The translations under genes were made by a program, and so were the position numbers. 64,000 nt of DNA from an uncultured Flavobacteriaceae bacterium (GTDB lineage Bacteria; Bacteroidota; Bacteroidia; Flavobacteriales; Flavobacteriaceae), in the NCBI GenBank assembly GCA_937959395.1, contig CALGLR010000028.1, positions 1 to 64,000 of the forward strand, given 5' to 3'. Positions 1-64,000 of this stretch are shown one piece after another. The notes under the pieces were generated by a model. That model made no database searches. It was not told where the DNA came from and was given only the letters and a program-made list of their open reading frames with translations. Numbering within the stretch: position 1 is the stretch's first letter; each line of letters begins with the position of its first letter.

Positions 1-66
1 TTGCTTAAAATGTAATCGACAACTCTGCTCGTCTGTAAAATGAACTCCAAAAGAAAATATATTCAT
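1..66 (-). mobile_element. N-terminal fragment of an IS1595-like (ISXO2-like) transposase, cut by the window edge
   Basis: An open frame runs leftwards from an ATG at 64-66 off the window edge for 22 codons with no stop. The peptide begins MNIFSFGVHF and continues with TDEQSCRLHFK. The short 'E/Q-SCR-x-HFK' start resembles my recollection of the N-termini of IS1595/ISXO2-family transposases of flavobacteria, in which a zinc ribbon follows. The zinc ribbon and the DDE/DDN catalytic domain lie outside the window, so the assignment rests on a very short match and is tentative. If it is right, an insertion sequence ends in the first 150 bases. Confidence 0.4.
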
Positions 67-386
67 GGTTAACTATTTAAAAATCAATTAAATATACGTA
101 ATTATAATGAAATTAGGGATGTTTACGGACATACAATAATAAAATGCTATTTATACTAATTTATCGAAAAATACAGTTATTTATCGTGTTATTTTCATTC
201 GAAAAAACGCATTACATCTATTTTTTTTACAACTCATAGTAAATACATGCTTTTTTTAGGTTAGAAAAACCTAAACAACTAATTTCAACGTAATTAGAAT
301 TGATTGTTATACACCCTCTTAATTAAACCCTCTATTTAATTGCTATTTTTTGCAAACGAAAAATTAATTAATCAAACATTTATCAA
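67..386. other. Intergenic region between the transposase-like start and the secreted enzyme; possible IS end
   Basis: These 320 bases carry no convincing gene. GGGATGTTTACGGACATAC at 116-134 lies about 50 bases upstream of the transposase-like start and could be the terminal repeat of that element. The partner end is not in the window, so this is a guess. Close to the next gene, a TATTTTTTG at about 344-352 resembles the Bacteroidota -7 box TAnnTTTG with one extra base and may be a weak promoter for the downstream enzyme. The rest is AT-rich sequence without visible repeats. Confidence 0.4.
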
Positions 387-3300
387 ATGAAGACTAAAAT
401 TACCCTCATTTTAGTGACACTGTTTTCCTTGTCACTATTTTCACAAAATCCTAGCGGTGAATTAAAAAGATGGCATAAAATTAGCTTATCTTTTAATGGT
501 CCAAATACTTCTGAAACAGCAAATCCTAATCCTTTTTCAGATTACCGTGTAGATGTTACTTTTACACACCCAGCATCTAATACCACTTATAACGTACCTG
601 GTTTCTATACAGGTTGCGACAATCCAGAAGAAAGCAGTTGTGATTCAGGAAACAAATGGAAAGTAAATTTTGCTCCAGATCAAAAAGGAGATTGGAATTG
701 GTCTGTCTCTTTTAAAACAGGAAGCGATGTCGCAATAAATGGCGGTGGTTCTAGCGGAGGCTTCATGGATGGAGATACTGGTTCATTTACAATAGACGAA
801 TCCAATAAAAGTGGGCGCGATTTTAGAGCCCCAAATAAAGGACGCTTACAATATGTTGGAGAACACTATCTAAGGCATTCTGGAACAGATTCTAATAATC
901 CTAATGGAGATTGGTTTGTAAAAGCTGGAGCAGATGCGCCAGAGAACACACTAGCATACGAAGACTTTGATAACACACCAAATAGAGGTAACAGGAGAAA
1001 AAACTGGACCCCTCACCAACAAGATTACAATGCTAATGAAGCGAGTTCTTATACATGGAAAAACGGGAAAGGAACCGAGCTTTTAGGTGTAGTAAACTAT
1101 TTATCGAGTAAAGGAGTTAATGCTTTTTCTTTTTTAACATTGAGCTTACATGGAGATGATGAAAATGTATTCCCTCATTTACTTAAAGTACCTGTAGCAA
1201 CATACAACGGCTATAATGACGGACAACAATGGAATCAAGGTGTTCATAAAGATCGTTTTGATATTTCAAAAATGGCACAATGGGAACGTATTTTTGAATA
1301 TGCCGATAAAAAAGGGCTGTATATGCACTTTAAGACTATGGAGACTGAAAATGATAATATCATGGACAACAATAATTTTGGAAAGCAGCGTAAATTGTAT
1401 TACAGAGAACTAATAGCTCGATTTGGGCACCATTTGGCTTTAAATTGGAATCTTACTGAAGAAACAACTTTAACAAATGAAGTGGCAAAATCTACCATTA
1501 ATTACATACAAGAAGTAGATCCTTACGATCATAATGTTGTTATCCATACCTATCCAGGTGAACAAGATCAAAGATATAATCCTTTATTAGGAAATAATTC
1601 TGGACTTACTGGAGCTTCTATACAAACTGGTATAGGAAACGTACATAGAGATGTAAAAAGATGGATTGATAAATCTAGAGATGCAGGAAAAAAATGGGTC
1701 GTAGCTAATGATGAACAAGGAAGTGCCCAAATTGGAGTACACAAAGATCCAATTGACATAAAAAAAGTAAGAGATAAAGTACTCTGGGGGACGTTAATGG
1801 CTGGAGGAGCAGGTGTAGAGTATTATTACGGCTACGATACAGATATTACAGATTTAAATGCCCAAGACCATCGATCTAGAGATGTAAAATACACACAAGC
1901 AGGACACGCTTTAAATTTCTTTAATAGCTATTTATTAGAATCACTACCAAATATGGTTTCTTCTGATGGATTAACGGGAAATAATAATGATTATGTTTTA
2001 GCTGAACCTAATAAAGTATATGCTGTTTATTTACAAAATGGTGGTAATACCAATATAAATTTACCAGCGGGCACTTGGCAAGTACAATGGTATAACCCTA
2101 GAACTGGCGGAAATCTTTCTGCATCTACAGTAATAACCAACTCTATTAGTGCACCAAATAACGAAGATTGGGTAGCCTTAATAAAAGGAGAAGCTACAGA
2201 TGATCCAAATGATGATCCAGACTGTAACTCTACAACTTCTGAAGCTGCGCCTTCAAACGATGCTTATTTACAAGGAACTACCTTATTTAATAATGCTGAA
2301 TTAAGAACAGAGAGCGGAAACAGAGTGACTTATCTTAAATTTACCGCTCCTTCTACTACTGAAACAATAACTGCTACAAAACTTAAACTTACTGTAAGTA
2401 CAGATGGAGGTAACGGCACTATTGAAATCTACAAAGGAAGTTCTAATAACTGGAATGAAACCAATCTTTCTAACACTAACAAACCTTCAGAAAACGGTTT
2501 ATTAGGAAGTTTAAATACCAATTACGGAGTTGGCCAAACTTACGAATGGCCTTTAACCGGAATTACTCAAGGTGAGACCATATCATTAATTGTAAAACAA
2601 ACTGGAGGAAATGATGTTTCCTTTTCTTCTAAAGAAGGAAGCAACGCACCTAAACTTGTTTTAGAGTATGGAGATTGCGATGATTGTACTACTTCTGTAA
2701 CAATGAATGCAATAACAGATTTTCCAAACTTCACTATTAATGGGTTTGCAGCTGGCTACATAGATAATAACCGTAATGCAATGGCCATAGACGCAAGCCA
2801 ATACAAAGATGAATTTGCTGCTGCTAGAGGAAGTTTCTCTGGGGATGATGGCGTCTATAATATTACGATGACTTCTTTAAAGGAATTAGACGGTGAGTCA
2901 AGCTATAAATTAAAAATTAATGGCACACTAGTTGGACAATTTCAAAACCCAACGACTACTGTTGATTATGACCCTCATACTTTCACATTTGATAATGTTA
3001 CAGTGGCAGATGGAGATACCATACAAGTTGAATTTGATTCGAATTCTAACGGAACAATTCCTGAAGGAAATGGATTTGCATATTCTAGAGGAAGATGGAC
3101 AAAACTTAAATTTGATTGTACAGATGGTAATGATGATCCTCCTACAGATGACGATTGTCCTGCTCTAGAAATTAATGGAGTCGCTGCTATTGAAGCAGAA
3201 CATTTTCACTCCATGGAACTTACAGATGTTAGAAAATGGTACGTAACCAATCAATCAACAAACAACAACCCAACACCAGATCCAGATCCAAACCATTTCA

Positions 3301-4016
3301 ACGGAGCCAGTTTTGGAGGGTATCTCGAAATTTTACCAGATACAAGAGTAACTGCGAATGACCCATTAACAGAAGGTGTTAATTTCACAAATGTTGCAGG
3401 TAAAATGACTATTGTTAACTACAAAGTGAAATTTCAAACCACTGGTAAATACTTTGTATGGGTTAGAGCATACTCTACTGGTGGAGAAGACAATGGTATA
3501 CATGTAGGTATAGATGGACAATGGCCAAACTCAGGAAAAAGAATGCAATGGTGCGAAGGCAAAAACCAATGGAAGTGGGCGAGCAAGCAAAGAACAGATG
3601 CAAACCATTGTGGCGAGCAGCAAAAAATATTCCTTAATGTTACAACTCCAGGCATTCATACCATTTCTATTTCTATGAGAGAAGATGGTTTCGAAATGGA
3701 TAAAATTGTTCTTAATAAAATATATAATAAACCTAATGGAACTGGACCCGATGAACAACTAGAAAACTGTAACTTGTCAACATCAAGTTATGAATTAAAC
3801 AATGAAATTAAACTTTTCCCTAACCCTGCATATAATAGTGTAACCATTAAGGGTGCTGAAGGAAAAGCTAATATTTACGATTTATATGGACGCAAAATAT
3901 TAAGTGAAATTAATATTAATGATTCCAATAATACCATTAATGTATCAACACTACCTTCTGGTATGTACTTACTAGTCTTTGACGACAATAGAGTTGCAAA
4001 ATTCTTAAAACAATAA
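387..4016 (+). CDS. Secreted multidomain glycoside hydrolase-like protein (DUF5060, TIM-barrel, CBM-like modules, T9SS type A tail)
   Basis: This is a 1209-residue exported protein, probably a polysaccharide-degrading enzyme. Residues 1-20 are a signal peptide ending in FSQ. A DUF5060-like beta-sandwich (about 25-135, with PDQKGDWNW) is followed by a TIM-barrel-like region (about 150-520). The barrel contains NWNLTEE (E358/E359) and a second acidic motif NDEQG (E443), which I infer to be the catalytic pair of a retaining hydrolase. A C-terminal sandwich (about 525-605) resembles the 'putative collagen-binding' domain that often follows such barrels. Next come a CBM96/DNRLR-like module (about 612-765), an unassigned beta module (about 767-911) and a CBM6-like module (about 923-1124). 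The last 75 residues, with LFPNPAYNS and a C-terminal lysine-rich end, are a T9SS type A sorting domain. The substrate cannot be read from the sequence. A hairpin terminator follows directly. Confidence 0.8.
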   Translation: MKTKITLILVTLFSLSLFSQNPSGELKRWHKISLSFNGPNTSETANPNPFSDYRVDVTFTHPASNTTYNVPGFYTGCDNPEESSCDSGNKWKVNFAPDQKGDWNWSVSFKTGSDVAINGGGSSGGFMDGDTGSFTIDESNKSGRDFRAPNKGRLQYVGEHYLRHSGTDSNNPNGDWFVKAGADAPENTLAYEDFDNTPNRGNRRKNWTPHQQDYNANEASSYTWKNGKGTELLGVVNYLSSKGVNAFSFLTLSLHGDDENVFPHLLKVPVATYNGYNDGQQWNQGVHKDRFDISKMAQWERIFEYADKKGLYMHFKTMETENDNIMDNNNFGKQRKLYYRELIARFGHHLALNWNLTEETTLTNEVAKSTINYIQEVDPYDHNVVIHTYPGEQDQRYNPLLGNNSGLTGASIQTGIGNVHRDVKRWIDKSRDAGKKWVVANDEQGSAQIGVHKDPIDIKKVRDKVLWGTLMAGGAGVEYYYGYDTDITDLNAQDHRSRDVKYTQAGHALNFFNSYLLESLPNMVSSDGLTGNNNDYVLAEPNKVYAVYLQNGGNTNINLPAGTWQVQWYNPRTGGNLSASTVITNSISAPNNEDWVALIKGEATDDPNDDPDCNSTTSEAAPSNDAYLQGTTLFNNAELRTESGNRVTYLKFTAPSTTETITATKLKLTVSTDGGNGTIEIYKGSSNNWNETNLSNTNKPSENGLLGSLNTNYGVGQTYEWPLTGITQGETISLIVKQTGGNDVSFSSKEGSNAPKLVLEYGDCDDCTTSVTMNAITDFPNFTINGFAAGYIDNNRNAMAIDASQYKDEFAAARGSFSGDDGVYNITMTSLKELDGESSYKLKINGTLVGQFQNPTTTVDYDPHTFTFDNVTVADGDTIQVEFDSNSNGTIPEGNGFAYSRGRWTKLKFDCTDGNDDPPTDDDCPALEINGVAAIEAEHFHSMELTDVRKWYVTNQSTNNNPTPDPDPNHFNGASFGGYLEILPDTRVTANDPLTEGVNFTNVAGKMTIVNYKVKFQTTGKYFVWVRAYSTGGEDNGIHVGIDGQWPNSGKRMQWCEGKNQWKWASKQRTDANHCGEQQKIFLNVTTPGIHTISISMREDGFEMDKIVLNKIYNKPNGTGPDEQLENCNLSTSSYELNNEIKLFPNPAYNSVTIKGAEGKANIYDLYGRKILSEININDSNNTINVSTLPSGMYLLVFDDNRVAKFLKQ

Positions 4017-4055
4017 ATCAATGAATCATGCTTAGGTTAAATTGATTTTATTAAG

Positions 4056-4090
4056 CCTTACGAAAGCATTATGTCTTTCGTAGGGTTTTT
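4056..4090 (+). terminator. Rho-independent terminator of the secreted enzyme gene
   Basis: An 11-bp stem (4056-4066 paired with 4075-4085, one G-T wobble, eight-base loop) is followed by five T residues. It lies 40 bases after the stop codon. A near copy of the right arm and loop recurs at 4212-4239. Confidence 0.8.
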
Positions 4091-4094
4091 ATAT

Positions 4095-4169
4095 ACAACC
4101 ATCTCAACCTCTAGCATATATTTCTTTGTATTTAATGATCATAGAATTATTAAGACTCTTAAAAAATAA
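4095..4169 (+). pseudogene. Remnant of a duplicated T9SS type A C-terminal tail
   Basis: Frame-consistent translation of 4095-4169 gives TTISTSSIYFF followed by VFNDHRIIKTLKK and a TAA stop. It aligns with the last 25 residues of the preceding enzyme (NVSTLPSGMYLL, then VFDDNRVAKFLKQ, stop), with the LP pair lost. No start codon or upstream coding sequence remains. The sequence after the stop also parallels the sequence after the intact gene: 'aggtt', 'attgatt', then the same hairpin right arm. I infer that a second, neighbouring copy of the gene once existed here and was deleted, leaving its 3' end and terminator. Confidence 0.6.
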
Positions 4170-4207
4170 TAAACCAAGTTTAGGTTCTATTAATTTGATT
4201 GGAAACC

Positions 4208-4240
4208 CCATGAGAGCATTATGTCTTTCGTAGGGTTTTA
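4208..4240 (+). terminator. Second, degenerate copy of the same terminator
   Basis: GCATTATGTCTTTCGTAGGG (4217-4236) followed by TTTTATT is identical in loop and right arm to the terminator at 4056-4090. The left arm (about 4206-4216) has diverged but still allows most pairs. It follows the T9SS tail remnant at 4095-4169 and supports a tandem duplication of gene end plus terminator. It may also block plus-strand transcription into the convergent DUF2797 gene. Confidence 0.55.
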
Positions 4241-4258
4241 TTATGAAAGAAAACGAAC

Positions 4259-5050
4259 TTAAATAGTTAGTCGTACTACAAATCCTTCGTTTCCTCTAAT
4301 GTTACATACTGCATCATCTTCGAAAATTAAATACTGCCCTTTGATACCTTTTAAAACCCCAGTATAGCTCTTTATTTTTCCAAAATTTAAAGATTTAGGC
4401 TTTTCTGGATAATGCAAAACAGGAAATTCTATAATAGTTTCCTCATTATTATCAATAAAATAGCTTTGAGCTTCAGCTGGAATATAACCTTTTAACTTAT
4501 CCTTCCACTCTATTAAATTTTCATCCTCTACATCATTTTTTAGCATTTTCCGCCAATTGGTTTTATCTGCTACATAATCTTTCAATGCTACTTCTGTTAC
4601 TCCTGCCAAATACCTATTTGGAACCTCAACAATCTCAATAGCTTCATGAGCACCTTGATCTATCCATCTTGTAGGCACTTGCGTTTTTCTAGTTACACCT
4701 ACTTTTACATTACTAGAGTTTGCTAAATACACAATATGAGGCTGTAATTGCACACGTTTTTCATATTCTAAATCTCTATCTTCTTTATTTAAATGAGCCG
4801 TACTTAATTCTGGCTTAATAATCCAATCTGCTGCTTGTGGAATATCAAAAAAACAACTCTTGCAAAACCCTTGTCTATAAATAGGTTTATCTAACCCACA
4901 ATTTAAACATTGGTTTTTCACAAAATCAAACTTGAGAGTTTTATTCAATAATTGATTCATATTCAAAAAATCATTTTCAAATATTAAATAATATTGAATA
5001 GGTTTTGAAAACTCAGTTTCCATTTTCCTTAAAACACCTTGGTAGAACAT
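4259..5050 (-). CDS. DUF2797 family protein
   Basis: A 263-residue cytoplasmic protein matching the DUF2797 family by overall layout. An N-terminal beta segment (YQGVLRKMETEF, YYLIFEN) is followed by a four-cysteine zinc-site pattern, CLNC at 48-51 and CKSC at 63-66. A conserved core with VYLANSSNVKVGVTRKTQ and WIDQGAHEA (about 107-135) follows; this resembles a GIY-YIG-like fold, with the YLA/VGVT strands in the expected place. A C-terminal beta module ends the protein. There is no signal peptide. The molecular role of the family is unknown to me; the GIY-YIG likeness suggests nucleic-acid contact but that is inference. It is divergently transcribed from the GH3-family gene with only 43 bases between the starts. 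The first ATG is preferred because family members begin with a similar YxGVL motif. Confidence 0.8.
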   Translation of the reverse strand: MFYQGVLRKMETEFSKPIQYYLIFENDFLNMNQLLNKTLKFDFVKNQCLNCGLDKPIYRQGFCKSCFFDIPQAADWIIKPELSTAHLNKEDRDLEYEKRVQLQPHIVYLANSSNVKVGVTRKTQVPTRWIDQGAHEAIEIVEVPNRYLAGVTEVALKDYVADKTNWRKMLKNDVEDENLIEWKDKLKGYIPAEAQSYFIDNNEETIIEFPVLHYPEKPKSLNFGKIKSYTGVLKGIKGQYLIFEDDAVCNIRGNEGFVVRLTI

Positions 5051-5093
5051 AAAAAAAAGTATTACATTTAAGACTTGTAAAGATAGTACAAAT

Positions 5094-6611
5094 ATGACAA
5101 TCCCTCTAGTTAACTCAATAGCGTCATGGTTCTTAAAAAAACGATTTCATCAAATCGAATTGTTTTTAAAATATCCTAACGAAGTACAGGAGGAATTACT
5201 ATTTAATTTAATTGAAACAGCAAAAGACACTCAAATAGGTAAAGCGTTTGATTTTGCTTCTATTAAGAGTTATAAAACCTTTAGCGAACGTGTTCCAGTT
5301 TCTTCATATGAAGATTATCAAGATAGTATAGAACGGTCTCGATTAGGAGAAAATAATATATTTTGGCCTCGCCCTATTAAATGGTATGCAAAATCTAGTG
5401 GTACAACTAATTCTAAAAGCAAATTTATTCCAGTAAGTACAGAATCTTTAGAAGATTGTCATTATGCAGGTAGTAAAGATTTACTATGCATGTATCTAAA
5501 CAACAATGAAAACTCCCAATTATTTACAGGAAAAGGCTTAAGGCTTGGCGGCAGTAAAGAGCTTTACAAAGAGAACGGAACTATATTTGGAGATTTAAGT
5601 GCTATACTTATAGACAACATGCCTTTTTGGGCTGAATTTAGTAGTACTCCCAGTAACAAAGTCTCTCTAATGAGTGACTGGGAATATAAGATGAAAGCCA
5701 TAATAGAAGAGACCACAAATGAAAATGTAACAAGTTTAGCTGGTGTACCTTCATGGATGCTTGTATTATTAAATTCGGTTTTAGAGCATACTAATAAATC
5801 TAACATTTTGGAAATTTGGCCAAATTTAGAAGCTTATTTTCATGGCGGCATTAGTTTTAATCCTTATGTAGACCAATACAAAGCAATACTCCCAAAAAGC
5901 GATTTTAAATATTACGAAATCTATAATGCCTCTGAAGGTTTTTTCGCTATTCAGGATAGAAACAATTCAAATGAATTACTTCTTATGTTAGATTATGGCA
6001 TTTTCTACGAGTTCATTCCCATGGATACTTATGGTACATCAAAACAAAAAATAATTCGCTTAAGCGATGTTGAAAAAGGCAAGAATTACGCATTATTGAT
6101 TACTACAAATGCAGGTTTATGGCGTTACAAAATTGGAGACACCATTCGTTTTACTTCCACAAACCCATATAGAATAAGGGTTTCTGGCCGAACTAAACAT
6201 CATATAAATGCTTTTGGAGAGGAACTTATTATTGAGAATGCAGAAAACGCATTAAAGAAAGTATGTAAAACAACCGATTCGGAAATTGTTGATTATACGG
6301 CAGCTCCTATTTTTATGAAAGGAAAAGAAAAAGGGGCACATGAATGGTTAATTGAGTTTAAAACACCTCCAAAAGACATTAATCAATTTAATAAACTATT
6401 TGACGACGCATTAAAATCATTAAATTCTGATTATGAAGCAAAGCGTTACAATAATATGACATTAAATAGTCCAAAAATTAATGTCGCTCGGGAGAAATTA
6501 TTTTATGATTGGTTAAAACAAAATAACAAATTAGGTGGTCAACATAAAGTTCCAAGATTATCTAATACAAGAGAATATATTAACCCCCTTTTAGATTTAA
6601 ACAAAAATTAA
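5094..6611 (+). CDS. GH3-family acyl-adenylate-forming enzyme
   Basis: A 505-residue protein of the GH3 family, named after plant auxin-responsive acyl-acid amido synthetases. Such enzymes adenylate a carboxylic acid and transfer the acyl group to an amine or amino acid. The nucleotide-binding motif SSGTT is at 101-105. The conserved fragments FHGGISFNPY (about 256-265), YNASEGFFAIQD (about 278-289) and LWRYKIGDTIRF (about 343-354) are all in the expected order, and RVSGRTKHHINAFGEEL marks the start of the C-terminal lid. Length is typical. There is no signal sequence, so it acts in the cytoplasm. Bacteroidota commonly carry one copy, but the bacterial substrate is not known to me. It starts 43 bases from the divergent DUF2797 gene. 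Confidence 0.85.
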   Translation: MTIPLVNSIASWFLKKRFHQIELFLKYPNEVQEELLFNLIETAKDTQIGKAFDFASIKSYKTFSERVPVSSYEDYQDSIERSRLGENNIFWPRPIKWYAKSSGTTNSKSKFIPVSTESLEDCHYAGSKDLLCMYLNNNENSQLFTGKGLRLGGSKELYKENGTIFGDLSAILIDNMPFWAEFSSTPSNKVSLMSDWEYKMKAIIEETTNENVTSLAGVPSWMLVLLNSVLEHTNKSNILEIWPNLEAYFHGGISFNPYVDQYKAILPKSDFKYYEIYNASEGFFAIQDRNNSNELLLMLDYGIFYEFIPMDTYGTSKQKIIRLSDVEKGKNYALLITTNAGLWRYKIGDTIRFTSTNPYRIRVSGRTKHHINAFGEELIIENAENALKKVCKTTDSEIVDYTAAPIFMKGKEKGAHEWLIEFKTPPKDINQFNKLFDDALKSLNSDYEAKRYNNMTLNSPKINVAREKLFYDWLKQNNKLGGQHKVPRLSNTREYINPLLDLNKN

Positions 6612-6937
6612 GTTTTACCATTCGTCGATTGCAAATCATTCGGGTTCAAGGTTTAATGCCGATTAAGAGCAAAGTGTAGCGTTAAGCGAGCGTTAAGAAA
6701 ATTCCTACAAAAAAAATATGCAATAATTTCGTTAATTCCTTGTTTTTAATTCAATAATTCATTCATTACATCGATTAATTTTGAAAAATTATCATTTTTT
6801 TTGACAAAAATATAAATTATCGACAAAATACATTAATAAAAATTTAACTAAACGAATTTTAGTGCTCTTCATCCAAAAAATTATTATGAAACCATGATAT
6901 TAAACTACTTTCACATCATCAACAAATCATAATAGAT
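6612..6937. other. Intergenic leader upstream of the OmpA/PD40 gene
   Basis: These 326 bases contain no gene. A short direct repeat AGCGTTAAG occurs at 6678-6686 and 6689-6697, separated by two bases. TAATTTTG at 6776-6783 matches the Bacteroidota -7 consensus and would give a leader of about 150 bases for the gene starting at 6938. No clear -33 TTG lies at the right distance. No strong hairpin with a T-run was seen after the GH3-family gene. Confidence 0.45.
6776..6783 (+). promoter_or_regulatory. Candidate -7 box (TAnnTTTG) for the OmpA/PD40 gene
   Basis: TAATTTTG matches the Bacteroidota primary-sigma -7 consensus TAnnTTTG. It is the only exact match I noticed between 6612 and 6937 in this orientation. 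The distance to the start codon is long (154 bases) and the -33 element is not clear, so confidence is low. Confidence 0.35.
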
Positions 6938-8563
6938 ATGAAACGCAGCCTCTTATTAACAGCAAGTATAGTATTATCAAGTATAACTTATGGACAGGGT
7001 CCTAATAGCAACTATGATAATGTAGTAAAAAACCCAGTAGTTAAGACTGGAAACAAAATTGTTACTGGTGAAGAACTAGGAAACAATGGGTTTGAATTCT
7101 CGAAAAACAAACCTGGAAAAAAAGTAAATTCAAAATTTTCTGAATACGGTTCTGGAATGTTTAGAGACAAAATGATTATTGTTTCTTCTAAAAAAATTGG
7201 TGGTTTATCTAAAGTAGATAAAAACACTAATGAAGCTTACAAAACTTTATTTTGTTCAGATATAGAGAAAGATGGTTCTTTAAAATTGCCATTACTTTTC
7301 TCTAGAATGCTTAATACTAAAAATGCAAATGAAGCTCAGGTTTCTTTCTCTCCAGATGAGCATACTATCTATTTCACAAGAAGCACAAAAGACGATTCTA
7401 AAGTGTACGAATTACGTAAAGCGACCTTAGAGAAAAAATCTCACGGTAACTGGACTAATGAAGTTGTATTAGATATAAATAAAGCAGGATACTCAATAGA
7501 AAGCCCATTTGTAAGCCCAGACGGAAAAGAATTACTTTTCTCTTCTAATATGTCAGGCACTCTTGGTGGTTATGATTTATTTATTGCACCTATTAAAGAA
7601 GACGGTACTTTAGGAACTCCAAAAAATTTAGGAGACACTGTTAATACTAGTTTAAATGAAAACTATCCTTCATTGTCTAAAGATGGTAGAACATTGTTTT
7701 TTGCTTCTCAAGGCCATATTAACATGGGAGGATATGATGTATTTAAAAGTAATATTAGAAATAAAAATTTCGAAACTCCAGTAAATTTAGGTAATACAGT
7801 AAACACAAAAGCAGATGAGGTTGCTTTATTCTTCACATCAGATGAAAAAGGATATGTCTCTTCTAATAAAGCTGCTGGAGAAGGCGGGTTTAATATCGCT
7901 AAATTTGATTACAATATGGTTAGGCAAAATGTAAAAGGAATTGTTTTAGATGAAATAACTCAAATCCCTTTACCAAATGCAGATGTTATATTATACGATA
8001 TTGAAGGAAAAGAAATAGAAAGAACAACAACTAAGGCAGATGGTTCATATGATTTCATTGTCTTACCAAATGAAAACTATTCTATAAGAACTAAAAAAGA
8101 TGGTTTTGTTGAAAATGCTTTTGATTTTGTAGCAGATAAAGGAGATAATAGAACCTATAAAAAAGATCTAATTCTTAAATCTACTGAAGCTATCATAGTT
8201 AAAAAAGAAGACAAATTATTTATCTCTGTAGAAAACGTCTACTTCGATTATGATAAAGCAGACATTAAGCGTGAATCTTTTATTGCTCTAAACAAAGTAT
8301 TAGCAGTATTGAAAGCTAACAAAAACATGAAAATTGAAATTAACGCACATACAGATAGCCAAGGTAACAATGATTATAACTTTAAATTATCTGGTAAACG
8401 TGCAGAAGCTGCTAGACAATATTTAATTGAAAATGGTATTAACGCAAACAGATTAATTTCTCAAGGTTTTGGTGAAACACAACCGCTAATTAACTGTGAA
8501 GACAAATGTACAGAAGAGCAACACCAGTCTAACAGACGTATAGAATTTATAATCCTTAACTAA
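6938..8563 (+). CDS. OmpA-family protein with PD40 beta-propeller repeats and a CarboxypepD_reg domain
   Basis: A 541-residue envelope protein with a signal peptide (residues 1-19, ending TYG). WD40-like PD40 repeats occupy about 130-330, with motifs such as SFSPDEHTIYF, SPDGKELLFSS and SLSKDGRTLFF. A carboxypeptidase-regulatory-like beta-sandwich follows at about 331-405 (NVKGIVLDE, then PLPNADVILYD). The C-terminal OmpA domain (about 430-541) has YFDYDKADI, NAHTDSQG and LSGKRAEAAR, the peptidoglycan-binding signature. The order PD40 - CRD - OmpA resembles T9SS PorE-type proteins and the many OmpA partners of PorP/SprF proteins, but no TPR segment is present. I infer that it ties an outer-membrane or secretion complex to the cell wall. 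It stands alone, followed by a strong terminator. Confidence 0.85.
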   Translation: MKRSLLLTASIVLSSITYGQGPNSNYDNVVKNPVVKTGNKIVTGEELGNNGFEFSKNKPGKKVNSKFSEYGSGMFRDKMIIVSSKKIGGLSKVDKNTNEAYKTLFCSDIEKDGSLKLPLLFSRMLNTKNANEAQVSFSPDEHTIYFTRSTKDDSKVYELRKATLEKKSHGNWTNEVVLDINKAGYSIESPFVSPDGKELLFSSNMSGTLGGYDLFIAPIKEDGTLGTPKNLGDTVNTSLNENYPSLSKDGRTLFFASQGHINMGGYDVFKSNIRNKNFETPVNLGNTVNTKADEVALFFTSDEKGYVSSNKAAGEGGFNIAKFDYNMVRQNVKGIVLDEITQIPLPNADVILYDIEGKEIERTTTKADGSYDFIVLPNENYSIRTKKDGFVENAFDFVADKGDNRTYKKDLILKSTEAIIVKKEDKLFISVENVYFDYDKADIKRESFIALNKVLAVLKANKNMKIEINAHTDSQGNNDYNFKLSGKRAEAARQYLIENGINANRLISQGFGETQPLINCEDKCTEEQHQSNRRIEFIILN

Positions 8564-8975
8564 TAATTAATATAAGTATAGTTCCCTTAGGCATGAAAAT
8601 ACTATTATATTAATTAATCCATAATAAAAAATCCGTACTTAATTGTACGGATTTTTTTGTTTTTATAATAAGGAAGGCCTTGTACTAATAATAATAGCTA
8701 CTTAGTAGTTTTACATGTAAACACTAACTTTTAATGTTGCGACTTACAATTTCACTTAGTTAAAAAAAGTACATCATTCTGAACAGTTTCTATATCTATA
8801 AAATGTTTTTTTGTTAATGATTATTTTACTTAGAAAGTATTGAAACTTTTTACAGATGAATGCTGTTAAATTTATAAAAAATCATAATGTTCTCAACGAT
8901 ATATGTGATTATAGCTTTTCTTAATTAACCAAGAAATCTTTGTATCTTGATAAAATAAAACAACTCAATTTTGTT
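8564..8975. other. Intergenic region between the OmpA/PD40 gene and the propeller lipoprotein
   Basis: Apart from the terminator at 8626-8658, I see no gene, repeat or exact TAnnTTTG box in these 412 bases. The last 36 bases (8940-8975) are open in the frame of the next gene but do not look like coding sequence for a lipoprotein N-terminus. Confidence 0.5.
8626..8658 (+). terminator. Rho-independent terminator after the OmpA/PD40 gene
   Basis: A nine-base perfect stem, AATCCGTAC (8630-8638) paired with GTACGGATT (8645-8653), with a six-base loop, is flanked by A and T runs. It lies about 65 bases after the stop codon. Confidence 0.85.
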
Positions 8976-9995
8976 ATGAATAGACTTTTTATTATTTGCA
9001 CATTTTTTATAATAATCTCATGTTCAAAGGAAACTTCTGAAGAACCAATTGTAACAGATCCTGATGTTGTTGAGGAACCCGTTTTAGCATTAGATGTCAT
9101 TAATATAGAATCTATATCTGAATCACCAGAAGGTACCATTGTATCTAAGATAATTTACGACAATAAGTTATATGCCGTTTATTTTGATAAAAAAACATAT
9201 GCTTACGATTTCTTAACAGGTATTTGGAATTTAGTTTCTGATACAGATAATGATATTGTACCTGGCTATTTTTTATTCGGGAAACATACTAGTTTCATAG
9301 AAAACGAAAAATGGTATTTATTCAGTAATAACGAATTAATGCAATATGATTTTGTCATTAATGATTGGACCTCTATAACTCGTTTTATTCCTGGAAACGG
9401 AAGATTTTATTCAACAGGTTTTTTTAAAGATAATAACATATATTTTATAGACTTAGCAAACGGAAATACTAACATCTATAAATACAGCTTTGAAAGTAAA
9501 GAAGTTTCAACTATTGGCACTTATGAAAACCCCGGAGATAAGGGCGTCCTTTCTAATTCTATTTTTAAAATAGAAGGAGTATATTATTATTCTCAATTAC
9601 TTAGAACAGGTATTCGAATTAGTAAATTTTTAAGCGATTATAACGAATTAGAAACACTTACAGAAACTTATGATTTCTCAAACGAGGTATTAGAAAGCGG
9701 TGTTTCTTGGTTATATGAGGATAAAATTATTTTCGGTCTAGGTGGGTATATTTTTTCAGAAGCAAATGGTACAGTTTTAGAATCCGGATTTAATAAACAG
9801 CTATTTGTTTATGATACGAAAACAAATGAATTTTCTACATTAGAAACAATACCATTTGAAAAGTCTTTTATTAGTGCACAATCATTTTCTTACAATAATG
9901 AGCACTATTTATTTGGGGGTAATACTATAAACAATGACCAAGTCGCTGAAAGATATACAATGAATAAGCTCACATTTGAAGTTGTAGAAAAATAA
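8976..9995 (+). CDS. Putative lipoprotein with kelch-like beta-propeller repeats
   Basis: A 339-residue exported lipoprotein, starting at MNRLFIICTFF. The hydrophobic stretch ends in the lipobox IISC, with C16 as the lipidation site, followed by an acidic linker rich in Glu, Asp and Pro. The frame opens upstream at 8940, but the extra residues would bury the signal sequence, so the ATG at 8976 is preferred. The body has repeating blocks of the form 'YxYDFxTGxWxxV', such as YAYDFLTGIWNLV, MQYDFVINDWTSI and FVYDTKTNEFSTL. These are the spacing and aromatic pattern of kelch-type propeller blades. I recognise no catalytic motif, and the ligand and partner are unknown. The gene stands alone; downstream there is a shared hairpin facing clpX. 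Confidence 0.65.
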   Translation: MNRLFIICTFFIIISCSKETSEEPIVTDPDVVEEPVLALDVINIESISESPEGTIVSKIIYDNKLYAVYFDKKTYAYDFLTGIWNLVSDTDNDIVPGYFLFGKHTSFIENEKWYLFSNNELMQYDFVINDWTSITRFIPGNGRFYSTGFFKDNNIYFIDLANGNTNIYKYSFESKEVSTIGTYENPGDKGVLSNSIFKIEGVYYYSQLLRTGIRISKFLSDYNELETLTETYDFSNEVLESGVSWLYEDKIIFGLGGYIFSEANGTVLESGFNKQLFVYDTKTNEFSTLETIPFEKSFISAQSFSYNNEHYLFGGNTINNDQVAERYTMNKLTFEVVEK

Positions 9996-10157
9996 CCTAA
10001 GTATTTTCTCATTAGTAATAAATTATTATTTTTTGAATACCTGTCTATAATGTTTAATAATCGCCTACCTGAAATCGTTTGAGGTTTTCAACATAAACCT
10101 CTCATAATAAATTATTAAATATTAAGAACTATCATATTAATTCTTTACTAAAAACAA

Positions 10158-10197
10158 AAAACCATTTCACAATAAGCATATTATTGTAAAATGGTTT
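10158..10197. terminator. Bidirectional terminator between the propeller lipoprotein gene and clpX
   Basis: A long stem of about 16 bp with one mismatch pairs 10158-10174 with 10181-10197. Read on the minus strand it ends in a run of T residues, making it a good terminator for clpX. The plus-strand T-run is weaker (TTTTAT), so termination of the lipoprotein gene may be less efficient. Confidence 0.75.
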
Positions 10198-10224
10198 TAT
10201 ATTTTAAACCTGTTTGATAATAAG

Positions 10225-11457
10225 TTAAGATACTGCTTTCAATTTCTTAATAGTAGTTTTTGTTAATCGTTCTTGAGCATAAGCCTTAGTAACATTTAAC
10301 TTTTTAATATCACTTCCTGGAAGTTCAAACATTGCATCTGTTAATATTTCTTCACATAATGAACGCAAACCTCTAGCTCCTAACTTATACTCTATCGCTT
10401 TACCAACGATGAATTCTAAAGCACCATCTGTAATACTAAACTCAATCTCATCCATAGAGAACAACTTTTTGTATTGCTTAATAATAGCATTCTTAGGCTC
10501 TGTTAAAATCGCTCTAAGTGTATTTTCGTCTAAAGGATTCATGTGCGCTAATACAGGAAGTCTACCTATAATTTCAGGTATTAATCCAAAATCTTTTAAA
10601 TCTCTTGGAATAATATACTGTAATAAGTTTTCATGATCGACCTTATCTTCACTCATAGATGCACTATAACCAACAGCTTGCATATTTAAACGTTTTGATA
10701 TAATACGTTCTACACCATCAAAAGCACCACCAGCAATGAATAATATATTTTCGGTATCCACTTCGATAAATTTTTGATCTGGGTGTTTACGTCCACCTTT
10801 AGGTGGAACATTCACAACAGTACCTTCTAATAGTTTTAATAACGCTTGTTGAACACCTTCTCCTGAAACATCTCTAGTAATAGATGGATTATCGCTCTTA
10901 CGAGCAATTTTATCAATCTCATCGATAAAGACAATCCCTTTTTGAGCTTTTTCTAAACTATAATCTGCAGCTTGTAATAAACGGGTTAAAATACTTTCAA
11001 CATCTTCGCCTACATAACCAGCTTCAGTTAATACGGTAGCATCTACAATTGCTAACGGTACATTAAGCATTCTTGCAATGGTCTTAGCCATTAATGTCTT
11101 TCCTGTACCTGTTTGCCCTACCATAATGATGTTAGACTTTTGAATTTCAATATCATCATTTGTTGGTGGCTGCAATAATCGCTTATAATGATTATAAACA
11201 GCTACAGACATTACTTTCTTAGTAAATTCTTGGCCTATAATATACTCATCTAAAAACCCCTTTATTTGTTGTGGTTTACGTAATATTAGCTCTGCCGATA
11301 AGTCACTATTATCATTCTGCTTAGATTCTTCTAAAACAATACCATGCGCTTGCTCTATACAACGATCACATATATGTGCATCTAACCCTGCTATTAATAA
11401 ACTCGTTTCTGGCTTTTTCCTACCACAAAACGAACATTCTAATTCTTCCTTTGCCAT
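10225..11457 (-). CDS. clpX: ATP-dependent Clp protease ATP-binding subunit ClpX
   Basis: A 410-residue AAA+ unfoldase that feeds substrates into ClpP in the cytoplasm. The N-terminal zinc-binding domain uses C8, C11, C30 and C33. The Walker A motif GQTGTGKT is at 114-121, Walker B is GIVFIDEID (about 174-182), and the substrate-gripping pore loop GYVGEDVES is at about 147-155. Sensor 2 is in the GARGLRS segment near the C-terminus. The ClpP-docking tripeptide, IGF in E. coli, aligns here with V262-G263-Y264. The length is typical. It lies downstream of clpP with about 100 bases between them and ends at a bidirectional hairpin. Confidence 0.97.
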
Positions 11458-11560
11458 AAATTTTAAAAATTAAATCCTAAATAATTAATTGCTTAAAATT
11501 GCATACTATATTAATACAATGAATTTTATTAACGTAAGGGATTTATTTATAGTATTAAAA

Positions 11561-12235
11561 TTATTTTCGTACTAAAATCTCGTCGATCATGCCATATTCT
11601 TTGGCCTTATCTGATTTCATCCAATAATCACGATCACTATCTTCGTATACTTTGTCGTATTTTTGTCCAGAATGCTTACTTATAATCTTGTAAAGCTCTT
11701 CTTTTAAAATTAATATTTCTCTTGCTGTAATTTCTATATCACTAGCTTGTCCTTGTGCCCCTCCTAAAGGTTGGTGAATCATAACACGAGAATGCGTTAA
11801 ACCACTTCGTTTACCTTTTTGTCCTGCACATAATAATACCGCTCCCATAGATGCTGCCATACCTGTACAAATAGTTGCAACATCTGGCTTAATAAACTGC
11901 ATCGTATCATATATACCTAAACCAGCATATACACTACCACCTGGCGAATTAATATATATTTGAATGTCTTTATTCGCATCTGTACTTTCTAAGAATAATA
12001 ATTGTGCTTGAATAATATTTGCAACTTGATCATTAATTCCTGTACCTAAAAAAATAATACGATCCATCATTAAACGAGAAAACACATCAAATATCGCAAT
12101 GTTCATTTGGCGTTCTTCGATAATATTTGGTGTTAAGTTTGTTGGGTACATACTACTCATTATTTTATTATAGTATGTACTACTAATACCTTGATCTTTT
12201 ATAGCGAATTTTTCGAATTCTTTTGCGTAATCCAT
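11561..12235 (-). CDS. clpP: ATP-dependent Clp protease proteolytic subunit ClpP
   Basis: A 224-residue serine peptidase forming the tetradecameric Clp chamber. The catalytic triad is visible: S129 in GMAASMGA, H154 in VMIHQPLGGAQG, and D203 in DSDRDYW. The oxyanion segment INSPGGSV is at 95-102. The N-terminal 30-40 residues are longer than the mature enzyme and probably include a processed propeptide. It is followed by clpX. Upstream, a palindromic terminator separates it from tig, so clpP probably has its own promoter in 12236-12333, although I found no exact TAnnTTTG box there. Confidence 0.97.
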   Translation of the reverse strand: MDYAKEFEKFAIKDQGISSTYYNKIMSSMYPTNLTPNIIEERQMNIAIFDVFSRLMMDRIIFLGTGINDQVANIIQAQLLFLESTDANKDIQIYINSPGGSVYAGLGIYDTMQFIKPDVATICTGMAASMGAVLLCAGQKGKRSGLTHSRVMIHQPLGGAQGQASDIEITAREILILKEELYKIISKHSGQKYDKVYEDSDRDYWMKSDKAKEYGMIDEILVRK

Positions 12236-12333
12236 ATAGTCCTTTTAATTATTTTTTATCAATTTTTAGATTAGTAAAATTAATCAATTTTAGCTCATTA
12301 TAAAGAGGTGCTATCGATTTAATTTTAATAAAA

Positions 12334-12363
12334 AAGCGTTGAATTTAATTAAATTCAACGCTT
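12334..12363 (-). terminator. Palindromic terminator between tig and clpP
   Basis: The 30 bases at 12334-12363 form a perfect palindrome centred on TTTAATTAAA, with GCGTTGAA arms. On the minus strand it is followed by a run of six T residues, and it lies 36 bases after the tig stop codon. It should end the tig transcript before clpP, partly uncoupling genes that are often treated as one tig-clpP-clpX operon. Confidence 0.85.
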
Positions 12364-12398
12364 AAAGATACTAATTATTCTTAAAAGAATAGAAGTCC

Positions 12399-13727
12399 TT
12401 ACTTATCACCGTAAACTTCTTTAACGAATGCTTCGTAAGATAATTCCTTCGTTTTAATATTTGCTTTTTCTTTATATAGGTTCAATAATTTTTGACTTAC
12501 TACTTGCTCAGACAAACGTTTAACTTCATCTTGATTTGATAATACTCTAGCAGCAATATCTTCTAATTCTTTATCACCAGGATTTGTTTGACCAAATTGT
12601 GCCATTTGCACTTTTATCATTGCTTTAGCACTTTCTTTAACGTCTTCAAAATCTACTTTTAAATCGTTAGCATGCATTAGCTTTCCTTCTATTAATTGAT
12701 AGCGTAAACTTTTCTCAGACTTCTCGTATTCTTCTTTAGCTTGAACATTATCCATTTGTTGTTCTCCTGCCGTTTGCATCCATTTTGTTAGAAACTCTGC
12801 TGGCAAATCAAATTTTGTATTCTCTACTAAATATTCAGTAACGTCGTTTAGTAGTTTTTGATCAGATTGTTGTACGAATTGCTTTTCAGCATCTTCTTTT
12901 ATTTTTTCTTTTAATTCAGAAACAGACTTCACAGTATCTTTTCCAAATAACTTATCAAATAACTCCTGATCTAAATCGGCTAATTCTCGCTTATTAATTT
13001 CATTAATAGTAAATGACACTTCAATATCTAAACCATGTGCTTTATCATCCTCTATTTTTAAAGCATGCATTAACTCATGATCATCGTCGTACAATCCTTT
13101 CGTTTTTAATGTAATAACATCTCCTACCTTAGCTCCTACAAACTTCTTTTCAGTAGCTTTTCCTTTAAACTTATCTAAAGTTAATGTTACCGTATTATCT
13201 ATAGCTTCTTCTTCATTTTTATATACACCAGTAATTTCGCTATCTTTTTCAGCTTTATCTTGAGGTACTATTTTTCCGTATTGTTTTTGGATACGCTCTA
13301 CTTGCTCATCTATCATTTTATCACCTGCTGTGATATTATAATGAGTTATTGCTTTTTTACCTTTTAGTACCACATCAAATTCTGGTGCTAATCCCAATTC
13401 AAATTCAAAAGAAAAGCTATCACCTTCCCAATCGATATCATCTTGTGGTTTAGGTAATGGTTGCCCTAAAACATCTAATTTTTCTTCAGTTAAATATTTA
13501 TTCAACCCTTCTTGTAAAAGCTTATTTACCTCATCTACTAAAACTGCTTTTCCATATTGCTTTTTTACCATTCCCATTGGTACATGACCTTTTCTAAAAC
13601 CAGGAATGTTTGCTGTCTTTCTGTAATCTGTTAAGATTGTTTCAACTTTAGTTGCGTAATCATCTTTCTCGATAGCTACTGTTACTACAGCATTTAATGC
13701 ATCTTTATTTTCTCTTGTAATATTCAT
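12399..13727 (-). CDS. tig: Trigger factor, ribosome-associated chaperone
   Basis: A 442-residue trigger factor that binds nascent chains at the ribosome exit tunnel. The ribosome-docking signature GFRKGHVP is at 43-50. The central PPIase-like region (about 150-250) is divergent from classical FKBP sequences, as expected for Bacteroidota trigger factors. The helical C-terminal arms (about 260-430) are rich in Lys, Glu and Gln. A -7 box and a -33 TTTG lie just upstream. The gene is followed by its own palindromic terminator and then by clpP and clpX. There is no signal peptide, and the length fits the family. Confidence 0.95.
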   Translation of the reverse strand: MNITRENKDALNAVVTVAIEKDDYATKVETILTDYRKTANIPGFRKGHVPMGMVKKQYGKAVLVDEVNKLLQEGLNKYLTEEKLDVLGQPLPKPQDDIDWEGDSFSFEFELGLAPEFDVVLKGKKAITHYNITAGDKMIDEQVERIQKQYGKIVPQDKAEKDSEITGVYKNEEEAIDNTVTLTLDKFKGKATEKKFVGAKVGDVITLKTKGLYDDDHELMHALKIEDDKAHGLDIEVSFTINEINKRELADLDQELFDKLFGKDTVKSVSELKEKIKEDAEKQFVQQSDQKLLNDVTEYLVENTKFDLPAEFLTKWMQTAGEQQMDNVQAKEEYEKSEKSLRYQLIEGKLMHANDLKVDFEDVKESAKAMIKVQMAQFGQTNPGDKELEDIAARVLSNQDEVKRLSEQVVSQKLLNLYKEKANIKTKELSYEAFVKEVYGDK

Positions 13728-13765
13728 TGTAAATACACTTATTTTATGTAACCAAAAATGGAGTG

Positions 13766-13796
13766 CAAAAATACTACTTTTTTACACTCAAACAAA
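13766..13796 (-). promoter_or_regulatory. Promoter of tig (-33 TTTG and -7 TATTTTTG)
   Basis: On the minus strand, TATTTTTG at 13766-13773 matches the Bacteroidota -7 consensus TAnnTTTG. TTTG at 13793-13796 sits 19 bases upstream, the spacing expected for the -33 element. The start codon of tig is 38 bases downstream of the -7 box. Confidence 0.75.
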
Positions 13797-13819
13797 GTTT
13801 TTAAGACGTTGTATTTCAG

Positions 13820-14167
13820 CTATTTTTTATCTTTTTTCATAAATGAGTGTAGTAATGATTGTAGTATAGACAGAAGGATACTAAATAATATCGCTGTCCA
13901 TAAACTACTTACCGAAAATCCATCAATTAAATGATCTGCTAAAAAAATGATTATGGCATTAATTATTAATAAGAATAAACCCAATGTAATAATTGTTATT
14001 GGCAAGGTTAAAATGACCAATAATGGTTTTACTAGCAAGTTTAAAACAGATAATACGATTGCTACAATTAGTGCAGTTACATAATTATCTACTTGCACAC
14101 CATTTAAAACATGTGCTAAAAAGAAAACGGCTATGGCATTTAGTAAAAGACGGATAATTATTTTCAT
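13820..14167 (-). CDS. Phage holin family 4 / YvlD-like small membrane protein
   Basis: A 115-residue membrane protein with four hydrophobic segments (about 3-24, 30-52, 53-75 and 88-108) and a charged tail (HSFMKKDKK). The pattern NAIAVFFLAHVLNGV, then NLLVKPLLVILTLPITI and a GLFLLIINA stretch, is that of the family often called 'phage holin 4 superfamily' or YvlD-like. Despite the name, members are chromosomal inner-membrane proteins, and there is no phage context here. The function is unknown. It lies between tig and an alpha/beta hydrolase on the same strand, with a short gap to the hydrolase. Confidence 0.8.
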   Translation of the reverse strand: MKIIIRLLLNAIAVFFLAHVLNGVQVDNYVTALIVAIVLSVLNLLVKPLLVILTLPITIITLGLFLLIINAIIIFLADHLIDGFSVSSLWTAILFSILLSILQSLLHSFMKKDKK

Positions 14168-14208
14168 GGCTTTGCTAGTTATTATTAATGCATTAATATT
14201 CTATTTTA

Positions 14209-14982
14209 CTAATTAATTAAATTTACAAAATTAATGACTGCCTCATAAAAGTCTTTTGGGTTTTCTGCATGTAACCAATGTCCTGCATTGGCTATGGTTC
14301 CTATTTCAGCTTTAGAGAAATGTGTTTTTATCAAGGCCTCATCTTGCAGTGCTATATATTCGCTGCGATCTCCTCTTAAAAACAAAGTTCTTTTATTATA
14401 CTCGGCATGTATAGGTAGCGCTTCTCCCACTTCTGTTACATTTTCTTTAAGAATTTCTAAATTTATGCGAAGTCCTAATTGTCCTTTTTCAATCCAATAT
14501 AAATTTTTAAGTAAGAACTGACGTGTTCCTGTTTCTGAAACATAATTTGATAAAAAAGCATCGGCTTGCGATCGAGATTTAATAACATCAAAATCTAAAG
14601 CACCCAACCCTTCTAAAATAGCATCATGATGAACAGGGTAAAATCGCGGAGAAATATCAGCCACTATTAATTTAGAAACTAATTCTGGGTATTGAGTTGC
14701 AAAAAGCATTGCTGTTTTCCCTCCCATAGAATGTCCCAAAAGCACAATATTATTAAGCTTTTTTTCTTCACAATAGGCTTTTAGATCTTCTGCTAATACT
14801 TCATAGGAAAAATCATCATCATGAAAACTTCTACCATGATTTCTCTGGTCGACTAAATGAACTTCAAAATTACTTTTTGCAAAAGACCGTCCTAAAGTTT
14901 TCCAATTATCTCCCATTCCTAAAAACCCATGCAAGATTACAAAAGGTTTTCCTTCTCCTAATATATTTGAGTGTAAAATCAT
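14209..14982 (-). CDS. Alpha/beta fold hydrolase, YbfF-like esterase
   Basis: A 257-residue cytoplasmic alpha/beta hydrolase. Counting from an ATG six codons further upstream (15000), the oxyanion-hole segment HGFLG is followed by DQRNHGRS. The nucleophile elbow GHSMGG (Ser at 91 in that numbering) and the catalytic His in NAGHWLHAE (about 241) are present. The DQRNHGRS signature is typical of the YbfF/ABHD11 group of short-chain esterases. I prefer the start MILHSNILGEG at 14982, because family members begin just before the first beta strand and the six extra residues look non-conserved. It lies between pdxJ and the holin-like gene on the same strand. The natural substrate is not known. Confidence 0.85.
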   Translation of the reverse strand: MILHSNILGEGKPFVILHGFLGMGDNWKTLGRSFAKSNFEVHLVDQRNHGRSFHDDDFSYEVLAEDLKAYCEEKKLNNIVLLGHSMGGKTAMLFATQYPELVSKLIVADISPRFYPVHHDAILEGLGALDFDVIKSRSQADAFLSNYVSETGTRQFLLKNLYWIEKGQLGLRINLEILKENVTEVGEALPIHAEYNKRTLFLRGDRSEYIALQDEALIKTHFSKAEIGTIANAGHWLHAENPKDFYEAVINFVNLIN

Positions 14983-15035
14983 TTTAAAATTAAATAGCAT
15001 ATTAGTTTCGAAGACACCCCGCCAACAATAAAACT

Positions 15036-15058
15036 TGGTGACTGGAGCGAAGTCGAAG
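15036..15058. repeat. Short REP-like motif between pdxJ and the hydrolase gene
   Basis: GTGACTGGAGCGAAGTCGAA (15038-15057) sits in the 76-base gap between the two minus-strand genes. The GGAGCGAAGTCGAAG pattern is one I associate with short intergenic repeats dispersed in many flavobacterial genomes. Only this copy was found in the window, so repetition cannot be shown here. Confidence 0.35.
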
Positions 15059-15775
15059 TTACAATTTCAACTTGTTCTTATACATATTAATAACATTCTC
15101 GATACCTAAATATAAGCTTTCATGAATTAATGCGTGTCCTATCGACACCTCCAACAACTCAGGAACGTGTTCTCTAAAAAACTGAATATTATCTAATGAC
15201 AAATCATGTCCTGCATTAAGTCCTAATTCTATCTCAAGTGCTAATTGTCCACATTCAGTATATGGTTTAATGGCATTCTTATCACCTAAATTATACTGAT
15301 GCGCATATGCTTCTGTATACAATTCGACACGATTAGCACCTGTATTTTTAGCACCTTCAATTTGTTTTAGTTCTGGATCTACAAATAGTGATGTTCTAAT
15401 ACCATTTGCATTAAATTCTGAAATAACTTCAACTAAAAAATCTTTATTTTTAATCGTATCCCAACCGGCATTACTTGTAATGGCATCAATCGCATCAGGA
15501 ACCAAAGTAACTTGCATTGGTTTTATTTCTAAAACCATGTCTATAAATTTAGGGATAGGATTTCCTTCTATATTATATTCAGTATAAACAACCTCTTTTA
15601 AATCATAAGCATCTTGATATCTAATATGTCGTTCGTCTGGACGCGGATGAATAGTAACACCATCTGCACCAAATCGTTGTACATCTTTAGCAAATTGAAC
15701 TACATTAGGCAAATCGCCTCCTCTTGAGTTTCTTAAGGTCGCAATCTTATTAATATTCACACTTAATTTAGTCAT
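15059..15775 (-). CDS. pdxJ: Pyridoxine 5'-phosphate synthase PdxJ
   Basis: A 238-residue TIM-barrel enzyme that condenses 3-amino-2-oxopropyl phosphate with deoxyxylulose 5-phosphate to give pyridoxine 5'-phosphate, the last ring-forming step of DXP-dependent vitamin B6 synthesis. The N-terminal LSVNINKIATLRNSRGG, ADGVTIHPRPDERHI (about 36-50), VTLVPDA (about 90-96) and the C-terminal HDLSLDN and EVSIGHALI motifs are all present. The length is exactly that of the family. A TATTTTTG promoter box lies 18 bases upstream of the ATG. It is divergent from the CBS-domain gene. Confidence 0.96.
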   Translation of the reverse strand: MTKLSVNINKIATLRNSRGGDLPNVVQFAKDVQRFGADGVTIHPRPDERHIRYQDAYDLKEVVYTEYNIEGNPIPKFIDMVLEIKPMQVTLVPDAIDAITSNAGWDTIKNKDFLVEVISEFNANGIRTSLFVDPELKQIEGAKNTGANRVELYTEAYAHQYNLGDKNAIKPYTECGQLALEIELGLNAGHDLSLDNIQFFREHVPELLEVSIGHALIHESLYLGIENVINMYKNKLKL

Positions 15776-15793
15776 TCTTCGTTTCTTTTAATG

Positions 15794-15801
15794 CAAAAAT
15801 A
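15794..15801 (-). promoter_or_regulatory. -7 box of pdxJ (TATTTTTG)
   Basis: On the minus strand TATTTTTG matches TAnnTTTG, 18 bases before the pdxJ start codon. No exact -33 TTTG was found at 17-21 bases upstream. Confidence 0.6.
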
Positions 15802-15866
15802 CGAAGTATAAGAGGGTGATTATACTATTTTTTAATTATTTTGCAGTGAAAGATAAAAGCTAAATA

Positions 15867-16526
15867 ATGGTATTGCAAGATTTAATAATTAATGATATAA
15901 AACCTTTACAATTAAAAGATAAAGTAAGTGAAATACAACTCCTATTTAATCAATTAACTTATTCTCATATTCCCATAAAAAATGAAGAAGACATGTATAT
16001 AGGTTGTATTTCTGAAACCGACGCACATTGTTTTGATTGTAACCATACGTTGAGTGAACTAGCGTACACTATTGATGGTTTTTTTGTTAGAGAGACCACT
16101 AATTGGTTAGATGTATTAGAAGCGTTTGCTCAAAACTCGACCAATATCATGCCTATTTTAAATGAAAAAAGCACTTATTTAGGGTATTATGAATTGAATG
16201 ATGTTATTAACCTATTTAATGAAACCCCTTTTTTTGCTGAAGCTGGAGGGATTTTAGTTGTTGAAAAAGGATTGGCAGACTACTCATTTAGTGAACTTAG
16301 TCAAATTGTAGAATCGAATGACGGAAAATTATTAGGCGCTTTTATTTCGAAAATAGAAAATGATGTTGTTCAAATTACACTGAAAATAGGCAACACGAGC
16401 CTAAACGATATTATGCAAACATTTAGGCGCTACAGTTATAATATCATCTCAGGGCATGAAGAAGATTCTTATTTACAAAGTCTAAAAGAGCGTTCAGATT
16501 ATTTAAATAAATATCTCAATATGTAA
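15867..16526 (+). CDS. CBS domain-containing protein
   Basis: A 219-residue cytoplasmic protein with a pair of CBS motifs, one at about 8-60 (KVSEIQLLFNQLTYSHIPI, then MYIGCISE) and one at about 70-125 (WLDVLEAFAQNSTNIMPIL, then YLGYYELNDV). A C-terminal ACT-like region (about 130-205) contains GGILVVEKG and RRYSYNIISG. CBS pairs usually bind adenine nucleotides. It ends four bases before nadK, and this pairing suggests co-expression. Regulation of or by NAD metabolism is an inference from position only. Start codon ATG at 15867. Confidence 0.85.
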   Translation: MVLQDLIINDIKPLQLKDKVSEIQLLFNQLTYSHIPIKNEEDMYIGCISETDAHCFDCNHTLSELAYTIDGFFVRETTNWLDVLEAFAQNSTNIMPILNEKSTYLGYYELNDVINLFNETPFFAEAGGILVVEKGLADYSFSELSQIVESNDGKLLGAFISKIENDVVQITLKIGNTSLNDIMQTFRRYSYNIISGHEEDSYLQSLKERSDYLNKYLNM

Positions 16527-16530
16527 GATC

Positions 16531-17406
16531 ATGAAAATTGCAATTTACAGTCAATTTAGTAAGAAAAAATCTCAAGCCTCTTTAGATACGCTTCTTAATG
16601 TGTTAGCGCAAAAGAAAGCTTCAGTGTATATAGATCATGATTTATTTGAAGAGATAAAACAAAACCTAACTCATTTAGAAAACTATAAAGTCTTTTCTAA
16701 ATTAGATGCTTCTTTTGATTTACTTATAAGTATTGGTGGAGATGGCACTATACTAAGAGCAATAACTCATGTAAAAGATTTAAATATTCCAATTGTAGGA
16801 ATAAATACTGGCCGTTTGGGTTTTTTAGCCACGATACAATTCGATGAAATTGAAACCGCAATAAATCAAATATTTAAAGGGAATTATAAATTATCAAAGC
16901 GTACTTTACTTTCCATTGAAACCTCTAACGAAAACGAAAAAATTTCTCAATTAAATTTTGCTTTAAACGAAATAGCAGTAAGTCGTAAAAACACAACTTC
17001 TATGATTACTGTAGAAACACGTTTAAATAATGAATACTTAACCTCTTATTGGAGTGATGGCTTAATTGTTTCTTCTCCAACTGGATCTACAGGTTATTCA
17101 TTAAGTTGCGGAGGCCCTGTTATAACACCCGACACAACAAGCTTTGTAATTACTCCCATAGCACCTCATAATTTAAGTGCTAGACCATTAATTATTGAAG
17201 ACTCCACAAGTATTCAATTAAGAGTAAGTGGTCGCGAAGACAATTATTTAATTTCATTAGATAGTAGAATTGCGACGCTATCTAACGACACCATAGTTAC
17301 TATAAAAAAAGCGACATTCACTATTAGCATGATAGAACTTAACACTAAAACTTTTTTAGATACACTTCGTAAAAAGCTGCTTTGGGGTGAAGATAAGCGC
17401 AATTAG
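16531..17406 (+). CDS. nadK: NAD kinase
   Basis: A 291-residue enzyme that phosphorylates NAD to NADP in the cytoplasm. The hallmark GGDGT (69-73) contains the catalytic Asp. NTGRLGFLA (about 92-100), the SPTGSTGYSLSCGGP loop (about 183-197) and a C-terminal beta region complete the fold. Length is typical of bacterial nadK. It starts four bases after the CBS gene and probably shares its transcript. A -7 promoter for the next gene lies about 80 bases downstream. Confidence 0.96.
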   Translation: MKIAIYSQFSKKKSQASLDTLLNVLAQKKASVYIDHDLFEEIKQNLTHLENYKVFSKLDASFDLLISIGGDGTILRAITHVKDLNIPIVGINTGRLGFLATIQFDEIETAINQIFKGNYKLSKRTLLSIETSNENEKISQLNFALNEIAVSRKNTTSMITVETRLNNEYLTSYWSDGLIVSSPTGSTGYSLSCGGPVITPDTTSFVITPIAPHNLSARPLIIEDSTSIQLRVSGREDNYLISLDSRIATLSNDTIVTIKKATFTISMIELNTKTFLDTLRKKLLWGEDKRN

Positions 17407-17483
17407 GCAATATTTTACTTTAAAAGTTGTTCTAAAAACCTATAACTATTTTATTCAAATTATTATAGGCTAATCTTATTTAC

Positions 17484-17491
17484 TATATTTG
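17484..17491 (+). promoter_or_regulatory. -7 box for the DUF6089 - uppS - bamA operon (TATATTTG)
   Basis: TATATTTG is an exact TAnnTTTG match 17 bases before the ATG at 17509, and it marks the likely start of the envelope-biogenesis operon. The -33 element is not obvious. Confidence 0.6.
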
Positions 17492-17508
17492 CAAACTTTA
17501 AAAGATTT

Positions 17509-18201
17509 ATGAGATATTTAACACTTATATTAATAATGCTTTTTAGCCTTCAATATGGACATGCTCAAATACATGAGCTTGGGCTTGTTTTAGGTGGGAG
17601 TAATTTTATTGGAGATGTTGGATCTACAAAATACATCGCTCCAAACAATCTCGCCTTTGGTGGAATCTATAAATGGAATAGAAGCCCAAGACACTCTTAT
17701 CGTTTTTCATTATTATTTACAGACTTGGAGGGCATCGATAACAAATCTGATGATCCAAGTCGTATAGAACGTGATTATGAATTTAATTCTTCAATTACAG
17801 AATTGTCTTTAGGTATTGAATACACCTTCTTAGATTTTGATTTACATGCAGGAGGAAGTGTCTCCACGCCTTATATAGCCACAGGTGTTACAGTAGCAAA
17901 TTATGACGACTTTTACTTTAATGCTTCAGGACGAATTGAAGCCGGAGAAGGCTCAAAGTGGGCTTATGGCATACCTATTGCATTAGGATACAAAACAACC
18001 ATTGCCACTCAATTTATTTTGGCTTTTGAAATTGGAGCACGATACACTTTTTCTGATAAATTAGATGGAAGTATCCCAGAGGATAAAGATTTACGACCTA
18101 CATTAAGTTTTGGAAACACTAACAATAACGACTGGTACATGTTTACTGGTATTACATTAACCTATACCTTTGGTAGAAACCCTTGTTTTTGCGCCAACTA
18201 A
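17509..18201 (+). CDS. DUF6089 family outer-membrane beta-barrel-like protein
   Basis: A 230-residue exported protein. The signal peptide is residues 1-19 (ending GHA). Alternating hydrophobic and polar strands with aromatic ends (HELGLVLGGSNFIGDVG, YRFSLLFTDL, LSLGIEYTFLDF, FTGITLTYTFG) indicate a small beta-barrel. It matches the DUF6089 family, which in Bacteroidota sits directly upstream of uppS and bamA. Context suggests an outer-membrane role. No enzymatic motif is visible. Its stop codon is one base before the inferred GTG start of uppS, so translation is probably coupled. Confidence 0.85.
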   Translation: MRYLTLILIMLFSLQYGHAQIHELGLVLGGSNFIGDVGSTKYIAPNNLAFGGIYKWNRSPRHSYRFSLLFTDLEGIDNKSDDPSRIERDYEFNSSITELSLGIEYTFLDFDLHAGGSVSTPYIATGVTVANYDDFYFNASGRIEAGEGSKWAYGIPIALGYKTTIATQFILAFEIGARYTFSDKLDGSIPEDKDLRPTLSFGNTNNNDWYMFTGITLTYTFGRNPCFCAN

Positions 18202-18202
18202 A

Positions 18203-18943
18203 GTGAATCTAAAAGAAGCAATAAATAAAAGCCGATTACCTAAACATATAGCCATTATTATGGATGGTAATGGTCGTTGGGCTAAACAAAAAGGAATGCT
18301 CCGCGCTTTTGGTCATGAAAATGGGACTAAAGCAGTTAGGCAAACTGTAGAAACCTGTGCAGAATTAGGTATTAAATACCTTACTTTATATGCTTTTTCT
18401 ACAGAGAACTGGAATAGGCCAAAAATAGAAATAGACACTTTAATGCGACTTTTAGTCTCTTCATTAAAAAAAGAGATTAACACACTTTCTGACAACAAAA
18501 TTAAATTATCTGCTATAGGTAATTTAGAAGCCCTTCCTAAAAAAGTACATCGCGAGTTACTTGAAGTAATTGAACTTACTAAGAATAACGAACGTATGAC
18601 ACTTACCCTAGCTTTGAGTTATGGTTCTAGGGAAGAATTAATAAATGCTGTTAAAGAAATAAGTCATAAAGTTAAAAATAATATAATTTCTTCTGAAAAT
18701 ATTGACGAATCATTAATAAATAAGCATCTTTACACGCAAAATTTACCAGACGTAGATTTAGTTATAAGAACTAGTGGTGAGCAACGCATAAGTAATTTTT
18801 TATTGTGGCAAATAGCCTACGCAGAACTGTATTTCACTTCTGTATTATGGCCAGATTTCACAAAAGAGAATTTATACGAAGCAATTGTAGAATATCAAAA
18901 AAGAGAACGACGATTTGGGAAAACAAGTGAACAGATTAGCTAA
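18203..18943 (+). CDS. uppS: Isoprenyl transferase / undecaprenyl diphosphate synthase
   Basis: This cytoplasmic cis-prenyltransferase extends farnesyl diphosphate with isopentenyl units to undecaprenyl diphosphate, the lipid carrier for peptidoglycan and O-antigen. The catalytic motif IIMDGNGRWAK (Asp at 21 from the chosen start), YAFSTENWNRP, and the C-terminal RTSGEQRISNFLLWQ and AYAEL are present. I place the start at GTG 18203 rather than the ATG at 18170, because the upstream ATG lies inside the DUF6089 gene and adds MVETLVFAPTK. Relatives begin with NLKE, and the GTG is one base after the upstream TAA. That gives 246 residues, the usual length. Confidence 0.93.
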   Translation: MNLKEAINKSRLPKHIAIIMDGNGRWAKQKGMLRAFGHENGTKAVRQTVETCAELGIKYLTLYAFSTENWNRPKIEIDTLMRLLVSSLKKEINTLSDNKIKLSAIGNLEALPKKVHRELLEVIELTKNNERMTLTLALSYGSREELINAVKEISHKVKNNIISSENIDESLINKHLYTQNLPDVDLVIRTSGEQRISNFLLWQIAYAELYFTSVLWPDFTKENLYEAIVEYQKRERRFGKTSEQIS

Positions 18944-21533
18944 ACAATTACCTTTAAAAACCTCAATAAAGCATTTATTTATTGCCCTAATATCATTAGG
19001 CTCCTTAATATCTAATGCTCAAGAAAACCGTTTAGAAAATGCAAAAAAATATACTATTGCAGATATCGCTGTCAAAGGAAATACTTCATTTAATTCGCAA
19101 ACGATAGTAACTTACTCAGAACTTACCAAAGGAGATGTTATTAATATTCCTGGAGAAGAAATTAGTAATGCCATAAAAAAACTATGGAAATCAAATTTAT
19201 TTAGTGATATAGGAATCTTTTTACTAAAAACTGAAGGAGGTGCTGCATGGTTAGAAATTCGTTTATCTGATTTACCGCAACTTAATGAAGTTAAAATAAC
19301 AGGAGTTAAAAAAGGTAAATTTGAAGGAATAATAAAAGACAATAAGTTAGATAAAGGAACTAAGGTTACAGAAAACTTAGTGACAACTACTAAAATATAC
19401 CTTGAAAACAAATACAAGAAACAAGGTTTTTTAAACTCTAAAGTGAATATTAATACTATTGAAGCGAAAGATTCCATTAATGCAAATAAATCTGTAGTAA
19501 ACATGGTTGTTGCTATAGATAAAGGTGAAAAAGTAAAAATCGACAATATTGCTTTTGAAGGTAATGAAGTACTTAGTGATAAAAAGCTAAGGAAAGCGAT
19601 GAAGAATACGAAGCAGAAAAACCCAATTCGTATTTTAAAACGCTCAAAATATATTGAAAAAGATTTCAAAGAAGATCTTACAAAGGTTGTTGACAAGTAT
19701 AAAGAGAATGGATATAGAGATGCTAGAATCCTTTCAGACAATCTTGTTAAGAATGACAATAAAACAGTTTCGCTTAATATTAAAGTAGAAGAAGGAAGCA
19801 AATATGTTTTTGGAGATATTACTTTTATAGGAAACACAGTCTACTCAGATGATCTATTAAGAAGATATGTAGGTATTGAGAAAGGAGACACTTATAATGG
19901 TGTATTACTACAAAAAAGAATTGCAGATGATTCAAAACCTGATGCAGATGATATTACAAACCTTTATCAAAATAATGGTTATTTATTCTCTACTATTAAC
20001 CCTGTAGAGGTAAGCGCAGATGGCAATGTAATTGATATGGAAATAAGAATTACCGAAGGAAAACCTGTGCATTTTAATAAAGTAACTGTCGTTGGTAATG
20101 ATAAAACAAATGACCATGTAGTTTATAGAGAGATTCGTACACGTCCAGGCGAACTATATAGTAAAGCTAATGTTGTAAGAACTATTCGAGAATTAAGTCA
20201 ATTAGGCTTTTTTGATGCCGAACAAATTGCACCAAACTTTAATAACCCAAATCCTGAAGACGGCACAATAGATATGGAGTATTCTGTTGTAGAATCTGGA
20301 TCTAGCCAAATAGAACTACAAGGTGGTTATGGTGGCGGTGGTTTTATAGGAACATTAGGATTATCATTTAATAACTTCTCTATAAAAGATATTTTTAAGA
20401 AAGAGGCATATAAACCAATTCCATCTGGTGATGGCCAGAAATTAGCGTTACGTTTACAAGCAAGTCGATTCTTTCAAACTTATAGTTTTTCTTTTTCTGA
20501 ACCTTGGTTTGGCGGAAAAAAACCAGTACAATTTTCTACCTCTATATCACATACAAAACAGTTTCTTTTTGACCCTATAACTCGAAATGCGGATAAAGAC
20601 AGACGTTTTAATATTACTGGACTTACGGTAGGTATTGCTAAAAGACTTTCTGTTCCAGATGATTATTTCACATTATCTCAAGCATTAAGCTACCAGCATT
20701 ATGATTTAAAAAACTATAACACTGGACTTTTTACTTTTGGTGATGGCTTTTCTAATAACCTATCATATACAGCTGGTATTAGTCGTAATAACACATTTAA
20801 CGATCCTGTTTTCCCAATGGGTGGTTCTAATTTTGTAATCACGGCCAAGTTATCTTTACCTTATTCACTATTTAATGATGTAGATTATAAAGCTTTAAAA
20901 ACTGAAAGAGATGAAAAACTAGCTATTTCTGCCGATCAAAGTGAAACCAATAACAATCGTAATATTGCCGCTAATAGAATTTCGGAAATAGATCAAGAAC
21001 GTTTTAAATGGCTAGAATTCTATAAAGTTAAGTTTAAAGGCGATTGGTATACTAATATTATAGATAAACTTGTATTTAAATCTAGTATAGAATTTGGTTA
21101 CCTAGGTGCCTATAACCAAGATAGAGGAGTCATTCCTTTTGAACGTGTTTTCTTAGGAGGAAGCGGTTTAGGTGTAGGAAGCTTAGATGGAAGAGAAAAT
21201 GTAGCACTTCGTGGTTATGCAGATAACAGATTATCGCCGCAAGACGGTTCCCCTCTTTACAATAAGTTTTCTTTAGAATTGCGTTATCCAATAACTTTAA
21301 AGCAATCGGCTAAAATATATGCGCTAACGTTTTTAGACGCTGGATCTACTTATGAAGACTTTAAAAATTATAATCCGTTCGATTTAAAACGATCTGCGGG
21401 ATTTGGTGTTAGAATATTTATGCCGGCTTTTGGTTTATTAGGTATTGATTTTGGTCGTCCATTTGATCCATTACCAGGGCAAACCCAAATAGGTGGATGG
21501 GAAACACACTTTATAATCGGGCAACAATTTTAG
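18927..21533 (+). CDS. bamA: Outer-membrane protein assembly factor BamA
   Basis: About 868 residues. This is the central outer-membrane component that inserts beta-barrel proteins. A signal sequence (LFIALISLGSLISNAQ) is followed by POTRA repeats from about 40 to 450 (IADIAVKGNTSFN, VKIDNIAFEGNEVL, YVFGDITFIGNTVY, VHFNKVTVVGNDK) and the C-terminal barrel. The protein ends in phenylalanine (FIIGQQF). There is no ATG at the right place. The start is either GTG at 18927 or TTG at 18915, both overlapping the end of uppS by 16-28 bases; I favour GTG. Overlap implies translational coupling with uppS. The two downstream Skp-like genes complete a chaperone and assembly set. Confidence 0.95.
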   Translation: MNRLAKQLPLKTSIKHLFIALISLGSLISNAQENRLENAKKYTIADIAVKGNTSFNSQTIVTYSELTKGDVINIPGEEISNAIKKLWKSNLFSDIGIFLLKTEGGAAWLEIRLSDLPQLNEVKITGVKKGKFEGIIKDNKLDKGTKVTENLVTTTKIYLENKYKKQGFLNSKVNINTIEAKDSINANKSVVNMVVAIDKGEKVKIDNIAFEGNEVLSDKKLRKAMKNTKQKNPIRILKRSKYIEKDFKEDLTKVVDKYKENGYRDARILSDNLVKNDNKTVSLNIKVEEGSKYVFGDITFIGNTVYSDDLLRRYVGIEKGDTYNGVLLQKRIADDSKPDADDITNLYQNNGYLFSTINPVEVSADGNVIDMEIRITEGKPVHFNKVTVVGNDKTNDHVVYREIRTRPGELYSKANVVRTIRELSQLGFFDAEQIAPNFNNPNPEDGTIDMEYSVVESGSSQIELQGGYGGGGFIGTLGLSFNNFSIKDIFKKEAYKPIPSGDGQKLALRLQASRFFQTYSFSFSEPWFGGKKPVQFSTSISHTKQFLFDPITRNADKDRRFNITGLTVGIAKRLSVPDDYFTLSQALSYQHYDLKNYNTGLFTFGDGFSNNLSYTAGISRNNTFNDPVFPMGGSNFVITAKLSLPYSLFNDVDYKALKTERDEKLAISADQSETNNNRNIAANRISEIDQERFKWLEFYKVKFKGDWYTNIIDKLVFKSSIEFGYLGAYNQDRGVIPFERVFLGGSGLGVGSLDGRENVALRGYADNRLSPQDGSPLYNKFSLELRYPITLKQSAKIYALTFLDAGSTYEDFKNYNPFDLKRSAGFGVRIFMPAFGLLGIDFGRPFDPLPGQTQIGGWETHFIIGQQF

Positions 21534-21679
21534 ATATAAACTAAACATTAACAACACATTATAAGGCATTTACTTTTTTGGCATGATATTTTCTATATAG
21601 TTTAATGACAATTTGATTCAAGAATTAAAATTTTAAATTTAAATTTCGTTATTTTGAAGTTATTATATCAAAATAAAAA

Positions 21680-21711
21680 GACAGAATCAAAACAATCATC
21701 TGTCGTTTTTT
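21680..21711 (+). terminator. Possible weak terminator between bamA and the first ompH gene
   Basis: A six-base stem GACAGA/TCTGTC (21680-21685 with 21699-21704), with a 13-base loop, is followed by G and six T residues. The stem is short, so readthrough from bamA is likely. Confidence 0.4.
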
Positions 21712-21750
21712 GAGTTTTATAGAGTAGATGAATAACAAAATAATAAACAG

Positions 21751-22725
21751 ATGAAACTAAAAGTTCTTTTTTTATTGGCACTAATATCAATTCCTGTTTT
21801 AGTTAACGCACAGCGTGGTGTTAGAATAGGATACATTGATACAGAATATATTTTAGAAAATGTTCCAGAATATGCAGAGGCAACTTCTCAATTAGAATCT
21901 AAAGTTCAAAAATGGAAAAGCGAGATCGAAACTAAGTTAAATGGCGTTAAACAAAAACGAAGCGAGCTTAATAACGAAAAAGCTTTATTAACAAAAGAAT
22001 TAATTGAAGAAAGAGAAGAGGATATCTTTTTTGAAGAAAAAGAAATTCTAGACTATCAACAAAATAGATTTGGGCCTAATGGAGATTTAATGGTCCAAAA
22101 AAAGCAATTAATGCAACCCATACAGGATCAAATTTTTCAAGCGGTTCAGGATTTAGCAAAAGCTAAGAAATACGATTTCGTTTTTGATAAATCTGCAGAT
22201 GTGGTCATGTTATATTCAGCTGATCGATTTGATATGAGCGAACAAATTTTAAGAACAATTAAAAGAGCATCGAAACGTAACCAAGCAAAATCTAAATTAG
22301 AAAAGAAAAATGCTAAAGAAGAAGACGTTACAGTTGAAGTGAATGAAGAAAAAGATGCAAGACAAGAAGCTTTAGATAAAAAGATAAAAGAAAGAGAAGA
22401 TGCTGCTAAAGCAAGAAAAGAAAAAATACTAGCAGAAAGAGCTGCTAAGAAAAAAGAAATGGCCGATAAACGTAATAAGGCTATTGAAGATAAGAAAAAT
22501 GGAACTACACCTCCTAATGAAGATGGAGATGAAGGAAACAGTAATGACAATGAAAAGCTTACACCAGAACAAATTTTAGAAGCTAGAAAGCAAAAAAAAT
22601 TAGAAGATAGAGAAGCTAGAAAAAAACAATTAGAAGAACGTAAAAAGAAAATCTTAGAGGATCGTAATAAAGCAAAAGAAAAAAACGAAGATGCACCTAA
22701 CGACGAGAATCAAGACGATAATTAA
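21751..22725 (+). CDS. OmpH/Skp-family periplasmic chaperone with a long charged C-terminal extension
   Basis: A 324-residue exported protein. The signal peptide is residues 1-20 (VLVNAQ). The OmpH core spans about 22-165: RIGYIDTEYILENVPEY, a long helical hairpin, and KYDFVFDKSADVVMLYS, the family's C-terminal strand. The remaining 150 residues are almost entirely Lys, Glu, Asp, Arg and Ala (KKKEMADKRNK, KLEDREARKKQLEERKK) and should form an extended coiled coil or a disordered tail. Classical Skp is about 160 residues, so the tail doubles the protein. It probably holds unfolded outer-membrane proteins on the way to BamA. The next gene is a short paralogue. Confidence 0.88.
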   Translation: MKLKVLFLLALISIPVLVNAQRGVRIGYIDTEYILENVPEYAEATSQLESKVQKWKSEIETKLNGVKQKRSELNNEKALLTKELIEEREEDIFFEEKEILDYQQNRFGPNGDLMVQKKQLMQPIQDQIFQAVQDLAKAKKYDFVFDKSADVVMLYSADRFDMSEQILRTIKRASKRNQAKSKLEKKNAKEEDVTVEVNEEKDARQEALDKKIKEREDAAKARKEKILAERAAKKKEMADKRNKAIEDKKNGTTPPNEDGDEGNSNDNEKLTPEQILEARKQKKLEDREARKKQLEERKKKILEDRNKAKEKNEDAPNDENQDDN

Positions 22726-22756
22726 TATTTTATAACACACAAATACTATTTTAACA

Positions 22757-23263
22757 ATGAAACAATTTAAAACCCTATTATTTGCTGCAGTATTATTTTT
22801 TGGAGCGACTAACTTAACACAAGCGCAAACAAAAATAGCACACATTAATACTCAAGAGTTAGTAGCTTCTATGCCTGCTACCAAAAGTGCTCAAGCAGAG
22901 GTAGAGAAATTAGCTAAAACATACGAATCAGACATTAAATCTATGGCTGAAGAATTAGACAAGTTAGCTAAACGTTACGATGCCGAATCTGCTTCTCAAA
23001 CACAAGAAGAAAACATGAAACGCGTTCAAGAAGTACAAACTAAAGAACAAAGTATTCGTCAGTTTCAAGGAAATGCGCAACAGGAACTTCAAAAGAAAGA
23101 ATTCGACTTATTAAAGCCAATAACAGAAAAAGCTAAAGCGGCTATTTTAAAAATTGGTAGAGCTCAAGGATTCACTTATGTATTAGATTCTTCTCAAGGA
23201 GGAGTAATTATGGCTGAAGGTAAAGACATGATGGCTGATGTAAAAAAGGAATTAGGATTCTAA
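22757..23263 (+). CDS. OmpH/Skp-family periplasmic chaperone
   Basis: A 168-residue exported chaperone of normal Skp length. The signal peptide is residues 1-23 (LTQAQ). The core begins KIAHINTQELVASMP, passes through a coiled-coil hairpin (about 45-130) and closes with GFTYVLDSSQGGVIMAEG. It follows its longer paralogue by 31 bases and ends at a strong terminator, closing the bamA-ompH-ompH group. It should protect outer-membrane proteins crossing the periplasm. Confidence 0.92.
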   Translation: MKQFKTLLFAAVLFFGATNLTQAQTKIAHINTQELVASMPATKSAQAEVEKLAKTYESDIKSMAEELDKLAKRYDAESASQTQEENMKRVQEVQTKEQSIRQFQGNAQQELQKKEFDLLKPITEKAKAAILKIGRAQGFTYVLDSSQGGVIMAEGKDMMADVKKELGF

Positions 23264-23282
23264 TAAATAACATTACAATCAC

Positions 23283-23319
23283 AAAAGCCACCTTAAGACA
23301 TGATCTTAAGGTGGCTTTT
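23283..23319 (+). terminator. Strong terminator after the second ompH gene
   Basis: A perfect 16-bp stem pairs 23283-23298 with 23304-23319 around a five-base loop. The stem begins AAAAGCCACC and ends in TTTT. It separates the chaperone genes from murI. Confidence 0.9.
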
Positions 23320-23358
23320 ATATTTACTATTGAAAATTCATTACCTTAACAAATAAAA

Positions 23359-24138
23359 GTGAATAAACAACCTATAGGCATATTCGATTCTGGTGTTGGA
23401 GGCACTTCCATATGGAAAGAAATTCATCATTTACTACCTTATGAGCAAACCATTTATTTAGCCGATAGTATTAATGCGCCCTATGGCCCAAAAGGGAAAC
23501 AAGCCATAATAGATTTAAGTATAAAAAATACAGAATTACTCTTAAAAAAGAACTGCAAACTTATTGTTGTTGCTTGTAACACAGCAACCACTAATGCTAT
23601 TTCTTTATTAAGAAAGCAATATGGAATCCCATTCATAGGAATAGAACCTGCGATTAAACCAGCAGCACTTAATTCTAAAACTAAAACAATAGGTATTTTG
23701 GCCACTAAAGGGACTTTAACAAGTGAATTATTTCATACTACAACAAGCTTATACAGTAATGGTATACGAATTATAGAACAACAAGGAGAAGGTATTGTTG
23801 AGTTAATTGAAAACGGAGAAATTAACTCTCCAAAAATGACTTTTCTTTTAGAGACTTACTTAAACCCTATGAAAGAAGCGAATATTGACTATTTAGTTTT
23901 AGGTTGTACACATTATCCCTATTTAATACCGCAGTTAATTAAACTGCTCCCAAAACGTGTTAAAATCATTGATTCTGGTGAAGCAGTTGCGAAACAAACA
24001 AAAGCCGTTTTAAAAAAAGAGCATCTTATTAACCCATTAACTCATAAAAAGGTTCCTAAATTTTATACCAACGGGCATCCTGAAGTTATGGAATCACTTT
24101 TAGGAAATGATTTAATTGTTGATTTTTTAAAGTTTTAA
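23359..24138 (+). CDS. murI: Glutamate racemase
   Basis: A 259-residue cytoplasmic enzyme that makes D-glutamate for peptidoglycan. The motifs are IGIFDSGVGG (D10), the first catalytic cysteine C73 in VVACNTATTNA, and the second C183 in LGCTHYPYL. Both cysteines and the neighbouring Thr and His are intact. The start is GTG at 23359; no in-frame ATG would leave the FDSGVGG motif complete. The next gene begins one base after its stop, so the two are probably co-transcribed. Confidence 0.95.
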   Translation: MNKQPIGIFDSGVGGTSIWKEIHHLLPYEQTIYLADSINAPYGPKGKQAIIDLSIKNTELLLKKNCKLIVVACNTATTNAISLLRKQYGIPFIGIEPAIKPAALNSKTKTIGILATKGTLTSELFHTTTSLYSNGIRIIEQQGEGIVELIENGEINSPKMTFLLETYLNPMKEANIDYLVLGCTHYPYLIPQLIKLLPKRVKIIDSGEAVAKQTKAVLKKEHLINPLTHKKVPKFYTNGHPEVMESLLGNDLIVDFLKF

Positions 24139-24139
24139 T

Positions 24140-25342
24140 ATGAAAAAACTATTTCTACTATTTTCAATTATTTTATTTAGTTGTGCTGATGATGCGCAGA
24201 GAAATAGACTAATAAAAGCCCTGAACTTTGAAGATGAACTTACTCAAAGTTTTGTTGTAAAAACCGATTCTGTTATTAATATTAAAGGTAAATACGGTAT
24301 CAAAATAAGTGTAAAAAAGAAAGATTTGAATGGACTTATTTCTGATTCTCTAAAAATTAATCTCATTGAATTGTTCGATATCAATGATTTTTTAATGGCA
24401 AACGCCTCAACAATTTCTAATGGTAAATGGCTGATTTCTGCTGGTGCTTTTAAAATTGACATATATGGAGATGGCCCCTTAGAACTCAAAGAAGGAAAAA
24501 CTATTAAAATTGAATTCCCACTTAGCAACAAAGAAAAGAATATGGAATTATTTTATGGTGATAGAACGGCAAATGGTGATCTAAATTGGAGCAAAGCAAA
24601 CCTAAAAATACAAAATGAAAATTATTATATTATTGGATATCAAGATTCACAAATCATAGATGAAGAATTAACAAGTCAATACGGTGGCATAGAAACTTAT
24701 AGAAAAACCATAGAGATAGACAGCTTAGGTTTTCTTCCTTTACAATTAATAAAAAGTGAAATAAATAATGTTATTATAGATAAAGATACTATTCGTATTT
24801 ATCAAAAATACAAATCTTCGGAAATCGATGCTCTTTATAACGATACTGATGATTTAGCTGATGATGTAGCTCCAAGTGTATTACTATCACTATCAAAAAG
24901 ACAAACAGATTCTATTTTAAATGATTCCATAGTTCAGATTAAAAAAGATAATCTTAGAATCAAAAAACAAAACTTAAATTATGAAAAGTATAATGATGCA
25001 GACAATAGAATTTTCAAAAATATAGAATCAACAAATCTAGGTTGGATTAACGTTGACAAATTTGCTCCAGATGAAGAAAAAGTTTCCATAAATTTAAAAA
25101 ACATAATCAACAATTCAAGAACATATATCATAGACAAAAAAAACAAAACAGTTTTAAGTGTCTATAAAAACAAGTTAAGCATTCCTATAAATAGAAGTTT
25201 TCAAATTATTTCATTTGGCTTGAAAGATGATGTCTTTCAAGTTTTTAAAAAAACTGTAAGGTTTTCTGAGAATAGCGAACTAAATATGAAGTATAAAAAG
25301 ATTAGAGAAAACCAGATCAAGGGTTTTCTAAAATTAGATTAA
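24140..25342 (+). CDS. Uncharacterised lipoprotein
   Basis: A 400-residue protein of unknown function. The signal sequence MKKLFLLFSIILFSC gives a lipobox with C15 as the lipidation site. A beta-rich region (about 40-190) contains IYGDGPLELKEGKTIKIEFPL, NLKIQNENYYIIGYQ and EIDSLGFLPLQLI. A helical stretch follows (about 245-280, Lys/Asn-rich), then GWINVDKFAPDEEKVSINL and a final beta region. I recognise no family with confidence; the 'GWINVDKF' segment is reminiscent of envelope proteins in which it precedes a carboxypeptidase-regulatory-like sandwich, but this is weak. It follows murI with a one-base gap, which points to a cell-envelope role by context only. Confidence 0.65.
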   Translation: MKKLFLLFSIILFSCADDAQRNRLIKALNFEDELTQSFVVKTDSVINIKGKYGIKISVKKKDLNGLISDSLKINLIELFDINDFLMANASTISNGKWLISAGAFKIDIYGDGPLELKEGKTIKIEFPLSNKEKNMELFYGDRTANGDLNWSKANLKIQNENYYIIGYQDSQIIDEELTSQYGGIETYRKTIEIDSLGFLPLQLIKSEINNVIIDKDTIRIYQKYKSSEIDALYNDTDDLADDVAPSVLLSLSKRQTDSILNDSIVQIKKDNLRIKKQNLNYEKYNDADNRIFKNIESTNLGWINVDKFAPDEEKVSINLKNIINNSRTYIIDKKNKTVLSVYKNKLSIPINRSFQIISFGLKDDVFQVFKKTVRFSENSELNMKYKKIRENQIKGFLKLD

Positions 25343-25359
25343 ACTTTAGCTCTCTTCCC

Positions 25360-25716
25360 ATGCAAAAACTCATTTTCGTTTACAGTGCCAATTCAGGAAT
25401 TGGCAATATGGTTTTAGATGTGGCACATAAAATTTTTAGCCCTAAAACCTACGCTTGTAATTTATGTGCGATTACTTTCGATACGTTTTCTGAAAACAAA
25501 TCTTGGAAACAATTTAGAGAGCGTAGCACCCTTAATATGGAGTTTTTACATATTGATGAATTTGAAAGTAAATACGATATAAAAACCTTTAATTACCCCG
25601 TAGTTCTTTCAGTTGAAAACAACAATTTTAAAGAATTTCTTTCGGTTGATACTATTAATAAAATACAATCTGTTGAAGAATTGACTTTGGTAATTGAAAA
25701 AGGGTTTCAAAATTGA
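25360..25716 (+). CDS. Conserved small protein with a CxxC motif, function unknown
   Basis: A 118-residue soluble protein. It starts MQKLIFVYSANSGIGNMVLD, a beta strand followed by a small loop and helix. It has CNLC at about 34-37, then ITFDTFSENKSWKQF, a LHIDEFESKY segment and a C-terminal YPVVLSVENN strand. Similar proteins in flavobacteria are sometimes labelled 'GTPase', but I see no G-domain motif (no GxxxxGKS, no NKxD). A thioredoxin-like or redox role through the CNLC pair is a guess. It lies 17 bases after the lipoprotein gene, probably the last gene of the murI transcript, and is followed by an intergenic repeat and a terminator. Confidence 0.6.
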   Translation: MQKLIFVYSANSGIGNMVLDVAHKIFSPKTYACNLCAITFDTFSENKSWKQFRERSTLNMEFLHIDEFESKYDIKTFNYPVVLSVENNNFKEFLSVDTINKIQSVEELTLVIEKGFQN

Positions 25717-25784
25717 ATTTATTAAACAGAGTAAAACTACAGGAATCCATTTATAATATAAATTATTCATTTTTATTACTCTCT

Positions 25785-25832
25785 CGTCAATTCGAGTGAA
25801 ATTGCTTTTTCAGCAATTTTATATCGAGAATT
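25785..25832 (+). repeat. 48-bp dispersed intergenic repeat, copy A
   Basis: The element begins CGTCAATTCGAGTGAAATTG and ends TATCGAGAATT. It contains an inner hairpin AATTGC/GCAATT and outer AATTC/GAATT arms. Copy B at 28356-28403 is 46/48 identical in the opposite orientation. It lies between convergent genes, in the 3' region after the CxxC protein gene. The size, palindromic make-up and intergenic position fit a REP-like element. Confidence 0.7.
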
Positions 25833-25873
25833 AATTCTATTAAAAAAGTGGGTTTTTAGTTTCTATTCATGGG

Positions 25874-25897
25874 ATCCCTTTTTTCAAAGGGATTTTT
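25874..25897 (+). terminator. Rho-independent terminator at the end of the murI transcript
   Basis: An eight-bp stem ATCCCTTT/AAAGGGAT (25874-25893) with a four-base loop runs directly into TTTT. The T-run overlaps the last codons of the convergent gamma-carbonic anhydrase gene. It works on the plus strand only. Confidence 0.75.
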
Positions 25898-26405
25898 ATT
25901 TAAACCAACTTGAGTATTCTACATAATTATCTGCAATTCGGTTAATTTCTCCGTTTATTAATTCTTTACTAATGTCTTTTACCTTTTTAGCTGGAACACC
26001 AGCATAAATGCTTCCAGATTCGACAATTGTGTTTTTTGTAACTACGGCTCCTGCTGCTACAATACTATTACTTTCAACAATACAATCGTCCATAACAATA
26101 CTCCCCATTCCAATTAAAACATTATCATGAATTGTACAGCCATGCACTATAGCATTATGGCCAATAGACACATTATTTCCTATTGTAGTTGGTGATTTTT
26201 GATACGTTGCATGAATTACTGCTCCATCTTGTATATTTACTTTATTTCCTAATTTTATAAAGTGAACGTCCCCTCTTAAAACAGCATTAAACCATATGCT
26301 GCATTGTTTCCCAATAGTTACTTCTCCAACGATAGTAGCGTTTTCAGCAACATAACAATCTTCAGGGATTTGTGGCGTTTTATTTCTTATTGTTTTTATT
26401 ATCAT
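25896..26405 (-). CDS. Gamma-carbonic anhydrase family protein (left-handed beta-helix)
   Basis: A 169-residue hexapeptide-repeat protein (IVGEVTIG, TTIGNNVSIGHNAIVHG, NSIVAAGAVV) that should fold as a trimeric left-handed beta-helix. The three metal-ligand histidines of gamma-carbonic anhydrases are present as H65, H83 and H88, and the conserved R44 and D46 are in LRGDV. Bacteroidota proteins of this type are often called YrdA or PaaY-like, and real CO2 hydration activity is not certain. It begins 12 bases after the toxin-like gene and may share its transcript. No signal peptide. Confidence 0.88.
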   Translation of the reverse strand: MIIKTIRNKTPQIPEDCYVAENATIVGEVTIGKQCSIWFNAVLRGDVHFIKLGNKVNIQDGAVIHATYQKSPTTIGNNVSIGHNAIVHGCTIHDNVLIGMGSIVMDDCIVESNSIVAAGAVVTKNTIVESGSIYAGVPAKKVKDISKELINGEINRIADNYVEYSSWFK

Positions 26406-26417
26406 AATTAGTAATAA

Positions 26418-26840
26418 TCATGTTTCAACTTTAACTAATTTATCAAAGTGTATTTTTTTCTTAGATTCATCTAATGATAACCTATATAAGTCTTCTGATT
26501 CAATACATTCTAAAACTTTTTTATACAAATAAGCTTTAGACTCGTCATTCATATTTCCAGAGCCTAGAGAACCTGTTTTTGGATGAACATACATAAGATA
26601 TAAGGATTCTTTCTTTATCAGAATAAGAAAATAAATTCTAAAACCGCCTCTGCCGCCTAAGCGCTTTTTAATATATGGAGCATCATTACTATGATTCAGC
26701 CTTACACCTGAACAAAGATCTTGGCTAGTCTTTTCAAAAAAATAATTAATTATTTCTTTTTCTATTGTTCTATACGATTTTTTAGATTTTATTTTGTCAA
26801 ATTCTACTTTAAAATCTTCTAAACAATATAAATTAATCAT
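26418..26840 (-). CDS. RelE/ParE-like toxin candidate
   Basis: A 140-residue basic-centred protein. An N-terminal helical hairpin (about 7-40: EDFKVEFDKIKSKKSYRTIE) is followed by a beta-rich core: VRLNHSNDAPYIKKRLGG (about 46-63), GGFRIYFLILI (65-75) and LYLMYVHPKTG (80-90). This helix - RLGG - strand - strand - 'VH' layout is that of RelE/ParE/HigB-type ribonucleases, with R60, R68 and H86 as possible functional residues. Typical members are 85-110 residues; this one has a longer helical C-terminus. Its start codon overlaps the stop of the upstream gene (TAATG), as in many antitoxin-toxin pairs. No homologue could be searched, so the toxin role is inferred. Confidence 0.55.
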   Translation of the reverse strand: MINLYCLEDFKVEFDKIKSKKSYRTIEKEIINYFFEKTSQDLCSGVRLNHSNDAPYIKKRLGGRGGFRIYFLILIKKESLYLMYVHPKTGSLGSGNMNDESKAYLYKKVLECIESEDLYRLSLDESKKKIHFDKLVKVET

Positions 26841-27304
26841 TAAATAAGAGAAAGTTTTGTTGTAGTTTCAACAAAATCTGGCATTTCTGGAAGAAAGAAA
26901 AATACTGACTCTAAATCTTCATAAGATTCTTTTAATTCATCAATTGAATTTTTAAAATCTTTTATTTCTTCTTTTGCAATTCCTTTTTTTCTAAAAGAAT
27001 TCATTGAAATATATTGTCGAATTAAAGAACTTCGCAAATCTTTGGCTGATGATATTAAGTCATTTAAAAGCATTAAGCTCTCCTCTTCTAAATCATTAAA
27101 CCAAGTTAATTTATCTATTCTTTCAGTAATATTATAAATTTTATCTGTTTTTATTTTCAATTCACTTTTAAAACCAAGAATAGCATCTAAAAGAGAATTA
27201 ACTGTTTCTTCATCTAATATAGGAGTCTTCTTCTCTTGAAAAGAAAAGCTTCTTATATTAGAAAAAGTATCAACAATTTCTGATTTATTGGATAAACATT
27301 CCAT
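26840..27304 (-). CDS. Partner of the RelE-like protein, antitoxin candidate (helical, unknown family)
   Basis: A 154-residue protein of unknown family. It appears almost wholly helical (SLLDAILGFKSELKIKTDKIYNI, then LMLLNDLISSAKDLRSSLI, then IDELKESYEDLESVFFFL). I see no helix-turn-helix, ribbon-helix-helix or AbrB motif. It is the first gene of a two-gene unit: its stop shares a base with the start of the RelE-like gene, and a TATATTTG -7 box lies 42 bases upstream. Position, size and overlap suggest an antitoxin that neutralises by direct binding and may not regulate its own promoter in the usual way. That is inference from layout only. Confidence 0.5.
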   Translation of the reverse strand: MECLSNKSEIVDTFSNIRSFSFQEKKTPILDEETVNSLLDAILGFKSELKIKTDKIYNITERIDKLTWFNDLEEESLMLLNDLISSAKDLRSSLIRQYISMNSFRKKGIAKEEIKDFKNSIDELKESYEDLESVFFFLPEMPDFVETTTKLSLI

Positions 27305-27345
27305 TAGTTTAGAGGTTTTATATAGTAAATTTACAAAATTTTTGA

Positions 27346-27353
27346 CAAATATA
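27346..27353 (-). promoter_or_regulatory. -7 box for the toxin-antitoxin-like unit (TATATTTG)
   Basis: On the minus strand TATATTTG exactly matches TAnnTTTG. It lies 42 bases before the start of the first gene of the two-gene unit. No clear -33 element. Confidence 0.5.
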
Positions 27354-27550
27354 AATAACTAAGGCTAGCGAACGATATAATATACAGCCAATTCTATGCC
27401 AAAAAGTATTTTTTATAATTTTATTAATAACGTAATATTAGCAAGAAAAGTATACACTAATTTTGCATCTATAGACTGTTGTCAACCTTTCTAATCTTAA
27501 AATAAATTTAATCTTTAAATTGTTGAAAACTGTTTTTGCTCGGGAATCCA

Positions 27551-28285
27551 TCACTTAAAATACGATAACAATCCCGCCTTTTTAGAAGCAGATACCATTA
27601 CCTCTTTATCATTACTTAAAATAACACTTCCTCCTTTTCCTTTTTTATATTTAACGACTTCATTTACATTTACCAAATAAGACTTATGTACTCTAGCAAA
27701 ACTTGAGTTAGCTAAAGTATCTTCAAAATGTTTTAATGTTTTACTTACCGTTTTTCTTTTTCCGTTAGTTAAAAATATTTGCGTGTAATTATCGTCTGCT
27801 TGACAATATAAAATCTCTTTAGTATTCAATATTTCAAATCCGTCATGTTGAGGAATCGTTATTTTTCCTTCTATATTATTTGTTTTAGGTATGAGCACTT
27901 CATCTTGTAAAGCGTCTTCTTTTGTTTTTATTTCTACTACATAGTCTACTGCTTTTATAAGCTCATCAATTGAAATAGGTTTCATTAAATAATAAGACGC
28001 ATGGGCGTTTAGAGCTTCAATGGCGTAGTGATTATATGCCGTTACGAATACCGTTTCAAAATGACGATCTTCAACTTTATCAAGTAAATCAAAGGCATTT
28101 CCGTAAGGCATTTCTACATCTAAAAACACTAAATCTAAAGTATGATTCTTTATGAGTTCTAATCCTTCGTTTATATTAGACGCTTCTCCTACAACAGTAA
28201 CATTAGGACAATACTTTTTAAGGTAGTTTTTTAGAATTTCTCTACTTGTTTCTTCATCTTCTACTATTATAGATTTTAATTTCAT
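27551..28285 (-). CDS. LytTR-family response regulator
   Basis: A 244-residue two-component regulator. The receiver domain (about 3-120) has the acidic pair D10/E11, the phospho-acceptor D56 in LVFLDVEMP, and the conserved T and K in VTAYNHYA and YLMKPIS. The C-terminal LytTR DNA-binding domain (about 140-244) has EILYCQADDNYTQIFL, FARVHKSYLVN and a closing VMVSASKK. It is encoded just downstream of a sensor kinase of the LytS/YehU type, the usual partner, with 154 bases between them that contain a REP-like repeat. The target genes are not evident. Confidence 0.93.
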   Translation of the reverse strand: MKLKSIIVEDEETSREILKNYLKKYCPNVTVVGEASNINEGLELIKNHTLDLVFLDVEMPYGNAFDLLDKVEDRHFETVFVTAYNHYAIEALNAHASYYLMKPISIDELIKAVDYVVEIKTKEDALQDEVLIPKTNNIEGKITIPQHDGFEILNTKEILYCQADDNYTQIFLTNGKRKTVSKTLKHFEDTLANSSFARVHKSYLVNVNEVVKYKKGKGGSVILSNDKEVMVSASKKAGLLSYFK

Positions 28286-28355
28286 ATTTATTTCCCTTTA
28301 GGATGGGGTTTTATTTAATTATTCAAAATTTGGTGTTTGAGATTTTCTAATCAAA

Positions 28356-28403
28356 AATTCTCGATACAAAATTGCAGAAAAAGCAATTTCACTCGAATTG
28401 ACG
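28356..28403 (-). repeat. 48-bp dispersed intergenic repeat, copy B
   Basis: Read on the minus strand this is 46/48 identical to copy A at 25785-25832, starting CGTCAATTCGAGTG and ending TATCGAGAATT. It lies between the histidine kinase gene and the LytTR regulator gene, where its hairpin could act as an attenuator or a processing site within a shared transcript. Confidence 0.7.
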
Positions 28404-28439
28404 TTAATTGGTTAATCATAAACACTTACTAACAGTCGA

Positions 28440-30617
28440 TTAATCTTTTTTTAGTGTAACGACTACTTTGGTCCCTGTATCTTCTTCAGCTTGAAAATTA
28501 TCTATAAAAACATCGACTTTATCTTTATACATTTCATTTAAAATAGCAACACGCTTTTTAATATTACCCATTCCCTTGGAGTTTTGCTTTTTCTGATGGT
28601 CTGTCTTCATTGCTTTCGATTTTTCTCGCCCTACCCCATTATCTGCTATAGTAATCGTAATTTCAGAATCATTCTTTTTATCTACAGCAATAGTTAAAGC
28701 GCCTTTCTCTTTTTTATAACGTAAGCCATGCCATACTGCATTTTCAATATAAGGCTGAAGTAACATTGGCGGAATTTGATAATCGTCTATTATAATGGCT
28801 TTATCTACTATTATTTCATAATCAAATTTATCTTTAAATCTAAAATGCTCTAATTTAGTATAGAGTTCTAAGAGCTCTATTTCTTTAGTTAACGGAATAA
28901 AATCTTCTTCACTATTCTCTAAAACGGCACGCATTAATTGTGAAAAATCTGACAAGTACTTATTGGCTGTTCTTTCATCATTTGTAGCTATAAAACTATT
29001 TACAGAGTTTAGTGCATTAAAGATAAAATGAGGATTCATTTGGCCTCTAAGAGACTTTAAAGCCAATAGGTTATTTGCTAATTTTTGTTGCTTTATAGAT
29101 TTATACATTAAATACGCTGCCAATAAAAGTAATAGTAAACCTCCTAGCAATGAATAGATAATTACTGTTTTACTTTTGTTTTGCTCTTCAGAAAGTTCAA
29201 ATTGACTTATCGTTAATTGTCTATCTTTTTCTAGTGACGTAATCCGGTTTTGGTTTTCGACTATACTCCTATTATTTCGTACAGCCTTAGAGATTTCTTG
29301 CTCTTTTTTAATATTTAATTCCTCTACTAAATTGGTGTACTTTTGGTAAGCGACCAATGCCTTTTTATAATCTCCTGAATTCACATAAACCTCTGAGAGT
29401 TTTCTTGTAGCGTCTTTTCGTACTACTAAATCTTCTTTCTTTTTAGCTTCTTTAATACTCTCTTCAAAATAAGGAATGGCTTCTTCTAAATTATTATTTA
29501 AATAATATGCATTTCCAATTTTATAATTCTGTTTTTGTACTGTTAGCGCACTTAGGTTATCTATCGTGTCACTTTCAATAGATTCTAAATCTTTTACAAT
29601 TTCTTTACGAAGTATAATTTCATCATCATAATCTCTTGTTCGGTTATTAAAATCGGCCACTTTAATTTTTTCTTTTACTGAAGTGCTTTTATTTTCTTCA
29701 GCAGCTAAGTTTAGTGAATTATTGTAGTAGGTTTTTGCATTAGAGATTTCTCCTAATTCTCCATAAGTTTCTGCTATTTTTGAAGTTAACGTCACTACTT
29801 TAGGAGATACTTTATGTTTCTGAGCAACTTTTAATCCGTTTTGGTAAGCCGTTAGCGATTCTGTTTTTCGATCTACTTTTTTATAAACATCACCTAAGCC
29901 TTCATAACACTCAATACGTTGATAATTTGATAATGATTCGTTTTGCAAACGTTCATAAATGGAAAGACTTTCTTGATAGCTTCCGCTTTTAGCATACGCA
30001 TTCGCTAATTTTAAATGTGTTTCATTAGTTTCTACATTATTTAAACTAATTCTATAATTACTTACCGCAAGATCATGTTGTTTCCAATACATGTAAATAT
30101 CTCCCAAAACTTCATAAGCTTCACTGTTTTGCTTTGTAGAGGTGCTTACAGATATGCTTTCGGCTATAAATTGAATACTTTTTTCAGCAGAAACTTTTTT
30201 ATTAGCTATTGCAGAATCTAAAAGATTATTAAACGATTTAGATTTTGCTTTTTTATGACTTCGTTTACTTACTGAGCTAAAAATTGATTCTTCTACTGGC
30301 TGTACACTAATTGTAATACGCTCATTATCTTTAATAGTATAATAAACGGTTTCAAAATCTTTGTGACTAACAATTAATTCATCCCCTTTACTTACTTCTA
30401 TTCTAAAATCACCTGAAACAGTAGAAGATGTATATGCGCCTCCATTCACTTGAATGTTAACTCCTTTTATAGGTTTATCGGTATCGCTTTCCTTAACGTC
30501 ACCTCTTACTGTAAAAGTTACCCTCTTCTCACTATTAACCTCATACTCTTGAGCAATTAAAGACGGCATTGTAATAACTGAAAGTATTACGATTAGATAT
30601 GTAATGTATTTATGCAT
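28440..30617 (-). CDS. Tetratricopeptide-repeat sensor histidine kinase (LytS/YehU type)
   Basis: A 725-residue membrane sensor kinase. The signal sequence (1-22) is followed by a carboxypeptidase-regulatory-like beta-sandwich (about 33-105: FTVRGDVKESDTDKPIKGVNI). TPR units follow at about 160-435 (EAYEVLGDIYMYWKQHDLAVS, HLKLANAYAKSGSYQESLS, KIGNAYYLNNNLEEAIPYF). A coiled coil (about 440-480), one membrane helix (484-506) and the His_kinase domain complete the layout, with H530 in RGQMNPHFIFNALN. The HATPase domain has the N-box-like ENAVWHGLRY and the ITIADNGVGR motif. TPR-type sensors coupled to LytTR regulators are common in Bacteroidota. The regulatory-like domain in front of the TPRs is less usual. 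Its ATG is two bases from a MITE-like element that must form its 5' region. Confidence 0.93.
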   Translation of the reverse strand: MHKYITYLIVILSVITMPSLIAQEYEVNSEKRVTFTVRGDVKESDTDKPIKGVNIQVNGGAYTSSTVSGDFRIEVSKGDELIVSHKDFETVYYTIKDNERITISVQPVEESIFSSVSKRSHKKAKSKSFNNLLDSAIANKKVSAEKSIQFIAESISVSTSTKQNSEAYEVLGDIYMYWKQHDLAVSNYRISLNNVETNETHLKLANAYAKSGSYQESLSIYERLQNESLSNYQRIECYEGLGDVYKKVDRKTESLTAYQNGLKVAQKHKVSPKVVTLTSKIAETYGELGEISNAKTYYNNSLNLAAEENKSTSVKEKIKVADFNNRTRDYDDEIILRKEIVKDLESIESDTIDNLSALTVQKQNYKIGNAYYLNNNLEEAIPYFEESIKEAKKKEDLVVRKDATRKLSEVYVNSGDYKKALVAYQKYTNLVEELNIKKEQEISKAVRNNRSIVENQNRITSLEKDRQLTISQFELSEEQNKSKTVIIYSLLGGLLLLLLAAYLMYKSIKQQKLANNLLALKSLRGQMNPHFIFNALNSVNSFIATNDERTANKYLSDFSQLMRAVLENSEEDFIPLTKEIELLELYTKLEHFRFKDKFDYEIIVDKAIIIDDYQIPPMLLQPYIENAVWHGLRYKKEKGALTIAVDKKNDSEITITIADNGVGREKSKAMKTDHQKKQNSKGMGNIKKRVAILNEMYKDKVDVFIDNFQAEEDTGTKVVVTLKKD

Positions 30618-31040
30618 TTATACCAATTATAATTTAAAATGAGACATTATTAATTTGAATTATATTTTGTTCAGATGAAATAGAAATCGTAAGATTCATG
30701 AGTTCTTTAATTTTAAATAAAATAGAAACGAACTAAAATATAAGCATAGCCTTAGTTACGTTTTTATTTTATGTTGAAATATGAGCAATAATAGAAACAA
30801 ATTATATGGTTTATTTTAAATTATAATTGGTATTATTTGCTTTATAAAAGATAAACATACACACTTTACTTCGTATAATAAAATGGTGTTTTTATAAAAT
30901 GATCTTTTTTACAATAGAAATTACTGTGTTCACTAACTTAAAAGAGTCGTTTACTAACTAAAGTAATACACTCACTCAATATCTGTTTTTTCAAAAGTTT
31001 CTTCAGCTTAGGTTTACAAAGAATTAAATCAAAAATCATC
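30618..31040. other. Intergenic region between divergent kinase and SIMPL-like genes, half filled by a MITE-like element
   Basis: The left half (30620-30833) is a MITE-like inverted-repeat element. The right part (30834-31040) is AT-rich, with no exact TAnnTTTG box in either direction that I could find and no small gene. TAGGTTTA at about 31009-31016 is a poor -7 match for the plus-strand gene. Confidence 0.5.
30620..30833. mobile_element. MITE-like element with 21-bp perfect terminal inverted repeats
   Basis: ATACCAATTATAATTT plus five further bases (30620-30640) recurs as an exact reverse complement at 30813-30833. The 172-base interior codes for nothing. Inside is a second, near-perfect inverted repeat (30719-30736 with 30752-30770, one mismatch and one gap). 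No transposase is present. Size, perfect ends and noncoding interior fit a miniature inverted-repeat transposable element. A target-site duplication is not clear. It ends two bases before the kinase start codon. Confidence 0.6.
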
Positions 31041-32057
31041 ATGAAAAACATCATTTACATCTTTCTTTTATTTATAAGTCCTTTTGTTTCCTGCCAAATC
31101 AAAGGAAATGCAACTACTATTTCTAGACAAAATATAATGGCTAGTGAAGAGTTAGCAAACGCAGCTATTTACGGAAAGCAAATAAATAATTTTAGACAAC
31201 AAAATTTAGTGCCTAATCCTATTATGACTATAGATGTTAAGGTGTTGAATAATATTATAGCTGATTCTTACACTGCAGTTTTCAATCTAACTCAAATTGG
31301 AAAAACCTCTGAAGAAACCAATAACTTAATGAGGGAAAGGGTTGCAAAAGTAAAAAGTGAATTATTTGCCCAAGGTATACTTGAAAAAGACTTTGTTATC
31401 GATATTATTTCATTTATTCCAGTGTATGAAACTGTAGTAGAACGAAAACTATTTAGCACGGAATACAATGAAATTCCTAATGGGTTTGAACTGCAACAAA
31501 ATATTCATGTAAAATTTACCAAAGTAAATCAGTTTGAAAAAATACTATCGGCTTGTGCAAATAATGAGATTTATAACCTTGTAAAGGTTGATTATTTTAT
31601 AGATGATATTCAATCGGTTTACAAAAAGCTAAGAATAGAAATATTAAAGGTTCTCAAAGAAAAAAAACAATTTTATAACGATTTGGGCTTCGATTTAACG
31701 TCTTATATACCAACAATTGCCGATACCAAATATTGCCACTTCCCTAAAGAGTTTTATAAAAACTATCAAGCGTTTAATAGTATTTCTATTGAAGCCATTA
31801 ATAAAAAAGAAGGCGTGATAAAAGCGAAAAAACAAACATCATATTATTATGACCCTATTTCTTATAAAGATTATGATATGGTTCTAAACACCTCTATAGT
31901 TGAGCCTGTAATACAAATGGGAATGGAAATAAAATTACAATACAGTCCGAAACCTAAAGAACAAAAATCTATTAAAAAAGAAATCATCAAAAACAAATAC
32001 TTCATGGTTTCTAATGAAGGTGCAATTACTGTAAAAGAATTAAAATTAGATAATTAA
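31041..32057 (+). CDS. SIMPL-like (DUF541-type) exported protein
   Basis: A 338-residue exported protein. The signal peptide is residues 1-19 (FVSCQ; the cysteine could also make it a lipoprotein). The region 60-230 looks like a SIMPL domain: a strand with YTAVFNLTQIGKTSEE, a helix NLMRERVAKVKSELFAQGI, then a strand FVIDIISFIPVYE, and later a second helix RIEILKVLKEKKQFYNDLGF. The C-terminal part has tyrosine-rich strands (KKQTSYYYDPISYKDYDMVL). SIMPL proteins occur in many envelopes but have no agreed function. The vWA lipoprotein gene starts 38 bases downstream on the same strand, with no terminator between. Confidence 0.6.
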   Translation: MKNIIYIFLLFISPFVSCQIKGNATTISRQNIMASEELANAAIYGKQINNFRQQNLVPNPIMTIDVKVLNNIIADSYTAVFNLTQIGKTSEETNNLMRERVAKVKSELFAQGILEKDFVIDIISFIPVYETVVERKLFSTEYNEIPNGFELQQNIHVKFTKVNQFEKILSACANNEIYNLVKVDYFIDDIQSVYKKLRIEILKVLKEKKQFYNDLGFDLTSYIPTIADTKYCHFPKEFYKNYQAFNSISIEAINKKEGVIKAKKQTSYYYDPISYKDYDMVLNTSIVEPVIQMGMEIKLQYSPKPKEQKSIKKEIIKNKYFMVSNEGAITVKELKLDN

Positions 32058-32095
32058 CATCATTTCAACTTTGAAATAGTATAAAAATTAAAATC

Positions 32096-33247
32096 ATGAA
32101 AACAGCATTTAAAATAGTCTTTACCCTAATATGTTTTACTGCATTTATATCTTGTAAAGCAGAAGAAAAAACTGGCGAACAATTATTAGCCGCAAACGAA
32201 ACACCAAAAACTAGCAAACAGTATATTAAAGTGGCTCTTTTATTAGACACGAGCAACAGTATGGATGGCTTAATAGATCAAGCAAAATCTCAACTCTGGA
32301 AAATTGTAAATGAACTCTCTTATGCTAAATGCGATGATGCAAAGCCAAATTTACAAATTGCTATTTATGAATATGGCAACGATAATTTAAATAGCAAGGA
32401 AGGTTACATTCGCCAAGTACTGTCTTTTAGTGAAGATCTGGATGAAATATCTAAGCAACTCTTCTCTTTAACGACAAAAGGAGGCAATGAGTATTGCGGG
32501 CAAGTAATTTTAACTGCATTAGATCAATTAAATTGGAAAGACAATCCAGATGATTTAAAATTGATATTTATTGCTGGAAACGAGCCTTTTGATCAAGGAG
32601 AAATTCAATATACTTCAGCAACAAAAAATGCAACGACAAAAGGAGTTACTGTAAATACTATTTTCTGTGGAAATTATGAGCAAGGTATTGCTTCACGTTG
32701 GAAAAACGGTGCCGATTTAGCAGGAGGAAATTACATCGCTATTAACCATAATGAAGCTACTACATATATTGCTACACCTTATGATGATGCCATTTTAAAT
32801 TATAATAAAAAACTAAATAAAACCTATATCGCCTATGGAAAATTAGGACAACAAAAAATGAAGCTCCAAGCAAACCAAGATATGGAAGCAGAATCTTATG
32901 GTGAAAGTAATGCTGTTAGTAGAACTGTAAGTAAAGGTTCTCATTTATACAAAAACGATTCATGGGATTTAGTAGATGCTTCAAAAAAAGAATCTTTCAA
33001 TTATAGTTCACTCAAAGAAGAAGACTTACCTAATGAATTGAAAGGAAAGAACAAGGAAGAAATACGAACTTATATTTCTAAGAAGAAAACAGAAAGAAAG
33101 CGTATTCAAGTTGAAATTGAAGTATTGAACAAAAAACGTAAAGCGTTTATTGAAACACAGCAAAAAGATAATACCAATGGTTTAGAAAGCGCGATGATAA
33201 AAGCAATTAAAACACAGGCCAAGAAAAAAAATTACAAATGGGAGTAA
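32096..33247 (+). CDS. von Willebrand factor type A domain lipoprotein
   Basis: A 383-residue lipoprotein. The signal sequence ends in FISC (C20). The vWA domain (about 43-230) begins with the metal-ion-dependent adhesion motif DTSNSMDG (D51, S53, S55). It continues through LQIAIYEYGN, the T/GG segment TTKGGNEYCG, and LIFIAGNEPFDQG. The C-terminal 120 residues are basic and helical (KGKNKEEIRTYISKKKTERKR), with a coiled-coil look. The MIDAS residues are intact, so metal-dependent protein binding is likely; the partner is unknown. It is co-oriented with the SIMPL-like gene and closed by a bidirectional terminator. Confidence 0.85.
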   Translation: MKTAFKIVFTLICFTAFISCKAEEKTGEQLLAANETPKTSKQYIKVALLLDTSNSMDGLIDQAKSQLWKIVNELSYAKCDDAKPNLQIAIYEYGNDNLNSKEGYIRQVLSFSEDLDEISKQLFSLTTKGGNEYCGQVILTALDQLNWKDNPDDLKLIFIAGNEPFDQGEIQYTSATKNATTKGVTVNTIFCGNYEQGIASRWKNGADLAGGNYIAINHNEATTYIATPYDDAILNYNKKLNKTYIAYGKLGQQKMKLQANQDMEAESYGESNAVSRTVSKGSHLYKNDSWDLVDASKKESFNYSSLKEEDLPNELKGKNKEEIRTYISKKKTERKRIQVEIEVLNKKRKAFIETQQKDNTNGLESAMIKAIKTQAKKKNYKWE

Positions 33248-33269
33248 GTTGTATTTCTAACTCATGCAA

Positions 33270-33296
33270 AAAGGCTGTCCGATTTGGACAGCCTTT
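33270..33296. terminator. Bidirectional terminator between the vWA lipoprotein gene and the PorP/SprF gene
   Basis: A perfect 11-bp stem, AAAGGCTGTCC with its complement (33270-33280 and 33286-33296), has a five-base loop. The minus-strand reading ends in five T residues and serves the PorP/SprF gene. The plus-strand side has a poor T-run. Confidence 0.8.
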
Positions 33297-33317
33297 CGTA
33301 TGTATTTAAAAGAAGGT

Positions 33318-34325
33318 TTAGTTAATTGCTGGGCAATCACAGTGGTAACGTTCTTTTTTACAACCAAACTTATAACCTAAAGTAATTTGATGAAATCCTC
33401 CATTACTAAATACAATAGAATTAGATTGGTAACTATAAGTATAAGCAAATGTGAAATTATTTTTATCAACACCAATAAGTGGCGTTATATATTGTAATTT
33501 TTGACTACTAACGCCAGATCCATCTAAGAATTCAGCACCGTCTAAACTTCTTCTATAAGATAAGCCTCCCCAAACAGTTCCAAAATCCATTGTTTTGTAT
33601 GCTTTAAAATTAATATCAAAAGAAGATTCTTTAGTCGCATCTCTATGCATAAACATCACAGAAGGCTCAAAGCTCCATTCTCCACCTGAAGAGCTAAAAA
33701 CTTGTCCTAGAGAACCAATATAAGTTCTTAAGTTGCTATAACTAAGTCCTTGTTCATTAAAATTAATTCCTTCATTTTCAAGTACATTTTTAATTGTAGC
33801 ATGTGCATAAAAGTTATATAGGAAATAAGAAAAACCAAAATCTACATTAAAGTTAGTCGCAGATTGTTCAATACCAGCAATAATAGGATCAAAACCATCT
33901 TCTAAAAATGTTCTTTCATCTAACTTGTATTGAATAGCTCCTGCACTTAATCCAAATGAAAGCATGTTTAAATCTACTTCACTTCTAGAAAACATAAGGT
34001 GGTATGCATAAGTTAAATAAGCTCCTGTTTGAGAATGATATCCATTTTGGTCAGCATAAGCTATTGCTCCAATACCAGATTGTGTATCTCCTATTCTTCC
34101 ATTATAACTAGCAGTTAATAATTTTGGTGCATTATCTTGTCCAAACCATTGTTGTCTTGCAGTAACTCTAATTTTAGAGCAATTAGCTGCACCCGCCATA
34201 GAAGGGTGTATTAAATAATAATTATCTGTTAAGTAATCTGAATATATTGGAATACCTTCCTGCGCTTGAATAAATTGCACTCCTGAAAAAAGCATTACTA
34301 ATAATAGTGTTATTTTTTTTATCAT
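33318..34325 (-). CDS. PorP/SprF family type IX secretion membrane protein
   Basis: A 335-residue outer-membrane protein. The signal peptide is residues 1-21 (IQAQ). The family signature follows: PIYSDYLTDNYYLIHPSMAGAANCSKIRVTARQQW is a textbook PorP/SprF start. Beta-barrel strands follow (GIGAIAYADQNGYHSQTGAYLTYAYH, FGFSYFLYNFYAHATI). Members of this family work with T9SS cargo and with OmpA partners, for instance SprF for SprB adhesin export. This copy is solitary. It lies about 1.6 kb from the giant T9SS type B proteins that follow, which could be its cargo, although that is inference from proximity. A TATATTTG box lies upstream. Confidence 0.92.
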   Translation of the reverse strand: MIKKITLLLVMLFSGVQFIQAQEGIPIYSDYLTDNYYLIHPSMAGAANCSKIRVTARQQWFGQDNAPKLLTASYNGRIGDTQSGIGAIAYADQNGYHSQTGAYLTYAYHLMFSRSEVDLNMLSFGLSAGAIQYKLDERTFLEDGFDPIIAGIEQSATNFNVDFGFSYFLYNFYAHATIKNVLENEGINFNEQGLSYSNLRTYIGSLGQVFSSSGGEWSFEPSVMFMHRDATKESSFDINFKAYKTMDFGTVWGGLSYRRSLDGAEFLDGSGVSSQKLQYITPLIGVDKNNFTFAYTYSYQSNSIVFSNGGFHQITLGYKFGCKKERYHCDCPAIN

Positions 34326-34414
34326 AATCTCAAATTTTGAGGTCTTCTGTTTCTTATCTAAAATCTTTCGTCACTATTAAACTTCTTTTTTTAAAAAAAA
34401 TTATAAAGTGACGC

Positions 34415-34422
34415 CAAATATA
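34415..34422 (-). promoter_or_regulatory. -7 box of the PorP/SprF gene (TATATTTG)
   Basis: On the minus strand TATATTTG exactly matches TAnnTTTG, 89 bases before the start codon. The -33 element is unclear. Confidence 0.5.
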
Positions 34423-34586
34423 TAACTTTCACAGCTTTAAATCTATCATTTTAAAGTTAAAACAGCCAATATATAAGGTTTTTATCTAAAAAATAAATGT
34501 TTTAATCATTTACTTAATTAAATGATTAAATCGTGTTAATAAATGACAAAAAAGTTAATATTCATATTAGCCTGTATTACTTTTAG

Positions 34587-34594
34587 TATTTTTG
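34587..34594 (+). promoter_or_regulatory. -7 box of the NfuA-like gene, deciding its start codon (TATTTTTG)
   Basis: TATTTTTG exactly matches TAnnTTTG and lies 11 bases before the ATG at 34606. Because it lies downstream of another in-frame ATG at 34543, transcripts from it could not use that upstream codon. It therefore supports the 34606 start and implies a very short leader. Confidence 0.6.
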
Positions 34595-34605
34595 CAAAAA
34601 AAAAG

Positions 34606-35508
34606 ATGAGCAACTATACGGTATCTATTCAAGAAACTTCAAATACTGCAATATTAAAATTTGAAATAAATCAGTTTATAACACAGCATCAAAGTTTTGA
34701 ATTTAATAATGTAGATGAAGCAAAAGCTTCACCTTTAGCACAACAACTATTTTACTTACCATTTGTTAAGAAGGTTTATGTAACTAGTAATTTTATTGCT
34801 ATAGAACGTTATGATATTGTTCAATGGGATGATGTTAAAACTGAAGTTGCCGAGCAAATTGAGACCTATCTTAACTCAGGAGAGTCTGTTATTAACCAAG
34901 ATCAAGTCGTTAAAAAAACAGCGGTTACCGTGTATGCTGAAAGCACTCCCAATCCTTCAGTATTAAAATTCATCGCTAATAAAAAACTAGTTACAGCTTC
35001 GTATGAATTTACAACTATTGATGAAGCTAAATTATCACCATTAGCAACAGAACTTTTTCATTTACCTTTTGTAAAAAGTGTATTTTTTGCTGAAAACTAT
35101 GTTTCTATAACGAAATATGATGTTGCAGATTGGAATGAAATCACTATCGAACTTAGAGAGTTTATTAGATCTTATATAGAAGATGGAAAACAAATCGTTT
35201 CTCCTGAAGCTAACGAAATATTAGAAAAAACTACCGAAAAAATTGAAGCCAACTTTGAAGCGTTAGATGATACCTCTAAGGAAATTATAAATATCTTAGA
35301 AGAATACGTAAAACCTGCAGTTGCAAGTGATGGTGGAAACATTCAGTTTGAATCTTATGATCCTAATACTAAGATTGTTAAAGTTATTCTACAAGGCGCT
35401 TGTAGTGGCTGTCCTTCTTCTACATATACTTTAAAAAGTGGTATTGAAAATATGCTTAAAGAAATGCTAAAGGGAAAAGTAGAGACCGTTGAAGCAATTA
35501 ATGGCTAA
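34606..35508 (+). CDS. NfuA-like iron-sulfur carrier with two Nfu_N domains and a NifU C-terminal domain
   Basis: A 300-residue cytoplasmic Fe-S cluster carrier. Two tandem Nfu N-terminal-like modules are visible, at about 1-95 (MSNYTVSIQETSNTAILKFE, then DEAKASPLAQQLFYLPFVK) and 105-195 (VYAESTPNPSVLKFIANKK, then DEAKLSPLATELFHLPFVK). They end in similar 'YDIVQWDDV' and 'YDVADWNEI' segments. The C-terminal NifU domain (about 225-300) has VKPAVASDGGNIQF and the cluster-binding CSGC. The frame extends upstream to an ATG at 34543, whose extra residues imitate a signal peptide (MTKKLIFILACITFSIFA). A -7 promoter box inside that stretch and the cytoplasmic role argue for the 34606 start. Confidence 0.9.
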   Translation: MSNYTVSIQETSNTAILKFEINQFITQHQSFEFNNVDEAKASPLAQQLFYLPFVKKVYVTSNFIAIERYDIVQWDDVKTEVAEQIETYLNSGESVINQDQVVKKTAVTVYAESTPNPSVLKFIANKKLVTASYEFTTIDEAKLSPLATELFHLPFVKSVFFAENYVSITKYDVADWNEITIELREFIRSYIEDGKQIVSPEANEILEKTTEKIEANFEALDDTSKEIINILEEYVKPAVASDGGNIQFESYDPNTKIVKVILQGACSGCPSSTYTLKSGIENMLKEMLKGKVETVEAING

Positions 35509-35631
35509 TGTTTTCATCTATTAAAACTGCTTTTTATCTAAAAAAAAGAGTCATTTATTTAAAAAATCAAATGATTTTAATTAAATAATTGTAATTTTAG
35601 ATTAGTTAAATTCTTAAATCAAAATAAAATT

Positions 35632-35832
35632 ATGGCAGTATTAAAAGTTATTGAAATATTATCAAATTCAGAAAAAAGCTGGGAAGACGCAACAAAGAAA
35701 GCAGTAAAACATGCTTCAAAAAGCCTTAAAAATATACGTTCTGTTTATGTAGCAGATCAAAGTGCTAGCGTAACAGATGGAGAAGTAACAGACTTTAGAG
35801 TCAATTTAAAAATTACATTTGAAGTAAAATAA
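35632..35832 (+). CDS. Dodecin family flavin-binding protein
   Basis: A 66-residue protein with the dodecin pattern: strand VLKVIEILSNS, the SWEDATKKAVKHA helix (15-27), and two closing strands IRSVYVADQSASV and FRVNLKITFEV. Dodecins form hollow 12-mers that store flavins such as riboflavin, FMN or FAD and limit their photochemistry. The length is exact for the family. The gene is monocistronic and ends at a strong palindromic terminator. Confidence 0.92.
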   Translation: MAVLKVIEILSNSEKSWEDATKKAVKHASKSLKNIRSVYVADQSASVTDGEVTDFRVNLKITFEVK

Positions 35833-35852
35833 TTACTTCTAAATTTTAGAAT

Positions 35853-35884
35853 AAAAAACCCAGAATATATATTCTGGGTTTTTT
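35853..35884. terminator. Bidirectional terminator between dodecin and the first giant surface protein
   Basis: A perfect 32-base palindrome whose arms are AAAAAACCCAGAATAT and its complement; both strands end in T runs. It serves the dodecin gene (plus) and the 1540-residue protein gene (minus). Confidence 0.9.
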
Positions 35885-35905
35885 ATTTTCTCTTCAAAAT
35901 TTAAC

Positions 35906-38900
35906 TTAACGTTTTAACGTAAAATGTGATTTAAAACTATCTGAACTCCCCGTATTGGGGTTTTTATATTGTAAGGTAAACCAATAATCATCACTTGGCA
36001 TTAAATTATCATTATAAGTACCATCCCAACCATTACCAGAAGGATTAAGTTGTTTTAATAATTTACCATAGCGATCAAAAATATAAAGCTTTGCATCTGG
36101 TTGGTTTTCCAATCCTATAATATTCCAAGTATCATGATAACTATCCCCATTAGGAGTAAAATATGGAATAAAATCTAATACAATAATAGTTGTACTTGCT
36201 TCACCACAGCCATCAAGGTCTCTAGCAGTAATAATATGCGGGCCAGCTGTTACATTCTCGAAAGTATATGTATTAGTATTTGGTACATTAGACACCCATG
36301 AGCCATCATCTAACTTAAATTCGAATAAAGCAGTATTTAAACTCGTATTGGTTGCTGTTGCTAATATGGTATTATCTTCAACAAAAGTAATAGATACTTG
36401 TTCTGCTTCTATTAATGGCGGTGCACTTTCTACAACAATAGTTTCATCATTCGCGGTACAACCTGTAACATTATTCGTTGCAGTAATACTATAATTTCCT
36501 GGTTGCGTTACTGAAATTGTACCGTTTGTTTCTCCAACAATTAATACGCCATCTAAAGACCACTCAAAAGAATAATTGACTGTATTTAATCCAGTATCTA
36601 TAATTGGACTTGGTAAAATTACAGTACCATCATTATCTAAACATAATACGTATTCATCTTCAAGTTCAATTTTCGGTAAAGGGTTAACCTGTAAGATCAT
36701 TTCCCCTGTACTAAAACATAAAGTATCTCTATTTTCTATTCTTACATATATAGTTTGAGGGTTAATCGTATTTTCATAAGGTGAAACCAATGAGTTTATT
36801 CCCGACTCTGCATCTGTTTGATTAAGATAATAACTTACGGTATGCAATCCAGGATCTTGACCATTTAACAAAATAGGGTTTTGACTTGTTAGATTAAATG
36901 ATCTTGTATCGTTACTTGCATCATTGTCTAATTCAACAGTATCATCACATAATTCATAAGTATGTGAAATAATAGCGGGCATTGGCACTACTACTAATTC
37001 TAAAGTGGTCGTATTAAAACAGGTTAAGTCTTGAGCTCTAACAAACACTATTCTAGAGGCCGATAAATAAGGACTCGCAATAGGATTTGTTCCGTTTCCG
37101 GCTTCAACTTGAGTATCATGATAAGTAACAGTAGTATATGGTGTTGTTTCTAAAATTTCCATGCTTTTAGATTCTAAATCAAAAAAAGCAAATTCTCCTG
37201 GAGTTGTTTCGTCGCAACTGGCAAGAGGTTCAGGCATATCTAATGGAGGCTCTGGTAATATGGTAAGATTTTCAGAATGCGTTGCAAAACAATTAGTAAC
37301 GGTATACACTATTGTATAAGTAGCTCCTACAGTACCATTGGTTACAGTTCCTGTTGCTATATTTATTATTGCGCCATCGGCAGGAATAGGGTCAAAAGTA
37401 AAAAGACCTCCCTGGGTTCCTGAAATAGTAGCTTCTCCACCATCACAAGTACTCATAATTGTAAATAATGCATTATTTACTGGTAATGTCTCTATTGAAA
37501 CTATTGAATTATTTGCACAAGCACCTTGAGTCGTATATTCTACATTATATGTTGTTCCTGGCACACCATTAGTTACCTCTCCTGTATTTGCATCAATAAT
37601 TGCTCCATCTGCTGGCATTGGATTAAAACTAAAAATACCACCTAGTACTCCTGTTATTGTGGCTGTTCCCCCTTCACAAGTTGGAGTCATATTAAAAGTA
37701 GCATCTTCTTGATCTAAAAGTGTTATTGTTTCTATAGAAACATCTGGACAAGCACCTTGTGTAGTATATTCTATAGTATATGTTGTTCCTGGCACACCAT
37801 TAGTTATCTCTCCTGTCGCTGTATCGATAACTGCTCCGTCTGTAGGCGCTGGATTAAAACTAAAGATTCCGCCTGGTGTTCCTGTTACTGTAGCAATTCC
37901 GCTATCACATCCTGGAGTCATATTAAACGTTGCATCTTCTTGATTTAAAAGTGTTACTGTTTGATTAGAAACATCTGGACAAACGCCTTGTGTAGTATAT
38001 TCAACAGTATAAGCTGTTCCTGGTGTACCATTACCTATTTCTCCAGTAGCTGTATCTATAATCGCACCATCTGTAGGCGCTGGATTAAAACTAAAGATTC
38101 CGCCTGGTGTTCCTGTTACAGTAATTGTTACTCCATTACATGTTGGTACCGTTGTAAAGGACGCATCATCTTCACTTAAAAGTGTTACCATTTGAATTGA
38201 TGAATTTGAACAGGTACCTTGTGTAGTATATTCTATAGTATACATTGTTCCTGGTATACCATTACTTATTTCTCCAGTAGCAGCATCTATAACAGCACCA
38301 TCTGTAGTTGCTGGATTAAAACTAAAGATTCCGCCTGGTGTTCCTGTTACAGTAATTGTTACTCCATTACATCTTGGTAATGTCGTAAAGGACGCATCAT
38401 CTTGATTTAAGAGCGTTACCATTTGAGTTGATGAATTCGAACAAGCGCCTTGTGTTGTATATTCTATCGTATACATTGTTCCTGGTATACCATTACTTAT
38501 TTCTCCAGTAGTTGCATCTATAACCGCACCATCTGTTGGCTCTGGATTAAAACTAAAAATACCTCCTGGTGTTCCTGTTACAGTAATAGTTACTCCATTA
38601 CATGTTGGTAACGTCGTAAAAGATGCATCATCTTCACTTAAAAGTGTTACCATTTGAGTTGATGAATTTGGACAAATACCTTGCGTAGTATATTCTACTG
38701 TATACGTTGTTCCTGATACGCCATTGCTTATTTCTCCAGTAGCAGCGTCTATTACAGTACCATCTGTAGCTGCTGGATTAAAACTAAAGACGCCTCCTGT
38801 ATTTCCGGTGATTGTGGCAGTTCCTCCTGTACAATTTGGCAACATTGTAAAACTAGCATCTTCGATGTTAGTAGGCGTAAATGATACGTTTGCATTACTT

Positions 38901-40528
38901 GGACAAGTCCCCGTTGTTTCATATTTAACAGTATAATTTGTTCCAAACACACCTCCAGTTACCACTCCTGTGGCTGGATCTATAGTAGCCCCATCTGTTG
39001 GTATTGGATCAAAAGAAAATACACCGCCTGGTAATCCTAATATATTCGCAGTTCCTCCATCACAATTTGGAACCATTTCAAATGTAGCATCATCTATAGG
39101 AATAAATTCAATAATTACAGAATCGTTAACAATACAATCTGGACCATAAACAATATCGACTGAATATACTCCAGCTTCTGTAACTGTAAGAACATTTCCA
39201 TTTCCAGCTCCTGGAATTTCAACACCATTAAGATACCATGTATGTGATTCATTTATCTGATCAGTTTGTATCGTTACGGGAACATCACTACAACCAGCAT
39301 TACCATTAACAATGGTTACATCATCTCCTAGTCCGCCACCTAAATCAAAACTTCCGCCTTCTAAAAAAATGGCAGCATCTAAAACGCCATCTACAGCATC
39401 TGCTACTACTAATTTCATTTCATAGGCTACTCCAGGTGTTACTGGAGAGGTTGCTGTAAGTACAATTGTTCTTCCTGCATAATTGGTTTCTCCTAGCTGA
39501 TAACCCTCAAAAAAAGCTTGATTATTTCCGCAAACAGGAGAATTATTAATATTAGTAACACTTACTGGTGTCCCATCTGGCAGGACTGCTAAATTTACAT
39601 AATTCGCTGTACCGACTTCCCGTAATAAAAACGCAAAACCATCAGAAAATTCGCATTCAAACTCAGGATCGTATTCTTCTGAAGCCATTAAAAAACGAAA
39701 ACTAAAAGTATCCGCAGCTGGGGTAAAATTAAACTTAACAAAACTAGCATCAAATGATTCTGCAATTCCTAAAGCCGCTTCTAAATCGGCATCACCATTC
39801 ATTAAATTATCAAAACTAGGATGATCTTCAAAACCATCGGGAGCAACATATACATTTCCTGCCTCTGAAGCAATACCCGTAGTAATCATAATACCATCTT
39901 CGAATGGAAAATTCGTTGCCGCCCCTCTTTTAAAATAACCGTAATTTTTGGTGTCTAAATCCTCAGGATTCCCACTTACTTGAACCTCAAAATTATCTAC
40001 TCTAGAACAGCCACCAGACACTAAAACGTCTTCTACTAACTGCTGTAAACTAAATCCCGATTCTGGGTCAGCTGTATTATTAATTGTTATTACTGGAGGC
40101 ATAATAGATCTAACATCCTTAGTATTTTGAAGCTCTTTAACTATAACAATTACTTTCGAAATTATTGCTTCTCCTGACTCATTTAAAACACTTAATTTAA
40201 CTTCATATTCGCCAATAGTATCGAATTGATAATTAACATCAATTCCTTGTTGCTTGTTTCCTTCATCATAAGTCCAACTATATGTATTCTTAATATTAGA
40301 AAATGTCTTTTTAATTTTGAAGTTTACTTTGGAACCTTTATATATTTTAATGTTCCCATTTTTAATATCTAAAGGAACCTTCCTGTTACGAATTAGCTTT
40401 GTAACGATTATTTCATTTTCTATTAATTGAAAACTAGCGTTTTCAATTAGGTTGAAGGTATTTGCTATGCTAAGATTGGGAATAAAAATAAATGCAATCA
40501 ATAATACTGTTAGACTAATTTTTTTCAT
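35906..40528 (-). CDS. Giant choice-of-anchor L surface protein with eight 77-residue repeats and a T9SS type B tail (paralogue 1)
   Basis: A 1540-residue secreted protein. The signal peptide is residues 1-22. A PKD-like domain (about 50-145, SWTYDEG, YQFDTIGEYEVKLSV) is unique to this paralogue. The choice-of-anchor L domain (about 150-395) has the marks LVEDVLVSGGCS, FRFLMASEEYD and DGFAFLLREVG. An Ig-like segment (400-475) precedes eight tandem units of about 77 residues (477-1093), each with the form 'CxGxTITVTGTPGGIFSFNP...TDGAVID.TGEISNG.PGT.YTIEYTTQG'. Ig/SprB-like stretches follow, then a gliding-motility-type C-terminal domain (about 1450-1540: YFTPNGDSYHDTW, LYIFDRYGKLL, DGTYNDNLMPSDDYWF). 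It is probably a T9SS-exported adhesin or sheath protein. Two paralogues follow upstream. Confidence 0.88.
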   Translation of the reverse strand: MKKISLTVLLIAFIFIPNLSIANTFNLIENASFQLIENEIIVTKLIRNRKVPLDIKNGNIKIYKGSKVNFKIKKTFSNIKNTYSWTYDEGNKQQGIDVNYQFDTIGEYEVKLSVLNESGEAIISKVIVIVKELQNTKDVRSIMPPVITINNTADPESGFSLQQLVEDVLVSGGCSRVDNFEVQVSGNPEDLDTKNYGYFKRGAATNFPFEDGIMITTGIASEAGNVYVAPDGFEDHPSFDNLMNGDADLEAALGIAESFDASFVKFNFTPAADTFSFRFLMASEEYDPEFECEFSDGFAFLLREVGTANYVNLAVLPDGTPVSVTNINNSPVCGNNQAFFEGYQLGETNYAGRTIVLTATSPVTPGVAYEMKLVVADAVDGVLDAAIFLEGGSFDLGGGLGDDVTIVNGNAGCSDVPVTIQTDQINESHTWYLNGVEIPGAGNGNVLTVTEAGVYSVDIVYGPDCIVNDSVIIEFIPIDDATFEMVPNCDGGTANILGLPGGVFSFDPIPTDGATIDPATGVVTGGVFGTNYTVKYETTGTCPSNANVSFTPTNIEDASFTMLPNCTGGTATITGNTGGVFSFNPAATDGTVIDAATGEISNGVSGTTYTVEYTTQGICPNSSTQMVTLLSEDDASFTTLPTCNGVTITVTGTPGGIFSFNPEPTDGAVIDATTGEISNGIPGTMYTIEYTTQGACSNSSTQMVTLLNQDDASFTTLPRCNGVTITVTGTPGGIFSFNPATTDGAVIDAATGEISNGIPGTMYTIEYTTQGTCSNSSIQMVTLLSEDDASFTTVPTCNGVTITVTGTPGGIFSFNPAPTDGAIIDTATGEIGNGTPGTAYTVEYTTQGVCPDVSNQTVTLLNQEDATFNMTPGCDSGIATVTGTPGGIFSFNPAPTDGAVIDTATGEITNGVPGTTYTIEYTTQGACPDVSIETITLLDQEDATFNMTPTCEGGTATITGVLGGIFSFNPMPADGAIIDANTGEVTNGVPGTTYNVEYTTQGACANNSIVSIETLPVNNALFTIMSTCDGGEATISGTQGGLFTFDPIPADGAIINIATGTVTNGTVGATYTIVYTVTNCFATHSENLTILPEPPLDMPEPLASCDETTPGEFAFFDLESKSMEILETTPYTTVTYHDTQVEAGNGTNPIASPYLSASRIVFVRAQDLTCFNTTTLELVVVPMPAIISHTYELCDDTVELDNDASNDTRSFNLTSQNPILLNGQDPGLHTVSYYLNQTDAESGINSLVSPYENTINPQTIYVRIENRDTLCFSTGEMILQVNPLPKIELEDEYVLCLDNDGTVILPSPIIDTGLNTVNYSFEWSLDGVLIVGETNGTISVTQPGNYSITATNNVTGCTANDETIVVESAPPLIEAEQVSITFVEDNTILATATNTSLNTALFEFKLDDGSWVSNVPNTNTYTFENVTAGPHIITARDLDGCGEASTTIIVLDFIPYFTPNGDSYHDTWNIIGLENQPDAKLYIFDRYGKLLKQLNPSGNGWDGTYNDNLMPSDDYWFTLQYKNPNTGSSDSFKSHFTLKR
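37250..39099 (-). repeat. Tandem 231-bp repeat array, eight units, in paralogue 1
   Basis: Eight in-frame units of 231 bases encode 77-residue modules. The third to sixth units are nearly identical over long stretches: the fragment GGTGTTCCTGTTACAG recurs with a 231-base spacing near 38107, 38338 and 38570. The outer units are more diverged, a pattern expected from recent duplication within the array. Confidence 0.8.
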
Positions 40529-40860
40529 GAGTGATAAAATTATGACCGATTATAAAAATTAATAATAAACAACAAAGCTCATATGTTACTATATTAAAGG
40601 ATGTTATGTAATAAAAATCGTTAAACTACAACAACAAATAAAATTTAGAACAAAAATTTTTTTTTGCTAAATATTACATAATTAATAAAATTCTAACATT
40701 TAAATTATATGTAGTGAGATAAATATGAGATAAAACTTTACATAAATTTAAAAAGCTTTATTTAGTTTATACTTTCATAAAAGTATTTGTAAGTTAATAC
40801 GCATAAAAAAAACCAGAATTTTAAAATTCTGGTTTTTTTTATGCGTATTATGATTGAAAT
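40529..40860. other. Intergenic region between the first two giant genes, holding a 56-bp perfect palindrome
   Basis: Apart from the palindrome at 40795-40850, these 332 bases are AT-rich with no gene. I found no exact TAnnTTTG box for the downstream gene (minus strand). The region probably holds its promoter, since the palindrome ends the upstream transcript. Confidence 0.5.
40795..40850 (-). terminator. Terminator built on a 56-bp perfect palindrome
   Basis: Bases 40795-40850 are their own reverse complement without a mismatch. The core CCAGAATTTTAAAATTCTGG (40813-40832) is flanked by eight A and eight T residues, then by ATGCGTATTA and its complement. On the minus strand it lies ten bases after the stop of paralogue 2 and ends in T runs. 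It may terminate on both strands and could extrude as a cruciform. Confidence 0.85.
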
Positions 40861-43800
40861 TTATCTTTTCAATGTGAAATGTGCCACAAATTCGCTTCTC
40901 TCATTTGTATTGGATTCATTATATTCTAATTTAAACCAATAATCATCACTTGGCATTAACTGATTGTTAAAAGTGCCATCCCAGCCAGTACCATTAGGAT
41001 TTATTTGTTTTAATAATTTACCATAACGGTCAAAAATATAAATTTCAGCGTCTGGCAGACTTGTTATCCCTATTACATTCCAGGTATCATGATAACCATC
41101 TCCATTAGGAGTAAAATACAGTGGATAATCTAATACTGTTAATGTAACTAAAGCTGTTCCACAGCCACTAATATCCCTAGACTCAATTGTATGCTCTCCT
41201 GCTCCTACATTTTCAAAAGTATAAGTACCGTCATTAGGTATATTACTAACCCATGGTCCACCATCTAAACTAAATTCATAAGCAGCATTACCATTAATTA
41301 AAGTACCAATACTTGTAGCAGTAGCTAAAATATTATTTCCTTCAACAAAAGCTAACGAGACTTGACTTGCAGTAAGAAAAGGTCTTGCGCTTTCATTTAC
41401 CTCAGTTATTGTATTAGGGTCGTCTACACTCGTAGAACACCCAGTTAAAATACTTGTTACTAATACATTATATATTCCAGTTTGAGTCGGCTCATAACTA
41501 CTGCCGTTAGCTCCCGTTATTATAGTACCGTTTAAATACCATTCAAAATTATAATCTGCGCTGTTATCTAAACCTGTATCTATTAAAGGCGGTAGTGTAA
41601 CTTCTGATCCGTCTGAATCAATACAAAATGTATAATTATCTTGTAAATCAAAACTTGGTATTGGATTAACCTGCAAAGTTAATTCTCCAATAACGAAACA
41701 ATCAGAATTATTATTATTTATTCTTACACTAACAACTTGAGGGTTTGTTACATTCTCATACGGTGTGCTTAGTGCGTTTATTTCTGCTTCAGCATCTGCT
41801 AAACTTTCATAATAAGTTACAGTATTAGCAATAGGATCTTGTCCATTTAATACAATAACATTTTGACTTTCTAAATCGAAAGGAACAGAATCATTACTTG
41901 TATCTCCATCAAATTCCATAGTATCATCACACAATGAATAGATAGCAGATAATATAGTTGGAGACTGTTCTACTTGTAAGTCTAATTCTGTAGTTGCATA
42001 ACATACACCAGCAGTATTTTCTGCTCTAGCGAATACTGTTCTCGATACTGATACATATGGACTTATTAATGCGTTAACTCCCAAATCTGCATCTACAATT
42101 GTTTCATGATAAGAAATTCTATAATCAGGATTAGCATCCGTTATTTCATCATTTTTCGATTCTAAATCAAAAGTTGCAATATCACCAGGCGTATCTTCAT
42201 CACAAGACACTAGAGGTTCTGGGTTAATTATTACTGGAACAATATAAACGGTTACATCTTGAGTTGACGATTTAACACATGTTGCTGAAGTTGTATATTC
42301 AATTGTATAAGTTTCTCCAGATGTTCCATTAGTAATTGTACCAGTTACTGCATCAATTACAGCACCATCAGTAGGTATTGAATTAAATGTAAATACGCCA
42401 CCTGCATCTCCAGTTATTGTAACAGTTCCTCCATCACATGTAGGTTCTGTAATAAATGAAGGATCATCAGCTTCCAACACAGTAACGTTTTGTGTCGATG
42501 TTGATGGACATGATCCATTAGTTGTATAATCTACTGTATATGTTACTCCAGACAAACCAATTACTGTTCCTGTTACTGGATCTATAGTAGCTCCATCTAC
42601 TGGTATGGGATTAAATACAAATGTTCCTCCTGTATTCCCTGCAATAAAAGCAGTACCTCCTTCACAAGTTTCTAACATTGTAAAAGAAGAGTCTTCTAGT
42701 GGTAAAACACTAATATCTTGACTTGAAGTTGCTCCACAGGCTCCAGAAGTCGTATATATTATAGTATATATTACTCCAGGAACACCTCCTGTTACGACTC
42801 CTGTTGTTACATCGATCACAGCACCATCTGTTGGTGCGGGATCAAATGAAAATAATCCTCCTGCATCTCCAGTTATTGAAACTGTTGCTCCATCACATGT
42901 TGGCGTCGCTATAAATGTAGCATTTCCTGAATCTAAAACAGTCATGTCTTGATTAGTTGATGCTCCACATGTACCAGCTATCGTATATTCTATTGTATAA
43001 GTGGTTCCTGAAACACCTCCAGTAACTGTTCCTGAAACACCATCGATTAAAGCACCATCTGTTGGTACTGGGTTGAATGAAAACACTCCACCTGTATCTC
43101 CTGTAATAGTAATTGTACCACCATCGCATGAAGGGTTAGTTGTAAACATTGCATTTGACGAACCTAACGAAGTAAACGTTTGTATAGACATAGGCTCACA
43201 TTCTGCTCCTGTACCATACTCTACAGTATAAGTTGTTCCAAACACCGCTGCTGTAACTACTCCTGTTACTGAATCTATTATTGCTCCATCTGTTGGTTGC
43301 GGATCTTCAAACTTAAATACCCCTCCTAAAACTCCAGTTATTGTTGCTATTGCACCATCACAAGTAGGTGCTAGAGTAAATGATGAATCTCCAGATAAAA
43401 CAGTCAAATCTTGAGTTGTGGTAGTACCACAGGCACCAGAAGTTGTATATCTTATTGTATAAGTTGTTCCTTGAACACCATTAGTTACGAATCCTGTTAC
43501 AGTATCAATTATTGCTCCATCTGTTGGTACAGAATCAAATGTAAATACACCTCCTGTATCTCCTGTTATCGTAACTGTTCCACCATCGCAAGTTCCATCA
43601 GTCGTAAATGAAGTATCTCCTGAGTTTAAAACAATAATATCCTGCGATGTAGATGTTCCACAAGCTCCAGGAGTCGTATAAATTATCGTATAAGTTATTC
43701 CAGAAACACCACCTGTTACAGTTCCTGTTGTCGCATTAATTACAGCACCATCTGTTGGTACTGGGTCAAATGTAAATACGCCTCCTGTATCTCCTGTTAT

Positions 43801-45159
43801 TGTAGCTGTTCCTCCATCGCATGTCGCTGAAGCTGTAAATGTAGCATCTCCAGATGAAGAAACTGTGACAGTATTACTCTTGATGTCTGAACATCCTCCA
43901 GAAGTTGTGTATTCTATTGTATAAGTTGTTCCTACTGTTCCATTTGTTACTGTTCCCGAAACTGGATCTATCGTTGCTCCATCTCCAGGCGCAGGGTTAA
44001 ATGAGAACACACCTCCTATGTCTCCTGTTATGGTAGCTGTTACTCCATCACATGTTGGTGTTATTGTAAACGAAGCGTCTTCATCTGGTTTAAACTCAAC
44101 AAGAATAGAATCATTTGCTAAACAAGTCGAAGAAAAATTAACATCGACAGAATAAGTTCCTGGTTGGGTAACATCTATAGTTTCTGCTGTTCCAGCCCCT
44201 GGAATTTCAACACCATTTAAGTACCATTTGTGTGTTGCTGTAGTCGCTTGAGTATTTAATGTTATTGTTTGGCCCTCACAAACAGCTGTCCCGTTTGCTA
44301 TAGTTATGTCTTCACCTAAATCACCTCCTAAATCAAAACTTCCAGCTTCTAAGAAAATTGCTGAATCTCTATTAGCATCTCCCCCAAGATCTGCTACTAT
44401 TAATTTTATTTCATAAGCTCTACCTGAAATAACTGGAGAAGTAGCATTTAATACTACTGTTCTTCCTTCATAATTAGTATCTCTAATTCCATATCCTGCA
44501 AAAAAAGCCTGATTAGAGGCACATGTAGGCGCATTATTAATTGTTCTCACACTAACAGGTGTGCCATTTGGTAACACTGCAATATTTTCATAATTAGGAG
44601 CTCCTACTTCCCTTAATAAAAAGGCAAAACCATCTGTAAAAGTACACTCTGAAAGTCCATCATACTCTTCTGAAGCCATGATAAAGCGAAAGTTAATTTC
44701 ATCACTAGTTGGTACAAAATTAAATTTCACAAAAGTTGCATCTTCAGTGTTATTTACTCCCAATATAGCTTCTATATCTGCATCACCTAATTCTCCATTA
44801 TCATTATCTGGATAGACTAATACATTTGAAGGGTTTTCTTGATAAATATTACCCCCTTCAAAAGCTCTCCCGGTTGTTAAAATTATTCCTTTCTCAAACG
44901 GAAAGCCAACAGCAGTACCATCATTAAAATAGCCATAACTTTTAGTTTCTGTATCTGTTGGATTGCCACTAACTTGAGACGAAAAATTTGAAACTCCAGA
45001 ACACCCACCTGAAACGAGTACATTTCTTATAAGTTGTTCTATATTAAAATTAGATTCTGGATCTGACGGCTTATTTACAGAAACTAAAACATCTTGTGCA
45101 TTCGATTTAAATAAAAATATAAAAAACAGAACAAGCACTATTGCTTTTCTCATCATCAT
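40861..45159 (-). CDS. Giant choice-of-anchor L surface protein with eight 77-residue repeats and a T9SS type B tail (paralogue 2)
   Basis: A 1432-residue secreted protein parallel to its neighbours. A signal peptide (1-21, FKSNAQ) is followed directly by the choice-of-anchor L domain (about 25-275: NIEQLIRNVLVSGGCSG, FRFIMASEEYDG, DGFAFLLREVG), with no PKD domain in front. An Ig-like segment (280-355) precedes eight repeats (about 358-973) of the form 'CDGGTVTITGDTGGVFTFDPVPTDGAVID..TGTVT.GVSGTTYTIIYTT.GACGTST'. Ig/SprB-like stretches and the type B tail (about 1345-1432: YFTPNGDGYHDTWNVIG, IFDRYGKLLKQINP) complete it. Repeats here differ from those of paralogue 1 by family-specific residues, so the two arrays evolved separately. 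Confidence 0.88.
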   Translation of the reverse strand: MMMRKAIVLVLFFIFLFKSNAQDVLVSVNKPSDPESNFNIEQLIRNVLVSGGCSGVSNFSSQVSGNPTDTETKSYGYFNDGTAVGFPFEKGIILTTGRAFEGGNIYQENPSNVLVYPDNDNGELGDADIEAILGVNNTEDATFVKFNFVPTSDEINFRFIMASEEYDGLSECTFTDGFAFLLREVGAPNYENIAVLPNGTPVSVRTINNAPTCASNQAFFAGYGIRDTNYEGRTVVLNATSPVISGRAYEIKLIVADLGGDANRDSAIFLEAGSFDLGGDLGEDITIANGTAVCEGQTITLNTQATTATHKWYLNGVEIPGAGTAETIDVTQPGTYSVDVNFSSTCLANDSILVEFKPDEDASFTITPTCDGVTATITGDIGGVFSFNPAPGDGATIDPVSGTVTNGTVGTTYTIEYTTSGGCSDIKSNTVTVSSSGDATFTASATCDGGTATITGDTGGVFTFDPVPTDGAVINATTGTVTGGVSGITYTIIYTTPGACGTSTSQDIIVLNSGDTSFTTDGTCDGGTVTITGDTGGVFTFDSVPTDGAIIDTVTGFVTNGVQGTTYTIRYTTSGACGTTTTQDLTVLSGDSSFTLAPTCDGAIATITGVLGGVFKFEDPQPTDGAIIDSVTGVVTAAVFGTTYTVEYGTGAECEPMSIQTFTSLGSSNAMFTTNPSCDGGTITITGDTGGVFSFNPVPTDGALIDGVSGTVTGGVSGTTYTIEYTIAGTCGASTNQDMTVLDSGNATFIATPTCDGATVSITGDAGGLFSFDPAPTDGAVIDVTTGVVTGGVPGVIYTIIYTTSGACGATSSQDISVLPLEDSSFTMLETCEGGTAFIAGNTGGTFVFNPIPVDGATIDPVTGTVIGLSGVTYTVDYTTNGSCPSTSTQNVTVLEADDPSFITEPTCDGGTVTITGDAGGVFTFNSIPTDGAVIDAVTGTITNGTSGETYTIEYTTSATCVKSSTQDVTVYIVPVIINPEPLVSCDEDTPGDIATFDLESKNDEITDANPDYRISYHETIVDADLGVNALISPYVSVSRTVFARAENTAGVCYATTELDLQVEQSPTILSAIYSLCDDTMEFDGDTSNDSVPFDLESQNVIVLNGQDPIANTVTYYESLADAEAEINALSTPYENVTNPQVVSVRINNNNSDCFVIGELTLQVNPIPSFDLQDNYTFCIDSDGSEVTLPPLIDTGLDNSADYNFEWYLNGTIITGANGSSYEPTQTGIYNVLVTSILTGCSTSVDDPNTITEVNESARPFLTASQVSLAFVEGNNILATATSIGTLINGNAAYEFSLDGGPWVSNIPNDGTYTFENVGAGEHTIESRDISGCGTALVTLTVLDYPLYFTPNGDGYHDTWNVIGITSLPDAEIYIFDRYGKLLKQINPNGTGWDGTFNNQLMPSDDYWFKLEYNESNTNERSEFVAHFTLKR
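42238..44088 (-). repeat. Tandem 231-bp repeat array, eight units, in paralogue 2
   Basis: Eight in-frame units of about 231 bases encode 77-residue modules with a conserved 'TITGDTGGVF' core and a 'TYTIxYTT' end. One unit (the fourth, ATITGVLGGVFKFEDPQ) carries an extra residue and another (the seventh) is shorter. The units are more diverged from each other than those of paralogue 1. Confidence 0.8.
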
Positions 45160-45282
45160 TGGATTTAATTAATTAATTGCATTTTTAATAGCCTACATTA
45201 ATAAAATTTTAAATCTAATTTAGAGGGGATCGTATAGAATTTTTATTGTAAACCGAATTTTTTATTAGAGTTAAAAACTATA

Positions 45283-47424
45283 TCATCGTTTTAATGTAAA
45301 ATGTGTCATAAACTCTTTTTTCGTATTATCATTTGGCTCTATATATTCTACCTTGAACCAATAATCATCACTTGGTACAAGGACATTATTAAATGTTCCA
45401 TCCCAACCTAAACCAATAGGGCTTATTTGTTTAATTAGCTTTCCATAACGATTAAAAATATAAATCTTAGCATCAGGTTGATTTTCTATTCCAACAATAT
45501 TCCATCTATCATTATAACCATCACCATTAGGTGTGAAATTTGTTGGATAATCTAATACCGTAATTGTAACACTACTTTGTCCGCATCCATTTATATCTCT
45601 AGCTGAAATAGTATGCTCTCCTGCTCCTACATTTTCAAAAGTATAAGTGCCATCATTTGGAGTATTGCTTACCCATGGACTACCATCTAGACTAAACTCA
45701 TATGCCGCATTACCATTAATTAATGCCCCTGCACCTATCGCCGTAGCCAAAATTGCATTTTTCTGCACAAAAGATAAACTAACTTGATCTGCAGTAAGTA
45801 TTGGTCGTGAACTTTCATTTACTTCTGTCGTAGTATTTGGATCATCTATATTTGTTTTACACCCTGAATCTAAATCTGTAACTACTACATTATATGTTCC
45901 TCCTTGCACTGGTATATGACTATTATTTACTGCTCCCGCAATTAAAACACCATCTAAATACCATTCAAAAGTATAGTCTACCATATTTAAGGTGGTATCT
46001 AATATTGGTGGAGATACGACTTCTGTTCCATCAGTATTAATACAGATTGTATAATTATTTAATAAACTAAAATCGATATTATTTACTCCAAGATTAAAAA
46101 TTTCTGTATCGAAACAACCTGAAAGACGATTCTCCAGTCTAACATATATGACTTCTTGATCTTGCCCCATATATGCATTAGGAGTATCTATAATGTTACT
46201 ATCATTATCTGCATCTACTTGTGAAACGTGATAAGAAATATCATATAAAACAGGATCTTCAGTACCTAAGACATCATCATCATTTTCTGTTAAATCGAAT
46301 ATAGCAATAGTAGTTCCTGCACTACATGTATTTAAATCTTCAGTATTTACAATATTTACTGGATCATAAAACTCAATAACAATTTCTTCATTTGTAAAAC
46401 AAGCTCCACCAAAGTCAACATCAACACTATATGTACCAGGCTGTGTCACGGTTAAGAACTGTCCAGTACCTGCTCCCGCAATTTGAATACCATTAAAAAA
46501 CCATGTATGGGTTGCTGTAGCTGCTTTAGTATCTAAAATTATTGAATCAGAATCACATACGGCATTACCAGCAGTAATTACTTTATCTTCTCCTAAATCT
46601 ACTCCTAAATTAAAACTACCTGCTTCTATAAAAATTGCCGAATCCCAAGCTTCATCTCCTTGATCTGCTACTACTAGTTTTATTTCGTAAGATCTTCCTG
46701 AAACAACTGTAGAACTAGCTATTAATACTTTAGTTCGTCCACCATAATTAGTATCTCCTAAATCATAACCTTCGAAAAAATCTGTATTAGAACGACAACC
46801 AGGAGCATCATTTATATTTCTTACACTTACTGGAGTTCCATCTTGTAAAACTGCGAGGTTAGTGTAAGTCGTTGTCCCTACTTCTCTTAGCAAGAAAGCA
46901 AATCCATCAGCAAATCCACACTCAGTAGCTCCATCATATTCTTCTGAAGCCATGATAAAGCGGAAACTTATAGTATTACCCGTCGGTATAAAATTAAATT
47001 TTATAGATGTTGCATCATATGATTCAGCAGCACCTAAAGCATCTTCTAAATCGTTATCACCTCCTCGGCCATTTTCAAAACTAGGATAAGCAGCTCCTTG
47101 TGGATCTGGAATAACTGTATTACCACCTCCTGAAGCATTTCCAGTACTTAATATTATACCTTCTTCAAATGGGAAATTAGTAATTCCTCTTCTATTAAAA
47201 TAACCATAGCTTTTTGTATTGGTATTTCCTGGAGCTCCAAATACTTGGAATGTAAAATCGCTTACACCTGAACAACCTCCGGTTACAAGCACTTCTTCTA
47301 CAAGTTGAGCTGGCCCAAACCGAGATTGTGGATCTACAGGATCGTTTATGGCAATAATAGGATTTTGCGCATTAAAGTTTAACGCACAAAATAGTGTTAG
47401 TAATAGTAAAGTTATCTTTTTCAT
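45283..47424 (-). CDS. Choice-of-anchor L surface protein with a T9SS type B tail, without repeat array (paralogue 3)
   Basis: A 713-residue secreted protein. I start it at MKKITLLLLTLFCALNFNAQ (ATG at 47424); an ATG six codons upstream adds MLQTKL before the signal sequence. The choice-of-anchor L domain (about 25-275: LVEEVLVTGGCSGVSDF, ISFRFIMASEEYDG, DGFAFLLREVG) is followed by one Ig-like region, a SprB-like stretch (VIYVRLENRLSGCFD) and the type B tail (NFTPNGDGYNDRWNIVG, IFNRYGKLIKQISP, VPSDDYWF). It is the same layout as the other two paralogues with the 77-residue array missing. No terminator was seen between it and paralogue 2, so these two may be co-transcribed. Confidence 0.88.
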   Translation of the reverse strand: MKKITLLLLTLFCALNFNAQNPIIAINDPVDPQSRFGPAQLVEEVLVTGGCSGVSDFTFQVFGAPGNTNTKSYGYFNRRGITNFPFEEGIILSTGNASGGGNTVIPDPQGAAYPSFENGRGGDNDLEDALGAAESYDATSIKFNFIPTGNTISFRFIMASEEYDGATECGFADGFAFLLREVGTTTYTNLAVLQDGTPVSVRNINDAPGCRSNTDFFEGYDLGDTNYGGRTKVLIASSTVVSGRSYEIKLVVADQGDEAWDSAIFIEAGSFNLGVDLGEDKVITAGNAVCDSDSIILDTKAATATHTWFFNGIQIAGAGTGQFLTVTQPGTYSVDVDFGGACFTNEEIVIEFYDPVNIVNTEDLNTCSAGTTIAIFDLTENDDDVLGTEDPVLYDISYHVSQVDADNDSNIIDTPNAYMGQDQEVIYVRLENRLSGCFDTEIFNLGVNNIDFSLLNNYTICINTDGTEVVSPPILDTTLNMVDYTFEWYLDGVLIAGAVNNSHIPVQGGTYNVVVTDLDSGCKTNIDDPNTTTEVNESSRPILTADQVSLSFVQKNAILATAIGAGALINGNAAYEFSLDGSPWVSNTPNDGTYTFENVGAGEHTISARDINGCGQSSVTITVLDYPTNFTPNGDGYNDRWNIVGIENQPDAKIYIFNRYGKLIKQISPIGLGWDGTFNNVLVPSDDYWFKVEYIEPNDNTKKEFMTHFTLKR

Positions 47425-47580
47425 CAATTTGGTTTGTAACAAATAATATTCATTATTTATTAATAGCAGGTCAATATTATGATTTTAATGGGTAACTCTA
47501 CCTTTTTAACGATATTATGTAAATAATTTTGTTGAAAAGCTAATATATTAGTAATTACTACACTAAAACTATTAATTTCT

Positions 47581-47588
47581 TACTTTTG
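47581..47588 (+). promoter_or_regulatory. -7 box directly before the DUF255 gene (TACTTTTG)
   Basis: TACTTTTG matches TAnnTTTG but ends only five bases before the ATG at 47594. If used, transcription would begin at or near the start codon, giving a leaderless or nearly leaderless message. Otherwise translation starts at the internal ATG at 47660. Confidence 0.4.
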
Positions 47589-47593
47589 ACGTC

Positions 47594-49696
47594 ATGAAAC
47601 AACTACTTTTAATAAGTTTAATTTTTTTTATGAATTGCAAGGGTCAATCTCAAAAGAATATGTCATTTAAATACACTAACAATTTAATAAACGAATCTAG
47701 TCCATATTTATTACAACATGCGCATAATCCTGTAAATTGGCAAGCTTGGAATGACACAGCCCTAAAACAAGCTAAAAAAGAAGAAAAATTAATTATTATA
47801 AGTGTTGGTTACTCTGCCTGCCATTGGTGCCATGTTATGGAACATGAGAGTTTTGAAGATATTGAAGTCGCAAAAGTTATGAACGATAACTTTATTAATA
47901 TTAAGGTTGATCGTGAAGAACGCCCAGATATAGACCAAGTGTATATGAATGCCGTACAATTAATGACCGGGCAAGGCGGTTGGCCTATGAATGTTATTGC
48001 ATTACCAGATGGTCGTCCTGTATGGGGAGGAACATACTTCACTAAAGACCAATGGGTAAAAGCTTTGAAACAAATTCAAGATTTGTATACTAAAAACCCA
48101 GAAAAATTAATAGAATATGCTACAAAATTAGAGCAAGGTATTAAAACTTTAGATGTTGTTTCTTTAAATACTAATGCTCCAAAATTCGAAACTCAATTTA
48201 TTACTAAAAGCATTGAGAATTGGTCACAAGATTTTGACTGGAAATACGGTGGTACAAAAAGAACTCAAAAGTTTATGATGCCAAATAATTATCATTTTTT
48301 ATTAAGGCATGCTTATCAAAATAAGGATAAAAAACTTCAAGATTTTGTAAATCTCACCCTTACTCAAATAGCATACGGGGGTGTTTATGATCATGTTGGT
48401 GGTGGTTTTTCAAGATATAGCGTTGATGAAAAATGGCATGTTCCTCATTTTGAAAAAATGCTTTATGATAATGCTCAATTGGTAAGTTTATATGCCGATG
48501 CCTATCTTATTACCAAAGATGAATTATATAAAGAAGTTGTAAGTGAAACCTTAGAATTTATTAAAAATGAGATGACTACTAGTAATGGTGCATTTTATTC
48601 TTCTTTAGATGCCGACAGTGACACTGCTGAAGGGAAGTTAGAAGAAGGCGCCTATTATGTGTGGACCAAAGAGGAGCTTAAAACGATTTTAAGTGATGAT
48701 TTTAAATTATTTTCAGATTATTACAATGTTAATAGTTATGGTTTTTGGGAACATAAGAATTATGTATTAATTAGAGATGAAACAGAAGAAGACTTCAGAA
48801 AAAAACATGAGTTATCTAAAGCTGATTTAAATTCTAAAAAGAAAAATTGGAAACAATTACTATACACTGAGAGAAGCAAAAGATCAAGACCCAGATTAGA
48901 TGATAAAACATTAACATCATGGAATGCTTTAATGTTAAAAGGTTATGTGGATGCTTATCGCGTTTTGGATAACAATGATTATTTAAATAGCGCCAAAACC
49001 AATGCTAACTTTATAATCAATAATCAATTAAGAGAAGACGGCGGTTTAAACCACTCTTTTAAAGATAATAAAAGTACTATTAATGGTTACCTAGAAGATT
49101 ATGCAACTACAATTGAAGCATTTATATCCTTATATGAAGTTAGTTTAGATGAAAAATGGCTAACAACAGCTAGAGATTTAGCAAATTATAGCTTAGATCA
49201 CTTCTTTGATGATACTAATAAAATGTTCTTTTTCACTTCTAATGAAGACCCTCAATTAGTTTCAAGAAATATTGAATATCGAGATAATGTCATTCCAGCT
49301 AGTAATTCTATAATGGCTAAAAACTTATTAAAATTATCACATTATTTTGATAATGTTCATTTCTATAAGACTGCGACTTCTATGCTAAATAATGTTAGTC
49401 CAGAAATGCAAGATTATCCATCTGGTTTTTCTAATTGGTTCGATTTAATGCTAAATTACACTCAGCCTTATTATGAAGTCGCTATAGTTGGAGAAAAAGC
49501 GAAGACGAAGCTTGAAGAATTAAACAATGTCTACATTCCAAATAAATTAATTATTGGAAGCACTACAGAAAACAACCTTCCTTTATTAAAAAATAGATTT
49601 GTAGACGATAAAACTTTAATTTACGTTTGTGTAAATAAAGCTTGCAAGTTACCCGTTAGTGAAGTTAATAAAGCTCTAGAGCTACTAAAAAATTAA
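47594..49696 (+). CDS. DUF255 / thioredoxin-like protein (YyaL, SSP411 family), probable lipoprotein
   Basis: A 700-residue protein of the DUF255 family. An N-terminal lipoprotein-like signal ([16 protein letters not shown]15) is followed by the family start [20 protein letters not shown] and a thioredoxin-fold domain with CHWCH (76-80) and GGWPMNV. An alpha/alpha-barrel like that of glycosidases and epimerases (about 200-690) contains [25 protein letters not shown] and a conserved NASNS-like site ([16 protein letters not shown]). Human relatives are spermatogenesis-associated thioredoxins and the bacterial role is not settled. It is followed after five bases by a secreted unknown, so the pair shares a transcript. 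Confidence 0.88.
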
Positions 49697-49701
49697 GAAC
49701 T

Positions 49702-50394
49702 ATGAAAAGAACAATCTTAAATTTATTATCAATACTATTTTTTATAAATTATAGTTTTTCTCAAGATATAATTAATAATGATTTACTCAATCAGGTTACT
49801 AACCAGCAGTTAATTAGTTCTACTAAATCGAATATTAACAATATTAAGGGATCTCCATATATAAATCAGAAATTTCTTCCTGTGACCATCGATAAACTCT
49901 CTGGAAAGAATTTATCTGCGAGATATAATGCATTTAATGACGAAATAGAAATTAAAAAAGGAAGTAGCAATATTAATTACGTACTAAATAAAAAAAGTAA
50001 ATTTTCTAAAATTCAATTCATATCCAGTAAAGTATCTTATGAAGCACATCACTACATAGAAAACAATAAGAATAAGCATGGTTATTTAGCACAATTAAAC
50101 CCCACAGGGAATTATCTTTTATTAAAAAAACAACATATTACATTTATTGAAGCTAAACCTTCCAAAACAGGTTATGATAAAGAAACTCCAGCTCAATTCA
50201 AAAAGACAAAAGATAAATACTTTATTAAAATAAGTGATGACAAGATCATTGAGTTGCAAAAAAACAAAAAAGATTTTGCTAAATTATTTCCAAAACATGA
50301 AAAAGAAATTCTTTCATACATAAAAAAACAAAACATTAATATTAAAAAAGAAATAGATTTAATTAAACTTGTTAAATACATCAATACCTTATAA
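49702..50394 (+). CDS. Secreted protein of unknown function
   Basis: A 230-residue exported protein. The signal peptide is residues 1-20 (INYSFSQ). The mature part is strongly basic (lysine-rich) and beta-prone in the first half: PYINQKFLPVTIDKLSG, LSARYNAFNDEIEIKKG, HHYIENNKNKHGYLAQLN. The C-terminus is helical (KKDFAKLFPKHEKEILSYIKKQ). I recognise no family. It starts five bases after the DUF255 gene, which suggests co-expression with that thioredoxin-like lipoprotein. Confidence 0.7.
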   Translation: MKRTILNLLSILFFINYSFSQDIINNDLLNQVTNQQLISSTKSNINNIKGSPYINQKFLPVTIDKLSGKNLSARYNAFNDEIEIKKGSSNINYVLNKKSKFSKIQFISSKVSYEAHHYIENNKNKHGYLAQLNPTGNYLLLKKQHITFIEAKPSKTGYDKETPAQFKKTKDKYFIKISDDKIIELQKNKKDFAKLFPKHEKEILSYIKKQNINIKKEIDLIKLVKYINTL

Positions 50395-50517
50395 AGGTAT
50401 ACCATTTAACGATTAGATATAACATTTAAAGGAATTTATTATTTAATTAAAGCCACAATTTCTAAACACCATTTTCCTAACCTATTTTAGCAACATTATT
50501 AATTAATTAAAACATTT

Positions 50518-51342
50518 ATGGATTTAGAAAAAATTATTAGCAAAGTAGTTGAGTTTGCTACTGAGTATGGAATTAAAATAATAGGAGCTATTGTTATATG
50601 GATGATAGGTTCTTGGATCATCAAAAAATTAGTTAAAGCGACTAACAATTTAATGTCAAAAAGAAATTATGATGAGAGTTTAAAAAAATTCTTACTTAAT
50701 CTAATTGGATGGATTTTAAAAATATTATTAATTCTAGCTATTCTTGGTCAGCTTGGCGTAGAAACGACTTCTTTCGCTGCTATTTTAGCGGCTGGTGGAT
50801 TAGCAGTTGGTATGGCGCTACAAGGCTCTTTAGCAAATTTTGCTGGTGGCGTTCTATTAATGATTTTTAAACCAATAAAAATTGGAGATCTTATTGAGGC
50901 TCAAGGTGAGTTAGGTGTTGTAAAAGAAATAGAAATATTTACTACAAAATTAACAACCCCTACTAACAAAGAAGTTATTATTCCAAATGGACCATTATCT
51001 AATGGAAATATCACGAATTATACTACCGAAGGAAAATTAAGAGTAGATCTTACAATTGGTATAGGCTATGATGAAGATATAAAGACAGCTAAAGCTGTTC
51101 TTATGGAAGTCTTAACTTCTAACCCTAAAGTTTTAAAAGATCCAGCTCCTAGTGTTAATGTTTCAGAGTTGGCAGACAGCTCTATAAACTTAGCAGTAAG
51201 ACCTTTTTCTTCTGTAGCAGATTACTGGGATGTGTATTTTGGTACTTTAGAACAATGTAAAGAAGCACTAGATAAAGCAGGAATAGAGATACCTTACCCA
51301 CATGCTGTGGAGATTGAAAAACCATATGTTCCAAATAAATAA
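50518..51342 (+). CDS. Small-conductance mechanosensitive channel (MscS family)
   Basis: A 274-residue inner-membrane channel of the MscS type. It has three N-terminal hydrophobic helices (about 15-35, 58-80 and 85-115). The pore helix carries the Ala/Gly-rich pattern FAAILAAGGLAVGMALQGSLANFAGGVLLM, which includes the conserved QGSLANFAGG. The cytoplasmic beta domain begins FKPIKIGDLIEAQGELGVVKEIEIF, followed by IPNGPLSNGNITNYT and a C-terminal alpha/beta domain. The length is close to E. coli MscS. It releases solutes on osmotic downshock. Its stop codon touches the stop of the convergent tsaB. Confidence 0.94.
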   Translation: MDLEKIISKVVEFATEYGIKIIGAIVIWMIGSWIIKKLVKATNNLMSKRNYDESLKKFLLNLIGWILKILLILAILGQLGVETTSFAAILAAGGLAVGMALQGSLANFAGGVLLMIFKPIKIGDLIEAQGELGVVKEIEIFTTKLTTPTNKEVIIPNGPLSNGNITNYTTEGKLRVDLTIGIGYDEDIKTAKAVLMEVLTSNPKVLKDPAPSVNVSELADSSINLAVRPFSSVADYWDVYFGTLEQCKEALDKAGIEIPYPHAVEIEKPYVPNK

Positions 51343-52023
51343 CTAAAATTTTGGTTTTGGCTTTATTGCCACAAAATCTTTTAAATAAAAAGGTTCAAAA
51401 TAAGCGACATTTTCTATGTCGCTTTTTTTGTGCTTTTTATAAGCTAAAACTCCCATTTCATTTGCTGAAGGCAACTTCCCTTCAATAAAATGAGCATTTT
51501 CATGAGCTATTAAAGCTTTTGTTTTTTCAACACCATTTCCTATAAAATAAACAGGGTTACTTTCTAAATACTCACTATAAGATTCTTCATTTAAAACCTC
51601 AGCTTTTATTTCTCTTAAAGATTCATGTTTTGAAGAAAAAACAGCAGAATAAACCTCTAATCGTCTTGCATCTAACATGGGTATAATTATTCCTTTATCT
51701 ACTTTAACTTGATAAGCTAAAGCTTCTAAAGTAGAAACCGATATTAATGGGATATCTAGTGCATAACACAAGCCTTTAGCTGCAGAAACGCCTATTCGCA
51801 ATCCAGTATAAGAACCTGGCCCTTTACTAACTGCAACAGCATCTAACGCTTCCCTTACTACATTAGCCTCTTTCAATAGTTCATTTATATAAACATGTAA
51901 TCGTTCGGCATGAGAAAAGTTTTCTCCGTAATCTTCTTTTAAAAGTAAAGTCTCTCCTTCTTTAGAAAGAGAGACTGAACAATTTGTAGTAGTTGTTTCT
52001 ATACTTAATATTAATGAACTCAT
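51343..52023 (-). CDS. tsaB: tRNA threonylcarbamoyladenosine biosynthesis protein TsaB
   Basis: A 226-residue TsaD-like ASKHA-fold protein that partners TsaD in making t6A37 in tRNAs that read ANN codons. The N-terminal ILSIETTTTNCSVSLS and the central VAVSKGPGSYTGLRIGVSAAKGL are the family signature. IIPMLDARRLEVYSAVF follows. Length is normal. It is the last gene of the minus-strand export operon, 24 bases after tolC. Its stop codon abuts the stop of the convergent channel gene with no intervening base. Confidence 0.94.
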   Translation of the reverse strand: MSSLILSIETTTTNCSVSLSKEGETLLLKEDYGENFSHAERLHVYINELLKEANVVREALDAVAVSKGPGSYTGLRIGVSAAKGLCYALDIPLISVSTLEALAYQVKVDKGIIIPMLDARRLEVYSAVFSSKHESLREIKAEVLNEESYSEYLESNPVYFIGNGVEKTKALIAHENAHFIEGKLPSANEMGVLAYKKHKKSDIENVAYFEPFYLKDFVAIKPKPKF

Positions 52024-52047
52024 TTTAACTTCTGTAATTGGCTAAAA

Positions 52048-53415
52048 TTATTGTGTTATTGATTTATCAAGATAAAAGTCTAAGACTTTTGTTTTAAATA
52101 CATAATTGTATTTAGCATTTAGAAATGAAGATTGCGCATTAATCAATCGATTTCTAACTTGCTCTAGTTGAAATGATGTGCTTACACCTAGATCGTATTT
52201 ATCTTGCTCATTTTTATAAGCTTCTTCTTGAGATTTTAATGAAGATTGCGAAGCTTCATATTGTGTTAAAGAAGCCTTAGCATCTGCATATGCCTGTTTA
52301 ACATTTGCAGTTAACGTTTGCTTTTCTTGTTCTAATGCCAACTCAATTCGTTCTTTATTAATTCTTGAACGACTAACGTTAGCATCGGTTCTAAACCCAT
52401 TAAAAATAGGAATGCTTAAACTGAAGCCTAAATTATACCCCAAATTATCTTCAAACTGCTTACCAAATCCATTAGGAACAAAAGAGAAACCTGTTGGACT
52501 TGTAGGATCCGGAGCTAATCGTACATCGTCCTCTCCCTGTGCATGTTGGTATGATGTAGATGCACCTGCCCCAAAACTTAATGTAGGATAATAAGCACCT
52601 TTAGAAATTTCATAGTTTAATCTTGCATTTTCTATATTCAACTCAGCATTTTTAATCTCTGGTCTGTTCTCTATAGCATAAGATAAAATTTCATTAGAAT
52701 TTTTATACGCTAAAACAACATTGGTTAAATCTATATTAATTTTTTCTATATCAAAACCTTCATCAGAGACTTGTAATAACTGAGACAAGCTTAACAATGA
52801 TAAATCAACACTATTTTGTGCATTCACCAATCTTTCATTATCACCAGCCAATTGCGATTTAGCAACTAGTAAATCTGCTTTAGCTCTAGCCCCTGCATCT
52901 ACTAATTCCTGAACTTGATCTAAACTTTTTTGACTAATTTTTAACTGCTCTTCAGCTAATGTTAAAGCTTCTTTATTAAGTAATATACTTAAATAAGCAT
53001 TAACAATATTTAAGGATATATTATTCTTTAAAATATCCATTTGCAATTTATTAGATTCTATACCTAATTTTGCCTGTTTGTATTGGTTAATATTTTGAAA
53101 TCCATTAAATAATGTAACGCCAGTATTTAAGCTAACGCTATTTCCTCTTGTATCTAGCGAAATTCTATTTCCATCTTGTCCTATAAACGATCCAAAATTA
53201 AATGCGTGAGATGCAGAAGCATTTAAATTAGGTAAAAAATTGGCTCTAGCAGAAATCACATTCTCCTCTGCTACTCCCCCGTCTAAGAGCGTTTGTTTTA
53301 CTGAAATGTTATTCTCTAAAGCGTGATTAACAGCTTTTTGAAGTGTCCATTTTACGTCTTGCGCAATACCAGAAAAACAAGTAAAGGCGACTATTGCTAT
53401 AATTATATTCTTCAT
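52048..53415 (-). CDS. TolC-family outer-membrane efflux protein
   Basis: A 455-residue outer-membrane channel. I start it at MKNIIIAIVAFTCFSGIAQ (ATG at 53415), one base after the stop of the adaptor gene; a longer frame would overlap the adaptor. The two OEP repeats are visible. The first half has TLQKAVNHALENN and the TGVTLFNGFQNINQY motif, then a long coiled coil. The second half has IENARLNYEISKGAYYPTLSFGAG, LSIPIFNGFRTDANV and a second coiled coil (QEKQTLTANVKQAYADAKASL). It forms the trans-periplasmic exit of the ABC-type export system encoded upstream. Confidence 0.92.
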   Translation of the reverse strand: MKNIIIAIVAFTCFSGIAQDVKWTLQKAVNHALENNISVKQTLLDGGVAEENVISARANFLPNLNASASHAFNFGSFIGQDGNRISLDTRGNSVSLNTGVTLFNGFQNINQYKQAKLGIESNKLQMDILKNNISLNIVNAYLSILLNKEALTLAEEQLKISQKSLDQVQELVDAGARAKADLLVAKSQLAGDNERLVNAQNSVDLSLLSLSQLLQVSDEGFDIEKINIDLTNVVLAYKNSNEILSYAIENRPEIKNAELNIENARLNYEISKGAYYPTLSFGAGASTSYQHAQGEDDVRLAPDPTSPTGFSFVPNGFGKQFEDNLGYNLGFSLSIPIFNGFRTDANVSRSRINKERIELALEQEKQTLTANVKQAYADAKASLTQYEASQSSLKSQEEAYKNEQDKYDLGVSTSFQLEQVRNRLINAQSSFLNAKYNYVFKTKVLDFYLDKSITQ

Positions 53416-53416
53416 A

Positions 53417-54538
53417 TTAATCTTCGTCTTCTTCATCTTCGTTATCTTTAGATGCTTTATTCCATACTTTAATCTTATCTCCTTCTTCAACACCGTCTGT
53501 TATTTCAATATTAATTCCATCAGACAAACCAGTTTCAACATTCTTCTTTTTAAACTTACCATCTCCTTCTTGAATTTCCACAAATGGCTTTTCTGTAATT
53601 CTATTAAATTGAAGTAGCGATTCTTTAATGACCAACACGCTATCCTTGCTTTCCATTTCTATCTCGGCATTGGCACTGTAACCTGCTCTAATCTTAGTAG
53701 ATGACTCTACTTTTACATCGGCTTTAATAGTAAACTGTACGGCTCCATTTTCTTCTTTTCCTTTAGGGGCAACAAATGTTAATTTTGCAGGAAATTCTTT
53801 CTCATTAATCGCTCCAAGAATAACTTTTATTTCTTTACCTTCTTCTAACTTTCCTACCTCAGCTTCATCTACTTTTCCTTCAAAAATCATCTTACTCATA
53901 TCGGCAATTGTAGCGATAGTTGTTCCAGCATTAAAATTATTACTTTGAATAACTTGATCACCTTCTCGAATTGGAATTTCTAGTATTGTTCCAGGAATTT
54001 GTGCCGTAATATTTGTGTTTGCCGAATTTCCTCCAGATAAAGAACCTTGTCTAATAATTTGAAAATCATTCTTAGCCTGATTTAAATTTTCGTTAGCTTG
54101 ATTTAATGACAATTCATTATTTTCAAAATCTTGTCTAGAAATTACTCCTTTTTCATACAAAGTTTTATTTCTATCATAAAGCGTTTTAGAATTTCTATAT
54201 GATAATTCGGCAGATTTAATTCGACCTCTCGCACTAACCAAACTTTGCTCATTTGGCACCACTCTAATCTTTGCTATTAAATCTCCTTTCTTAACAATAT
54301 CTCCTTCTTCTACAAGTACTTTATCTACAATACCTGAAATTTGAGGTTTTAATTCTATCTCCTCTTCTGGGTTAAGCTTACCAGTAGCTACTACTTTAGT
54401 ATCTATTGAGCTAAAAAAAGGTTCTTCTACTTTAAAATCTTCAATAGATTTTGAATTAGAATCTTTAAAATACTTGAGTACAAATACTAACGCGATTAGT
54501 AGCCCGAGTACAACAATAATTTTTAATGCTTTTTTCAT
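53417..54538 (-). CDS. Periplasmic adaptor (HlyD/MacA family)
   Basis: A 373-residue membrane-fusion protein. One N-terminal membrane anchor (about 5-22) is followed by the lipoyl-like domain (EIELKPQISGIVDKVLVEEGDIVKKGDLIAKI). A helical hairpin spans about 100-165 (SYRNSKTLYDRNKTLYEKGVISRQDFENN), then come QIPGTILEIPIREGDQVIQ and a beta-barrel with GYSANAEIEMES. The tail is very acidic (KDNEDEEDED). It bridges the two permeases to TolC. It ends one base before the tolC start. Confidence 0.92.
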   Translation of the reverse strand: MKKALKIIVVLGLLIALVFVLKYFKDSNSKSIEDFKVEEPFFSSIDTKVVATGKLNPEEEIELKPQISGIVDKVLVEEGDIVKKGDLIAKIRVVPNEQSLVSARGRIKSAELSYRNSKTLYDRNKTLYEKGVISRQDFENNELSLNQANENLNQAKNDFQIIRQGSLSGGNSANTNITAQIPGTILEIPIREGDQVIQSNNFNAGTTIATIADMSKMIFEGKVDEAEVGKLEEGKEIKVILGAINEKEFPAKLTFVAPKGKEENGAVQFTIKADVKVESSTKIRAGYSANAEIEMESKDSVLVIKESLLQFNRITEKPFVEIQEGDGKFKKKNVETGLSDGINIEITDGVEEGDKIKVWNKASKDNEDEEDED

Positions 54539-54582
54539 TTGTTAGTTATAATTAAATTATATTTTTTGATTTTGATTGATTT

Positions 54583-55824
54583 TTATTCTTCTCTTAATGC
54601 TTCAATTGGTTTTATGCTCGTGGCTTTAAAAGCTGGAATTAGGCCTATTAAGGTTCCTAAAATAACGAGTATTACTAACGATATAAATACAATAGTAATT
54701 GAAACAGAAGGGTTTACCAAAAAAGCTTCACTACCTTGCCCCCATAATTTATTTTCCAAAATTAATATTAGTCCTCCAGATATTATTCCTAGTAAACCAG
54801 CTACAATTGTTATGAATACTGCTTCGACAATAATTTGTCTTTTTATTTCAAATGGAGTGGCTCCCAAAGCACGTCGCACTCCTATTTCTTTAGTACGTTC
54901 TTTTACTGTAATTAAGAGAATATTTCCTATGGCAAAAACTCCTGCAAACAATGTTGCAATACCAACAAACCAGGTTAAAAATTGCATACCGCTTAAAAAC
55001 CCTGTCATTTTAGCAAACTCTTTACCAAAATTAAAACTTCCAAACGCACGTTTATCCTCTGGGTGTATTTTATTAAGATTCTTTAAAAGTAGTTTTGCAT
55101 CCAACTCAACTTGTCGAATATCCGCTTCTGGTTTCCCAGTAATCATCATCCAGCCTATTTGTTCTCCTTGATTATATATTTGTTGAAACGTAGTGAAAGG
55201 TATATGCATGTCTGTTGGAGGACCGCCAAAAGAGGTAACTTCATACATACCAATTACTTTAAAATTCATACTATTTATTTTAATGTACTCCCCAATTGCC
55301 TCCTCATCTTTTTGGAAAAGTTGTTTGTAAATATCTTCAGAAATTACAACGACTTTCTTATTGTCATCTATGTCTTTTTGATTAATAAATCGTCCGTGAA
55401 TTAATTTCTTTTTCTGTACAAGATCTAAAAGTGGATAATCTCCCGCAACACTATAAGTGCCTGACAAAAAGTTACGCACTACAAAACCTTGATTTTGATT
55501 TCTAGGCACAACAAACTCGATTCCGTCTATATTCTCCTCTACTTTTTTAGCATCGGTTAAAGTAAGACGTACTCTTTTTCCTTCTTGAAAACCTTTAAAC
55601 GGTTTACTAGTGGATTGACCCCAAACGAACACACTATTTGTAGCAAAACTACCAAATAAACGATTGAATGAGTTTTCAATTCCTCGAGCAGAACCTAATA
55701 ACCAGATCAATAATAAAATACCCCACCATACACCAAACATGGTTAAAACAGTACGTACTTTATTTTTACTCAAACTGTCGTACACTTCCTGCCAGGTATC
55801 TCTTTCAAATAAAAATTTAAACAT
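54583..55824 (-). CDS. ABC transporter permease, MacB/FtsX type (second permease)
   Basis: About 413 residues. The start is placed at MFKFLFERDTW (ATG at 55824), one base after the stop of the first permease; an ATG three codons upstream is also possible and would overlap it. An N-terminal membrane helix (VRTVLTMFGVWWGILLLIWLLG) is followed by a large periplasmic MacB_PCD domain (about 45-240) and three C-terminal helices with the FtsX pattern (GNILLITVKERTKEIGVRRALGATPFEIKRQIIVEA). It pairs with the neighbouring permease to form a heterodimeric exporter, inferred from their tandem arrangement. The substrate is unknown. Confidence 0.9.
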   Translation of the reverse strand: MFKFLFERDTWQEVYDSLSKNKVRTVLTMFGVWWGILLLIWLLGSARGIENSFNRLFGSFATNSVFVWGQSTSKPFKGFQEGKRVRLTLTDAKKVEENIDGIEFVVPRNQNQGFVVRNFLSGTYSVAGDYPLLDLVQKKKLIHGRFINQKDIDDNKKVVVISEDIYKQLFQKDEEAIGEYIKINSMNFKVIGMYEVTSFGGPPTDMHIPFTTFQQIYNQGEQIGWMMITGKPEADIRQVELDAKLLLKNLNKIHPEDKRAFGSFNFGKEFAKMTGFLSGMQFLTWFVGIATLFAGVFAIGNILLITVKERTKEIGVRRALGATPFEIKRQIIVEAVFITIVAGLLGIISGGLILILENKLWGQGSEAFLVNPSVSITIVFISLVILVILGTLIGLIPAFKATSIKPIEALREE

Positions 55825-55825
55825 A

Positions 55826-57055
55826 TTAGTCATCTCTTAGTGCTACAATTGGTTTGATCTGCGATGCCCTTTTTGCCGGTAAATATCCTGCAATCGCTCC
55901 TGCTATTATAAGTGTTATTGTGGCTCCGATTACCAACGACAACTTTACTGAAGGATCTTTTATAAAATTCTCTTCTAAAATTGGAGTTGCTAGTTCAAGA
56001 ATCCCCATCCCTATAATCAAGCCCAAATATCCTGCAATCGTGGTTATTAAAATCGATTCTATCAAAATGATAGAAACTATAGATCTTGGTGACGCGCCTA
56101 GTGCTTTACGTATACCAAGTTCTTTTGTACGTTCTTTCACTACAAAAATCATAATGTTACTAATTCCTACAACTCCAGCAATCAATGTTCCTAATCCAAT
56201 AAATATTACAAATAAATTTATACCAAATGTTAACTGCCCTACTATTTTTGTTCCTTGAGCCATATTCTGAACTCTAATAGCACGTTGATCATTAGATGCT
56301 ACATTAAAACGATCTTTTAATTTTTTCTTAATAGAATTTCCAAATGCTAGGGCTTGATCAAAATTCAAATTCGGATTGTACGTTAAATTAATTTGATCTA
56401 CATAATCATTATTCCCATAAATATGTTGCGCAGTAGATACTGGCATATAAACCATACGTTCTTCATTATCCCCTCCATCATCAGTAAAAATGCCAACAAT
56501 TTTATAAGGTATTCCACTAAGATTAATATATTTCCCTAATGCCGTAGTTTTTAAAAATAAATCCTCTTCAACTAAACGACCAATAACTACAACTTTCGTA
56601 CTGTTATCAATATCTAGTTGGTTAATATACCGTCCTTCTTTTATTATTGTTTTTTCCAAAAACTGGTGATCTGGATGAACAGCTCTTAACGGATAACTGT
56701 TTTTTTCATTTCTAAAAGACGCGTTTACATTTTTATAAATTCTAGACGTAATGTATTGTATTTTGTTTCCGAACTCGTCAGTAATATAGTCTTGATCTTC
56801 ATTTTTTAATTGAATACGCCGTCCAGCTTGTAAACCTTTATTTGCTTTGGTAGTTCTCCCTGTTCGAATAAAAATAGAATTCGCAGCATCATCAACAAAT
56901 CCTTCTGCAAAAGTATTATTTAATCCATTTGCAATACCAAATAAAATAGCAAATAGCATTATTGCAAAAGCAATAGTAAAACCGGAAAGCAAGCTCCGGG
57001 TTCTATTCATATTTATACTCTGAAATATTTCTCGCCAAAGATCGATATCAAACAT
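55826..57055 (-). CDS. ABC transporter permease, MacB/FtsX type (first permease)
   Basis: A 409-residue permease closely parallel to its neighbour. It has MFDIDLWREIF, a first helix (SLLSGFTIAFAIMLFAILFG), a periplasmic domain (about 45-245), and three C-terminal helices with VVKERTKELGIRKALGASPRSIVSIILIESI. The conserved KERTKELGIRKALGA segment is the coupling region that contacts the ATPase. It overlaps the ATPase gene by eight bases, so translation is coupled. Lipoprotein, peptide or small-molecule export are all possible. Confidence 0.9.
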   Translation of the reverse strand: MFDIDLWREIFQSINMNRTRSLLSGFTIAFAIMLFAILFGIANGLNNTFAEGFVDDAANSIFIRTGRTTKANKGLQAGRRIQLKNEDQDYITDEFGNKIQYITSRIYKNVNASFRNEKNSYPLRAVHPDHQFLEKTIIKEGRYINQLDIDNSTKVVVIGRLVEEDLFLKTTALGKYINLSGIPYKIVGIFTDDGGDNEERMVYMPVSTAQHIYGNNDYVDQINLTYNPNLNFDQALAFGNSIKKKLKDRFNVASNDQRAIRVQNMAQGTKIVGQLTFGINLFVIFIGLGTLIAGVVGISNIMIFVVKERTKELGIRKALGASPRSIVSIILIESILITTIAGYLGLIIGMGILELATPILEENFIKDPSVKLSLVIGATITLIIAGAIAGYLPAKRASQIKPIVALRDD

Positions 57056-57749
57056 ATTGAGAAGCTCTTACTTGTTCAACAAATTTATCTTCCATAATAA
57101 CACCATCTCTTAAACGTACTATACGTTTACACATGTTAGCTATATCTTCTTCATGCGTTACCATTAATATGGTTTTCCCTTCATCGTTTAACGATTGAAT
57201 AAAATCCATAATTTCGTGAGACGTTTTAGTATCTAATGCTCCTGTAGGCTCATCTGCTAATAACAATTTAGGGTTTGCAGCTAAAGCTCTTGCAATTGCG
57301 ACACGTTGTTTTTGACCTCCAGATAGTTCATTTGGTAAATGATGTGCCCAATCTCTTAACCCCACTTTTTCCAAATGAAATAGCCCTTTTTCGATTCGCT
57401 CTTTACGCTTTAAACCTTGATAATATAGAGGTAGCGCAACGTTATCTAATGCGTTTTTATAGTTTATAAGATTAAACGATTGAAATATAAATCCTAAAAA
57501 TTTATTTCTATATATCGCTGCTTTCTTTTCTGTAAGATTCTTTATTGGAACATCATCTAAGATATAATTACCCTCATCGGCTTCATCTAACATACCAATG
57601 ATATTAAGCAGTGTGGATTTACCAGATCCAGAAGACCCCATTATAGCGACCATCTCACCACTCTCTACTGAAAGATCTATTCCTTTTAATACATGAAGAC
57701 TTGAATCACCTATGGGATAAGATTTGTGAAGCTTCTCGATTTTTAGCAT
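57048..57749 (-). CDS. ABC transporter ATP-binding protein (MacB/LolD type)
   Basis: A 233-residue ATPase. Walker A GSSGSGKS (38-45) with the MacB/LolD-type MGSSGSGKSTLLNIIGMLDE, the Q-loop FIFQSFNL, the signature LSGGQKQR (142-149), Walker B LLLADEPTGALD (162-173) and the switch MVTHEE are all intact. It is the first gene of a five-gene export operon: ATPase, two permeases, adaptor and TolC. Separate ATPase and permeases distinguish it from one-polypeptide MacB. An imperfect promoter-like TATCCTTTG lies about 60 bases upstream. Confidence 0.95.
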   Translation of the reverse strand: MLKIEKLHKSYPIGDSSLHVLKGIDLSVESGEMVAIMGSSGSGKSTLLNIIGMLDEADEGNYILDDVPIKNLTEKKAAIYRNKFLGFIFQSFNLINYKNALDNVALPLYYQGLKRKERIEKGLFHLEKVGLRDWAHHLPNELSGGQKQRVAIARALAANPKLLLADEPTGALDTKTSHEIMDFIQSLNDEGKTILMVTHEEDIANMCKRIVRLRDGVIMEDKFVEQVRASQYV

Positions 57750-57894
57750 AATTGGTGGTTTTGGTTAAAGCGACTTTTTAATCACGATATCAATAAGACT
57801 ACAAAGGATAAAATTTGTTACATCAATTAGTTAAAAATTTTGTTAAAAATCAAATAATTATTTTAAACGACCTATAAATAGGCGCTATTCGATT

Positions 57895-58110
57895 TTATTT
57901 TGACTTAAAATATTTTCTATAAATAAAATAACCTATACCAAAAACCAAAATATATGGAATCGCCATTAGATATACAATACCATTATTAATTCCTTTTGCT
58001 GCTGTTTGACTTTCTTCGCTTTCTAAAACAGCTCTACACATTGCGCACTGGGCATTAGTCTCAATAAAAAAGAGAAAAGAAAAAAGAGAAAAGAAAATTT
58101 TATTTTTCAT
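57895..58110 (-). CDS. Small membrane protein with a CAMC motif, oxidase-assembly neighbourhood
   Basis: A 71-residue protein. A signal-like N-terminus (MKNKIFFSLFSFLFFIETNAQ) is followed at once by CAMC (22-25), a short polar stretch, then one membrane helix (about 45-65: IVYLMAIPYILVFGIGYFIY) and a basic end (RKYFKSK). The CxxC would face the periplasm. I know of similar short proteins beside cytochrome oxidase genes in Bacteroidota but not of a proven role; copper or heme handling is inference. It lies downstream of the DUF420 and SCO genes on the same strand, separated by a REP-like sequence. Confidence 0.7.
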   Translation of the reverse strand: MKNKIFFSLFSFLFFIETNAQCAMCRAVLESEESQTAAKGINNGIVYLMAIPYILVFGIGYFIYRKYFKSK

Positions 58111-58126
58111 TTTGTATTTACATTAC

Positions 58127-58170
58127 TTCTCGATACAATTTCTCGTACCTCTAAAATCACTCGAAGTGAC
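58127..58170 (-). repeat. Degenerate relative of the 48-bp intergenic repeat (copy C)
   Basis: On the minus strand it starts GTCACTTCGAGTGATTT and ends AATTGTATCGAGAA. It shares both ends with copies A and B (GTCAATTCGAGTGA and TATCGAGAA), while the middle hairpin is replaced. It lies between the DUF420 gene and the small CxxC protein gene. Confidence 0.5.
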
Positions 58171-58243
58171 TATTCGTTTTTATAATAGATTTGTTCTCTA
58201 CTTTAGTCTGTCTTTAGCGAGAGTCGAAAGATTCAAACAAATA

Positions 58244-58792
58244 TTAAATATAATAAGGTGATATCATTAAATAAACGACAACTCCAGTTATTGCAACATA
58301 TAGCCACAATGGAAATGTAATTCTTGCTATCTTTTTGTGACGCTCAAAATTATTGGTAATCGCTCTCACATAAGTAATTAACACAAATGGTATTACAACT
58401 ATTGATAGCACAATATGAGTAATTAATATAAAATAATACACATAACGTATCGTTCCTTCTCCTCCAAATTTTGTTGAATCACTAGTCATATGATAAGCGA
58501 TATACATTAACAGAAACAAAACAGAAAGCAGTATTGCAAATTTCATTAAACGCTCATGTAACACTCTATTTTTAGACTTAATAGCCCAAACTGCTATTAT
58601 TAAAACAAACGCTGTAAGCCCATTAACTGTAGCATAAATAGGAGGTAAAAAACGCAATGGCTCAACTTCAAAGCCTAACTTCCTTAGATTTACTCCAAAT
58701 AAAGCGGCAACTGCTAATGGAATAACGATAGATAATATCACGATCCATTTATTATACTTTTTTTCTTCGGAAGTTAATTGCATATTACTCAT
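58244..58792 (-). CDS. DUF420 domain-containing membrane protein
   Basis: A 182-residue polytopic membrane protein with five hydrophobic segments. NKWIVILSIVIPLAVAALFG, IYATVNGLTAFVLIIAVWAIK and HERLMKFAILLSVLFLLMYIAYH are followed by YVYYFILITHIVLSIVVIPFVL and ARITFPLWLYVAITGVVVYLM. The conserved histidines (HERLMK, YHMTSDSTKFGG, THIVLS) are typical of DUF420, a family found beside heme-copper oxidase genes and related to CtaM-like assembly factors. It overlaps the SCO gene by eight bases, so they are translated together. A role in oxidase maturation is probable but not shown. Confidence 0.88.
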   Translation of the reverse strand: MSNMQLTSEEKKYNKWIVILSIVIPLAVAALFGVNLRKLGFEVEPLRFLPPIYATVNGLTAFVLIIAVWAIKSKNRVLHERLMKFAILLSVLFLLMYIAYHMTSDSTKFGGEGTIRYVYYFILITHIVLSIVVIPFVLITYVRAITNNFERHKKIARITFPLWLYVAITGVVVYLMISPYYI

Positions 58793-59528
58793 TTAATAAT
58801 TTCTCAATGTCTTCTTTTAGCATTGTAATTTCTTGCTCATTTCCGTCTTCATCATACTTTTCTTGCTCACTAATTATACCCTTGTAAAAAATCTTTGGGT
58901 TTCCAAAAGCATCGGTTCGCGATCTTATAAATCCGTTTTTATCAATTAAAGCAAAATCTCCAGAATGTTCAAACCCCATTTCATCGTCTTCGACCTTGCC
59001 AACAAAAATATTGAACCCTACATTAGCTAAATTAAACACAGTTTCTTCTGGCGCTGTCATTAAATTCCAATCTGGATCTGTCATTTCATAACGCTCAGCA
59101 TATGCTTTTAAAACTTCTGGCGTATCAACTTCTGGCATAATAGTAAAAGAAGCGATTCCAAAATTATCATCATTTTTAAAATGGTTCTGTATAGCTACCA
59201 TATTTCGATTCATTCTCGGGCATATGGTTGGACATGTGGTAAAAAAGAATTCAACGACATAGACCTTTCCTTTGTAATCTTTATTAGTAATCGTTTTGCC
59301 ATCTTGATTAGTAAAACTAAAAGAAGGTACTTTTTTAGGTTTTCCATTTATTTCTACAAACTTTAAATCGGATTTCTCATTATTTACTTTAGAAATATCC
59401 AAGCTTCTAGAGCCGTCTCTAATAATATCATCCCCTTTAATACGGTTTACTATTTTTGGAATAAAAATAATTCCGAATACTAAAATAGTAAAAGCAATGC
59501 CTATGTATGAATAGTTATTTTTACTCAT
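58785..59528 (-). CDS. SCO1/SenC family copper chaperone
   Basis: A 247-residue membrane-anchored thioredoxin-fold protein. The N-terminal helix is about 6-25. The copper site is C99 and C103 in FFTTCPTICPRMN, with the distal histidine H188 in GFEHSGDFALID. All three ligands are present. SCO proteins deliver copper to the CuA site of cytochrome oxidase subunit II. Genes for oxidase subunits III and IV lie just upstream on the same strand. Subunits I and II are not in the window. Confidence 0.94.
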   Translation of the reverse strand: MSKNNYSYIGIAFTILVFGIIFIPKIVNRIKGDDIIRDGSRSLDISKVNNEKSDLKFVEINGKPKKVPSFSFTNQDGKTITNKDYKGKVYVVEFFFTTCPTICPRMNRNMVAIQNHFKNDDNFGIASFTIMPEVDTPEVLKAYAERYEMTDPDWNLMTAPEETVFNLANVGFNIFVGKVEDDEMGFEHSGDFALIDKNGFIRSRTDAFGNPKIFYKGIISEQEKYDEDGNEQEITMLKEDIEKLLNE

Positions 59529-59709
59529 AATGTTTATTTATATAATGAAGTTATTTAACCTTTTTCAATTAGCTAAAAAAATGATCTTTTTAGCCACTTT
59601 TTTGTCTTTTTTCCTTTTGTAACGATGCTATGTAACTCGAAAAAGTCTTCAAATCGTCTAAAAATTGCTAATTTTCGCTTTAATTCAAAAAACTTAAATG
59701 ACTTCCATA

Positions 59710-60420
59710 TTAACTTCCTTTTAAATCACTTGCCCGCCTTGATGACGAATCAAAATTACCTTTTCTTTTTTCTCTATATTCTGTAAACAAAACACGTAAA
59801 TCTTCACTCATCTTATTTTTTAATTCTGAAACTTGAGCACAATTATATGCTGTTAAAGGATAAGCTTTAGATTGTTTCTCCTTTTCTTTCTTAGTTCTAT
59901 CGTCTAATCGGCCACGTTGATTTAGGTCTTTATCTATAATAAAGACATTAGTTGTACTAAAATCATCATCTAATACAGCTGTTGTTCTTAGCGAATTAAA
60001 GAACCGTTGAATATCATTTTCATTAACATATACAAATTGCCAATATTCTAAAGGTCGATGTTTTCCTAGCTCTTTTTTTAAACGCTCGGCCTTAATTTTA
60101 GCTTCTTCAGGAATAAGAACCACGATTTGAAATTTTTTAAAACCTTGAAATTTATTATAAACTAATTCTTTAAGATTAGAAGCTTCAGTTATTAAACGCT
60201 CTGGATCGTTTCCTAAAAAGCCTAAAACTGTTAAGTGGTCTTTTAAAACAATTTCCTTGTTCGTATTAGATAATAGATTTTCAATATCTAAAACATTTTC
60301 TTTAACAATCTCTAAAGCATAGTAGTTATGCTTTGCTGGATATAAAAAAAGAAGAAAGGTAACAGGAAGAAAAAACAAAATTCCTAATACTAAATTTCTT
60401 TTAATCGTCTTTTTTTCCAT
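59710..60420 (-). CDS. Membrane-anchored SCO/thioredoxin-like protein of the oxidase cluster
   Basis: A 236-residue protein. One N-terminal helix (about 8-28: NLVLGILFFLPVTFLLFLYP) anchors it. The body looks like a thioredoxin fold without cysteines at the usual site: HLTVLGFLGNDPE, QIVVLIPEEAK, and TTNVFIIDKDLNQRGRLDDR, which matches the late strand-turn of SCO proteins. The C-terminus is strongly basic (EYREKRKGNFDSSSRRASDLKGS). It could be a degenerate SCO-like assembly factor. It lies between the oxidase subunit IV gene and the SCO gene. A terminator sits just upstream, so this may be the first gene of the SCO-DUF420 transcript. Confidence 0.6.
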   Translation of the reverse strand: MEKKTIKRNLVLGILFFLPVTFLLFLYPAKHNYYALEIVKENVLDIENLLSNTNKEIVLKDHLTVLGFLGNDPERLITEASNLKELVYNKFQGFKKFQIVVLIPEEAKIKAERLKKELGKHRPLEYWQFVYVNENDIQRFFNSLRTTAVLDDDFSTTNVFIIDKDLNQRGRLDDRTKKEKEKQSKAYPLTAYNCAQVSELKNKMSEDLRVLFTEYREKRKGNFDSSSRRASDLKGS

Positions 60421-60434
60421 AATGCAAAAATAAA

Positions 60435-60462
60435 AAAAGGTGGCTTATTAAAGCCACCTTTT
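60435..60462 (-). terminator. Terminator after the oxidase subunit IV gene
   Basis: A stem of about 11 bp, AAAGGTGGCTT with its complement (60436-60446 and 60451-60461), has a four-base loop. On the minus strand it is followed by seven T residues. It ends the structural-subunit transcript and precedes the anchor gene at 60420. Confidence 0.8.
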
Positions 60463-60487
60463 AACTATATTTTATTGTAATCCCTTA

Positions 60488-60868
60488 TTAGAAATCACGT
60501 TTAATAAATCCGTCTTTATAAACATCGAATACATAACCTCCTTCTTGTAGTAAGATAAAGATTAAATAACAAATTAAAAATACTGCTGTCCATACTACCA
60601 TACGTCTTAAAGCAGGAGTTTCATCTCTCATGTGCATAAAATCCCATGTGATGTAATATGCTTTTACTAAAGTTAGAATAATGAATATCCAGTTTAAGCC
60701 TTTCATCCCTAAAACTTGAGACATTAAGCTTTCAGGTTTGTATATACCTAATACTACTTCTACTGCAGTAATTATAGATAGAAATATTAATACACCCCAA
60801 ATTTTTTGAGTATTCGATTTAAATTTAAGTAATCCTCTAAATATTGCTAGTTTATGTTCGTGTGCCAT
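60488..60868 (-). CDS. Cytochrome c oxidase subunit IV family protein
   Basis: A 126-residue inner-membrane protein with three hydrophobic helices: IWGVLIFLSIITAVEVVLGIY (about 24-44), LNWIFIILTLVKAYYITWDFMHM (about 59-81) and MVVWTAVFLICYLIFILLQEGGYVF. The YYITWDFMHMRDE segment is a hallmark of prokaryotic subunit IV of heme-copper oxidases. It stabilises the oxidase core. It lies 58 bases after the subunit III gene and ends at its own terminator. Confidence 0.9.
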   Translation of the reverse strand: MAHEHKLAIFRGLLKFKSNTQKIWGVLIFLSIITAVEVVLGIYKPESLMSQVLGMKGLNWIFIILTLVKAYYITWDFMHMRDETPALRRMVVWTAVFLICYLIFILLQEGGYVFDVYKDGFIKRDF

Positions 60869-60926
60869 TTTTTTTTAAACTTTATATAGATTTCCTTCTT
60901 CAAGGAAATGAAATAATACTTATTTA

Positions 60927-61925
60927 TTATACTAGGTAGAAGAATGTAAATACAAATACCCAAACTAAATCTACAAAGTGCCAATAAAGACCAACTTTCT
61001 CAACCATTTCGTAGTTTTTACGTTTTTCGTATGTTCCTAAAATCACATTAAAGAATATAATGATATTAATAACTACTCCAGAGAATACGTGAAACCCGTG
61101 AAATCCAGTAATAAAGAAAAAGAAATCTGCAAATAGTGGTGAACCATATTCGTTCACAGTAAGGTTTGCACCATGTACTACAAGCTTTCCATTCTCTTTT
61201 ATTTGTTTAAGAGATTCAGCTCTAGATAGTATTGTTTTCTCTCCCTTTTCATTTATAATTTGACTTCTAACTAATATATTGCTATGAGATGCTAAACCTT
61301 TAGCAACTTCATCTACAGTAAAATCTGGAAGCGTTCCTTCAGAAACAAACCATAATCCATTCTTACGTTCATGCTGTGCTCTATCGCTATGATGGTTTGC
61401 AGTAGCAAAATCACTTACAGCAACACGTTTAAATACTTTTTCTCCATCCTTTTGAATATATTCTCCAAATTGAAGAATATTACCGCCTTTAGTTTGTACA
61501 GCACCATAATCTCCTTTAATAAAAGTACCCCATTCCCAAGCCTGAGAGCCTACGAATATTAAACCTCCTATTATTGTTAAGAACATGTACCATGTTACTT
61601 TTGTTTTTTGCATATGGTGTCCAGCATCTACGGCTAATACCATAGTTACAGAAGACATAATTAAAATAAAAGTCATAAACGCCACATATATCATAGGAAA
61701 GTTTCCATGAAAAAACGGAACGTGAGTAAAGACCTCATCGGCTATTGGCCATGAGTCTATAAATTTAAATCTTGAAAAGCCATAGGCTGCTAAAAATCCT
61801 GAAAATGTTAAGGCATCTGATACGATAAAGAACCACATCATCATTTTACCATAACTCGACTTTAGCGGTTGATTTCCTCCACCCCAAGCTTTACCTTCTG
61901 TTCCAGTAGTTGCAACTGTACTCAT
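60927..61925 (-). CDS. Cytochrome c oxidase subunit III with a large inserted loop
   Basis: A 332-residue subunit III of a heme-copper oxidase. The family pattern is clear: KMMMWFFIVSDALTFSGFLAAYGFSRF, MSSVTMVLAVDAGHHMQK, the AWEW motif (129-132), then FFFFITGFHGFHVFSGVV and a final helix with YWHFVDLVWVFVFTFFYLV. Between AWEW and the ITGFHG helix there are about 120 residues (137-258) that normal subunit III lacks. They are hydrophilic (VQTKGGNILQFGEYIQKDGEKV, SDRAQHERKNGLWFVSEG), so an extra soluble domain projects from the membrane. A TATTTTTG promoter box lies upstream. Confidence 0.93.
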   Translation of the reverse strand: MSTVATTGTEGKAWGGGNQPLKSSYGKMMMWFFIVSDALTFSGFLAAYGFSRFKFIDSWPIADEVFTHVPFFHGNFPMIYVAFMTFILIMSSVTMVLAVDAGHHMQKTKVTWYMFLTIIGGLIFVGSQAWEWGTFIKGDYGAVQTKGGNILQFGEYIQKDGEKVFKRVAVSDFATANHHSDRAQHERKNGLWFVSEGTLPDFTVDEVAKGLASHSNILVRSQIINEKGEKTILSRAESLKQIKENGKLVVHGANLTVNEYGSPLFADFFFFITGFHGFHVFSGVVINIIIFFNVILGTYEKRKNYEMVEKVGLYWHFVDLVWVFVFTFFYLV

Positions 61926-61953
61926 ATAGTTAATTGGTTTTTTTAATAGTTCA

Positions 61954-61961
61954 CAAAAATA
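61954..61961 (-). promoter_or_regulatory. -7 box of the subunit III - subunit IV genes (TATTTTTG)
   Basis: On the minus strand TATTTTTG exactly matches TAnnTTTG, 28 bases before the start codon of the long subunit III gene. No exact -33 TTTG was found. Confidence 0.55.
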
Positions 61962-62055
61962 ATCATTTTATTTATCTAAAGAAACATAGTTGTCTAAAAT
62001 TTAAATCATAAAATCGATACTAAATATTAAATATTGACACCTTATTCTACCTTTT

Positions 62056-62637
62056 TTATTTCATAAAAAAAAGAAACAAAAACAGGTATACCCACAGTAT
62101 ATCTACAAAGTGCCAAAATGTTCCTGCCAATTCAAAACCTAGTTTATTTTCTGATGTATATTTTTGTTTAAAATGATTATAAATTACAACTAGCAAACAT
62201 ATTAAGCCTGCTATAACATGAAGAATATGCACTAATGCAATTAAGAAAATATAAGAAGCCTTAGGATCACTCGTCGGCCCCGTTAAATAAAAGCCTTCAG
62301 ACATTAATTTTCCAAACCCCATAAATTGAACACAAATAAAAATGACACCCAAAATAAATGTTAGCAATAAAAACAACGTTGTTGTTTGTCTATTATCTTT
62401 AGAAAGCGCTCGTTTTGCAATAATAAAAGTGATACTACTTGCTATAATTATTAATACACTAGTAAAAAAAATGTTTGGTAGTCTCAAGTTTTCAGACCAA
62501 TCTGGCCTAGAACTACTTACTATAAAAGCACTTGTTAAACCAGCAAAAGACATAATAAGAGATCCAATACCAAAATAAAGCATCATTTTTTTTGCTCTAT
62601 CCTTTTTTTCTGTTAAACTCCCTTGTGTTAAATCCAT
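62056..62637 (-). CDS. Second, short cytochrome c oxidase subunit III
   Basis: A 193-residue membrane protein with five hydrophobic helices: MMLYFGIGSLIMSFAGLTSAFIV, IFFTSVLIIIASSITFIIAKRAL, TLFLLLTFILGVIFICVQFMG, YIFLIALVHILHVIAGLICLLVV and HFVDILWVYLFLFLFFMK. The LVHILHVIAG and AGTFWHFVDILWVYL segments are subunit III signatures. It has the length of quinol-oxidase subunit III (CyoC) and no insert, unlike the neighbouring long copy. Two subunit III proteins side by side are common in Bacteroidota oxidase clusters. It begins two bases after the stop of the heme O synthase gene. Confidence 0.9.
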   Translation of the reverse strand: MDLTQGSLTEKKDRAKKMMLYFGIGSLIMSFAGLTSAFIVSSSRPDWSENLRLPNIFFTSVLIIIASSITFIIAKRALSKDNRQTTTLFLLLTFILGVIFICVQFMGFGKLMSEGFYLTGPTSDPKASYIFLIALVHILHVIAGLICLLVVIYNHFKQKYTSENKLGFELAGTFWHFVDILWVYLFLFLFFMK

Positions 62638-62639
62638 AA

Positions 62640-63533
62640 TTATCTAATAAATTTATCTACTACATATACAATTTGAAGCAACGTAATATATGACACACTT
62701 GCCAACATTAATTGTTTTGCCGCTTTCTCTGTCATTTTTTTAAATAATTCTAAAGCAAAATGTAACATTCCTAAACCTAACAACAACACAATAATTGCAG
62801 CTGGTACAGATAGTTTAAGCGTTCCTGTTATACCAAAAACTGGCACTATAGATATTAAAACGGTCCATACCGTATACATAATGGTTTGTACAGCTGTTCC
62901 TTTATCTTGTTTTCCTGTAGGAAGCATAAAAAACCCTCCTCTTTTATAATCTTCAAATAAAAACCAACCTATGGCCCAAAAATGTGGGAATTGCCAAAAA
63001 AACTGTAGTGCAAACAATGTCCCTGGTTCGATACCAAACTCATTTGTCGCTGCAACCCACCCTAACATAAAAGGAATGGCTCCAGGAAAAGCACCAACAA
63101 ATACAGCCAATGGCGTTTTTGTTTTTAAAGGCGTGTAAACACAAGTGTATAAAAAAATTGAAATGGCGCCAAACAACGCCGTTTGCGCATTAATAATATA
63201 AAGAATAGCTATCCCTAAAATCGTAAAAACTGTTGCAATAGTAAAAGCAGCATTTACACTCATGCGACCAGCTGGAATTGGACGATTTTTTGTGCGATTC
63301 ATGAGTGCATCTAAATCGCGCTCAATAATTTGATTAAAAGCATTTGAAGCTCCAACCATAAAATAACCTCCCAATGATAATAACGTTAGGATTTTAAAAT
63401 CTACTGTTTCAACACCTAGTAAATACCCTGCCACAGAAGAAAAGACAACACTTAATGCTAATCGCATTTTAGTAATTTCCTTAAAATCTGAAACAATTGA
63501 TGGTTTAACCACCGATGTCGTTGCTGTACTCAA
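62640..63533 (-). CDS. ctaB: Heme O synthase (protoheme IX farnesyltransferase)
   Basis: A 297-residue polytopic UbiA-family prenyltransferase that adds a farnesyl group to heme B to make heme O, needed for heme-copper oxidases. The first aspartate-rich motif NQIIERDLDALMNRTKNRP spans 67-85, and the second region is FWQFPHFWAIGWFLFEDYKRGGF. Nine hydrophobic stretches are expected and can be traced. It heads the oxidase gene group on the minus strand and ends two bases before the short subunit III gene. A promoter with -33 and -7 boxes and a small hairpin in the leader lies upstream. Confidence 0.95.
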   Translation of the reverse strand: MSTATTSVVKPSIVSDFKEITKMRLALSVVFSSVAGYLLGVETVDFKILTLLSLGGYFMVGASNAFNQIIERDLDALMNRTKNRPIPAGRMSVNAAFTIATVFTILGIAILYIINAQTALFGAISIFLYTCVYTPLKTKTPLAVFVGAFPGAIPFMLGWVAATNEFGIEPGTLFALQFFWQFPHFWAIGWFLFEDYKRGGFFMLPTGKQDKGTAVQTIMYTVWTVLISIVPVFGITGTLKLSVPAAIIVLLLGLGMLHFALELFKKMTEKAAKQLMLASVSYITLLQIVYVVDKFIR

Positions 63534-63564
63534 AACAATACTTTTAGTTTACTCTCTTCATTAT

Positions 63565-63578
63565 CCCGAAACTTCGGG
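63565..63578 (-). promoter_or_regulatory. Small hairpin in the ctaB leader
   Basis: CCCGAAACTTCGGG forms a six-bp stem with a two-base loop, between the -7 box and the ctaB start codon. The same kind of CCCGAA/TTCGGG hairpin occurs widely between flavobacterial genes. Its effect on ctaB translation is unknown. Confidence 0.45.
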
Positions 63579-63582
63579 AGTG

Positions 63583-63613
63583 CAAAGATACTTTATAAAA
63601 CTAAATTCACCAA
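63583..63613 (-). promoter_or_regulatory. Promoter of ctaB (-33 TTG and -7 TATCTTTG)
   Basis: On the minus strand TATCTTTG at 63583-63590 matches TAnnTTTG. TTG at 63611-63613 lies 20 bases further upstream. The start codon is 49 bases downstream. Confidence 0.6.
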
Positions 63614-63732
63614 TGCTTTTAGATCTCGTTTTCTATCTACCCATTTAGATTTTAATAAATTGTGCGCTTTACAACTAAAACTTGTAAGTTTTTATACCTT
63701 AATCAGACTATTATTTTTAAAACACGTATTTC

Positions 63733-64000
63733 ATGAAATTCATTAAATCACTTATTCTTATAGTTTCTTTTACTACTTCAATAATTATAAATGCTCAAAA
63801 TTTAAAAGATGTAACTATTGAAACAACAAAACTTTCAGATCATGTCTACATGCTTGTTGGTGCTGGCGGAAACATAGGAGTATCTGTAAGTGATGAGAAT
63901 GTATTTGTTATAGACGATCAATTTGCACCATTAACCGAAAAAATTGTTGCTGCCATAAAAAAATTGAGTAATGCACCTATTACCTATGTTGCAAACACTC
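63733..64000 (+). CDS. Secreted metallo-beta-lactamase-fold hydrolase, N-terminal part (cut by the window edge)
   Basis: The frame starts at ATG 63733 and is open to the window end, 89 codons. The signal peptide is residues 1-22 (IIINAQ). The start of an MBL-fold follows: LSDHVYMLVGAGGNIGVSVSDENVFVIDDQFAPLTE, then ITYVANT just before the expected HxHxDH metal site, which lies outside the window. The 'GGNIGVSVSDENVFVIDDQF' stretch is typical of class B-like and quinoprotein-relay/SoxH-type exported hydrolases. Antibiotic hydrolysis should not be assumed. Confidence 0.8.
   Translation, partial: MKFIKSLILIVSFTTSIIINAQNLKDVTIETTKLSDHVYMLVGAGGNIGVSVSDENVFVIDDQFAPLTEKIVAAIKKLSNAPITYVANT

Follow-up and report, generated by a model that had tools for sequence, protein, structure and literature searches.

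A candidate toxin-antitoxin pair with a helical partner in a cassette-like unit of integron-like arrays in Flavobacteriaceae

Gene content of the locus

The window (the whole 64,000-nucleotide stretch of contig CALGLR010000028.1 analysed here, from an uncultured Flavobacteriaceae bacterium) contains a pair of genes on the minus strand, together with the putative remains of a mobile unit. The features are as follows.

26407-26413, minus strand: changed cassette end, just after the toxin stop, which replaces the GGCTAAC of W. sediminis and genome G230
26418-26840, minus strand: candidate toxin of 140 aa with a predicted RelE/HigB fold (open frame; AlphaFold2 model; HigB2 match; PF06296-like profile match)
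26840-27304, minus strand: all-helical partner of 154 aa, candidate antitoxin (open frame; AlphaFold2 model of helices only; recurring upstream position)
27346-27353, minus strand: TATATTTG, promoter-like box of the pair (recurs upstream of the pair in other loci)
27363-27483, approximate limits, minus strand: decayed remnant of an attC-like element, on the promoter side of the unit (can be aligned with the elements that precede other pairs)

Both frames are open at 26418-27304, where a preliminary description had placed two genes. As it had also reported, the toxin and partner genes share one base in TAATG, and the pair has a promoter box of its own: TATATTTG begins 49 nt before the partner ATG. 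This box was found at -49/-50 in the window, G230, G220, W. sediminis and A. pacificus, at -42 in a Lutibacter MAG, and at -66 in viral contig L056. Furthermore, a hexapeptide-repeat (gamma-carbonic-anhydrase-like) gene does start at 26405, 12 bases after the toxin stop.

The candidate toxin had no match in Pfam, and the partner had only four weak Pfam matches, all below the cut-off. Neither protein had a match in NCBIfam or PADLOC (E up to 10), and in PHROGs the pair gave only weak matches, to families of unknown function. In addition, two adjoining ORFs of the window, 25360-25716 (plus strand, 118 aa) and 24140-25342 (plus strand, 400 aa), had no significant Pfam family.

Fold and family of the candidate toxin

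An AlphaFold2 model of the candidate toxin was built on ten family members (pLDDT 88.4, pTM 0.85). It runs from a strand through two helices, a short helix, three strands and a helix to two further strands. HigB2 was the top Foldseek match (E 3.4e-3; no match at E <= 0.001). With VIA-align, the model matched HigB2 (5mje) at Z 10.0, with an rmsd of 2.9 over 101 residues, followed by 6af4 at Z 9.2 and Cami1 at Z 9.1. The top 34 of 50 VIA-align rows were toxin-antitoxin entries, Cami1, or H. pylori HP0892/HP0894. The RelE-like fold first suggested for the 140-residue protein is thus upheld by structure prediction, and the predicted fold is that of the RelE superfamily. However, the helical C-terminal extension described for it was not recovered: helix 99-115 sits within the part that matches HigB, and beyond it there are two short strands (119-123 and 130-134).

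The toxin sequence had no match in the PDB. The profile of the toxin family was compared with 15 proteins from phrog_5869/PF06296-type loci, and it matched these PF06296-like proteins over residues 2-114 (profile-profile, 95.3%, E 2e-8; 94.7% without the most divergent family member). R68 and K88 of the toxin align with the invariant arginine and lysine of the PF06296-like group, and K58 stands opposite an arginine of that group. R60 is invariant within the toxin's own family and stands opposite no conserved residue of the group, and a further invariant lysine of the group, K64, is absent from the toxin family.

Two candidates were set aside. The gene of G382 (L017) matched the toxin-family profile at E 2.4e-4; it is a PF06296 RelE with a 68-aa upstream ORF, and it was excluded as a family locus. 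The family phrog_5869 was rejected as that of the pair; some members of the present family match it weakly, and the listed phrog_5869 loci are RelE-type genes with short antitoxins, which look HTH-like by eye where they come second. As a separate observation, the toxin relative of G127 (L005:1120-1911, minus strand) has 263 aa, with about 120 extra C-terminal residues that match no Pfam family.

The helical partner

The partner was modelled with AlphaFold2 on eleven members, and the model consists of helices only (pLDDT 88.5, pTM 0.68). This agrees with the view of the preliminary description that the partner is wholly helical and of no recognised family: no family was found for it in Pfam, NCBIfam or PADLOC, and no DNA-binding family in Pfam or NCBIfam. 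The matches of the model in the PDB were generic helical bundles (best Foldseek E 0.32; best VIA-align Z 11.3). They were set aside; even the highest Z is under the caution level of the tool. Its weak PHROGs matches (best E 7.7e-4), which resemble coiled-coil matches, were likewise discarded. In addition, a protein of G712 that matched the partner profile (E 7e-4) was excluded as a secreted-looking coiled-coil protein.

Among the partners, mean pairwise identity was highest in the C-terminal helices (0.58 in helix 111-140 and 0.50 in helix 142-153), compared with 0.42 in the first two helices and 0.49 in the third. Because identity is highest there, we would place the putative toxin contact in the conserved C-terminal helices.

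Occurrence and selection of the pair

The toxin searches gave matches in 6 of 299 genomes of the window's family, 8 of 395 genomes of the class and 4 of 395 genomes of the phylum, one of the last being the G382 RelE; the three genome samples overlap. A search with the partner profile gave matches in 4 of 395 genomes of the order, namely three family loci and one weak match that was discarded. Within the genus, the partner is present in one of three genomes.

In total, 18 loci were compared, including five from a scan of genome contigs and two viral contigs. They are the window, G230, G220, W. sediminis, A. pacificus, the Lutibacter MAG, a Bacteroidetes MAG, Pseudarcicella, G127, G241, the two viral contigs, G1177, G1100, G1046, G1230, G1109 and G1340. 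The genes had been proposed to form a pair, and all 18 loci bear this out: an ORF of partner size (140-171 codons) lies directly upstream of the toxin and on its strand. In the 14 loci with both frames open and a clear toxin start, the genes overlap by 1 nt (six loci) or 4 nt (three loci), or lie 0-2 nt apart (five loci). The upstream gene is clearly homologous to the partner in 14 of the 18 loci, for example in G241 (hhalign, 96.9%), G1177 (HMM, E 5e-47) and G1100 (E 6e-21), and the homology is no more than suggestive in the other four (E 0.0017-0.12). These four, L092, L093, L094 and L095 (G1046, G1230, G1109 and G1340), hold divergent toxin relatives whose upstream gene, of similar size, barely matches the partner profile. 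Helical partners of more than one type may thus occur with the toxin.

Compared with the window copy, NG86 dN/dS was 0.05-0.26 for the toxin (defined in five of six comparisons, with dS mostly saturated) and 0.11-0.33 for the partner (eight of eight comparisons). These values indicate that both genes are under purifying selection. Three loci combine a broken toxin frame with an open partner frame. The breaks in A. pacificus and G220 are one-base frame changes at different positions, and that of G1109 is an in-frame stop; in draft genomes, such breaks could be sequencing errors.

On the viral side, contig L020 carries a terminase small subunit gene and an endonuclease-like gene, and L021 a tail-fibre-like gene and a moron-class membrane protein. 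Plasmid and phage records, searched with the window toxin and the L006 toxin as queries, gave no match. Scans of viral sequences with the L006 toxin, the L013 toxin and A12 gave no additional contig.

A decayed unit at an otherwise empty site

In the congeners G138 and G679, alignments showed that the hexapeptide gene adjoins a LytTR regulator gene, at distances of about 78 and 18 nt, respectively. In the window, about 1.14 kb lies between the two genes, and the site is empty, without the pair, in both of the two congeners. The unit of the window stops one base short of the hexapeptide start codon. These features point to a decayed single copy of the unit, inserted just before the gamma-carbonic-anhydrase-like gene.

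It had been suggested that this enzyme might be linked to the pair by co-transcription. However, the pair is an insertion between the enzyme and LytTR genes, and the enzyme gene was not found beside it in the other loci with ORFs listed, where it has other neighbours. A functional link is therefore not supported. With an empty site in two of two congeners, the association looks incidental. Read-through from the promoter of the pair into the hexapeptide gene is possible; we found no sign of a selected link between them. A different LytTR-like gene, noticed by eye upstream of the G230 copy, was taken as a coincidence.

The unit itself was recognised by blastn among ten loci, and its edges nearly coincide in the window, G230, G220, W. 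sediminis and A. pacificus. The common unit consists of the upstream element, the promoter and the pair. In W. sediminis and A. pacificus, it is about 1.08 kb long and lies within arrays, between attC-like elements of about 131 nt, and blastn found repeats of about 120-165 nt on its flanks. In W. sediminis and G230, the unit ends GTTAGCCATA and TATGGCTAAC are fully reverse-complementary (10 of 10 nt); they are one base off in A. pacificus and changed in G220 and the window. The comparison suggests that the pair is a cassette-like mobile unit, a point that the preliminary description had missed.

The remnant element of the window can be aligned with those that precede the pair in W. sediminis, A. 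pacificus, G220 and G230. By the element model R1, no attC-like element was found in the window at E 0.1, and neither strand of the remnant, treated as single-stranded DNA, folds better than shuffled sequences (z 0.71 and 1.07). W. sediminis elements gave z from -1.25 to -5.03 in eight such foldings. The aligned elements share a stem of 16 pairs, in 8 of which both sides have changed. In addition, an element-like match (E 1e-7) was found about 240 nt upstream of the pair in the Lutibacter MAG. Rfam gave no match on the repeats of five loci other than the window; its sole match in those loci was to a trp leader, in L055. Within the A. pacificus array, L012:1789-2199 and 3091-3502 carry near-identical repeats of 250 nt and 168 nt that lie 1.3 kb apart, as from a duplicated cassette.

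Arrays and neighbouring recombinases in the family

R1 elements were found in 10 of 12 carrier or congener genomes, with none in G127 and Pseudarcicella; 150 candidates were scored per genome, and W. sediminis had 135 elements and the window's own genome 12. They were also found in 132 of 149 sampled genomes of the window's family, which we take to be Flavobacteriaceae since A. pacificus belongs there; the numbers per genome are lower bounds because 22 candidates were scored in each. In 15 stretches picked for their matches (196,543 bases), there were 164 elements. Long arrays of attC-like elements of about 131 nt, all in one orientation and with cassette ends that complement each other, occur in L071-L083 (G1008, which is W. 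sediminis, and G220, G153, G014 and G113).

To compare cassette ends, 161 of the 164 elements were taken (the three omitted were two from L085 and an incomplete one from L078). Both cores were present in 159 of them, giving 140 neighbouring pairs 150-2500 nt apart. In 130 of the 140 pairs, the 6 nt after GTT are the exact reverse complement of the 6 nt before the next AAC, compared with 7 of 159 within one element, 2 of 140 in reversed order and 2.2% of random pairs. Cassettes that had once closed to circles would leave such reverse-complementary ends. Furthermore, of 107 ORFs of at least 90 aa in six stretches, 99 lie antisense to R1. The pair runs with R1, and so it is reversed within its array; this reversed pair carries its own promoter. 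Another cassette of the same array holds a ParE/ParD pair (L009:6254-6794, minus strand).

Tyrosine recombinases of 375-401 aa adjoin the arrays of W. sediminis, G220 (two) and A. pacificus, and the 3' end of each gene points towards the array; the copy of the window genome is at a contig end. Among 12 further genomes (nine are single contigs), such a recombinase was found at E 1e-60 or better in 11; in G071, which has elements, no such recombinase was found. Among the matches listed, 8 of these 11 genomes have an element 1.5-25 kb from the 3' end of the recombinase, with R1 pointing to the recombinase. The sole element listed for G131 is 0.5 Mb away from it, and none is listed for G061 and G123. 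As a side observation, contig C1 of G220 has many near-equal tyrosine recombinase matches of about 298 codons (for example, 1241713-1242534, 2683871-2684692 and 2933383-2934204), some of them near attC-like elements.

Against the integron-integrase model TIGR02249, three array recombinases scored 192-211 bits, above XerC or XerD and under the cut-off of 265, and they skip about 60 positions of the model. NF040815 (XerA; tyrosine recombinase/integron integrase) equals or beats TIGR02249 in two of the three, and one of the three passes its cut-off. The TIGR02249 cut-off was reached in none of 12 genomes, and sub-threshold matches, which also occur in 13 of 14 control genomes, carry little weight alone. 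Since the recombinase stays below this cut-off, we call the arrays integron-like and do not file them as integrons. At the level of sequence, the putative integron-like platform is well supported.

Discussion

We consider it quite likely that the pair is a two-gene toxin-antitoxin (TA) module packed in a mobile gene cassette, and the partner is most likely a new, helical type of antitoxin. In the proposed mechanism, the 140-aa protein would act as an mRNA endonuclease of the RelE/HigB type that depends on the ribosome and relies on conserved basic residues, among them R68 and K88 (also K58 and R60). The 154-aa partner, encoded first, would be expressed from the cassette's own promoter and bind the toxin directly, probably via its conserved C-terminal helices, so as to cover the active face. 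The partner would probably not act as a usual RHH/HTH-type repressor of the operon, because it has no recognisable DNA-binding domain; such domains are widespread, though not universal, in type II antitoxins. Cells that lose the cassette would be left with the toxin, and retention of the cassette would thus be favoured.

The patchy spread and the viral contigs would also suit a phage-borne or anti-phage module, in which infection frees the RelE-like nuclease from its partner and the host stops. Such a module would share the TA chemistry and differ in trigger and benefit, serving defence or phage competition in place of cassette upkeep. Viral contigs account for two of the 18 loci, one with a terminase small subunit gene and the other with a tail-fibre-like gene. 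However, the pair has no PADLOC family, and a search of 50,697 phage records gave no match to the window or L006 toxin; we regard this explanation as possible but unlikely. It is very unlikely, in our judgement, that the RelE-like protein is no toxin and serves instead in house-kept RNA binding or regulation, with the helical partner as a subunit. The loss of the invariant lysine of the PF06296-like toxins could be read in this way, but a TA pair better explains the strain-specific presence (one of three genus genomes), the insertion where congeners have an empty site and the decayed toxin frames beside open partners.

For the arrays, the question is whether the repeats belong to another family, such as REP or MITE-like hairpins moved by a different enzyme, with the pair merely lying between two of them. 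The sub-threshold TIGR02249 scores in all 12 genomes, the similar matches in 13 of 14 controls and the strength of NF040815 in two of three array recombinases are compatible with this. Nevertheless, the exact 6-nt reverse complementarity of cassette ends in 130 of 140 neighbouring pairs (2.2% at random), the single orientation of 99 of 107 ORFs, double-sided change in 8 of 16 stem pairs and a recombinase on the expected side of the arrays argue for cassettes, and we think such repeats a rather improbable source of the pattern. Returning to the cassette reading, we lean towards a broader proposal. Flavobacteriaceae would carry an unrecognised, family-wide integron-type platform, with a recombinase that lacks the IntI-specific stretch and is read toward arrays of hairpin sites. 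The window pair would be one of its TA cassettes, a RelE-like toxin with a new class of helical antitoxin, which has left its array and is now alone in the chromosome.

Several known systems resemble parts of this picture. HigB/RelE toxins (the PF06296 group; HigB2 of Vibrio, HigB1 of M. tuberculosis and E. coli RelE) share the fold predicted for the window toxin, in which R68 and K88 fall where the PF06296-like group has its invariant arginine and lysine. The window toxin differs from them by the lack of a Pfam match and of K64 and by two extra C-terminal strands; in addition, the partner gene comes first and the partner is of another type. Antitoxins without a DNA-binding domain have been described for three-component systems, as stated in part of PMC5086665. 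By description, PaaA2 (PaaR2-PaaA2-ParE2) is similar, since a RelE/ParE-type toxin is held there by a partner without a recognised DNA-binding domain. However, PaaA2 belongs to a three-gene operon with a separate repressor, whereas the window pair has two genes and a predicted folded partner of five to six helices.

The TA cassettes of chromosomal integrons likewise place a TA pair beside a hairpin recombination site, and passages of PMC8618304 name TA systems among the common cassette functions and Bacteroidota among the phyla with integrons. In contrast to these cassettes, the attC-like elements here follow a separate consensus, the recombinase scores under the integron-integrase cut-off, and the toxin and partner types have no family in the libraries searched. 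In chromosomal integrons of Treponema, the integrase gene is likewise transcribed towards the array, co-directionally with the cassette genes (part of PMC3607928); these belong to another phylum, and the recombinase here skips about 60 positions of TIGR02249. According to a section of the IntegronFinder 2.0 paper (PMC9024848), only In0 elements had previously been found in Bacteroidetes, and one complete integron was added, in Salinibacter ruber. Among the listed titles and abstracts of open full-text papers, we found neither such arrays in Flavobacteriaceae nor a description of the window pair. The pair is likely a new TA variant on an integron-like platform.

In this pair, a RelE-type toxin family is joined to a partner that differs from the usual DNA-binding antitoxins, and another route of silencing and regulating such toxins thereby becomes testable. 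Furthermore, it leads to cassette arrays across a large, mostly marine bacterial family, and these arrays contain many uncharacterised genes. The integron-like platform is possibly a larger discovery than the TA pair. If the recombinase acts on the hairpins, integron-type gene capture would be common in a group where it has hardly been known.
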